From Thermodesulfovibrionia bacterium (GTDB lineage: Bacteria > Nitrospirota > Thermodesulfovibrionia > UBA6902): a DNA stretch of 35,479 nucleotides. The number at the start of each line of letters is the position of its first letter. Within the stretch, counting starts at the first letter, position 1. Below the pieces are notes generated by a model. The model did not search any database and was not told the origin of the DNA. It worked only from the letters and a program-made list of their open reading frames with translations. The stretch is taken from assembly GCA_947259645.1 (NCBI GenBank), contig CAMYND010000022.1, forward strand, positions 1 through 35,479. Reading direction: 5' to 3'. This document shows, in pieces, positions 1-35,479 of this stretch. The position numbers and the translations under genes were made by a program.

Positions 1-57
1 CTTTGTTAAAAAGAGCTTTCGGTTTGTACAGCAAATAATAATTCGATGTTTCCGCAC
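1..57 (-). CDS. Possible N-terminus of a gene running off the left edge
   Basis: A GTG at 57 on the minus strand opens a frame of 19 codons that reaches the window edge without a stop. It is preceded by a purine-rich GGGGAGG four bases upstream, which is a credible ribosome binding site. The visible peptide starts VRKHRIIICCTNRK, a basic start followed by a short hydrophobic strand and a Cys-Cys pair; I cannot assign a family. It would follow the DsrE-like gene 187-486 on the same strand, and the palindrome at 153-168 lies between them. The main doubt is that only 19 residues are visible. Confidence 0.25.
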   Translation of the reverse strand, partial: MRKHRIIICCTNRKLFLTK

Positions 58-152
58 GTCACCTCCCCTGGCTCCATCGTCTTTCAGATCATCTGCTAGC
101 AGTGCCAAATTTTCAGATATTGCCCCAAACAGGCCATGTTCAAATCACCATG

Positions 153-168
153 TGTCCCTTTCCGGACA
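153..168. promoter_or_regulatory. Palindromic operator, TGTCC-N6-GGACA (copy 1)
   Basis: TGTCC CTTTCC GGACA is a perfect 5-bp inverted repeat with a 6-nt spacer. The same arms and spacing occur at 1096-1111, and I found no third exact copy in the window. It lies just downstream of the DsrE-like gene and upstream of the possible edge gene. A -24-like TTTGGCAC follows on the minus strand (about 103-110), but no -12 element sits at the right distance, so a sigma-54 promoter here is not supported. Confidence 0.45.
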
Positions 169-186
169 ATTTTTACCTACATTTGA

Positions 187-486
187 CTAAAGGACAATTA
201 CCTTGTCACACTCATGCATCATGGAAGCATTGTCATACTGGCTGCCCCGAGATATTGCCTCTGTGAGACCATCAGTCCCGCCAAACATTTTCGCGTTATG
301 GTCGCAATAGCTCATTTTCACTCCACTGACTTTACACATGCCTGAGTATTCAGGGTAGTTAAATAGTCTCGTTCCAACGTCCATCGTGAAAATAAAAACC
401 TCATGGCCGCGTTCAACCGCTGCATTTGTCAGCCCGATAATATCTTTTAAATGATCTTCCGTATTAACTAATATCCCTAGTTTCAT
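187..486 (-). CDS. DsrE-family small sulfur-carrier-like protein
   Basis: A 99-residue protein with the alternating strand/helix pattern of the DsrE/DsrF fold: it starts MKLGILVNTEDHLKDI, then has a GHEVFIFTMD strand, a GVKMSYCDHNAKMFG segment with a conserved-type cysteine, and the terminal strand CDKVIVL. Family members bind or relay persulfide sulfur (or selenium) on cysteine together with TusA. An AGGAA lies close before the ATG. It is the last clear member of a minus-strand run 697-969, 501-668, 187-486 with gaps of 28 and 14 nt, so one transcript is likely. The exact subfamily (DsrE, DsrF or a peroxiredoxin-like branch) cannot be told by eye. Confidence 0.75.
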   Translation of the reverse strand: MKLGILVNTEDHLKDIIGLTNAAVERGHEVFIFTMDVGTRLFNYPEYSGMCKVSGVKMSYCDHNAKMFGGTDGLTEAISRGSQYDNASMMHECDKVIVL

Positions 487-500
487 TTCCTATCCCTTTC

Positions 501-668
501 TTACCAGGAAACAACTTTGTCGCTCTTTTCAATCAATTCAATTATCCCGGGATAATCAGCGTTGTTCCTGATATCTAATACGTGAACATCATGTTCTTTT
601 CCGTGAATGTTGATGAAGGTAGTTGATGTGTCATCCGGGTCCCTGGTTAACAGATACAGTATTTTCAT
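501..668 (-). CDS. 55-residue DsrE-cluster protein, possibly a reduced TusB/DsrH-like fold
   Basis: This short gene begins MKILYLLTRDPDD and ends IEKSDKVVSW. AGGAGG stands 7 nt before the ATG, so translation is well supported. It lies between two DsrE-like genes with gaps of 28 and 14 nt. All three proteins end in a similar last strand (CDKVIVL, SDKVVSW, YDHIVAY), which suggests the same fold family, but at 55 residues it is far shorter than TusB/DsrH (about 95) and has no cysteine. It may be a structural partner in a hetero-oligomer rather than a sulfur carrier. The function is inferred from position only. Confidence 0.6.
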   Translation of the reverse strand: MKILYLLTRDPDDTSTTFINIHGKEHDVHVLDIRNNADYPGIIELIEKSDKVVSW

Positions 669-696
669 GCCTCAGGCCTCCTGTCCATAATATGTT

Positions 697-969
697 TTAA
701 TAGGCCACTATATGATCGTAACTATAGAGCTTATGAGCGATCTCTTCTGTTGTAAGATAATCGAGATTGCTATTCTCACTGCAGTTCGTGAATAACTGCA
801 TTTCCATATCCCCCATCATCTCAATATTCATGGTGATGTCCTCGCTTCCTTCCAGCTGCCTGTCAAGAATATATACATCAACAATGTCATCCATAAGAAT
901 AATGCCAAGGGCCATTCTGAGAGCCTCTGGCTGCCTGTCTCGCGTAAGAACCGCTATCTTTTTTGCCAT
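697..969 (-). CDS. DsrE/DsrF-like small protein, first gene of the minus-strand cluster
   Basis: A 90-residue protein starting MAKKIAVLTRDRQPEALRMA, with a VDVYILDRQLEG strand, one cysteine (FTNCSEN) and a YDHIVAY end. The N-terminal strand, the helix of small residues and the second strand match the DsrE/F (TusD/TusC) layout used in persulfide transfer. AAAGGAG lies before the ATG. A sigma-54 type promoter at 1028-1043 on the same strand would start RNA near 1017, giving a leader of about 48 nt, and a palindromic operator at 1095-1112 sits further upstream. This is therefore the likely lead gene of a sigma-54-controlled operon with 501-668 and 187-486. Confidence 0.7.
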   Translation of the reverse strand: MAKKIAVLTRDRQPEALRMALGIILMDDIVDVYILDRQLEGSEDITMNIEMMGDMEMQLFTNCSENSNLDYLTTEEIAHKLYSYDHIVAY

Positions 970-1027
970 TTTAATCTCCTTTAAATACCCTGTTCATCTG
1001 TTGGAAGAACTGTTTTGATTATGAGTT

Positions 1028-1043
1028 TGCAAGATACATACCA
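1028..1043 (-). promoter_or_regulatory. Sigma-54 (-24/-12) promoter for the DsrE-like operon
   Basis: On the minus strand the sequence reads TGGTATGTATCTTGCA: GG at 1042-1041, exactly ten bases, then GC at 1030-1029, which is the invariant sigma-54 spacing with an intact TTGCA -12 box. The -24 box is TGGTAT instead of TGGCAC. Transcription would start near 1017, 48 nt before the ATG at 969. The neighbouring NtrC-type activator gene supports the call. Confidence 0.65.
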
Positions 1044-1094
1044 CGAAGAAATATACATATTATTAACATGTTAGGATGAAATCGATTAATCTTC

Positions 1095-1112
1095 CTGTCC
1101 TGATCTGGACAG
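1095..1112. promoter_or_regulatory. Palindromic operator, CTGTCC-N6-GGACAG (copy 2)
   Basis: A perfect 6-bp inverted repeat with spacer TGATCT. It lies about 53 bp upstream of the -24 element of the minus-strand sigma-54 promoter, a usual distance for the enhancer site of an NtrC-type activator. The inner TGTCC-N6-GGACA is identical to 153-168. It could also form an RNA hairpin, but no T-run follows on either strand. Confidence 0.55.
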
Positions 1113-1216
1113 ATATTCGGGGAATAGGTTGATCTGTTATGGAATCAGCAGCTGGTTATAGCGTAATGTTGAGCAGTAGTCAGAGCAGGCACTGAAACAG
1201 CTCATTGATGGTCAGT

Positions 1217-1453
1217 TTATTTCTTTACCGTAAAAGCGAGAAGCCCATCGCTTTCCGTTAATTCAAGGAGGGTATATCCTTCGTCATCGCAGATCATAGG
1301 GATCGACTGCCTGGTGGTAATGTCATTGGTTATTACCTGAAGTATCTTGCCTTTTTTCATGTCTTTCAGGGTCTTGGTGGTCATCACTGTTGGGACCGGA
1401 CATAACAGACCTGTCATGTCAAGGACCTTATCAATCTTGTTTTTTTTGATCAT
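1217..1453 (-). CDS. tusA: TusA-family sulfurtransferase (sulfur carrier)
   Basis: A 78-residue protein of typical TusA length. The active-site segment LDMTGLLCPVP carries the CPxP motif with the persulfide-bearing cysteine (Cys18 or 19), followed by the helix MTTKTLKDMKKG, the strand ILQVITND and the last strand LLAFTVKK. TusA proteins receive sulfur from a cysteine desulfurase or rhodanese and pass it to DsrE-type partners; related forms serve selenium metabolism. It sits upstream of three DsrE-like genes on the same strand but is separated from them by 247 nt that contain a second promoter, so it is probably a separate transcription unit. A -24/-12-like element is seen at 1509-1524. Confidence 0.88.
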   Translation of the reverse strand: MIKKNKIDKVLDMTGLLCPVPTVMTTKTLKDMKKGKILQVITNDITTRQSIPMICDDEGYTLLELTESDGLLAFTVKK

Positions 1454-1508
1454 ACTCTCTTAATCCGCCATTTCTTTTAATTTGCCTGAACACTTTTATC
1501 AATTATTA

Positions 1509-1524
1509 TACAAGTTTCATACCA
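1509..1524 (-). promoter_or_regulatory. Sigma-54-like promoter with altered -12, upstream of tusA
   Basis: The minus strand reads TGGTATGAAACTTGTA, identical at 13 of 16 positions to the promoter at 1028-1043, with GG and the -12 element ten bases apart. The -12 core is TTGT rather than TTGC, which usually weakens sigma-54 binding. The expected start near 1498 gives a 45-nt leader to the tusA ATG. A TATAAT overlaps it (TTGTATAAT), so a sigma-70 promoter is an alternative reading. Confidence 0.45.
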
Positions 1525-1572
1525 GATAATATCCGCATATGCAACTTTTTTAATGTTGATTATTATTCCTGC

Positions 1573-1588
1573 TGGCATACAAGTTGCA
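1573..1588 (+). promoter_or_regulatory. Sigma-54 (-24/-12) promoter for the kinase-activator operon
   Basis: TGGCATACAAGTTGCA has GG at 1574-1575, ten bases, then GC at 1586-1587, with TGGCA and TTGCA boxes close to consensus. RNA would start near 1599. It implies that the kinase is autoregulated with its own activator, and that the kinase starts downstream (ATG 1664) rather than at the ATG at 1553, which lies before the promoter. Confidence 0.6.
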
Positions 1589-1663
1589 AAAAATATGCAG
1601 AAACCAGTAGTCTCAAATAAAGTACACACCAACCTTGCTGTGCCATATGTTGCGCCGAGCTCT

Positions 1664-3316
1664 ATGGATTGGATGTCCTATCACATAACCGAGGAATTTT
1701 TCATAACATTCATATGCGCTTGTATTACGATCAGGGCATACACCACTTCAAAGTCCGAACACCTTTCCACAGAAGTTAAGAGCAGGATATTCCTGATCAG
1801 CTCCGGGTTTATCCTGCTGGGAATAAGCAGTGCTACCCATGCATCTATTCATGCCTTTAGACTTGATTTAAATTTACTGTATCAGACCCTTTTTGGCTAT
1901 TGCCTGGGCCTCATCACGTTAATAACAGCTGTTTCCTCTGACAGGCCGGAGAACAAAAATTTTATCCCTTTTCTTTACCTGCTCCTCCTGCCCCTTTTTC
2001 ATCCGGTGGCATATAACATTTTTCCTATTTTCGGAGACTTTCGCCCTCTTGTCTGGCTTTTTATTTCTTATCTGTCAGGGGTAATTTGCATGCTCTATAT
2101 TGCGGCCTGGTACCGCACCGGCGCACGCAGATACCTCTACTCATCTCTTGGTCATGCACTGATATGCATTTCTTCCATCATGTTATTTTTCCCGGGACCA
2201 ATGGGCTCTCGCGTATGGATATACGGACATCTGTTAAGACCGCTGGGCTTTACTACACTGTTTTTCAGTATGAAGCTTGAAGACCTTACCAAGCTGAGAG
2301 GAAGCATTCTCTATAAAACGCTTACAGCATTCAGCCTGCTTGCTGCGATCCCACTTTTTGTCTTTGGCACGGTAATGTTTTACGAGAATGTCCGGCCCAT
2401 AGACTTTGTTGGCAGAAACTGGATGGTCTTTATCCTTCTTCTGGTGACCCTGATCTCTGCACTTTTTTTTGGTCTTGGTCTCATAATAAGGCTTATACGT
2501 CCCATTCTCAAGCTGCAGGATTCTGTAAACTGGCTTGTCGAGCGGGAGCTGAATGAAAAAATTGAAGTAACGAGCAATGACGAAATCGGGGAGTTGTCCC
2601 ACATATACAATGAAATGGTCGTCAAGCTGCGCAACTCAATATCAGAAAAAGACCGGCTTAACAGACTTGCGGCAACAGGTGAGCTTTCTGCCACGCTTGC
2701 TCACGAAATTAAAAACCCTCTGAATGCTATCTCCGTTGCAGCGACCTATTTACGGCAAAATTATAAGGGCAAGCTTATTAATGAGTTTATAAAAATCATT
2801 GAGAGTGAAGCAACGCGGATAAACACATTGACCACAAAATTATTAAACTTTGCCAAACCTGTTCAGTCCGAACCCGTCTTGTCTGACCTTAATGCGCTTA
2901 TAGCAGAAACCGCCACCCTCTTAAAGCAGGAGGCCCTGGAACACAATGTGGAAATCGAGATTAAGCCGGGGGACAATGTCCCTGTTTTTCCTTTTGACTA
3001 TAACCAGATAAAACAGGTCTTGCTCAATCTTGTGATTAACTCACTTGACGCGGTAAATGATAACGGGAGAATCAGGATTGAAACCGGTTTAAATAACGGG
3101 AGTGTGTTCCTGTCAGTTGAAGATAATGGGAAAGGGATGTCCAGCAAGGAAATGGAAAATATATTCAATCCCTTCTATACTACTAAAACCCGCGGTACGG
3201 GGCTGGGGCTTGCCATTTCCAAGAAGATTGCGCGCGAGCATGGCGGAGACCTGTTTATTCAGAGCCTGTCGGGCCAGGGAAGCAAATTCACACTATTATT
3301 ACCGCACAATAAATGA
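1664..3316 (+). CDS. Membrane sensor histidine kinase of an NtrB/NtrC-type pair
   Basis: The protein has about 550 residues from the ATG at 1664. The N-terminal 260 residues form roughly seven hydrophobic spans with short loops, a membrane-embedded sensor I cannot name. A HAMP-like linker (about 273-323) follows, then the HisKA box ATLAHEIKNPLN with phospho-acceptor His347, and an HATPase_c domain with N box NLVINSLDAV, DNGKGM and GTGLGLAIS. The frame is open back to an ATG at 1553 (587 residues), but a sigma-54 promoter at 1573-1588 lies inside that extension and 1553 has no ribosome site. It overlaps the next gene by 4 nt (ATGA), so the two are translationally coupled. Its neighbours suggest it senses a sulfur or selenium compound, or an envelope redox signal, but this is inference. 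Confidence 0.88.
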   Translation: MDWMSYHITEEFFITFICACITIRAYTTSKSEHLSTEVKSRIFLISSGFILLGISSATHASIHAFRLDLNLLYQTLFGYCLGLITLITAVSSDRPENKNFIPFLYLLLLPLFHPVAYNIFPIFGDFRPLVWLFISYLSGVICMLYIAAWYRTGARRYLYSSLGHALICISSIMLFFPGPMGSRVWIYGHLLRPLGFTTLFFSMKLEDLTKLRGSILYKTLTAFSLLAAIPLFVFGTVMFYENVRPIDFVGRNWMVFILLLVTLISALFFGLGLIIRLIRPILKLQDSVNWLVERELNEKIEVTSNDEIGELSHIYNEMVVKLRNSISEKDRLNRLAATGELSATLAHEIKNPLNAISVAATYLRQNYKGKLINEFIKIIESEATRINTLTTKLLNFAKPVQSEPVLSDLNALIAETATLLKQEALEHNVEIEIKPGDNVPVFPFDYNQIKQVLLNLVINSLDAVNDNGRIRIETGLNNGSVFLSVEDNGKGMSSKEMENIFNPFYTTKTRGTGLGLAISKKIAREHGGDLFIQSLSGQGSKFTLLLPHNK

Positions 3317-4644
3317 ACCACACGATCCTGATAGTCGAAGATGAGGTGAATACGTTAAAGGTGCTCACAACAGCACTGAAACATGAGCAGTTTGCCATAG
3401 AAACTTCGACAACGGCTGAAGATGCCCTGGCTCTCATCAAAAGCGGTCACTACGATCTGGTACTGACGGATTATAAGCTCCCGGGCATAACCGGTGAGGC
3501 CCTTCTGGAAAAGATCAAGATAAAGGACAGCCATATTCCTGTCATACTCATAACCGCCTTCGGCTCAATTGACCTGGCCGTAAACGCAATGAAAAAAGGG
3601 GCATACACATACCTTACCAAACCGGTGAACCTCAACCTGCTGGTCTCCACAGTACGGGACGCGATAAGACTGAACAGGCAGCAGGTGGGTGAGGATATCC
3701 CGGGACAGCACCAGTTTTTGAACATCATAGGCAAATCCAAACCCATTCAGGAAGTCTTTACCATGATACACAGAGTCAGCAAAACAGATGCGGGTGTCCT
3801 TATTATGGGGGAAAGCGGGACAGGAAAAGAACTGGTAGCCCGGGCCATACATTACACATCATTGAAATCAGATAAGCCGTTTATCCCGATAGACTGTACA
3901 ACCATACCTGGGGAACTGATGGAAAGTGAACTTTTCGGATATGAAAAAGGGGCCTTCACATGCGCGTATAACAGTAAAGTCGGCTTGGTCGAAATGGCCC
4001 AGGGAGGCACTATTTTCTTTGACGAAATCGGGGACCTTGACTACGCACTCCAGAAGAAACTGCTCCGGTTCCTTCAGGAAAAAGAATTCCAGAAGCTTGG
4101 AGGAAAGGGCAAGACAAAAGCAGATGTGCGTGTGCTGGCGGCCACAAACAGGGATCTTGATGATGCTGTTGAAAAAGGAGAATTCAGGGCGGATTTATAT
4201 TACCGTTTGAACGTTATCTCCATTCATGTTCCTTCACTCAAAGAAAGAAAGGACGATATCCCGCTGCTGGCATCTCACTTTCTTGAAGAGTTTATAAAGA
4301 AAAACAAAAAGGACATCAGGGGCTTTGACAGCAATGTTATGGAAACCCTCACGAACTACGACTGGCCGGGGAATGTCCGTGAACTGGAAAACCTCATAGA
4401 ACGTTCTGTCATACTTTGTCCGTATGACCAGATACATATGGAATGTATGCCCCGAAAATTGAAATTGCTGATCGATGAAGATGACGAAGCGGAAGACGGG
4501 CTTAATCTCCCTGACATGGAGAAAAGAATTATCCTGAAAGCCCTCGATAAGACCGGATGGAACCAGTCAAAGGCCGCGGTCTTACTGGGAATAACACGCA
4601 AGCAGTTAAGAACAAAGATGAAAAACCTGAATTTACTGGAATGA
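3313..4644 (+). CDS. NtrC-family sigma-54-dependent response regulator with GAFTCA loop
   Basis: A 443-residue protein with the three usual parts. The receiver (1-120) has acidic residues Glu9/Asp10, phospho-acceptor Asp53, Thr81 and Lys103. The AAA+ domain (about 140-370) has Walker A GESGTGKE, Walker B GGTIFFDEIGDL and the arginine-finger region. The Fis-type helix-turn-helix (about 400-443) includes WNQSKAAVLLGITRKQLRTK. The sigma-54 contact loop at 213-218 reads GAFTCA, with cysteine (TGC codon) at 217 where GAFTGA has glycine. Everything else looks functional. It is coupled to the kinase by a 4-nt overlap. Sigma-54-type promoters and a repeated palindrome nearby are likely targets. Confidence 0.93.
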   Translation: MNHTILIVEDEVNTLKVLTTALKHEQFAIETSTTAEDALALIKSGHYDLVLTDYKLPGITGEALLEKIKIKDSHIPVILITAFGSIDLAVNAMKKGAYTYLTKPVNLNLLVSTVRDAIRLNRQQVGEDIPGQHQFLNIIGKSKPIQEVFTMIHRVSKTDAGVLIMGESGTGKELVARAIHYTSLKSDKPFIPIDCTTIPGELMESELFGYEKGAFTCAYNSKVGLVEMAQGGTIFFDEIGDLDYALQKKLLRFLQEKEFQKLGGKGKTKADVRVLAATNRDLDDAVEKGEFRADLYYRLNVISIHVPSLKERKDDIPLLASHFLEEFIKKNKKDIRGFDSNVMETLTNYDWPGNVRELENLIERSVILCPYDQIHMECMPRKLKLLIDEDDEAEDGLNLPDMEKRIILKALDKTGWNQSKAAVLLGITRKQLRTKMKNLNLLE

Positions 4645-4744
4645 TATTAATGCGCAGTAATGCACTCTTTACCGCGCGAATCTCCTCTCAGCCCTGACCG
4701 CTATATACCTGTCTTATACCGTTATAAAAATCCCTGCTTGCAAA

Positions 4745-4773
4745 TTGACAAGAGTACGTCTGTGTGCTATTTT
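4745..4773 (+). promoter_or_regulatory. Sigma-70 promoter of the YedE gene
   Basis: TTGACA at 4745-4750, a 17-nt spacer and TATTTT at 4768-4773 make a strong housekeeping promoter. The start near 4780 leaves about 25 nt before the ATG at 4805. The transporter can therefore be expressed independently of the sigma-54 activator upstream. The TTG that would extend the reading frame to 4745 is the -35 box itself. Confidence 0.65.
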
Positions 4774-4804
4774 ACGGAGAAAATTTTACTCGGGAGGAAT
4801 CAGC

Positions 4805-5884
4805 ATGGGAGGAATCAGTTTCGGTTTTTTTGCTTCAAGTATCTTGCTTGGACTGTCAATCGGATTCGTGCTGCAGCGCGGACGATTTTGTATGAACACA
4901 GCATTCAGAGACACAATTTTCATCCAAGACTATACCCTGTTTCGTGGTTTCTTAATTGCCCTCTGCATTATGATCGTGGGCGCTAACATTCTCAATGACC
5001 TTGGGATAATCACGCTCGGGGTACAGCCTTTCTGGCCGCTTGCAAACATAATTGGCGGATACGTATTTGGACTTGGAATTGTAATGGTCGGCGGTTGTGG
5101 AAGCGGCGTCTGGTACAAGATCGGTGAAGGACAGTTCAACTCTTTATTTGCGGTCTTCGGTTTCTTCCTTGGAATTCATATGACGTTCACCGGCATTTTG
5201 AAACCTGTGTTTGATCTCTTACGGGGTGTTATGGTTCCGATTGGGGGATCCTATCAGCCAACGCTGTTCAATATATTCGGTGACAGTCTTGTGATAAAGT
5301 GGGTTGTCATTGCTGTCGTTGTCGGGGCATTCGGCGCGTACATCTTAAAGGGAAAACCCTTTTCTGCACCGAAGCAGAAGGGAATTGAATGGCCGAAAGT
5401 AGGGCTCCTGCTTGGCACACTCGGGGTAATATCATTCTGGGCAGCTACTGTCTGGGAAGGATTTCCCCGGGGTCTGTCCTTCACAACACCGACTGGAGAG
5501 TTCTTTTCCACGATGTTAGTCGGAAGGGCGATGCCCATTCATCATCCTCTTGCCAATGTCTTTCCGATGTATGATCTTGGTCCTTTTAAAGTAACATGGG
5601 CATCTTTTTTCGTAATCTCCATTCCGGTTGGTGCGTTTATAAGCGCGAAGATCCTCAAGGAATTTAAATGGAAAATTCCGCCGGTAGATGAAATGCTGTC
5701 AGTACTGGGCGGGAGTCTCATGATGGGTTTTGGTGCAGCCGTCGCAGGCGGTTGTAATATTGGCCAGGGGTTGACAGGTGCATCTACACTGTCTATCGGA
5801 AGCCTGGTTGCGATCATTTTTATTATTCTCGGCAACTGGACCATGGTGTACTTAAAGTTCATCAAGCCGATGAATGATATGTAA
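4805..5884 (+). CDS. yedE: YeeE/YedE-family transporter (thiosulfate- or selenium-type)
   Basis: The protein has 359 residues and about nine or ten hydrophobic spans, in the inner membrane. It shows the family cysteine motifs: QRGRFCMNTAFRD near the N-terminus, GGCGSGVWYKIGEGQ in the middle and GGCNIGQGLTG near the C-terminus. The related TsuA takes up thiosulfate through such cysteines, and a YedE branch is associated with selenium metabolism. ATG 4805 is chosen because GGGAGG lies just upstream and a full sigma-70 promoter precedes it. Downstream at 40 nt is a TusA-like protein, the usual YedE companion. A selenoprotein gene 10 kb away makes a selenium role possible, but sulfur transport fits equally well. 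Confidence 0.85.
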   Translation: MGGISFGFFASSILLGLSIGFVLQRGRFCMNTAFRDTIFIQDYTLFRGFLIALCIMIVGANILNDLGIITLGVQPFWPLANIIGGYVFGLGIVMVGGCGSGVWYKIGEGQFNSLFAVFGFFLGIHMTFTGILKPVFDLLRGVMVPIGGSYQPTLFNIFGDSLVIKWVVIAVVVGAFGAYILKGKPFSAPKQKGIEWPKVGLLLGTLGVISFWAATVWEGFPRGLSFTTPTGEFFSTMLVGRAMPIHHPLANVFPMYDLGPFKVTWASFFVISIPVGAFISAKILKEFKWKIPPVDEMLSVLGGSLMMGFGAAVAGGCNIGQGLTGASTLSIGSLVAIIFIILGNWTMVYLKFIKPMNDM

Positions 5885-5923
5885 TATACAGTCGAGACTG
5901 CTTGATGATCTCGATTTACATTT

Positions 5924-6148
5924 ATGCAGATTGATGCCCGGGAAATTGAAACAAAGGACGTATTAAAAAAGCTTAAGACCATTATGGAGTCTCAGTGCGG
6001 AGAACTGGATATTCAGATTCTTTTGAGCGAGATGGCTGAAGCTAAAAAAGTCCATGCCTTTGTCTCGATGGCTGGGTGCAAAACAGATATTGACAAAAAG
6101 GAAGATTACTATATAATGCGTGTATGGGGAAATCCCTGCTGCATTTGA
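5924..6148 (+). CDS. Degenerate TusA-like protein without the CPxP cysteine
   Basis: A 74-residue protein beginning MQIDAREIETKDVLKKLKTI and ending RVWGNPCCI. The start matches the TusA/SirA opening (leucine or isoleucine-Asp-Ala-Arg-Gly then CPxP and a helix), but the positions of Gly, Cys and Pro are Glu, Thr/Glu and Lys/Asp, so the sulfur-carrying cysteine is gone. The rest follows the fold: a second strand, a helix, AGCKTDIDKKEDYYIMRV and a terminal Cys-Cys. It lies 40 nt after yedE, where a TusA/YedF partner is normally found. The C-terminal Cys72-Cys73 could have taken over sulfur or selenium binding, or the protein may be regulatory. It has no strong ribosome site. Confidence 0.65.
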   Translation: MQIDAREIETKDVLKKLKTIMESQCGELDIQILLSEMAEAKKVHAFVSMAGCKTDIDKKEDYYIMRVWGNPCCI

Positions 6149-6219
6149 AGAATGCTTTTTGAAACTGCAAAACTAACGGGGTTAAGCCCTTCAAAACATT
6201 TTTAATTAGAGGAGGAATT

Positions 6220-6660
6220 ATGAAAAAAGCAGCGGTCATTACATCTATCATGGTATTTGTTTTTGCACTTCTTCTCGTTTCCTGTTCCAAAAAGGAAACA
6301 TCGGAAGTAACTGTTGATAAAAGTGCGCCCGTCAGTGAAAAAGCTGCAGGCTATGGCGACAAAGCCAAGGAAGCGGTTGCTGGTTACGGTGATAAAGCCA
6401 AGGAAGCTGTAGCAGGTTATGGTGACAAAGCCAAAGAAGCGGTTGCAGGATATGGAGAAAAAGCAAAGGAAGCTGTAGCAGGTTATGGTGAGAAAGCCAA
6501 AGAAGCGGTTGCAGGATACGGTGATAAAGCAAAAGCGGCAGTGCCCGGTTATGGTGATAAGACAAAGGCAGCAGTACCCGGTTATGGTGACAAAGCCAAA
6601 GAAGCGGTTGCAGGCTACGGTGACAAAGCAAAAGAAGCAATTCCCGGTTTTGGGAAATAA
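6220..6660 (+). CDS. Lipoprotein with nine 11-residue amphipathic repeats
   Basis: A 146-residue protein with signal peptide and lipobox ending LLLVSC; Cys22 would be lipidated, and Ser23 at +2 favours the outer membrane. Residues 44-146 are almost entirely a tandem 11-mer, consensus GYGDKAKEAVA, nine copies plus a partial one (GYGEK, KTKAAVP and KAKAAVP variants). The Lys-x-Lys-Glu/Ala-Ala-Val core at an 11-residue period resembles LEA group 3 and alpha-synuclein repeats, which form lipid- or surface-binding amphipathic helices. AGAGGAGG precedes the ATG and a hairpin follows the stop. It is probably an envelope stress or periplasmic spacer protein; the exact role is unknown. Confidence 0.85.
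   Translation: MKKAAVITSIMVFVFALLLVSCSKKETSEVTVDKSAPVSEKAAGYGDKAKEAVAGYGDKAKEAVAGYGDKAKEAVAGYGEKAKEAVAGYGEKAKEAVAGYGDKAKAAVPGYGDKTKAAVPGYGDKAKEAVAGYGDKAKEAIPGFGK
6349..6654 (+). repeat. 33-bp tandem repeat inside the lipoprotein gene
   Basis: Nine head-to-tail 33-bp units encode the 11-residue repeat. Third-position differences between copies show that the array is not entirely recent, but neighbouring units (for example around 6382-6514) are close enough for slippage or unequal crossover to change the copy number. Confidence 0.85.
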
Positions 6661-6696
6661 GATCTGCAGGTAAACATATTATAGAGGCTGTACGTT

Positions 6697-6730
6697 AATT
6701 TCGGGGCATTTGATAAGATGCCCCGAAATT
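6697..6730 (+). terminator. 13-bp stem hairpin after the lipoprotein gene
   Basis: AATTTCGGGGCAT at 6697-6709 pairs perfectly with ATGCCCCGAAATT at 6718-6730 around an 8-nt loop. Only a weak T-rich tail (GTTTAT) follows, so it may be an imperfect intrinsic terminator or an mRNA-stabilising stem. It argues that the next gene starts downstream of 6730. Confidence 0.6.
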
Positions 6731-6745
6731 GTTTATAGTCAAATT

Positions 6746-8191
6746 ATGAGTTCCTGCCTTGATAATTCAGTGCCTAAGATGACGAACCTCTCGATAGAAA
6801 AAGATTCCACCATTGTGCTGGGCGGAGGACTGGCAGGCCTTTCAGCCGCTTTCAAAATGGCAAAGGCAGGCAGCCCTGTAACAGTGATTGAAAGTGCTCC
6901 TGAAGTGGGAGGTCTTTCGCGCACAATCTCTCACGGAGATTTTCTTTTTGATCTTGGCGGCCACAGGTTTCATACCAAAAATGATGCAACAGCCCGCTTT
7001 GTCAAGGAGCTGCTTCATGGTGACTACGTGACAGTAAACCGCAAGAGCAAGATATTCCTCCAGAACAGATTTTTTGACTACCCTCTTAAACCTTCAAATG
7101 CTCTCTTTGGATTGGGAATCGCGACTACGGTAAGAGCCCTCATGGACTACATTAAGGAGCGGATGAAAAACAGCATCCGTCCCGCTCAACACGTATCGCT
7201 GGAAGACTGGGTAGTCAGCAACTTTGGAAGGACCATGTTCAATCTGTACTTCAAGGAATACAGCGAAAAAGTCTGGGGCATAGAGTGCAGCAGGATCAGC
7301 GAAGAATGGGTCTCAAAAAGAATAGAAGGGCTGTCCCTGGGAGTGGCCATAAAGAATGCTTTCTTTAAATACAGCGGACGCGATGTAAATTCACTGGTAG
7401 ACAGTTTTATCTATCCTCATGCAGGAATCGGGCAGCTCTCGGAAAACCTGAAAGCCGGCATTAAAGAAAACAATGCGGTATTAACGGGCACAAAAGTGCA
7501 TCAGCTTAACCACAGGGATTTTTCCATCACTAATGTAACAGCACAGGGGCAGGAACAGCTCCGTGAAGTCACCGGGAGCGCGTTTGTGTCCAGCATACCC
7601 CTGACAAACCTCGTGAGAATGCTTAATCCAGCGCCGCCGGAGAGCATCATCGAAGCAGCATCAAAGCTGAGGTACCGCGACCTTGCGGTCGTTACCCTTA
7701 TGCTGGACAGGGAGCAGGTAACAGACCTCACCTGGATGTACCTGCCGGGGCCGGACATTCCCATTGGAAGACTCCATGAACCAAAAAACTGGAGCCCGGT
7801 AATGGCACCTCAGGGCAAGACCCATATTGTGGCTGAATACTTCTGTTTTCAGGGTGACAGTATCTGGAATTCAACAAATGAGCAGATTACATCCCTCACA
7901 GTTAAACACCTGGAGCGACTGGGCCTGATAAAGAAGCATGAAGTTATCGACAGCTGCGTTATACGGGTCCCAAAGGCCTACCCGTTGCTTGAAGTTGGCT
8001 ATAGTGACCATTATGCGACGATACTGGAGTATCTTGACAATTTCAGAAACCTCCACATTATCGGCAGAACAGGGATGTTCAAGTATTACAATATGGACCG
8101 GGCAATTGAATCAGGGCTTGAAGTTGCTGATACCATCATAAAGAACAGGCCGCGGGTCAGTGAAAGGGAAGCGCTGTTCATCGGCGCTTAA
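6746..8191 (+). CDS. FAD-dependent protoporphyrinogen-oxidase-like oxidoreductase (COG1232 type)
   Basis: The protein has about 481 residues. The N-terminal dinucleotide fold TIVLGGGLAGLSAAFKMAKAG is followed by the acidic strand end VIES and the second FAD motif EVGGLSR; GGHRFHTK, FFDYPLKP and YSEKVWGIECSRISEEW are typical of the COG1232/UDP-galactopyranose-mutase-like branch. The C-terminus HIIGRTGMFKYYNMDRAIESG closes the FAD site. Such enzymes oxidise or isomerise sugars, carotenoids or related isoprenoids; the substrate is unknown. A frame extends to a TTG at 6710, but that lies in the hairpin, so ATG 6746 or 6779 is more likely; neither has a clear ribosome site. The radical SAM gene starts 4 nt after the stop, so the two probably act together. 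Confidence 0.82.
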   Translation: MSSCLDNSVPKMTNLSIEKDSTIVLGGGLAGLSAAFKMAKAGSPVTVIESAPEVGGLSRTISHGDFLFDLGGHRFHTKNDATARFVKELLHGDYVTVNRKSKIFLQNRFFDYPLKPSNALFGLGIATTVRALMDYIKERMKNSIRPAQHVSLEDWVVSNFGRTMFNLYFKEYSEKVWGIECSRISEEWVSKRIEGLSLGVAIKNAFFKYSGRDVNSLVDSFIYPHAGIGQLSENLKAGIKENNAVLTGTKVHQLNHRDFSITNVTAQGQEQLREVTGSAFVSSIPLTNLVRMLNPAPPESIIEAASKLRYRDLAVVTLMLDREQVTDLTWMYLPGPDIPIGRLHEPKNWSPVMAPQGKTHIVAEYFCFQGDSIWNSTNEQITSLTVKHLERLGLIKKHEVIDSCVIRVPKAYPLLEVGYSDHYATILEYLDNFRNLHIIGRTGMFKYYNMDRAIESGLEVADTIIKNRPRVSEREALFIGA

Positions 8192-8195
8192 ACCT

Positions 8196-9644
8196 ATGAA
8201 GTGCGCCCTTATCATCCCTTCGTGGATACCGGAAGAGATTTTCTCCTCAAAAACCGCGGGATCTCAGATTAATTACTGGCAGCCCCTTGGCACACTGTAC
8301 GTTGCATCATCAGTGCTGAAGGCAGGCCATGAGGTAAAGTTTTACAACGGAGCCTTCATGCCCCATCATGATATCATGGAAGAGCTCATGATGTTCAAAC
8401 CGGATGTGGTCGGTATCTATTCAACAACATTTGGCTGGAAGAAAGCTCTATTTACCGCAGCGGAAATCCGCAAGAGCGCCTTTGAAACCCGTCCCTACAT
8501 CGTAGCAGGAGGCCCCTACCCCATCGCCTTGCAGGAGAAGTGCCTTGAGGAATCTGGTGACATTGATGCCGTGATAACCGGTGAGGGTGAAATTACGATG
8601 CCCGAATTAATGGGCCGGATATCTGCAGGGGAACGCTTGAAAGGAGTAGAAGGTGTGGTGTACCGGGAAGGAAAGGAAATCATCAAAAATCCTCCACGGC
8701 CCTTGATTACCGATGTAGACTCTCTTCCCTTTCCAGCACGGGAACTTCTGGGAGACGCCATGGACTATATCCCGCCTCCCGCGACGTATAAGAGAAAACC
8801 GGTTGCTGTACTTATAACCGCCAGGGGATGCAACAGAAAATGTATTTTCTGCTTTCAAATTGATAAAGAACGAAAAAGCGGCATTCGTTTTCGAAGCGTT
8901 GAGAATGTAATGGAAGAAATAGAGTATTGCCTGGATCAGGGATACAGGGAGATCAAGTTCATAGACGACACCCTTGCAGCAGATTATGACAGGGCAATGC
9001 AGATTGCCCGGGAAATCAAAAAGCGGAAGCTCGATTTTACCTGGTTCACCTCTGCCTGTGTTCATCAGGTTGATAAACCCCTGCTCACCGCATTCAAGGA
9101 AGCCGGCTGCTGGGCAATATTACTTGGGGCGGAAAGCGGTGTTCAGCGAAACCTCAATACAATCCGGAAAGGAATCACCATCGACCAGACCCGGAAGGCT
9201 GTCCGGGCCGCCAAAGAAGCGGGGCTGACAGTGTACACGCCATTTCTTTTCGGTCTCCCGGGGCAAACGTATGAAGATGGATTAAAGACTATTGAATTTG
9301 CCTGCGAACTCGATCCTGATATTGCGAATTTCCATGCCCTGACCCCATTCCCCGGAACCGAGTTGTATGACAATATTGAAGAATACGGCACAATGTCCGA
9401 AGACCTGACAGACTATACCTATCAGGGGGCTGCCTTTGTTCCCCATACCATGACGAGAGAAGAGATAGCACAACTGCGGCAGCTGGCATTTAAACGGTTT
9501 TACTCCAGACCTGGGTATGTATTCAGAAAACTGCTCTCCCTCAGAAACATGAATGACATCAAGGCAGTGGCAAAGGGAGCAAAGAGCATGTTCTGGCTGT
9601 GGTTAAGAAATGATCTGTTTCACCGGCGGGAGAATCAAGGATAG
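8196..9644 (+). CDS. B12-binding-domain radical SAM enzyme
   Basis: The protein has 482 residues from ATG 8196, which sits 4 nt after the previous stop. The N-terminal 140 residues match a cobalamin-binding fold (IPSWIPEE, LGTLYVASSVLKAGHEV, DVVGIYSTTFGW, VAGGPYP, TGEGE). The radical SAM domain has the cluster motif RGCNRKCIFCFQ (CxxxCxxC), with AESGVQRNLNTIRKGIT and FLFGLPGQTYEDG further on. Enzymes of this class do methylations, ring contractions or other difficult C-C chemistry on lipids, sugars or tetrapyrroles. Pairing with a FAD oxidoreductase suggests a two-step modification of one substrate. The C-terminal region (RPGYVFRKLLSLRN) is common in BchE-like members. Confidence 0.88.
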   Translation: MKCALIIPSWIPEEIFSSKTAGSQINYWQPLGTLYVASSVLKAGHEVKFYNGAFMPHHDIMEELMMFKPDVVGIYSTTFGWKKALFTAAEIRKSAFETRPYIVAGGPYPIALQEKCLEESGDIDAVITGEGEITMPELMGRISAGERLKGVEGVVYREGKEIIKNPPRPLITDVDSLPFPARELLGDAMDYIPPPATYKRKPVAVLITARGCNRKCIFCFQIDKERKSGIRFRSVENVMEEIEYCLDQGYREIKFIDDTLAADYDRAMQIAREIKKRKLDFTWFTSACVHQVDKPLLTAFKEAGCWAILLGAESGVQRNLNTIRKGITIDQTRKAVRAAKEAGLTVYTPFLFGLPGQTYEDGLKTIEFACELDPDIANFHALTPFPGTELYDNIEEYGTMSEDLTDYTYQGAAFVPHTMTREEIAQLRQLAFKRFYSRPGYVFRKLLSLRNMNDIKAVAKGAKSMFWLWLRNDLFHRRENQG

Positions 9645-9661
9645 AGCAGGACAGACCTGCG

Positions 9662-10036
9662 TCATTCCTTAAACCAGTCAACAAAGTTGTCCCGGATATA
9701 TCTCTGCTCCTGGACAATTATAAAGAAGGATATATTTACAGAAAGATATATAATGGTTTGTTTTTCCGCAACCCTCAGGATGGTCCCCTCAACTTCCTGT
9801 ACCTCATTATCATGAAAAACTATTTTCCCCTTCACTTCCGACTCAACCTGAAATTCATTGGATGATTCGCTCAAAAACCGTATGCCTTTTTCTGAAACAT
9901 CCATTACCTCGTACTGAATACCCTCAATGATCAGCTTAGGCCTGCTGCTAATGGGATACTCAACCCTGTAATGTTCTCTCCTGTTCCTGCCGCTATGCTC
10001 TTTCTTTTTCATTTTTCCGGAAGATTTTACTTTCAT
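9662..10036 (-). CDS. PilZ-domain protein (c-di-GMP receptor)
   Basis: A 124-residue protein with a basic N-terminus. The two c-di-GMP binding motifs are present: RxxxR in RREHYR (Arg20 and Arg24) and DxSxxG in DVSEKG (46-51), followed by beta strands EVKGKIVF and VEGTILRV. It is a stand-alone PilZ domain that would report c-di-GMP made by the two GGDEF proteins at 21-24 kb. It is convergent with the radical SAM gene. The start could also be Met9 (ATG at 10012), as neither has a strong ribosome site. Confidence 0.8.
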   Translation of the reverse strand: MKVKSSGKMKKKEHSGRNRREHYRVEYPISSRPKLIIEGIQYEVMDVSEKGIRFLSESSNEFQVESEVKGKIVFHDNEVQEVEGTILRVAEKQTIIYLSVNISFFIIVQEQRYIRDNFVDWFKE

Positions 10037-10147
10037 AAATTAATCGTTTTTGAGCAAAGGCCTTTAACCCGGTGCCGGAACTCCTGTTAACTGCTCTAAC
10101 GCCATCTTTCGATTTCACTTCTGTTTTCAGCCAGAATGAATTATACG

Positions 10148-10312
10148 TCAGTTTAAGCTATACCTGAGCACAAACAAACAATCAGAATTACTTTCAGCAC
10201 CCCTCACACAAAGGGCATTCTCATGCAAAGATGACTCAAGGGGCAGTGAGCGGATATATAAGCTCTTGCTGTTCTGATTGTTCTGAATAAGAATGCTGTA
10301 TTGATATTTCAT
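10148..10312 (-). CDS. Candidate 54-residue small protein
   Basis: The frame runs MKYQYSILIQNNQ to VLRYSLN, with GGAG eight bases before the ATG. It would read in the same direction as the PilZ gene 112 nt downstream. The peptide alternates hydrophobic and polar residues like beta strands, and has two cysteines. I recognise no family. The ribosome site and strand favour a real gene; the short length is against it. Confidence 0.35.
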   Translation of the reverse strand: MKYQYSILIQNNQNSKSLYIRSLPLESSLHENALCVRGAESNSDCLFVLRYSLN

Positions 10313-10412
10313 CTGTTGCTCTCCACTTATTCTTATCGTCCAATACCGCGAATTCTTTAACTATTTCGGCAACAATCAGCATTATACGATGCTTTTTAAC
10401 GGGTCTTTGTCA

Positions 10413-10418
10413 TATAAT
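10413..10418 (+). promoter_or_regulatory. Possible -10 box for the PC4-like gene
   Basis: TATAAT lies 70 nt before the ATG at 10488. No convincing -35 hexamer stands 16-18 nt upstream, so this is tentative. Confidence 0.3.
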
Positions 10419-10487
10419 GGAAGAATGTTCAGTCTCGTAGCGTGTAGAGTCAATAATTTCAACCCCTTATAACAAAAGGAGAATTCA

Positions 10488-10781
10488 ATGGCATCAGATG
10501 TAAATGATATTACCGTTAACTACGAAGAAAATGATGTCCTCAAGGTCAAGGAGCTGGATAAGGCGATCCTTACAAAAGGTGCATGGACTACTATTATGTT
10601 CAAGTTCCAGCAGTGGGACCCGAAAAATGAGACCTATGGACAAGACTGCTATACTATTCGCCGTTATCAGAAAAGAAGCGGTAACTATATGCAGAAATCA
10701 AAGTTCAACATTTCGAACAAGGAACAGGCTAAGAAAATCATTGATGTACTGCAAAACTGGATCCAGGAAACGGAATCCTGA
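10488..10781 (+). CDS. Small conserved protein, possibly PC4/Sub1-like
   Basis: A 97-residue acidic/basic mixed protein. Residues 25-97 (KAILTKGAWTTIMFKFQQWD, CYTIRRYQKRSG, KFNISNKEQAKKIIDVLQNW) have four short strands followed by an amphipathic helix, the order of the PC4 single-strand DNA-binding fold. The assignment is by fold pattern only. AAGGAG precedes the ATG well. It lies 71 nt upstream of a DksA/TraR-type gene, another RNA polymerase-related protein, so a transcription role is plausible. Confidence 0.6.
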   Translation: MASDVNDITVNYEENDVLKVKELDKAILTKGAWTTIMFKFQQWDPKNETYGQDCYTIRRYQKRSGNYMQKSKFNISNKEQAKKIIDVLQNWIQETES

Positions 10782-10852
10782 GAGCCCCTTGTCTTTGTTC
10801 AGCAATAATATGGACCTCACCATGTCTCGCACGAGATTAAAGAGCTCTTGCC

Positions 10853-11188
10853 ATGAATAAGGAAGAGAAAATGCAGCTCAGAAATAAAATAATAGCTGAA
10901 ACAGAAAGTTTAGAGGAAAGCATCAAGTCCCTCGAAGAAACCTCGAAACCTGTCCCTCCTGACAACGCAATCGGGAGGCTGACGCGTATGGAAGCAATAA
11001 ACGCAAAAAGTATCAGCGAGGCATCTCTTAACGCAGCAAGGACAAAGCTGGCAAAATTAAACCGCGCCATGACACGGCTCGATGATCCCGAGTTCGGCAT
11101 GTGCGTCCTTTGCGAAGAACAGATTCCTCTGGGCAGGATAATGCTCTTGCCCGAAACAACAGTCTGTGTCCGGTGTGCTGACAGGTAG
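10853..11188 (+). CDS. DksA/TraR-family zinc-finger protein
   Basis: A 111-residue protein: an N-terminal coiled coil (about 5-75, rich in Glu and Lys) followed by a four-cysteine zinc finger, Cys84-x2-Cys87 and Cys105-x2-Cys108 (CVLCEEQ...VCVRC). Family members reach through the secondary channel of RNA polymerase to modulate initiation, often with ppGpp. It is shorter than DksA (about 150) and closer to the TraR/YbiI-type size. The coiled-coil tip lacks an obvious DxxDxA motif (it has DDPE just before the finger), so its effect on polymerase may differ. Confidence 0.85.
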   Translation: MNKEEKMQLRNKIIAETESLEESIKSLEETSKPVPPDNAIGRLTRMEAINAKSISEASLNAARTKLAKLNRAMTRLDDPEFGMCVLCEEQIPLGRIMLLPETTVCVRCADR

Positions 11189-11310
11189 CGAAGACTCAGT
11201 GGCAAGACTCACCATGAAACCGGAACTGTATAGACATTAATCATCTGCTTTCTTTACTATAATCGGATACACTCAAGAAGGAATCAAAAAAACTTCCTGC
11301 GGGGCGCGGC

Positions 11311-12390
11311 ATGAACAGAAAAACAGTTACAGCATTGTTGCTCTCCCTTTTGTTTCTCTGCCCCTCTTTTGCCGGGGCTGAGGAAAACCCCTGGACCCAT
11401 ACCTTTTATTTTGAGAATGACCTTTTTACGGGAACGGACAGCAACTATACAAACGGAATCAAGTATTCGCTCATCTCTCCTGATTTATCACCTCGTGCAG
11501 ATGACGGTAAACTGCCAAGAAAGGTTTTGGAATATATACATCGTATTCCATTTATTCGGGAATCAGAACCTCAGTATACCCACAAAGTCGAATTTTCAAT
11601 CGGCCAGAACATCTTTACTCCTGCTGACATCTCACAGGGTGGGCTGATAAAGGATGATAGACCCTATGCGGGCTGGACCTATGTTTCCACCTCCTATCAC
11701 AGAAAAAGCAGCAGCCCGGATACTGTTTCATTCATGGATTCAGTTGAAGTCCAGATCGGCATTGTCGGTCCCGAGTCATTCGCGGAACAATCACAAAGAC
11801 TGATCCATAAGATACGCGACCTCCAGCGACCAAACGGCTGGGACAACCAGCTCAAAAACGAGCCGGGGCTGGCAATGGTGTTTGAAAGAAAATGGCTTTT
11901 TCACCCCGGCAAACGTGAAAAGCCCGGGTACAGCTTCATAACACACGCCGGGGGAGCACTCGGAAATGTTCACACATACCTGAACAGTGGCTGCGAACTG
12001 CGGCTCGGATGGAACATCCCCGAAGATTTCGGGGTATCCATCATTCGACCGGCCGGCAGCACACGACTTTCGATCGGAAAGGATTTCAGCATATACGGCT
12101 TTGCCGCTGTCAACGGCCGTCTTGTGTTTCAAGATGTCTTCCTTGACGGAAATACATTTACCGACAGTCACAGCATCGACAAGAAAATCCCGGTTGCTGA
12201 TGTTGCCGCGGGTCTTGCCATTAATTTCAGACATTTTATTATCTCCTGGACCCAGGTCCTCAGGACAAAGGAATTCAAGGGCCAGGAACGTGCGCACAGC
12301 TTTGGTGCCCTGGCAGTTTCATATTCCTTTCCCTATGATCTACGCAATTTGCTGGAAGACCGCCTGGAGTTACTTGCGGGACTGGACTAA
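11311..12390 (+). CDS. lpxR: LpxR-family lipid A 3'-O-deacylase (DUF2219), outer membrane
   Basis: A 359-residue protein with a Sec signal peptide (1 to about 23, cleavage after PSFAGA). The mature start has FENDLFTGTDSNYTNG, giving the active-site Asn36-Asp37; KDDRPYAGW and the segment QRLIHKI...GWDNQLKNEPG supply the conserved Gln, His and Glu. The rest alternates strands of a 12-stranded outer-membrane barrel and ends in SYSFPYDLRN. LpxR removes the 3'-acyloxyacyl chain of lipid A, altering the outer leaflet. All expected catalytic residues are visible, so it is probably active. It stands alone between the DksA-like gene and a convergent small gene. Confidence 0.85.
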   Translation: MNRKTVTALLLSLLFLCPSFAGAEENPWTHTFYFENDLFTGTDSNYTNGIKYSLISPDLSPRADDGKLPRKVLEYIHRIPFIRESEPQYTHKVEFSIGQNIFTPADISQGGLIKDDRPYAGWTYVSTSYHRKSSSPDTVSFMDSVEVQIGIVGPESFAEQSQRLIHKIRDLQRPNGWDNQLKNEPGLAMVFERKWLFHPGKREKPGYSFITHAGGALGNVHTYLNSGCELRLGWNIPEDFGVSIIRPAGSTRLSIGKDFSIYGFAAVNGRLVFQDVFLDGNTFTDSHSIDKKIPVADVAAGLAINFRHFIISWTQVLRTKEFKGQERAHSFGALAVSYSFPYDLRNLLEDRLELLAGLD

Positions 12391-12416
12391 CAGTATCTGA
12401 TTATAATGTGGTGATA

Positions 12417-12647
12417 TTATTCCGGTACGTCTTCAGGGGTTTTCAGAGATGCTTCATATTTGCGGCGTCCCCTTCTGGAGATAGTCACTCTGTACCCATC
12501 TCCCCATCTGTCTCTATCCTCATACGGGTTTTTCCTCGTTCTGAGGATTTCAGACTGAATATTCTTAACGGGAACAACCTGTTTCGGTATTTCCGGGGCC
12601 TGTTGCTTCTCATAAATACTGGGCCCGCTTATAGCAGCTATATCCAT
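12417..12647 (-). CDS. Small hypothetical protein (76 residues)
   Basis: The frame begins MDIAAISGPSIYEKQ and ends SLKTPEDVPE. AAGGA stands 9 nt before the ATG at 12647. The central GDGYRVTISRRGRRKYEASL resembles small bacterial proteins with a 'GYxVxIS..GR' motif found near flagellar or surface genes, but I cannot name a family. It is convergent with lpxR, 26 nt away. No cysteine and no membrane span. The ribosome site and the non-random composition support a real gene. Confidence 0.5.
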   Translation of the reverse strand: MDIAAISGPSIYEKQQAPEIPKQVVPVKNIQSEILRTRKNPYEDRDRWGDGYRVTISRRGRRKYEASLKTPEDVPE

Positions 12648-12661
12648 TACTATTCCTTAAG

Positions 12662-12700
12662 ATGAGACTGGTTGGCAGCGCTTTTAGCCTTTAGTCTCAT
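12662..12700. repeat. 8-bp inverted repeat, ATGAGACT/AGTCTCAT
   Basis: ATGAGACT (12662-12669) and AGTCTCAT (12693-12700) are separated by 23 nt and lie 15 nt upstream of the small minus-strand gene. It may be an operator or a long-loop hairpin; no T-run follows. Confidence 0.3.
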
Positions 12701-12913
12701 AACCGCCTCTTATTTATTTTAATATTTTCCTCGCAGAATTGTCGTTTTTATTCGAACTATCAGGCCCAGGGTATAAAACAGTGCCCTCCGTGGGGATTAC
12801 TATCGGAGCCCTAATGTTTTCAAAAAAATATTCCGATACTATTCATATGGATCTATCGAAGAGAAAAAGACTTATTTGCTATATAAATCAAACAATTGAG
12901 GTTTTAATGAGAT

Positions 12914-14218
12914 ATGAACAAGCTTGAAGGTATAGATTTTTTTAACAATATCAAGCGCTCTGTTAAAATCTCGTACTTTGTTGCCTCGATTATCCCCCTG
13001 GCACTGCTTGTCTACTTTTCAATCAGATATGTCTATCCCTACGTAAGTGGAGGTGACATTACCAAGATTCCATTGAATATCGGTATACTTCTTTTCCTTG
13101 CAGTTGCTGTCTCACTGCTCGGTTTAATGCTCACAACCAGGGCAACAAATTCATCCATTGCATCGGCCCAGGACCTCAACGCAAAACTGAACAGTCTTTT
13201 TGATATCACGAAAAATTTTAGAGAAACACACTATGCTGACGTTCTCTTACGAAAAATAATGGATTCTGCCATGTCTTTGACCGATACAGAATTCGGGGCC
13301 CTGCTTCTTTTCGATGAAAATGGTGACCTCCATTTAAAGGCCAGTTCCGGAGACAAATCTCAGGAGATGACCAGCAAAATTATCCTCTCAGAAGAGGGGC
13401 TGCCCAATTGGGTAGCTACACATAAAAATCCGGTCTGCATAAATAACGTATCCAGAGACTCCCGCTACAACCCCCAGTTGGACTATGAAAAAGGGTTTAT
13501 TACGAAATCGCTTATCTGCGTTCCCCTTATTTACTCCGGCCAGGTAATCGGAGCGATAGAGATGCGAAATAAAAAAAATGGCATATTTACCTCTCAGGAC
13601 GAGGCACTGCTCAGCAGCCTTGCGGACCAGGCCGGCATATCAATTACACAGAACACGTTAATGGAAAAACAGCACGGCGACTTTATTCATATTACTGAAA
13701 TACTTGTCAATGCACAGGACTACATGCAGAATAAAAAGGGACATGCCCGAAGGGTAGCGAATTATGCAAACCATATCGGAAAACAGATGAATTTCTCAGA
13801 CATTGAGCTGAAGAAACTTTATCATGCAAGCCTTCTTCACGATATCGGTATGCTGAAAGTCACCGCAGACGATCCAAAGAAAAAAGAGAAAACCATGCAG
13901 CATCCAAAAGCCGGATACGACCTGATCAAGTCAATATCAATGTGGACTGAATCAGCTGATATTATTCTCTGCCACCATGAATGGTACGATGGCAAAGGGT
14001 ACCCGATGGCAAAACAGGCCGATGATATTCCTGTGAGCGCGCGAATCCTCGCTGTGGCTGATACATTCGATGTACTTACCAGTGAGTACTCATACAAGAC
14101 GCAACTTGATTACCAGGGAGCCATGAATGAAATAGAAAGCCATTCAGGTTCGCAGTTTGATCCCCAGGTTGTCAGCGCCTTAAGAGATGTTATCACTGAT
14201 GCCGGCCTAACCGGATAA
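12914..14218 (+). CDS. GAF and HD-GYP domain c-di-GMP phosphodiesterase, membrane-bound
   Basis: A 434-residue protein with two N-terminal membrane spans (about 20-41 and 55-78), a GAF sensor domain (about 95-245; LCVPLIYSGQVIGAIEMRNK type strands) and a C-terminal HD-GYP domain (about 260-430). The metal and active-site residues are intact: GHARRV, LLHDIGM with His309-Asp310, HHEWYDGKGYP at 354-364 and the ARILAVADTFD segment. HD-GYP enzymes hydrolyse c-di-GMP to pGpG or GMP. It would oppose the two GGDEF proteins in this window. The small loop between the spans gives little room for an outside sensor, so a cytoplasmic GAF ligand is likely. Confidence 0.9.
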   Translation: MNKLEGIDFFNNIKRSVKISYFVASIIPLALLVYFSIRYVYPYVSGGDITKIPLNIGILLFLAVAVSLLGLMLTTRATNSSIASAQDLNAKLNSLFDITKNFRETHYADVLLRKIMDSAMSLTDTEFGALLLFDENGDLHLKASSGDKSQEMTSKIILSEEGLPNWVATHKNPVCINNVSRDSRYNPQLDYEKGFITKSLICVPLIYSGQVIGAIEMRNKKNGIFTSQDEALLSSLADQAGISITQNTLMEKQHGDFIHITEILVNAQDYMQNKKGHARRVANYANHIGKQMNFSDIELKKLYHASLLHDIGMLKVTADDPKKKEKTMQHPKAGYDLIKSISMWTESADIILCHHEWYDGKGYPMAKQADDIPVSARILAVADTFDVLTSEYSYKTQLDYQGAMNEIESHSGSQFDPQVVSALRDVITDAGLTG

Positions 14219-14266
14219 GATTTAATCGCAATCCATTATCAGGCACTGTGATCATTCAGCCATGAC

Positions 14267-15511
14267 ATGGTAGAATACGGTGTGATGAGAACACCTGAGT
14301 TGCTGGCCCCCGCAGGAAATTATGAAAAACTGAAAACAGCCCTTCACTACGGGGCGGACGCTGTGTATGCGGGATTATCAGGGTTCAGCCTCAGGGCCAA
14401 GGCTGATAATTTCTCGCTGGAAACTTTGAAGGAAGCTGTTCAGCTTGTCCATCAGAAGAACAAGAAAATCTATATAACTCTTAATATATTCCCTCATAAC
14501 AGAGATATCGCTTCAATAAAAAAACACCTGCTTGACCTGAGAGAAATCAAGCCCGACGCGCTCATTATCTCTGATGCGGGAATAGTTGAGCTGGCCGCTG
14601 AAACAGCACCTGAAATCCCTGTTCACATCAGTACGCAGGCCAATATCACAAACTACCGGTCCGCGCGATTCTGGGAAAAGATCGGGGCAAAAAGGCTCGT
14701 CCTTTCACGGGAGCTTTCTCTCGATGAAATCAGAGAGATCCGGGATAACGTTTCTCTGGAACTGGAGTGCTTCGTGCACGGCTCCATGTGCATATCCTAT
14801 TCAGGGAGATGTTATATGAGCAGCTTCATCAACAACCGCTCAGGAAACCGGGGGGAATGCACCAACACATGCAGATGGGATTTTACGTTAATGGAAAACA
14901 GCAGACCCGGGACCTACTATCCTGTATATGAAGACGACAGGGGAACATACGTGATGAGTTCACGGGACCTCTGCATGATCGAACACCTTGACAAGCTCGC
15001 TGATGCTGGCGTGACGAGTTTCAAAATCGAGGGAAGAATGAAAGGCATAAATTATGTGGCCGGTGTTGTCAAGACATACAGGGAAGCCGTCGACAGTCTT
15101 CAGGAGAGTCCCTTCAAGGTTAAAGAACAGTGGATGCAGGAGATAGCAATGTCTTCAAACAGGGGATTTACAACCGGCATGTTCTTCGGCAAACAGCCTG
15201 ATGAGGGATACAACCATGATGATACTCAGTCTTATACAATGACCCACGAGCTTGTCGGTGTAGTTCAGTCCCTCAATAATGGCAGTGCGGTAATTGCATT
15301 GAGAAATAACCTCAGGGTGGGAGACACGATAGAGTTCCTCACACCGGGCCTTGAAAACATCCCGCATAAAGTTCATGCAATCCATGACAGCAATGGGAGT
15401 CCGGCTGAAACCGGGAGAAATGAAGAAATCGTCTCAATCCCGATTGTTAAGGGCATCAGGAAAAACGATCTCATACGCCGCCCCCTGAAACAGGATGAGA
15501 GTCCGGAATGA
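14267..15511 (+). CDS. trhP: U32-family protein, TrhP/YegQ-like tRNA hydroxylation enzyme
   Basis: The protein has 414 residues. PELLAPAGNYEKLKTAL, YGADAVYAG, HISTQANITN, the cysteine-rich HGSMCISYSGRC and NRGECTNTCRW segments and SFKIEGRMKG are hallmarks of the U32 family. The four cysteines in the second and third motifs match the cluster or substrate-site cysteines of RlhA/TrhP, which hydroxylate rRNA or tRNA from a prephenate donor. The length and C-terminal region fit TrhP (wobble ho5U34) better than collagenase-like members. ATG 14267 or 14285 are both possible. The stop overlaps the selenoprotein start by 4 nt (ATGA), so the two are translationally coupled. Confidence 0.82.
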   Translation: MVEYGVMRTPELLAPAGNYEKLKTALHYGADAVYAGLSGFSLRAKADNFSLETLKEAVQLVHQKNKKIYITLNIFPHNRDIASIKKHLLDLREIKPDALIISDAGIVELAAETAPEIPVHISTQANITNYRSARFWEKIGAKRLVLSRELSLDEIREIRDNVSLELECFVHGSMCISYSGRCYMSSFINNRSGNRGECTNTCRWDFTLMENSRPGTYYPVYEDDRGTYVMSSRDLCMIEHLDKLADAGVTSFKIEGRMKGINYVAGVVKTYREAVDSLQESPFKVKEQWMQEIAMSSNRGFTTGMFFGKQPDEGYNHDDTQSYTMTHELVGVVQSLNNGSAVIALRNNLRVGDTIEFLTPGLENIPHKVHAIHDSNGSPAETGRNEEIVSIPIVKGIRKNDLIRRPLKQDESPE

Positions 15512-15762
15512 ACAAACCGATTAACATCGAAATAATATACTGTGTTGAGTGAGGCTACAAAGATAAAGCCGCCGGTCTGGCGGCAGCGATTAAGGCTGAA
15601 TGTGCAATCCCCGCGTTGTTAGTTGAAGGCCATGACAAAATATTTGAAGTTGCTGTCAACGGAGACAGCATATACACAAACAACAGGCAGTGCGGAAAAT
15701 TGCCTGATTCCGCTGAAATAATTCAGAAGATCAAAGAAATTGATCATACTCATCAGAGATAA
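15508..15762 (+). CDS. SelW/Rdx-family selenoprotein with in-frame UGA
   Basis: The frame starts at the ATG overlapping the trhP stop, meets TGA at 15550-15552 and continues to TAA at 15760-15762: 84 residues if UGA is selenocysteine. It reads MNKPINIEIIYCVEUGYKD around the UGA, a CxxU redox motif (Cys12, Sec15) after the first beta strand exactly as in SelW/SelT/SelH (Rdx) proteins. AGLAAAIKAE, FEVAVNGDSIYTN and CGKLPDSAEIIQKIKEI fit the helix, strands and last helix of that thioredoxin-like fold. The UGA is followed by a SECIS-like hairpin. As ordinary annotation it would be split or missed. It is probably a redox or selenium-handling protein; the reaction is unknown for the family. Confidence 0.85.
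15568..15584 (+). promoter_or_regulatory. Bacterial SECIS hairpin, 15 nt after the UGA
   Basis: GCCGCC (15568-15573) pairs with GGCGGC (15579-15584) around the loop GGTCT. The E. coli fdhF SECIS also presents a GGUCU loop. The 15-nt gap from UGA to stem is close to that of known bacterial SECIS elements. SelB binding is inferred. Confidence 0.75.
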
Positions 15763-15900
15763 ATCCAACAAAGCAGAGCATCATGCTGATAATAATTTAC
15801 TCTGTCTGTCCTTGCACACACAATTTGTAATTCCCAGACGCCAATATTAGTTTTTCTGAGCAACCCATATTCCGGTCAATTCAGCCATTGTGAAGAACAC

Positions 15901-15929
15901 TTGACGACAGTGAAAGGATCATTTAAATT
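15901..15929 (+). promoter_or_regulatory. Possible sigma-70 promoter for the hemerythrin gene
   Basis: TTGACG at 15901-15906, 17 nt, then TAAATT at 15924-15929. A better TATAAT at 15929-15934 is too far (22 nt). Tentative. Confidence 0.35.
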
Positions 15930-15969
15930 ATAATATAAATAATTCAATTGGAGATCGAGGGAGGAGAGA

Positions 15970-16404
15970 ATGCAATATGTTGTTTGGTGTAATATGTATT
16001 GCATCAATGTGCCATACATAGACGACCAGCACAGGAACCTGCTGGAAATTATTAACAGGTATCATGATGCGGTTTCATCGGGCAAGAGCAGGGAATCAAT
16101 CTTTGAGACATTAAATGCGCTTATTAAATATACTGAAGAGCATTTCCGCGATGAGGAAGAGATAATGGCCCTTTCAGATTGCCCTCCCGGGGAAATCGAA
16201 GAACATAAGAAGCTGCATGAACAGTTAGTAAGTGACATATTCAGGCTCCACAGTGATTATGCCAACGGCAAAGAGCCAGTCGTCCATGACATGGAATTAT
16301 TTCTGAATGACTGGCTGATCAAGCACATTCTCATAGCAGACAAGAAGCTGACTCCCTACTGTAAGAATCTCAGACATTACGAACGAAACCGGGGACAGGC
16401 CTGA
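15970..16404 (+). CDS. Bacteriohemerythrin, O2-binding di-iron protein
   Basis: A 144-residue single-domain hemerythrin. All seven di-iron ligands are found: His21 (DDQH), His58 and Glu62 (EEHFRDEE), His79 and His83 (EEHKKLH), His119 and Asp124 (KHILIAD). Soluble, cytoplasmic, no signal peptide. It binds O2, and may sense or store it, a common feature in microaerophiles. AGGGAGGAG lies before the ATG. It stands alone, between the selenoprotein and an ABC ATPase. The N-terminal WCNMYCINV has two cysteines that most homologues lack. Confidence 0.92.
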   Translation: MQYVVWCNMYCINVPYIDDQHRNLLEIINRYHDAVSSGKSRESIFETLNALIKYTEEHFRDEEEIMALSDCPPGEIEEHKKLHEQLVSDIFRLHSDYANGKEPVVHDMELFLNDWLIKHILIADKKLTPYCKNLRHYERNRGQA

Positions 16405-16470
16405 GAGACCCGTTGAGTATTTTTCTCGTTGCTTGTTCTTTTCGGCTGACCTCTCAAAACCTCATATTAA

Positions 16471-16479
16471 TGCTATAAT
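16471..16479 (+). promoter_or_regulatory. Extended -10 promoter for the ABC ATPase gene
   Basis: TGCTATAAT is a TGn-TATAAT extended -10 at 62-70 nt before the ATG at 16541. No matching -35 is seen, as expected for extended -10 promoters. Confidence 0.5.
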
Positions 16480-16540
16480 CTCCTGAACTGGAAAATACCC
16501 TTTCCATTATCAACAAAGCAATTACTGACCGATTCTTGTA

Positions 16541-17608
16541 ATGGCAAATCTCAGGATTAACAACCTCTCAAAACAGTTCGGAAAAGTTGAGGTGATTAAC
16601 AACATCTCACTTGACGTCAGAGAGGGTGAATTCTGCATCCTCCTGGGCCCCTCCGGATGCGGTAAGACAACTGTGTTGAGGCTGATAGCAGGGCTTGAGC
16701 AGCAGGACAGGGGTGAGATCTATATTGGCGCCAAAGAGGTCAGCAACCTGACACCAAAAGAGCGTGATGTTGCGGTCGTGTTTCAGAGTTACGCCCTCTA
16801 TCCTCACATGAATGTATATGAAAACATGTCCTTTTCGCTGAAAATACGGAAGCGCACCAAAGAGGATATTGAGAGAAAAGTGAGGGAGGCTGCCGGGCTC
16901 CTGGAGATGGATGATCTGCTCTTCCGCAAGCCAAAAGAGCTCTCAGGAGGCCAAAGACAGCGAGTTGCAATCGGCAGGGCAATTGTCAGGAACCCTGAGC
17001 TCTTTCTCTTTGACGAACCGCTGTCAAATCTGGATGCGAAACTGCGGGCAACTATGAGGCTGGAACTGGCAAAACTTCATCAGAAATTGAAATCAACAAC
17101 ACTCTACGTCACGCATGACCAGGTCGAAGCCATGACCCTTGGGGAGAAGATCGTATTACTTGACAGGGGGACGATTCAGCAGACAGGGACTCCCGAAGAA
17201 TTGTACAACAAACCGGCAAACCTCTTTGTGGCAACCTTTATCGGGATTCCCCAGATCAACCTGCTTGAAGGCCGACTTGAGTTGAAAGAAAAGCGGCTCA
17301 TCTTCAGGTCCGGTAAACTGACCTTTCCGCTTGAGCATACTGCAGAGTTGGCAGCCTATGCTGAGCAGGAGATAATTATGGGAATCAGACCGGAATCCCT
17401 GATCCCCGGAGAGGGGCCTGTTGAAGGCTCAATCGAGTTAATAGAGCGACTCGGTCCGGAAACCCTCATTTACTTCAACGCTGAAAACAGGAGACTGACA
17501 GCAAAAATTTCTCCCGACCTCACCGTAAAGAAGGGAGAACGAATGTCCTTCACCGTCTCTGGCAGGGGCATTCACTTTTTTCATAAAGAAAAGAGGTTGG
17601 CTTTATGA
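16541..17608 (+). CDS. ABC transporter ATPase, MalK/UgpC-like with TOBE domain
   Basis: A 355-residue protein. Walker A GPSGCGKT at 36-43, Q-loop FQSYALYPHMNV, signature LSGGQRQRVAIGRAI, Walker B LFLFDEPLSNLDAKL and switch histidine YVTHDQVEAM are all intact. The C-terminal 120 residues (GIRPESLIPG, RLGPETLIYF) form TOBE/OB domains typical of sugar, glycerol-3-phosphate or polyamine importers. It energises uptake at the inner membrane, but no permease or binding-protein gene is adjacent, so its partners are elsewhere or it is shared among several transporters. Upstream is the extended -10 promoter at 16471-16479. Confidence 0.9.
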   Translation: MANLRINNLSKQFGKVEVINNISLDVREGEFCILLGPSGCGKTTVLRLIAGLEQQDRGEIYIGAKEVSNLTPKERDVAVVFQSYALYPHMNVYENMSFSLKIRKRTKEDIERKVREAAGLLEMDDLLFRKPKELSGGQRQRVAIGRAIVRNPELFLFDEPLSNLDAKLRATMRLELAKLHQKLKSTTLYVTHDQVEAMTLGEKIVLLDRGTIQQTGTPEELYNKPANLFVATFIGIPQINLLEGRLELKEKRLIFRSGKLTFPLEHTAELAAYAEQEIIMGIRPESLIPGEGPVEGSIELIERLGPETLIYFNAENRRLTAKISPDLTVKKGERMSFTVSGRGIHFFHKEKRLAL

Positions 17609-17664
17609 CCATCGTTACCAGGGAAAGCAATTTATTGAATTGAGACGGAAACAACGAGCTAACG

Positions 17665-18066
17665 TTACAACTCCTGCTGCCTCACAAAAAATCCCATATC
17701 TCTTTCAAATCTCTGGAAGTCGTCTTCCATGGAATCAGTCTCAAAATCTTTTCCCAGATTTTCAAGACTGTCATAGTAACGCCATTTTCCATAGTGGTAT
17801 CCACCGGCAAACATATCAAAGGTCACCGCGTAAAAAGGAAAGGTTGAAACATCTTCCAGGGGATTCTGGTTATCTCGCCAGTGAAAGCGTGAAACAAGAG
17901 AGTTAAACACTTCTCTTCCTTCAGCATTCTTAATGATGACCAGTTCTGCATCAAAATATGTGGTCTCGCCATCGGTAAATGTCGGCGCACCATCTTTGAA
18001 CATGATTTTTTTACAATCTATGTTCTCAATTTTCACAAGAGAGAGAATATGCCTGTCATCCTGCAT
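17665..18066 (-). CDS. Hypothetical protein, 133 residues, downstream of the CysE-CysS gene
   Basis: The chosen start MQDDRHILSLVK has AGAGGA about 9 nt upstream, whereas the ATG at 18099 gives a 144-residue version without a ribosome site. It is soluble and acidic, with many aromatic residues (FHWRDNQNP, FDMFAGGYHYGKWRYYDS) and no signal peptide or recognised motif. It starts 45 nt after the cysE-cysS stop on the same strand, so an operon is likely. It is convergent with the ABC ATPase. I do not recognise a family. Confidence 0.5.
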   Translation of the reverse strand: MQDDRHILSLVKIENIDCKKIMFKDGAPTFTDGETTYFDAELVIIKNAEGREVFNSLVSRFHWRDNQNPLEDVSTFPFYAVTFDMFAGGYHYGKWRYYDSLENLGKDFETDSMEDDFQRFERDMGFFVRQQEL

Positions 18067-18111
18067 GATATTATTCCTCTCGAGCTGGTGCAAAACCAAC
18101 CCTCACAGCAT

Positions 18112-20229
18112 CTAGCCGACTTTTATTTTCCAGCGGGTATCGTCTTTCTTGTCTTCAAGAATAATGCCCTGTTCCAGGAGTTCTTTTCTTATGCGGTCAG
18201 CAGTTCCCCAATCTTTTGCTTCCCGTGCCTCCTGCCGCTGCTTAATTTTCATTTCAAGGTCCTCTTCCGAAAGGCCTATGCTCTTGACTTTCATTAACGA
18301 GGAGTACCATTGAACAGGAGTCTTGTTAAAAATGTTCAATATCCCTCCGGCCTCAACAAGGAGTTCCCGGGCCTTTGTGACTATTCTTCCGGCTGTTTCG
18401 CCGGACACCCCGGAATCGAGGTATTTGTTAATCTCCCGAATAAGTTCAAAAATATACCCCAGCGCAGAAGCGGTATTGAAGTCGTCATTCATTGCATTAC
18501 GGAATTTATCCATAAAGTCAGTAATCAGGCCTTCAATCTCTGCGGTGCTCCCGGGCTTGTCCTTTTTCCCTGCTGTTTCAAGAAAATCATTTATTCTCAG
18601 GAACGTTGTATAGTACCTGTCGATCGAATGCTCTGCCTCATTGAGCTGGACATCTGAAAACTCAATAGGGCTCCTGTAATGTGCGGTCAGAAGAAAATAT
18701 CTCACAACTTCAGGTTCGTATCTGTTCAGTATCTCCTTGATAGTGAAAAAGTTCCCGAGCGACTTGGACATCTTTTCTTTATCAACGGTAATAAATCCGT
18801 TGTGCACCCAGTATTTCACAAAAGGCTTTCCAGTGTAAGCTTCGCTCTGGGCAATCTCATTCTCATGGTGGGGAAATGTGAGATCAGCTCCTCCTCCATG
18901 AATATCAAAGCTCTCTCCCAGGTACTTTGATGACATGGCAGTGCACTCAATGTGCCATCCTGGCCTGCCTTTGCCCCAGGGGCTTTCCCACCAGGGCTCG
19001 CCCTCTTTTGAGGCCTTCCAGAGCGCAAAATCAAGAGGGCTCTTTTTCCTTTCATCCACATCCACTCTGGCGCCGGACAGCAGGTCATCAATATTCTTTT
19101 TTGACAACTTTCCGTATGTCGGAAATTTATTTACTTCAAAATACACGTCACCGTCAACAGGATAGGCAAAGCCTTTATCAATAAGAACGCCAATGGCATC
19201 AACCATCTCTTTGATATGATCAGTGGCGTTCGGCTCTATATCAGCCCTTCCCACGCCGAGCAATTCCATGTCATGGTAATACTCATCAGTGTATTTTTTC
19301 GCCACTTCATCTGTGGAAATGCCTTCCTCGGCAGCCCGCGCTATAATCTTGTCATCAATATCCGTAATATTTCTCACATGGGTAACGTCATACCCGCTGT
19401 ATCGCAAATATCGCTTCATAATGTCAAACACTATCGCGCTTCGTGCGTGCCCGAGATGGCATACATCATAGGCAGTGATCCCGCATACATACATACCCGT
19501 TTTCCCCTCGACCTGGGGCACAAATTCTTCTTTTTTCCCGCTGAGTGTGTTATAGATTTTAATCATCTCTCCTTTGCCTTCCAACCTGCTTATTCTCCTT
19601 TCAAGTTCAGTTATGTATGTCCTGAATTCCTCAAATTTATCTTCAAGAGGATCAGGAAGATGCACATGGTCGAGCATTTCTACCGGCCCTTCATCAAGAA
19701 TCTTTACGACCCTCCTTTTAATGACCCGACCCGGAACACCCACAACAATAGAATTCTCCGGAACACTGTGCAGTACCACAGAGTTCGCACCAATTTTAAC
19801 ATTATCACTGATAGAGATGGCCCCGAGGACTTTAGCACCAGCCCCGACAACGATGTTGCTTCCCAGCGTCGGATGCCTCTTGCCTTTCTCCTTGCCAGTT
19901 CCTCCCAGGGTCACGCCCTGGTAGAGCAGGCAGTTCTCGCCTATTTCTGTTGTTTCTCCGACAACCACACCCATGCCATGGTCAATAAAGAAACCCCTGC
20001 CAATTTTCGCACCCGGATGTATCTCAATACCGGTTATAATTTTTGCCAGTTGAGAAAAAAACCGTGGCAAGAAGGGAATGCCGGCATTCCACAACAGGTG
20101 ATTAAGACGGTGGAATACAATCGCGTGAAACCCCGAATAGGAGAGGACAACTTCAAGAGAACTCCTGGCTGCAGGATCCATCTTAAAAACTGTTTTATAA
20201 TCAGACCTTATGTCATCCCACAATTTCAT
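18112..20229 (-). CDS. cysE/cysS: Fused serine O-acetyltransferase and cysteinyl-tRNA synthetase
   Basis: One uninterrupted 705-residue frame. Residues 1-221 are CysE: hexapeptide-repeat acyltransferase with IHPGA (70-74), FIDHGMG with Asp83-His84, GVTLGG (105-110) and RHP (118-120), ending in a coiled-coil-like segment (LEDKFEEFRTYITELERRIS). Residues 222-705 are CysS of normal length: zinc cysteine YVCG (249), HLGH signature (258-261), WHIECTAMS, DLTFPHHENE and KMSKS (486-490). CysE makes O-acetylserine for cysteine synthesis; CysS charges tRNA-Cys. The ATG of the CysS part (19566) has AAAGGAG right before it, so free CysS could also be made. No stop or frameshift separates the halves. Confidence 0.9.
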   Translation of the reverse strand: MKLWDDIRSDYKTVFKMDPAARSSLEVVLSYSGFHAIVFHRLNHLLWNAGIPFLPRFFSQLAKIITGIEIHPGAKIGRGFFIDHGMGVVVGETTEIGENCLLYQGVTLGGTGKEKGKRHPTLGSNIVVGAGAKVLGAISISDNVKIGANSVVLHSVPENSIVVGVPGRVIKRRVVKILDEGPVEMLDHVHLPDPLEDKFEEFRTYITELERRISRLEGKGEMIKIYNTLSGKKEEFVPQVEGKTGMYVCGITAYDVCHLGHARSAIVFDIMKRYLRYSGYDVTHVRNITDIDDKIIARAAEEGISTDEVAKKYTDEYYHDMELLGVGRADIEPNATDHIKEMVDAIGVLIDKGFAYPVDGDVYFEVNKFPTYGKLSKKNIDDLLSGARVDVDERKKSPLDFALWKASKEGEPWWESPWGKGRPGWHIECTAMSSKYLGESFDIHGGGADLTFPHHENEIAQSEAYTGKPFVKYWVHNGFITVDKEKMSKSLGNFFTIKEILNRYEPEVVRYFLLTAHYRSPIEFSDVQLNEAEHSIDRYYTTFLRINDFLETAGKKDKPGSTAEIEGLITDFMDKFRNAMNDDFNTASALGYIFELIREINKYLDSGVSGETAGRIVTKARELLVEAGGILNIFNKTPVQWYSSLMKVKSIGLSEEDLEMKIKQRQEAREAKDWGTADRIRKELLEQGIILEDKKDDTRWKIKVG

Positions 20230-20344
20230 AGAGTATTATACTACACCATGACCGGTTAAAAGTTGGCTGTGAAAAGCCTGTTACATGCTTAATTCAACCT
20301 TACCATTGCAATTTATAAATACAACGTATAACTACTAAACGTTA

Positions 20345-20421
20345 TGTCATTCCCCCATTCGATCGGGGAAGCTGGTTTTTACTATACCTTACTGGATCCT
20401 CGGTCAAGCCGGAGGATGACA
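20345..20421. repeat. REP-like palindromic element between cysE/cysS and yajQ
   Basis: The 77-bp element starts TGTCATTCCCCC and ends GGAGGATGACA; its outer arms (TGTCAT...ATGACA) are complementary, and the right half contains its own stem CCTCGG...CCGGAGG. It resembles the dispersed palindromes with TGTCATTCC/CTGGATCC ends found between genes in many bacteria, and may act as a transcript-end stem. The left half is diverged. Confidence 0.5.
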
Positions 20422-20439
20422 AATAGCAGAACAATCACT

Positions 20440-20934
20440 CTACCGGTAATTCAAAAATTCTATATGAATCTGCAGGTCCTTCTCTTTAAGCATTCCCATT
20501 ACTGACTGAAGATCGTCTATTTTTTTAGCCCTGACCCTCAGCTGATCTCCCTGTATCTCAGCCTGGACTTTCATCTTTTCGTTCTTAATAATCTTGACAA
20601 TCTCTTTGGCCTTTTCAGTGGGGATTCCCTGCTGGAGCGATACAACCTGTTTTACTGTTGATGAAGCAGCATCTTCCACCTTGCCATAACTCAAAGCCTT
20701 GAGCGATACTTTTCTTTTGACAAGTTTGTTCTCCAGAATATCAACAACACTTTTCAGCTTGTACTCATCGTCAGAGATGATAACGATTTCACTCTTTCCC
20801 TGATCAAGCTCAAGACTGCTCTTGCTTCCCCTGAAATCAAACCTCTGCCCGATTTCCTTCATTGCCTGCTGTATCGCATTTGAAACTTCCTGCAAATCCA
20901 CTTTACTGACGATATCAAATGAATGCTCTGCCAT
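20440..20934 (-). CDS. yajQ: YajQ-family nucleotide-binding protein
   Basis: A 164-residue protein of the normal length for YajQ. It starts MAEHSFDIVSKVDLQEV, then FDFRGSKSSLELD, IISDDEYKLKSVVDILENKL, the IPTEKAKEIVKIIKNEKMKVQAEIQGDQLRV segment and EFLNYR at the end, all family hallmarks. YajQ proteins bind c-di-GMP or nucleotides and associate with the ribosome or transcription factors in some species. AGGAGG precedes the ATG. It sits between CysES and two c-di-GMP synthases on the same strand, so a c-di-GMP effector role fits. Confidence 0.93.
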   Translation of the reverse strand: MAEHSFDIVSKVDLQEVSNAIQQAMKEIGQRFDFRGSKSSLELDQGKSEIVIISDDEYKLKSVVDILENKLVKRKVSLKALSYGKVEDAASSTVKQVVSLQQGIPTEKAKEIVKIIKNEKMKVQAEIQGDQLRVRAKKIDDLQSVMGMLKEKDLQIHIEFLNYR

Positions 20935-21165
20935 GCCGTACCTCCTGGTATTTAATCGTTCCTTAGTTTAAATGAGCTCATCTGTATTATCAACCTTGAG
21001 TACTCCCAGGAGATGGCAGAGAAAATTGAATTAAAAAAGCAGGAGCCGCCGGAGGGAATCAGGATGCAGCAGGGACAGCGCATCTTTTTCCCTGGCCGTC
21101 ATAAAGCATCATGAGCATAAAAATTGATAATTCGTGCCTGATCAACAGCGGTTCAGCACGGTCTG

Positions 21166-22776
21166 CTAAACCTGACTTTTCCTGCGTGCCTTATCCTTGT
21201 AGAGCCGCTCATCCGCTTTAATGAGAAGATCGTCTATCGAGACTGCGTCTTCAGGAAAAGTTGCAATACCAAAGCTGACGCAGACGTCCACTGTCCTGTC
21301 CTTAATGATGGGGAACTTCGCAGATGCAATATTGTTTCTCAGTCTTTCCACAACACTGGCAGCTACACTGCTGTCAGCAGCGGGAAGAATAATCATAAAC
21401 TCATCTCCGCCATACCTTCCAGCTACATCCATACTCCTGAGCGTATCTGTTATCAGATGAGCCAGAGATTTAAGTATCATGTCTCCTGAGAGGTGTCCAT
21501 AGTTATCATTGATAAATTTAAATTCATCGACATCGGATATTACGATAGAGAACTGTTTTTTTAGTCGTTTGCATTTCTCAACCTCTTTAATCATGAAACC
21601 GTTTACAAATCTTCTGTTGTAAATATTTGTGAGGGGATCTATGGTGGACAATTTAATATCTTCAGTAATGTCCCGCATTATGATATGAAGTCTCCCTTTT
21701 TCACTGGAAGAAAATATTTTCACAAAAAACCCTGATAGTTCGAAAAACTTTTCATCAATCTTTACTTTGTAGTGCTCTATTTTATTAAACTTCAATACCC
21801 TTTTGTAGAGTTTTTTCCACTGCTCCTTTGGGAAGAGCCTTGTAACAGGACTATCGATTATATCCGCGCCAAAGTGGTTAATGACTTTATCATTTGCCCA
21901 GACAATAAGCTGATCTTTCTCAGTGTCTGTTACTTCAATGAGCATCTCAGGCAGCAGGTTCAGGATCTCTTTCGCGCTGTGCAGTTTCTTTTCCAGAAAT
22001 TGACTATAGTCACTCTCAAGGTTTTCCATGACATCGCGGATCGTTATGATGCCAACAGCGGAGCCATTATTATCGACGACAACTATTCTTCTTATATTCT
22101 TGTAGTTCATTACTTCGACAACTTCGACAAGGGGAGTATCTGGAGTCGCAATATCAACGGGCGATGACATACATCTGCTCACCCGTGTCTCAAGAGAAAC
22201 CCTTTCGCTTATGAGCCTCAGAATGTCCTTCTCCGTTATAATTCCTATAGGTGTACCATCATCAATGATCGGGATAGCGCTAATCCTGTTTTCGGCCAAT
22301 TGTCTCAGGGCATTGCCTACTTTTTCATCGGGTGACATGCTGACCAGAAGTTTCTCTTTTTTTTGAATATGTTTTACTTTTATTGTAAGGCGATAAAAGT
22401 CTTCCTCAATGTATTTGAGGAGGTCCTGAAGGGTAACTATCCCGAGAAACTTTCGTGATTTGTCCGTAACAATAACCCGCCTGATATTGTTCTCAAGTGC
22501 CAGGTTCAGGGCATATCCGATAGTTCTGTCTCCCCTGGTCGTTACGAGATTTTTTTTCAGATATTTTCCTGCAGCATCATCCAGATCTGCGCCCCTGTGC
22601 ACGATCTCAACAATGTCCCTTTCAGTCAGAATCCCCAGCGGACTGTCATCATCGAGAATAACCACGACGCCTTTCTGGTTTCTGTTCATGAGCTCAATTA
22701 AACTTCTCAAGGAAGCTGAGCTCTGGATTTGCAGATCCTTTTTTTGAGCTACTTCTTTTAACAGCAGGTTTAGCAC
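21166..22776 (-). CDS. Four-CBS, PAS-like, GGDEF diguanylate cyclase
   Basis: A 536-residue soluble protein. Four CBS motifs (about 15-60, 75-120, 145-190, 210-255; each ends in GI(L/V/I)T.(R/L/K)D) form two Bateman modules, known to bind adenine nucleotides. A PAS-like stretch (LPEMLIEVTDTEKDQ to about 370) links them to the GGDEF domain. The active site GGDEF (456-460) and the inhibitory I-site RSMD (447-450) are intact, so it should make c-di-GMP under product control. Energy charge could gate the output. It follows a paralogue 82 nt upstream. Confidence 0.9.
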   Translation of the reverse strand: MLNLLLKEVAQKKDLQIQSSASLRSLIELMNRNQKGVVVILDDDSPLGILTERDIVEIVHRGADLDDAAGKYLKKNLVTTRGDRTIGYALNLALENNIRRVIVTDKSRKFLGIVTLQDLLKYIEEDFYRLTIKVKHIQKKEKLLVSMSPDEKVGNALRQLAENRISAIPIIDDGTPIGIITEKDILRLISERVSLETRVSRCMSSPVDIATPDTPLVEVVEVMNYKNIRRIVVVDNNGSAVGIITIRDVMENLESDYSQFLEKKLHSAKEILNLLPEMLIEVTDTEKDQLIVWANDKVINHFGADIIDSPVTRLFPKEQWKKLYKRVLKFNKIEHYKVKIDEKFFELSGFFVKIFSSSEKGRLHIIMRDITEDIKLSTIDPLTNIYNRRFVNGFMIKEVEKCKRLKKQFSIVISDVDEFKFINDNYGHLSGDMILKSLAHLITDTLRSMDVAGRYGGDEFMIILPAADSSVAASVVERLRNNIASAKFPIIKDRTVDVCVSFGIATFPEDAVSIDDLLIKADERLYKDKARRKSQV

Positions 22777-22858
22777 GCAAATTCTCCCTAATTCCAGTAC
22801 TATCTCTTATTTCGGTCAAATGGGAGTTAATCTTGAGGCATAAAAAATAAGGGCTTTT

Positions 22859-24496
22859 TTAGCTGCATGCGATCTTGTTCTTCCCAAAGCATTTAGCCTT
22901 GTACAGTCTCTTGTCACCTGTTATCAGCAGGTCAGCTGAACTCATTCCATCATCAGGAAATGTCGCGATGCCGAAACTTGCGGTTATCCTGACCTTATTG
23001 CCTTTGTTGACAGCGGTTTCATGGTCTTCAATGTTTAACCTGAGCCTGTCGATGATGTTGTAGGCAATATCACCTGATGCATCGGGTAATATTATCATAA
23101 ACTCATCCCCCCCATAGCGTCCCACCACATCAAGGTTTCTGATCGTTTCGGAAGTGATCCGGGAAAAAGACTTGAGCACCATATCTCCGGATCCATGCCC
23201 ATAGGTGTCATTGATGTGCTTAAAATCATCCACATCACAGATGACCAGGGAAAACTGTTTGTTCGACCGTCGGCTTCTTTCAATCTCCTTCATCAGGAAT
23301 TCGTTAATAAATCTTTTGTTGTATATCCTGGTGAGGGTGTCTATCGTAGTTAAGCTGACATCTTCTGTTATGTCTCTCATGATCAGGTGGTAGCTTCCCT
23401 GTTCAGTTCCATTTTCTGCTCCAGAGTAAAAACCTGAGAGCTCATAAATCCTGTCATCTTTTTTCAGTTTAATGTTTTCGATTTTATGTAGCTTATTCAG
23501 TGTTGAATAAATCATGTCCCAGTTTTCCTGCGGTATAAAGCTGTTCACATTCCTGTCGAGGATATCATCGCCAAAGCGGCTGAGTACATTGTCATTTGCC
23601 CAGACTATCAACTGTTCAACACCCGTATCAGTTACTTCGAGGAACATTTCAGGCAGCATATTCAGAACCGCCCTGGCATTTCTGAACTTTCTCTCGATAA
23701 ACCTGCTGTAGTCACCTTCAAGGTTTCCAACCACATCCCGTATTGTCACCATGGTCAGCGCTTCTTCGTTTTCATTGACAACAACCATACCCCGGGTGTT
23801 CTTCTTATTCATAACCTCAACTACTTCAGTGAGCGGGGTATCCAGACTGATAATTTCGACCGGGCCTGTCATATGATTTCCGGCAGCATCATCAAAGCTG
23901 ACGTCAGATTCAGCAAGTCTGAGCATATCATTCTCTGAAAGAATGCCAACAGGTTTGCCGTCACTGAGCACCGCGACAGAACTTATTTTATGGGTAACCA
24001 TCTTGTGCAGAACATCGTGGAGGGCATCCTCCGTTTGAACACTGATCAATTCTCTGCTTCTTGTTAAAATATGTTTTACTTTGACCGGCTGCCGGTAAAA
24101 ATCTTCTTCCAGATACTTCAGGAGATCCTGTTGCGTTGTAATGCCGTACAGCTGACCGGAATCATCCTTGACCACGATTCTCCGGATGTTGTTTTCAAGG
24201 GTCAAATTCAGCGCGTAGCCAACGGTTCTGCTGCTTCGTGTCGATATCAGTCTCCTGTTTGCATGGTTACGCGCCTTATCCAGCAGGCTGACATCCCGGT
24301 AGAGAATCTCCACGATATCACGTTCAGTTAAAATTCCCGCGGGTCTGTTCCCTTCAAGAAGAACAACGACTCCCTTTTGATTATTGTTCATCAGGGAGAT
24401 CACCTCTTTCAGAGAGACATCTCCCTGGGCTGAGATGTTCTCCCTGGAGACAACATTTTCGAGAAGCATATTAAGCATGGATTGTTTTCCGGCCAT
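22859..24496 (-). CDS. Four-CBS, PAS-like, GGDEF diguanylate cyclase (paralogue)
   Basis: A 545-residue protein with the same domain order as 21166-22776: four CBS motifs, PAS-like linker and GGDEF at 462-466, I-site RNLD at 453-456. The two share many identical stretches (DLLKYLEEDFYR-type, ITEKD/LSEND, IVWANDK/N, MRDITED, VVGRYGGDEFMIILP-type), so they are a tandem duplication; the divergence is substantial, mostly in the sensor half. The start could be Met7 (ATG at 24478), which aligns with the first Met of the paralogue. Divergent from the multihaem cytochrome, with a shared 240-bp gap. Confidence 0.9.
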   Translation of the reverse strand: MAGKQSMLNMLLENVVSRENISAQGDVSLKEVISLMNNNQKGVVVLLEGNRPAGILTERDIVEILYRDVSLLDKARNHANRRLISTRSSRTVGYALNLTLENNIRRIVVKDDSGQLYGITTQQDLLKYLEEDFYRQPVKVKHILTRSRELISVQTEDALHDVLHKMVTHKISSVAVLSDGKPVGILSENDMLRLAESDVSFDDAAGNHMTGPVEIISLDTPLTEVVEVMNKKNTRGMVVVNENEEALTMVTIRDVVGNLEGDYSRFIERKFRNARAVLNMLPEMFLEVTDTGVEQLIVWANDNVLSRFGDDILDRNVNSFIPQENWDMIYSTLNKLHKIENIKLKKDDRIYELSGFYSGAENGTEQGSYHLIMRDITEDVSLTTIDTLTRIYNKRFINEFLMKEIERSRRSNKQFSLVICDVDDFKHINDTYGHGSGDMVLKSFSRITSETIRNLDVVGRYGGDEFMIILPDASGDIAYNIIDRLRLNIEDHETAVNKGNKVRITASFGIATFPDDGMSSADLLITGDKRLYKAKCFGKNKIACS

Positions 24497-24739
24497 AGAC
24501 CATTATAATAAATTCTTCAGTTCAGGTGTAAATAAATACAAGAATGCTTAATAATTCACCAGCCAATGATACGCTCCAGGGGCTTTCTCTGTGCCTGATA
24601 AGAAACAGTTATAGATCAATAATTTTTTTATTATTGCCAATGCTCTTTCAATAAATTAGAATTAAAAGTATCTTCTGGGCAACACTGTAAAGGATCAACA
24701 CAGATAATTCTAAGGATCATATTAATACAATCATTGCTG

Positions 24740-25762
24740 ATGATGAAAAGATATTCTTTTGCACTATTACTGATCGCCGCTGTTTTTTTCTCTCTCTGCA
24801 TTGCCGGCACGAGCAGTGCCACAGACAGGGGCGGCTGCATGACCTGCCATAGATATCCAGGCCTGATCAAGCATGACAAGGAAGACATTATCAAGGTTCT
24901 CCATATTGACGAAGAAAAGCACCTTGCGTCCTCCCATGGAAAAACCGACTGCAAACAGTGCCACCCCAATACAGTTCAGATACCCCATACCGGTATGACT
25001 GAGGTCGAGTGCACAACCCATTGCCACTTTGAGGACAAGGATAAAATAGACTCCCTTGACAGGGCCACTCTCAGTGACTTTCATAAAGAACAGCGGTTTG
25101 CCATCACACGCCTTGATGATGAAACATCCTGCAGGGTATGTCATTCCTTATATCCCCACAGTCAGAACAACAAGGTAAGGGCTCTGGTGAATATGCACAC
25201 TGGCTTCATGCTCTGCGAAGTATGCCATCTCATAAAGAATAATGAGGATAATCTCACATATGACTGGAAAGAACCTGAAGAGTTCACGTTCACAGGAGAA
25301 CCCTATGGAACTCACAAAAAAGAAGAAGTTGAATCAAAGCATACATCAGCATCGATCATAACAAGAATGCTGCATATTTTCTCTAAAAAGGGTAATCAGA
25401 AAGACACAGCTGACACCAGATATGTGATTTCGAGAATCGCGGTATACAAAAAAGAGGGCGTCAATAAAACACTGTTTATAAACCAGACAGACAATGAAAA
25501 AGCCCGCGCTTATCTTAAAAAAGAACATTCCATGGGCGGCTCGGAAAAGGAGAAAGAAATGAAGTTCTTTCACCGGCAGATAGCGAGAAAAGAGATAAGC
25601 GTCGCCTGCGATGAGTGCCATTCAGATACGGGTATCCTTGACTTCAGGGAACTCGGATTCAATGCCAAAAGGACAAAGGACCTGCAATACATGAACATCA
25701 AGGGGCTTGTGAAAAAGTACGATACATTCTATATCCCCAACCTCTTCGGGCCCCAAGACTAA
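24740..25762 (+). CDS. Periplasmic multihaem cytochrome c with one CX3CH site
   Basis: A 340-residue protein with signal peptide (MMKRYSFALLLIAAVFF to about residue 27). Five canonical haem sites CxxCH are visible: CMTCH, CKQCH, CRVCH, CEVCH and CDECH. Between the second and third of these lies CTTHCH (91-96), which has three residues between the cysteines (CX3CH) and is preceded by a conserved-looking VE. Other His residues are frequent and could be distal ligands, so the protein probably carries five or six haems and moves electrons in the periplasm. The middle third (about 175-280) has no haem site. TTG 24734 could also start the frame, but ATG 24740 is preferred. Confidence 0.85.
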   Translation: MMKRYSFALLLIAAVFFSLCIAGTSSATDRGGCMTCHRYPGLIKHDKEDIIKVLHIDEEKHLASSHGKTDCKQCHPNTVQIPHTGMTEVECTTHCHFEDKDKIDSLDRATLSDFHKEQRFAITRLDDETSCRVCHSLYPHSQNNKVRALVNMHTGFMLCEVCHLIKNNEDNLTYDWKEPEEFTFTGEPYGTHKKEEVESKHTSASIITRMLHIFSKKGNQKDTADTRYVISRIAVYKKEGVNKTLFINQTDNEKARAYLKKEHSMGGSEKEKEMKFFHRQIARKEISVACDECHSDTGILDFRELGFNAKRTKDLQYMNIKGLVKKYDTFYIPNLFGPQD

Positions 25763-25811
25763 CAGGTTACCGATATATCAGATCATTAGTCCTCTTAATC
25801 CATCCCTGTAT

Positions 25812-26093
25812 TCAGTCACTTCTGTCAGTTATTTCTATAAGATGAAACCCAAATTGAGTCTGAACAGGCCCATGGACCTTGCCAACCTCTTCCTTAAATA
25901 CAACTTCGTCAAATTCTTTCACCATCTGGCCCGGGGAAAACTGCCCTAAATCTCCTCCCCGATGTCCGGAAGGACAGAGTGATTTATCCTTTGCCACGTC
26001 AGCAAAGTCAGCTCCCTCTTCAATCTGTGTCCTGAGAGTCTCACACTCTTCCTTTGTTTTTACCAAAATATGACGCGCAGTAGCTTTAGCCAT
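25812..26093 (-). CDS. ppiC: PpiC-type parvulin peptidyl-prolyl isomerase
   Basis: A 93-residue single-domain parvulin, the size of E. coli PpiC. It has ARHILVKTKEECETL, SLCPSGHRGGDLGQF, GQMVKEFDEVVF and the FGFHLIEI end, all canonical. It catalyses cis-trans isomerisation of X-Pro bonds. No signal peptide, so cytoplasmic. AAAGGAG stands before the ATG. Convergent with the cytochrome gene. Confidence 0.92.
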   Translation of the reverse strand: MAKATARHILVKTKEECETLRTQIEEGADFADVAKDKSLCPSGHRGGDLGQFSPGQMVKEFDEVVFKEEVGKVHGPVQTQFGFHLIEITDRSD

Positions 26094-26472
26094 AACAATC
26101 TCCTTTGTGCGTTTATAGTTATGTAAACCATTTTACTTTTCTTTTCTGACAATTGAAAGCTGCTTGGGCAGATTTATTTTCCTGAATTCATGATATTTAG
26201 CAATTAATTGTATTTAATTAATATTTTATCAACTTTGCCTGTCAGCCCTGATTTTTCATTATGGGAGATCCGGCGCGTCCCATAGCAGCCATTTCAATGA
26301 CCGGGAAAACGCTTTTAAACGCCGTGCAAACGATAAAGAAATGTTCAAGGCAATGATTTATGCTCTGCCTGGGATAGCAACCTGGTCCCACATAAAGAAC
26401 ATCATCTTTTATGCCGATATATAGTTATACAAATATATACATCATCATAACTGAAAAGAGAGATAGACAATA
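26094..26472. other. 379-bp gap, no gene called
   Basis: AT-rich near the ppiC side. A short perfect stem ATGGGA/TCCCAT lies at 26261-26283. I compared the segment around 26320-26395 with the GEMM c-di-GMP riboswitch and it does not match. Frames here are below 55 codons and lack good starts. Confidence 0.45.
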
Positions 26473-28302
26473 GTGAGACACCTTGACGATCTGGAAAATG
26501 CTGAGAACTGGAAAGGCGACCAGGAGAAGAAAAAGAGGCCTCTGAAGTCCAGCGATGCAAGCAGGCCTCAAACCGCTGAAGATAAGACAGGGGCTCCTGT
26601 CTGGGGCGAATCAGAGGCCGGAAGCGACCCAATCAAGAGGCCTGCCAAAAGGAGCGGTACTCCAAAGGTCCGTGCCAGTGAAAATCCACTGGCAAATCCG
26701 AATGAACCCTTTGTAATGCCGACGCGGAGCATTCCCTCAAAATCAGCATTTTTTCAAATGACATCCCAGATAAAGCACCGTAAAAAAAGCAGCGTGATTT
26801 TAAGGGGTCTCTCTGTTTTACTCGCCCTGATCATTTCCGCAGGCATCATTTACCTTGCCATAAACTTTTTCAAAGAAAAAGAGGATCTGCCTTCCTCCCA
26901 AAGCGCGTCAGGCAATAAATTATTAAATGACTCGATAGACCATGAGTTAGAGGGTATGAGCCTGGAAGAGCTTGCGGCACTGGAAAGAGAACTCAGCAGC
27001 GGTATAGCTGATAATAAAGAGCTCCGGCCTGCAAAAACCATTACAATCAAACCTGAAAATAAATCACTATCATCTCCAGAGGAGAGCGCCACACCAGGGG
27101 GAGCAAAGACCAAAGAAGCAGTACGAGTGGAAAGCGCCCCCCAAGAGGCACCAGAAACCGCACAAACAGTAATTGAGCAGGAAAAGAATGTCACAGAAGC
27201 GTTTAATGTAAAACCAGATGCACATGATAAAGTCACTCCGCCACGTGAAGTGCCAAACGCAGTTGATTCAGTATCTGAGACAGAGCAGAAGCCTGAAATG
27301 GAAATACAGGCTGATCCCTCTGAAGTATCAACCGAGCCGGCAAATACATTATTGTCAGTTGAAGATTCTGTGCCTGATAATGAGGTACTTGAAAATCATT
27401 CCTCATTACATAACAGTGTCAATGATCCGAATCAAATATCGGTTCGTGAACAAGCGGTAAAAGAGGGACCAGGTGCTCCGGAAGCTGAAATGCAAGCACA
27501 TGCAGAGGTTGAGCGCATTTCAAAACAGCAGGAATTATCTGAAACACTTCCGTCTGTTCCATATCCCGCATTAATTCTGAAGGAGCCGACCATACGTGCT
27601 CCTGACAGGGAATCAATATCCAGCTCATCAGACATAAATGAAGAGGCTGGAGCACTGAACATTCCGGCAGCAGAAAGGTCAGAAGAGTCAACTGCACCAT
27701 CATTTCTCACCAGTGCCCAGTCTGCCCTGTCCGGATCACTGAAAGAGATGTTTATCAGTTATGAAGAGGAGTTTGACGGCAATTCAAAAGAGTGGCCTGA
27801 GTTTGAGAACAGCAGCACAACAGCATATGTAAAAGGCGGCAAATATCAGATTGAGAACAAAACATCTGATAGCTCGCACACCATCTTTCACCCGCAGGAC
27901 CTTCCCCATTCTATGGATTTTATGATCCAGGCCTCCTTTGCGTCGCTCACAAATACAGGGGGCCATTCATACGGTTATGTTTTCGGGGCACGGGACAACC
28001 TGGCCAAATTCACCTTTGAGGTAAGGGACAACTCCTTTTATGCAATTAAAAAATATCAGGGAGGCATCTCAGAAGACCTTGCAAGCGGTCAGATTGACAA
28101 TGTTTTTATCGGCAATAATAATTTGAAAGTTCTGAAGATTGTAAAACAGGGAGAAAGGATACGCTTTTATATCAATGATCACTATATGGAAGAGATTTCC
28201 GGTTTGGCCCTCTGGGGAAACAAAACAGGGTTTATCATTGAGGGGAAAATGTATCTGACTGTTGACTGGTTAAAAACCCAGTTACGCTTTAACAATAACT
28301 GA
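26473..28302 (+). CDS. Single-pass membrane protein with long acidic linker and lectin-like C-terminus
   Basis: A 609-residue protein. Residues 1-110 are a charged cytoplasmic segment (GTG start), 112-136 one membrane span (LRGLSVLLALIISAGIIYLAI), about 140-415 a low-complexity Glu/Pro/Ser/Ala-rich linker, and about 420-609 a folded domain beginning SYEEEFDGNSKEWPEFEN with alternating strands (KYQIENKT, IQASFASL, YGYVFGARDN, FEVRDNSFYAIKKY, RIRFYINDHYMEE, GFIIEGKMYLTVDWLK). That pattern is that of a concanavalin-like jelly roll (DUF1080/LamG type), so it may bind a polysaccharide or envelope partner. Export is by the anchor, with the C-terminus outside. I cannot name a function. A run of repeats or cysteines is absent. 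Confidence 0.75.
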   Translation: MRHLDDLENAENWKGDQEKKKRPLKSSDASRPQTAEDKTGAPVWGESEAGSDPIKRPAKRSGTPKVRASENPLANPNEPFVMPTRSIPSKSAFFQMTSQIKHRKKSSVILRGLSVLLALIISAGIIYLAINFFKEKEDLPSSQSASGNKLLNDSIDHELEGMSLEELAALERELSSGIADNKELRPAKTITIKPENKSLSSPEESATPGGAKTKEAVRVESAPQEAPETAQTVIEQEKNVTEAFNVKPDAHDKVTPPREVPNAVDSVSETEQKPEMEIQADPSEVSTEPANTLLSVEDSVPDNEVLENHSSLHNSVNDPNQISVREQAVKEGPGAPEAEMQAHAEVERISKQQELSETLPSVPYPALILKEPTIRAPDRESISSSSDINEEAGALNIPAAERSEESTAPSFLTSAQSALSGSLKEMFISYEEEFDGNSKEWPEFENSSTTAYVKGGKYQIENKTSDSSHTIFHPQDLPHSMDFMIQASFASLTNTGGHSYGYVFGARDNLAKFTFEVRDNSFYAIKKYQGGISEDLASGQIDNVFIGNNNLKVLKIVKQGERIRFYINDHYMEEISGLALWGNKTGFIIEGKMYLTVDWLKTQLRFNNN

Positions 28303-28415
28303 GGAGCGCTGAAGTCAGGACAAATAAGGCATAGCCCCTTTTCACTCCTTGCAGGCACCCTGCTCCCGGCTGGCTCTGTCCTGCAGCAGACCATTTAATT
28401 TATCCATTCCAAATA

Positions 28416-28430
28416 TTGTATACTATACAA
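28416..28430. promoter_or_regulatory. 15-bp palindrome overlapping a -10-like box before the rhodanese gene
   Basis: TTGTATA C TATACAA is a perfect palindrome around one base, containing TATACT (28419-28424). No clear -35 is seen. It could be a repressor site over a promoter; chance is possible in an AT-rich gap. Confidence 0.3.
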
Positions 28431-28497
28431 AAGCTGCATTGTGGCAGCATTTTTTTTAACAGCTAATCATCTATTAATGACTGAACGTGGAATCTCT

Positions 28498-29058
28498 ATG
28501 AGATACAGCAAAGTAACGAATTCTGAACTTTTGATATTGTTCATTGGGGTCTGTCTTATTGCAGTATTTGCATCTCGTGACGCCATCGCGGTGCACGCAG
28601 CACTGGACTGGCCAACACTGAAGAATAAAATTCAAAGAAGTCATCCTGATGTCCCCCAGATCCAGACAGAAGAGCTGGACAGGCTCCTTACCTCCGAAGA
28701 AGACGAAAAACCTCTTCTCATTGATGTGAGGGAAAAAAGGGAGTTTGAGGTCAGCCATCTCAAAGGTGCTAAACGTGCCAAGACGGTGAGGGAAGCCCTT
28801 AAAATACTGGGGCCCGCCCCTGCAAACCGTTTTATTGTCTTGTACTGCGCAGTGGGGTTCAGATCATCAGCTCTGGCTGAAAAACTTCAGGACAGGGGCT
28901 ATACCCGGGTGTATAATCTGGAGGGATCGATTTTTAAATGGACATCTGAACAGCGGCCCATATACAGAGAAGACGAGCTGACAGACAAAGTCCACCCCTT
29001 CAGCATAAAATGGGGACACCTCATTGACCGCAGCTACTGGTCAACAGCGCCTGAATAA
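28498..29058 (+). CDS. Membrane-anchored rhodanese-domain protein
   Basis: A 186-residue protein. One hydrophobic segment near the N-terminus (LLILFIGVCLIAVFA) acts as signal or anchor, so the domain is periplasmic. The rhodanese domain has DVREKREFEVSHLKGA, and the active-site loop LYCAVGFRSS with Cys117 and the CxxGxRS shape typical of rhodaneses. It would transfer sulfane sulfur in the periplasm. Frames extend to GTG 28441, but ATG 28498 is chosen because it puts the hydrophobic segment near the N-terminus. No partner gene is adjacent except the FGE-like protein. Confidence 0.82.
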   Translation: MRYSKVTNSELLILFIGVCLIAVFASRDAIAVHAALDWPTLKNKIQRSHPDVPQIQTEELDRLLTSEEDEKPLLIDVREKREFEVSHLKGAKRAKTVREALKILGPAPANRFIVLYCAVGFRSSALAEKLQDRGYTRVYNLEGSIFKWTSEQRPIYREDELTDKVHPFSIKWGHLIDRSYWSTAPE

Positions 29059-29162
29059 CAGGTTAACAGACCGGAACAGTGCACATTCAGATTTGGACGT
29101 CTCCCCGGGGCATTCCTGAATCCATCTTGCGTATTCATAAACTCTGGTGAGATAATAGAGGC

Positions 29163-30140
29163 ATGAATAAAATCAAAAAGCATGACACCACTCTCTTCCC
29201 GCCGACTGTATTGATAGTGGTCCTTTTGTGTGTGCTGACGATATACGCAGTGCCGGTGTACAGCACCTCTTCACAACCCCCTTCTGCTCCTGATGAGACC
29301 GCAAACAATGGTCAGCGCAACAAAGAGATGCCGGACAACATGGTATTTGTAAAGGGTGGATGTTATCAGATGGGGGATATTTTTACTGAAGAGCCTTCAA
29401 GCTCCAAGCCTGTCCACGAGGTTTGTCTGGATGATTTTTATGCAGGAAAATATGAAATTACCATTGGAGAGTTCAGGAATTTTACTGCTGAAACCGGTTA
29501 CAAAACCGAGGCAGAAAAACAGGACGGATGTCATAGCTGGGTTGGTGATGGTACGGAAGAGAAGATCAAAAACCATTACTGGAGTAACACTGGTTTCCCC
29601 CAGACAGATAATCATCCGGTGGTCTGCATAAGCTGGAATGATGCCAATAATTACATCCAATGGCTCAACAAAAAAGAAGGCCGCAACTACCGGCTGCTCA
29701 CAGAAGCTGAGTGGGAGTATGCCGCCAGAAGCCGCGGGAAAAACTATCTGTACAGTTGGGGAACAGGGAAACCAGCAGGAAATATTGCTGATGAGTCAGC
29801 CCGGGAAGTCCTGTCCGGACTGAGCATCTGGGAAGGCTACAGGGACGGTTTTTCTTATACTGCTCCGGTCGGGAGTTTCATCGCAAACGAGCTGGGGATC
29901 CATGACATGTCAGGCAATGTATACGAGTGGGTTTCAGACTGGCAGGAAAAGGACTACTACAGCCACTCCCCCAGAGAAAATCCATCAGGAGGAGCAGACA
30001 GAACAGGTAAAATACTTCGCGGTGGTGCCTGGGACCTCCAGCCTGAAACAGCCCGGACCATAAGCAGATACTGGAACATGGCAGGGGCCAGGGCGGTCTG
30101 TATAGGTTTCAGGATAGCCCACCCGGCAGGACAGAACTAA
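29163..30140 (+). CDS. SUMF1/FGE-like domain protein lacking the catalytic cysteines
   Basis: A 325-residue exported protein (hydrophobic segment about 14-34, STSSQPPSAPDE after it). The formylglycine-generating-enzyme fold is clear: MVFVKGGCYQMGD, HEVCLDDFYAGKYEIT, HPVVCISWNDANNYIQWLNKKEG, YRLLTEAEWEYAAR, GIHDMSGNVYEWVSDW and KILRGGAW. The copper-binding cysteine pair that true FGEs have after RGGSW is absent (WDLQPETARTISRYW follows), and the cysteines present lie elsewhere, so formylglycine formation is unlikely. The fold is also used as a scaffold or ligand-binding domain. It lies 104 nt after the rhodanese gene. Confidence 0.82.
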   Translation: MNKIKKHDTTLFPPTVLIVVLLCVLTIYAVPVYSTSSQPPSAPDETANNGQRNKEMPDNMVFVKGGCYQMGDIFTEEPSSSKPVHEVCLDDFYAGKYEITIGEFRNFTAETGYKTEAEKQDGCHSWVGDGTEEKIKNHYWSNTGFPQTDNHPVVCISWNDANNYIQWLNKKEGRNYRLLTEAEWEYAARSRGKNYLYSWGTGKPAGNIADESAREVLSGLSIWEGYRDGFSYTAPVGSFIANELGIHDMSGNVYEWVSDWQEKDYYSHSPRENPSGGADRTGKILRGGAWDLQPETARTISRYWNMAGARAVCIGFRIAHPAGQN

Positions 30141-30161
30141 ATGAGCTGTTCCGTTAGTATC

Positions 30162-31613
30162 TCACTTGCCTTCTGTTGCAAGCACCCTGTTCATGGCAGG
30201 CGATGGCATGGGTTGACGTTCAGGCAGCATTTCAATATCTGTCACCGGTTCAGGAGTCGCAGCTGCAACAGCCTGGGGCAAAGTCTGTTCCCGCGCCCGT
30301 GCGAGACTCCAGACCACAACAGAGCAGCCAGCTGCTACAAAGCAGAGTATCCCGGCAAAGACAAATGCCATGACATAGGCCTGGGTAGCATCATACAATA
30401 CACCTCCCACAACCGGGCCGAGAATTCCGGCAACGCCGTATGCGGTAAATATCCAGCCATAGTTCATTCCGAGGTTTTTTGTCCCGAAATAGTCAGCTGT
30501 TGCTGAGGGAAAGAGCGCGAAATTGCCGCCGAAGTTCAGCCCTACCCATGCGGACGCAAGAAAAATTGCAAAGTGTGATTCAACAGTCACAAGCATCATA
30601 AAGGCCATGCCCTGAAAGAGGAACATGATCATCATTGCCCTGGGCCTGTCAATAATATCACTGACCTTACCCCAGAAAATGCGGCCTAAGGCATTGAAAA
30701 TGGCCAGAATGCCAACAGGCTCAAGAAACCGCCCGAACGTCCCCATCCAGGCCGGGGCAAATGTCTTTCCCTGTAATATGCTCCCCATGAGGGGTTTCCA
30801 CTGGCCAATAGCCATGAGGCCTGATGTTGCCCCGAATATAAAAGTAAGCCAGAGCATGCACGCGAGGGGGGTATTCAGCATTTCATACCAGCCTGTCTCA
30901 ACAGAGGCGGCACTCTGTGCTTTGCTCGCATTCCAGCCAGGCGGTGTCCAGCCCGCAGGGGGGTTGCTCAAAAGTGAGGCGCCCAGCACAACAAAAACGG
31001 TACTCGTAATCCCGTGGAGAATGAAAAATGTCTGCCACCCTATCCCGAAACCGGTTCCTTTGGAAATACCAAGAGCAACAAGGAGAACGCTGGACAGGCC
31101 CATGGCTTCCGCTCCGGAGCCCGGAGGCAGAAGAAGTGTTGATGCTGGTCCGGCAAAAAAGAGCGCCCCTGCGCCAAAACCTGCTACGGAAAGACCGGTT
31201 ACGAGCCCTTTTTTGTCAGGAAACCACTTCATCGCAGAGGCAATAGGACAGACATAGGCAAACCCGATTCCGGCACCGCCCAACATTCCATAGGTCAGAT
31301 ACAGTGCCCATGGACGGCTTTCAGAAACAAGCACTGAACCGAGGAGAAAGGAAAGCCCCAGCAATACACCACCGATAGAAGCTACTTTCCGGGGACCGAT
31401 GCGGTCCTGCAAACGGCCTGCCGGGATCATGACAGCGGCAAATGTAACCAGCGCAAAAGAAAAAGCCCACTGGGTAGTTGTACGGTCCCAGCCGAACTCA
31501 AGCTGAAGGGGTTTTACGAAAACACTGAAGGCATAGACAGTGCCCAGTACTATTTGAACTATTAGCGCGCCAACGAGAACTTTCCACCGTCCATTATTCT
31601 GATTATTGCTCAT
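30162..31613 (-). CDS. MFS transporter, OFA (oxalate/formate antiporter) family
   Basis: A 483-residue protein with twelve membrane spans. The start NNGRWKVLVGALIVQIVLGTVYAFSVF and the GRLQDRIGPRK loop are family hallmarks; the MFS loop motifs GGxGIGFAYVCPI and VGLNFGGNFALFPS also fit. OFA members swap oxalate, formate or other small carboxylates. The C-terminus ends in a hydrophilic tail (about 40 residues, TPEPVTDIEMLPERQP). It is convergent with the FGE-like gene, with 21 nt between. The substrate cannot be read from sequence. Upstream lies AAGGAGA before the ATG. Confidence 0.9.
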   Translation of the reverse strand: MSNNQNNGRWKVLVGALIVQIVLGTVYAFSVFVKPLQLEFGWDRTTTQWAFSFALVTFAAVMIPAGRLQDRIGPRKVASIGGVLLGLSFLLGSVLVSESRPWALYLTYGMLGGAGIGFAYVCPIASAMKWFPDKKGLVTGLSVAGFGAGALFFAGPASTLLLPPGSGAEAMGLSSVLLVALGISKGTGFGIGWQTFFILHGITSTVFVVLGASLLSNPPAGWTPPGWNASKAQSAASVETGWYEMLNTPLACMLWLTFIFGATSGLMAIGQWKPLMGSILQGKTFAPAWMGTFGRFLEPVGILAIFNALGRIFWGKVSDIIDRPRAMMIMFLFQGMAFMMLVTVESHFAIFLASAWVGLNFGGNFALFPSATADYFGTKNLGMNYGWIFTAYGVAGILGPVVGGVLYDATQAYVMAFVFAGILCFVAAGCSVVVWSLARAREQTLPQAVAAATPEPVTDIEMLPERQPMPSPAMNRVLATEGK

Positions 31614-31971
31614 TATTGTCTCTCCTTAAAATTTATTCTGAATATCTCTTGTATATGTGACAAATATCAGGCAACCGAGTGCTTCATACAACCGGTATTT
31701 CTTATCGGACAATTCAGTCGGATCTTTAGAATTTATTTTCATGACCTGAGAAGATGCCCTCTGTTGTCACATTGCCATTGAAAAAGGAGAAAACCCTTAA
31801 GGAAATCCCCAGAAGTTCGATAAACATATATGGACAATACTCTCCTGCTCATGGTGCAGCGATTATGATCTTGGTATCCAGGGGGAGTAGTTCATGGAAT
31901 TGCAGGGGATCGATTTATAAAAAAGCGATGAGCTATTCATGCATTTAGGTAAAGGGAGGATAGAATAAGAG
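31614..31971. other. 358-bp divergent intergenic region, no gene called
   Basis: Lies between the OFA transporter (minus) and the binding-protein gene (plus), so it should hold both promoters. I saw no clear -35/-10 or -24/-12 pair. Two overlapping short frames (64 codons at 31754-31948, and one on the other strand) look non-coding. Nothing recognisable as a riboswitch. Confidence 0.45.
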
Positions 31972-32781
31972 ATGAAAACGATCGTCATGACAGCGTTAAC
32001 CATTGTTCTTGCTGTCAGCATCTGCACAGCAGTATCAGCTGAACATTCAATCATTGTGTGCGGAACCGGGGACAGCCAGTCTTTGATGAGAACTCTTGCC
32101 GCGGAATATGAACAAAGAAACCCTGGTCACAGGGTTATTGTCCCCGACAGCATAGGAAGCGGGGGTGGCATACTCGCAACTGCCAAGGGAAAATGTGACC
32201 TGGGAAGGGTGGCACGAAAAATAAAGGATAAAGAAAGAACACATGGTCTCAATTTTAAAACCTTTGCTATCTCGCCGGTAGTTTTTGCTGCAAATCCCAG
32301 TGTCAGAGGAATTGATAATCTGACTTCAGGTCAGATAGTCAGTATCTTTTCAGGAAAGACCAGGTTCTGGAGTGAGTTAGGCGGCGAAAAGTGGAAGATT
32401 TACGTTGCAAACAGGGAAAAAGGAGATTCATCGCGTACAGTGCTGGAAGAAAACTTAGAGGGCTTTAAAAACATTGGTTCTTTAGCAGGCAAAACTATTT
32501 ACAGTACTCCCGAAACAGTTGAAACAATTTCGAATTACAGAAATACCATAGGATATATTGACCATGCCTTTGCAATAAAGGCGGGACTAATCATTATGAA
32601 AATAGATAATATTGCGCCATCCACAGAAAACATCCAAAATGGCACATATAACTACACATCCCCTTTGGGTTTTGTATGGAAAGGCGAACTGAGCGGTCTG
32701 GCAAAGGATTTCATGGCCTTCATCTCAGGACCTGTTGGACAGCGTATTATCATTGCAAACGGCGTAGTGCCTGTTTTATAG
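31972..32781 (+). CDS. PstS-like periplasmic substrate-binding protein
   Basis: A 269-residue protein with a signal peptide (1 to about 23, ending VSA). The oxyanion-binding motifs of the PstS family are present: IGSGGG after the first lobe strand, and REKGDSSRTVLEENL matching the phosphate-contact loop. VPVL ends the protein. No permease or ATPase is beside it; a Cache-type histidine kinase starts 9 nt later. So it probably presents a ligand, perhaps phosphate or another oxyanion, to the kinase rather than feeding a transporter. AGGGAGG precedes the ATG. Confidence 0.82.
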   Translation: MKTIVMTALTIVLAVSICTAVSAEHSIIVCGTGDSQSLMRTLAAEYEQRNPGHRVIVPDSIGSGGGILATAKGKCDLGRVARKIKDKERTHGLNFKTFAISPVVFAANPSVRGIDNLTSGQIVSIFSGKTRFWSELGGEKWKIYVANREKGDSSRTVLEENLEGFKNIGSLAGKTIYSTPETVETISNYRNTIGYIDHAFAIKAGLIIMKIDNIAPSTENIQNGTYNYTSPLGFVWKGELSGLAKDFMAFISGPVGQRIIIANGVVPVL

Positions 32782-32790
32782 CATGAGTAA

Positions 32791-34680
32791 ATGATTAAAT
32801 CAATACAATCAAAGATAATAGTGTCTCACCTCACACTCATGTTTGCAATGGCCCTTATAATCGGGGGGGCCAGCTATATGTTCATGAAGACATATCTGGA
32901 AAACAGCAACAGGGAAAAGCTGGTAAACCGTGCAGATCATGAAACGAGCGTGATTCAAAAAACATTCAACGACATGAAAGTCCTCATGAACAGGCTATCT
33001 GAAGGCAGGCAACTCAGGGAATACAAAAAGACCGACAATCGTGAAATGCTGGCTGAGTATTTTGCTAAATTCAGGGAGGAGTTCCCTGTATTAAGCTATG
33101 TAAATGAGCAGGGAATCGAAGAAGTAAAGGTAGTGAACGGCGAGTTGAGCGAATATTTACTGGATATGAAGGACTCTATCACGTTTCAGGACGCCCTGTG
33201 GGATTCAAATACTGTAATGATCGAACCGCATGTTTATAGCGCTGATCTCGATAAATTCGTTATGCGCCTTGTGATGGGAAAATATGGATATTTTGGTGAC
33301 GAATTAATTGGGATAATCAAGGCAGAGGTTCCCCTGACCCGGTTCTCTGAAAACATGACAGATGACAAAATTGGAATGAGCGGCTTTATGAGTATAATCG
33401 ACAAGGATGGAAGTTTTATTTCATTTCCGGAGGACAGATGGATTTTTGATAAACTTATCATTGAGGGACCGGGATCGAGTGAATTGCTTGCTGACATCTC
33501 GTCCCTTAAAAAAGGTTTTATGAGGGTTATGCTCTTGGGTCTGGATGCTTACGCTGCATATACGCCCGTTCAGGAAACCGGATGGACTCTGATGGCTATT
33601 CTGCCATATGAAGAGTTTATTGCAGCGCCTAACAGGTTAAGAAATGTCTCGATAATAATTTTTTTAACCCTGATTTTTGTCGGGGGGCTTGTAGCTTCCG
33701 GACTCGCACGGGGAATAACACGTCCCCTTTCCGGCCTGGTTGCTGCAACAGAAAAAATAGCGAAAGGAGATCTTGCTGTGACCATCCCGGTCACTACAGC
33801 TGATGAGTTAGGAACACTCGCAGCATCCTTTAACAAGATGGCCGAAGATTTAAAAAAATCACAGGACAGGCTGATTGCCTTTGCTGAAAGGAAACGAATA
33901 AAGGCAAAGGAGCTCAAGATCACCAACAAAAAACTCCGGGAAACCCAGTCCCTGTTGATACAGTCTGAAAAAATGTCCGCACTGGGAGAATTAGGGGCCG
34001 GGATCGCCCATGAACTGAACAGTCCCCTTGCAGGAGTCCTGACACTGATCAGATTATATATGAAAGATAAAGCCCCGGAAAGTGAAGAGTTCGAGGACTT
34101 GAAGGAAATGAGAGAGGCCTGCGAGCATATGGCACAGATCATTAAAAATTTTTCTCTCTTTTCAGCCCCAAATACCGGTGAACAGAGCGACCTGGATCTG
34201 AACGAACTCATTGAAACAACATTGAGCTTTAGCGGGAAACATAAGGAAAAACAGGGACTTAAGATAGAACAAAACTATAGTTCTGATCTTTCGCTGTTTC
34301 AGGGAAACAAAAATCAGGTGCAGCAGGTAATTCTGAACATGGTGATGAACGCATCCCAGGCCATGTCGGGGAAGGGTGTTTTAAAGATTACAACCAGAAT
34401 GTCCGAAAAAAATGGGAGCGGGGAATATGTTGAGATGGAATTTACTGATAATGGCTGCGGAATCACCAAAGAGGACATGAAGAGAATATTCGATCCTTTT
34501 TTTACAACGAAGAGGCCGGGCAAAGGTGTTGGACTGGGCCTGTCCATTACCCATACCCTGGTTGAAAATCATAATGGCAAAATACGTGTAGAAAGCGAGC
34601 AGGGCAAAGGGACCACGTTTACCGTCATGTTCCCCCTGTCCAATAATGTAGTAAAACAGGAGGAATCGTGTCTCACATAA
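32791..34680 (+). CDS. Cache-domain sensor histidine kinase
   Basis: A 629-residue protein. Two spans (about 11-33 and 287-307) bracket a periplasmic dCache-like domain, followed by HAMP (about 308-362), coiled coil, HisKA (GAGIAHELNSPLAGVL, phospho-acceptor His407) and HATPase_c (NMVMNASQAM, DNGCGI, FFTTKRPGKGVGLGLSI). The periplasmic domain could contact the binding protein encoded just upstream. It overlaps the start of a receiver remnant (GTG 34668). Confidence 0.92.
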   Translation: MIKSIQSKIIVSHLTLMFAMALIIGGASYMFMKTYLENSNREKLVNRADHETSVIQKTFNDMKVLMNRLSEGRQLREYKKTDNREMLAEYFAKFREEFPVLSYVNEQGIEEVKVVNGELSEYLLDMKDSITFQDALWDSNTVMIEPHVYSADLDKFVMRLVMGKYGYFGDELIGIIKAEVPLTRFSENMTDDKIGMSGFMSIIDKDGSFISFPEDRWIFDKLIIEGPGSSELLADISSLKKGFMRVMLLGLDAYAAYTPVQETGWTLMAILPYEEFIAAPNRLRNVSIIIFLTLIFVGGLVASGLARGITRPLSGLVAATEKIAKGDLAVTIPVTTADELGTLAASFNKMAEDLKKSQDRLIAFAERKRIKAKELKITNKKLRETQSLLIQSEKMSALGELGAGIAHELNSPLAGVLTLIRLYMKDKAPESEEFEDLKEMREACEHMAQIIKNFSLFSAPNTGEQSDLDLNELIETTLSFSGKHKEKQGLKIEQNYSSDLSLFQGNKNQVQQVILNMVMNASQAMSGKGVLKITTRMSEKNGSGEYVEMEFTDNGCGITKEDMKRIFDPFFTTKRPGKGVGLGLSITHTLVENHNGKIRVESEQGKGTTFTVMFPLSNNVVKQEESCLT

Positions 34681-34769
34681 GAACATTGATTGTTGATGAC
34701 GAAAAAAGAGTTAAAAATATCCTCAAGGAGACAGGGAGAGATAATTATGCATACAGTTCTGGTCGTTGA
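34668..34769 (+). pseudogene. Vestigial receiver start (33 residues)
   Basis: GTG 34668 follows AGGAGG by four bases and reads VSHIRTLIVDDEKRVKNILKE, a receiver's first strand with its acidic pair and first helix, then shifts into junk and stops at TGA 34767. It overlaps the kinase end and the next response regulator. A 16-bp direct repeat, GTTGATGACGAAAAAA, occurs at 34692-34707 and 34765-34780, in the same place in both receivers. This suggests a recombination remnant of a second receiver gene, or a translational leader. Confidence 0.6.
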
Positions 34770-34780
34770 TGACGAAAAAA
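34692..34780 (+). repeat. 16-bp direct repeat flanking the vestigial receiver
   Basis: GTTGATGACGAAAAAA at 34692-34707 and 34765-34780, 73 bp apart. Each encodes the VDDEK strand of a receiver, in different frames. It is a likely scar of recombination between two receiver genes. Confidence 0.7.
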
Positions 34781-35145
34781 TCGTGGGTACCGCTTTCAAA
34801 AGGGAGCTTGTCAAGGAAGGATACGATGTGGATACGTCTTCTGATGGAAAAACAGCTATTGAAATGGCAAAGTCCAAAAACTATGACATTGTATTCATGG
34901 ACCTGGTCATGCCCGGTATGGATGGCATAGAGACCTGTAAAATCATGAAAGAAATAAGCCCTGACTCAACGATAATTTTCATGACCGGTAATATTGATAA
35001 TGATACAACATGGAAGGAAATCGAGTTCGTCAGGTCCGGGGGCAAGATTTACTACCTCTATAAACCCTTTGTCGAAGGTGAAATATTACGGATCACCCAT
35101 GAAGCCCTTGCTGAAAAAAACCGTGAGCCTATTGCATCAGATTAA
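34747..35145 (+). CDS. Single-domain response regulator (CheY-like)
   Basis: A 132-residue receiver. Asp8/Asp9 form the acidic pocket, Asp52 (FMDLVMPGMDG) is the phospho-acceptor, IIFMTGN provides the switch Thr and YLYKPF the conserved Lys. No output domain, so it acts by protein contact or as a phosphorelay intermediate. ATG 34747 is chosen: the open frame extends upstream to a TTG at 34690 but the receiver homology begins here. It is coupled to the kinase operon. Confidence 0.85.
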   Translation: MHTVLVVDDEKIVGTAFKRELVKEGYDVDTSSDGKTAIEMAKSKNYDIVFMDLVMPGMDGIETCKIMKEISPDSTIIFMTGNIDNDTTWKEIEFVRSGGKIYYLYKPFVEGEILRITHEALAEKNREPIASD

Positions 35146-35176
35146 GGGTAACCCGTAACCAACAGATAACCTTGAC

Positions 35177-35479
35177 CTACTTAATCCGCTTTGAAATAGT
35201 TTTGAACTCCTCTGTCCCTGCCTTTTCAAGCAGTTGAAACAGCACAGTTTCTGTGCAGGTAATAACTGCTCCGGCGTCACGCATCAACTCCCTGGCTGTC
35301 AGATAGTCGCTCTTTTTTCTGGAACATACAGCATCGCTGACCAGGTGGATGAAATACCCTTCCTTTAACAGAGAGAGACAGGTCTGCAGCACGCACACAT
35401 GGGTTTCCATCCCTGTCAAAATCAGATGGCTCGCCTTGAGAGAAGCTATCTTTTCCAGAAATCCGTCACCCCCGCAGCA
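35177..35479 (-). CDS. Isochorismatase-family hydrolase, C-terminal part
   Basis: The frame enters from the right edge and ends at 35177 with 100 residues visible. LILTGMETHVCVLQTCLSLLKEGY carries the family's nucleophile cysteine after the GxExHVC motif, followed by HLVSDAVCSRKKSD, DAGAVITCTETVLFQLLEKAGTEEFKTISKRIK. Such enzymes cleave amides or isochorismate; the YcaC/nicotinamidase-type subgroup is possible. The N-terminal part with the Asp and Lys of the catalytic triad lies outside the window. Confidence 0.85.
   Translation of the reverse strand, partial: CCGGDGFLEKIASLKASHLILTGMETHVCVLQTCLSLLKEGYFIHLVSDAVCSRKKSDYLTARELMRDAGAVITCTETVLFQLLEKAGTEEFKTISKRIK

Follow-up and report, generated by a model that had tools for sequence, protein, structure and literature searches.

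The question raised by this locus is whether a TGA lying early in a short reading frame ends translation there or specifies selenocysteine (Sec). The frame was found in a 35,479-nt contig from a Thermodesulfovibrionia bacterium (the window, meaning the whole stretch of DNA analysed), where it starts at ATG 15508, contains 84 sense codons, and ends at TAA 15760-15762; the TGA at 15550-15552 (codon 15) is its sole in-frame stop. The original prediction had described an 84-codon frame at 15508-15762 with a single in-frame UGA at 15550 and a CVEU motif once that UGA is read as Sec. On re-reading, all of its coordinates proved right, and the read-through product (MNKPINIEIIYCVEUGYKDKAAGLAAAIK...) carries the motif at C12-V-E-U15. 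Ten one-UGA frames of at least 60 codons were present outside the long ORFs of the window, and the SelW-like frame alone was recognised as a member of such a family, the other nine having been judged by eye. Ordinary gene finders would miss such a gene or truncate it at the internal UGA. The features discussed below are as follows.

14285-15511, + strand: trhP (peptidase U32 family), the upstream gene, with a start possibly at ATG 14267 instead (PF01136, E=2.9e-99; PF16325).
15508-15762, + strand: selW-like (Rdx family) putative selenoprotein gene, 84 aa, with Sec as residue 15 (read-through translation, PF10262, TIGR02174, AlphaFold model).
15550-15552, + strand: in-frame UGA, almost certainly Sec and the second redox residue of CxxU (UGA at this column in 10 class loci, and Cys in each other homologue examined in detail).
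15568-15584, + strand: candidate SECIS hairpin with a 6-bp stem and a GGUCU apical loop (folding, covariation in UGA homologues, fit to the published bSECIS model).

The read-through product was assigned to the SelW-like proteins by two family profiles, both of whose matches cross the UGA and exceed the curated cut-offs, namely Pfam Rdx PF10262 (E=1.1e-9, 38.8 bits, cut-off 22.6) and NCBIfam SelT/SelW/SelH TIGR02174 (39.1 bits, cut-off 34.2). It scored 47.9 bits against NF041051 (SelTWH_Campy), below the cut-off of 88, and is thus not that specific equivalog. An AlphaFold model (pLDDT 82) placed a strand at residues 7-12, the CVEU loop at 12-15, and a helix at 18-32, followed by three strands and one helix, which is a predicted thioredoxin-like fold in which the CxxC/CxxU motif joins the first strand to the first helix. 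When the model was compared with the PDB, 22 chains matched at E<=0.001 with TM scores of about 0.7-0.8, every one SelW-type; the closest, with TM of about 0.8, were the SelW-related structures 2OBK, 2FA8, and 2P0G and mouse SelW (2NPB), with thioredoxins far behind, and the homologue profile also found solved SelW-type proteins and mouse SelW. The profile matches and the predicted fold agree with the claim of a SelW/SelT-type fold with the motif after the first strand and family-like residues downstream. The fold and motif position are common to the window protein, the bacterial Rdx structures 2FA8, 2OBK, 2OKA, 2OJL, 2P0G, and 3DEX, and mouse SelW 2NPB, with 19-27% identity in the fold alignments; 2FA8, the only structure seen aligned at the Sec position, has Cys there, whereas the window protein would have Sec. 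These same elements bear on the proposal that translation starts past the UGA, for example at TTG 15616, to give a short protein of 48 codons without Sec. An ORF from TTG 15616 to 15762 does exist mechanically, yet its product would begin past the active site and past both the first strand and the first helix, and homologues conserve the UGA and the CxxU motif along with that strand, leaving this proposal scarcely credible.

Homologues were obtained from whole-genome searches of 230 genomes of the class Thermodesulfovibrionia, a single-protein query against genome contigs having returned no match. Matches were recovered from 24 of the 230 genomes. Ten class loci have UGA at exactly the query column (that of the window, one from the same genus, and eight more distant), whereas 16 further class matches are free of a stop at that position, with Cys in a CxxC motif wherever the sequence was read in detail; the in-frame UGA is thus aligned with a homologue Cys, and the search for Cys-containing homologues suggested with the original prediction was borne out. 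Within the taxonomic family of the window, the UGA form was found only in its own and the same-genus genome, the Cys form occurred in one other, and the gene was absent from the rest. On the tree the UGA forms were clustered (2 changes vs 8.3 shuffled), and a single UGA clade, present in 12% of bootstrap trees, was not resolved. Two other Rdx-like UGA frames were left out of the UGA count: one in genome G089 (L044, near 1501), in which the first Cys is replaced by Trp (WVVU) and the C-terminus is missing, and which is perhaps a decaying Sec form, and a distant one with CPSU in genome G299.

The patchy occurrence of the family among relatives, together with the nonsense codon that an ordinary gene caller would report, could also describe a decayed Cys-type rdx gene, with the UGA as a nonsense mutation that ends translation after 14 residues. 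The nearest relative, from the same genus, retains the UGA together with the reading frame that follows it: 39 of 62 downstream residues are identical, and 32 of 59 nucleotide differences fall at third positions; dN was 0.24 and dS 2.1 (saturated), for a dN/dS of about 0.12. Comparison of the two sequences indicates that the downstream frame is under purifying selection in the genus, with the saturation of dS in mind, and the opposite pattern would be expected after a nonsense mutation or in a non-coding frame. Moreover, eight more distant genomes keep the UGA with compensated changes in the hairpin, and a chance nonsense change would not repeatedly strike the catalytic column, so that decay of a Cys-type gene is exceedingly unlikely.

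Reading of the UGA as Sec further calls for a decoding apparatus, which the original prediction had assumed and had proposed to look for as selA, selB, selC, and selD. All four were found in the window's own assembly (99.6% complete): selB (369 bits), selA (615 bits) immediately upstream of it, tRNA-Sec (selC; 72 bits against a gathering score of 47), and a selD with its own in-frame UGA in the active-site motif GGUAAK, which itself needs Sec decoding because of that codon. This gene complement supports the assumption that the organism decodes Sec, and the genome, as judged from its genes, can do so. Read-through alone does not identify the residue inserted, and reassignment or leaky suppression might be proposed to insert Trp, Gly, or some other residue in place of Sec; however, UGA is a stop in this genome, since trhP directly upstream terminates at TGA, the homologues have Cys at the column and not Trp or Gly, and the full Sec machinery is accompanied by a SECIS-fitting hairpin, so that non-Sec read-through retains next to no probability. 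In the same-genus assembly, which is fragmented into 640 contigs, selB and tRNA-Sec were not found; selA is cut by a contig end and a UGA-containing selD is present, so the missing genes are most simply explained by an assembly gap. Across the class, co-occurrence with the machinery does not discriminate between the forms, because genomes with the Cys form carry Sec machinery too. In each of five genomes of the set (G039, G188, G228, G229, and G064), two tRNA-Sec matches scored above the gathering score; the extra copies may be either true paralogues or contaminants.

A hairpin with a GGUCU loop had been claimed 15 nt past the UGA, and folding confirmed it: 15568-15573 (GCCGCC) pairs with 15579-15584 (GGCGGC) around the loop GGUCU at 15574-15578, the stem starting exactly 15 nt and the loop 21 nt after the UGA. 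The loop is, we presume, like that of the fdhF SECIS. The minimum free energy (MFE) is -13 to -15 kcal/mol, which is unexceptional against shuffles (z = -0.45 for a 61-nt stretch and -1.33 for 41 nt); energy alone makes it no outlier, and the argument for the hairpin is drawn from covariation and from its fit to the published model. Covariation was assessed in the ten UGA homologues over a gap-free alignment from the UGA to +42, in which 54 of 60 stem cells (90%) were paired and none of 500 shuffles reached the pairing or the covariation score. Three pairs were compensated (GC/CG, CG/UA, and CG/AU), a count of double changes that is less remarkable, being reached by 53 of 500 shuffles. Pairing fell to 25-60% when the partner was slid by 1-3 columns. 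The second loop position is an invariant G among the ten; one of the stem pairs is mismatched in the same-genus hairpin. Eleven Cys homologues encode a similar peptide, and in the stem columns they showed no excess of pairing (33 of 66 cells, 50%; reached by 242 of 500 shuffles); pairing in the UGA but not the Cys homologues argues that the stem is kept for recoding and is not a by-product of the peptide. The bSECIS model specifies a loop of 3-9 nt, a stem of 4-16 bp, a G in the first two loop positions, a UGA-to-loop distance of 16-37 nt, and an MFE of <= -7.5 kcal/mol (PMC13188914), and the window hairpin agrees on every point (5 nt, 6 bp, GG, 21 nt, and -13 to -15 kcal/mol). An Rfam scan of the window at gathering thresholds returned no match, and Rfam may hold no model for such a SECIS.

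Taken together, the sequence data support the reading of a missed selenoprotein as right in kind, and neither of the results named beforehand as counting against it turned up, that is, a genome without selC/selB or close relatives that stop at this UGA. The internal UGA is almost certainly read as Sec, and we have little doubt that the frame encodes a genuine SelW-like selenoprotein of the bacterial kind, with Sec inserted at UGA 15550 via the SECIS at 15568-15584 and a thioredoxin-like CxxU redox product. The gene is probably co-transcribed with trhP, and translation would start at the ATGA overlap described below through re-initiation or coupling. The hairpin would then act as a bacterial SECIS, bound by SelB, which would bring Sec-tRNA-Sec to the ribosome for SelB-dependent insertion of Sec as residue 15. 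The predicted product, thioredoxin-like and 84 aa long, would have Sec in the CxxU loop that connects its first strand to its first helix, and from its family it is most likely a small thiol/selenol redox protein that would form a selenenylsulfide within CxxU and be recycled by the cellular thiol or thioredoxin system.

SelW-like selenoproteins (PF10262 Rdx, CxxU) are known from Sargasso Sea, bacterial genome, and ocean surveys; catalogues from 2005-2006 already include the bacterial ones, which rank among the most common selenoproteins of the sea and are recorded from Deltaproteobacteria, Clostridia, and Symbiobacterium (PMC1088965, PMC1794560, PMC2398784). Annotations of epsilonproteobacterial genomes missed SelW genes completely (PMC4607533), and for Campylobacter jejuni SelW (CJnc60, 80-81 aa) translation past the UGA has been shown by Ribo-seq and proteomics (PMC11955535). 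The window gene shares with the catalogued bacterial genes its length, Rdx fold, CxxU motif, UGA with adjacent bSECIS, Cys homologues, and Sec machinery, and differs in its Nitrospirota host and its 4-nt overlap with trhP; the C. jejuni gene was likewise unannotated with its UGA decoded as Sec, but read-through there is demonstrated, whereas Sec decoding at the window gene is predicted. In the open-access literature on Nitrospira and selenoproteins, two reviews name the phylum only in remarks on selB/selC overlap, so SelW in Nitrospirota may be unreported in that literature. Even so, what would be new is its location and not its kind: it is a convincing but unexceptional member of the SelW-like selenoproteins. 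It gives a little-cultured Nitrospirota lineage a well-supported selenoprotein whose SECIS covaries, and it illustrates that a gene which standard callers would cut short can be recovered by reading the raw sequence, while knowledge of Sec decoding and of the SelW family is unchanged.

The overlap of the start with the trhP stop, claimed to be 4 nt, was found in the sequence as ATGA at 15508-15511, in which the trhP stop TGA occupies 15509-15511. The overlap suggests translational coupling of the two genes. The trhP-Rdx arrangement was not found beyond the genus, a recognisable Rdx gene being present only at the same-genus locus in the flanking DNA examined for the 20 nearest trhP loci. A functional link specific to this genus can be imagined, in which ATGA couples Sec-dependent SelW synthesis to trhP (tRNA hydroxylation), with SelW giving TrhP a redox function or reporting selenium status to tRNA modification, and we consider it very unlikely. 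In the same-genus genome (L016), a 42-nt tandem duplication at 1459-1542 spans the trhP stop and the selW start; ahead of the real selW start it has left a remnant frame of 12 codons (MTKPINPETGEE). About 200 nt downstream of the selW-like gene, the window encodes a hemerythrin-domain protein (15970-16404, + strand; PF01814), and upstream of trhP an outer membrane LpxR-family protein (11311-12390, + strand; PF09982, E=1.6e-96). A single 705-aa frame at 18112-20229 (- strand) matches PF00132 and then PF01406, DALR_2, and CysS_C, and its domain order suggests that it is apparently a CysE-CysS fusion of a hexapeptide serine-acetyltransferase-like N-terminus and a cysteinyl-tRNA synthetase.
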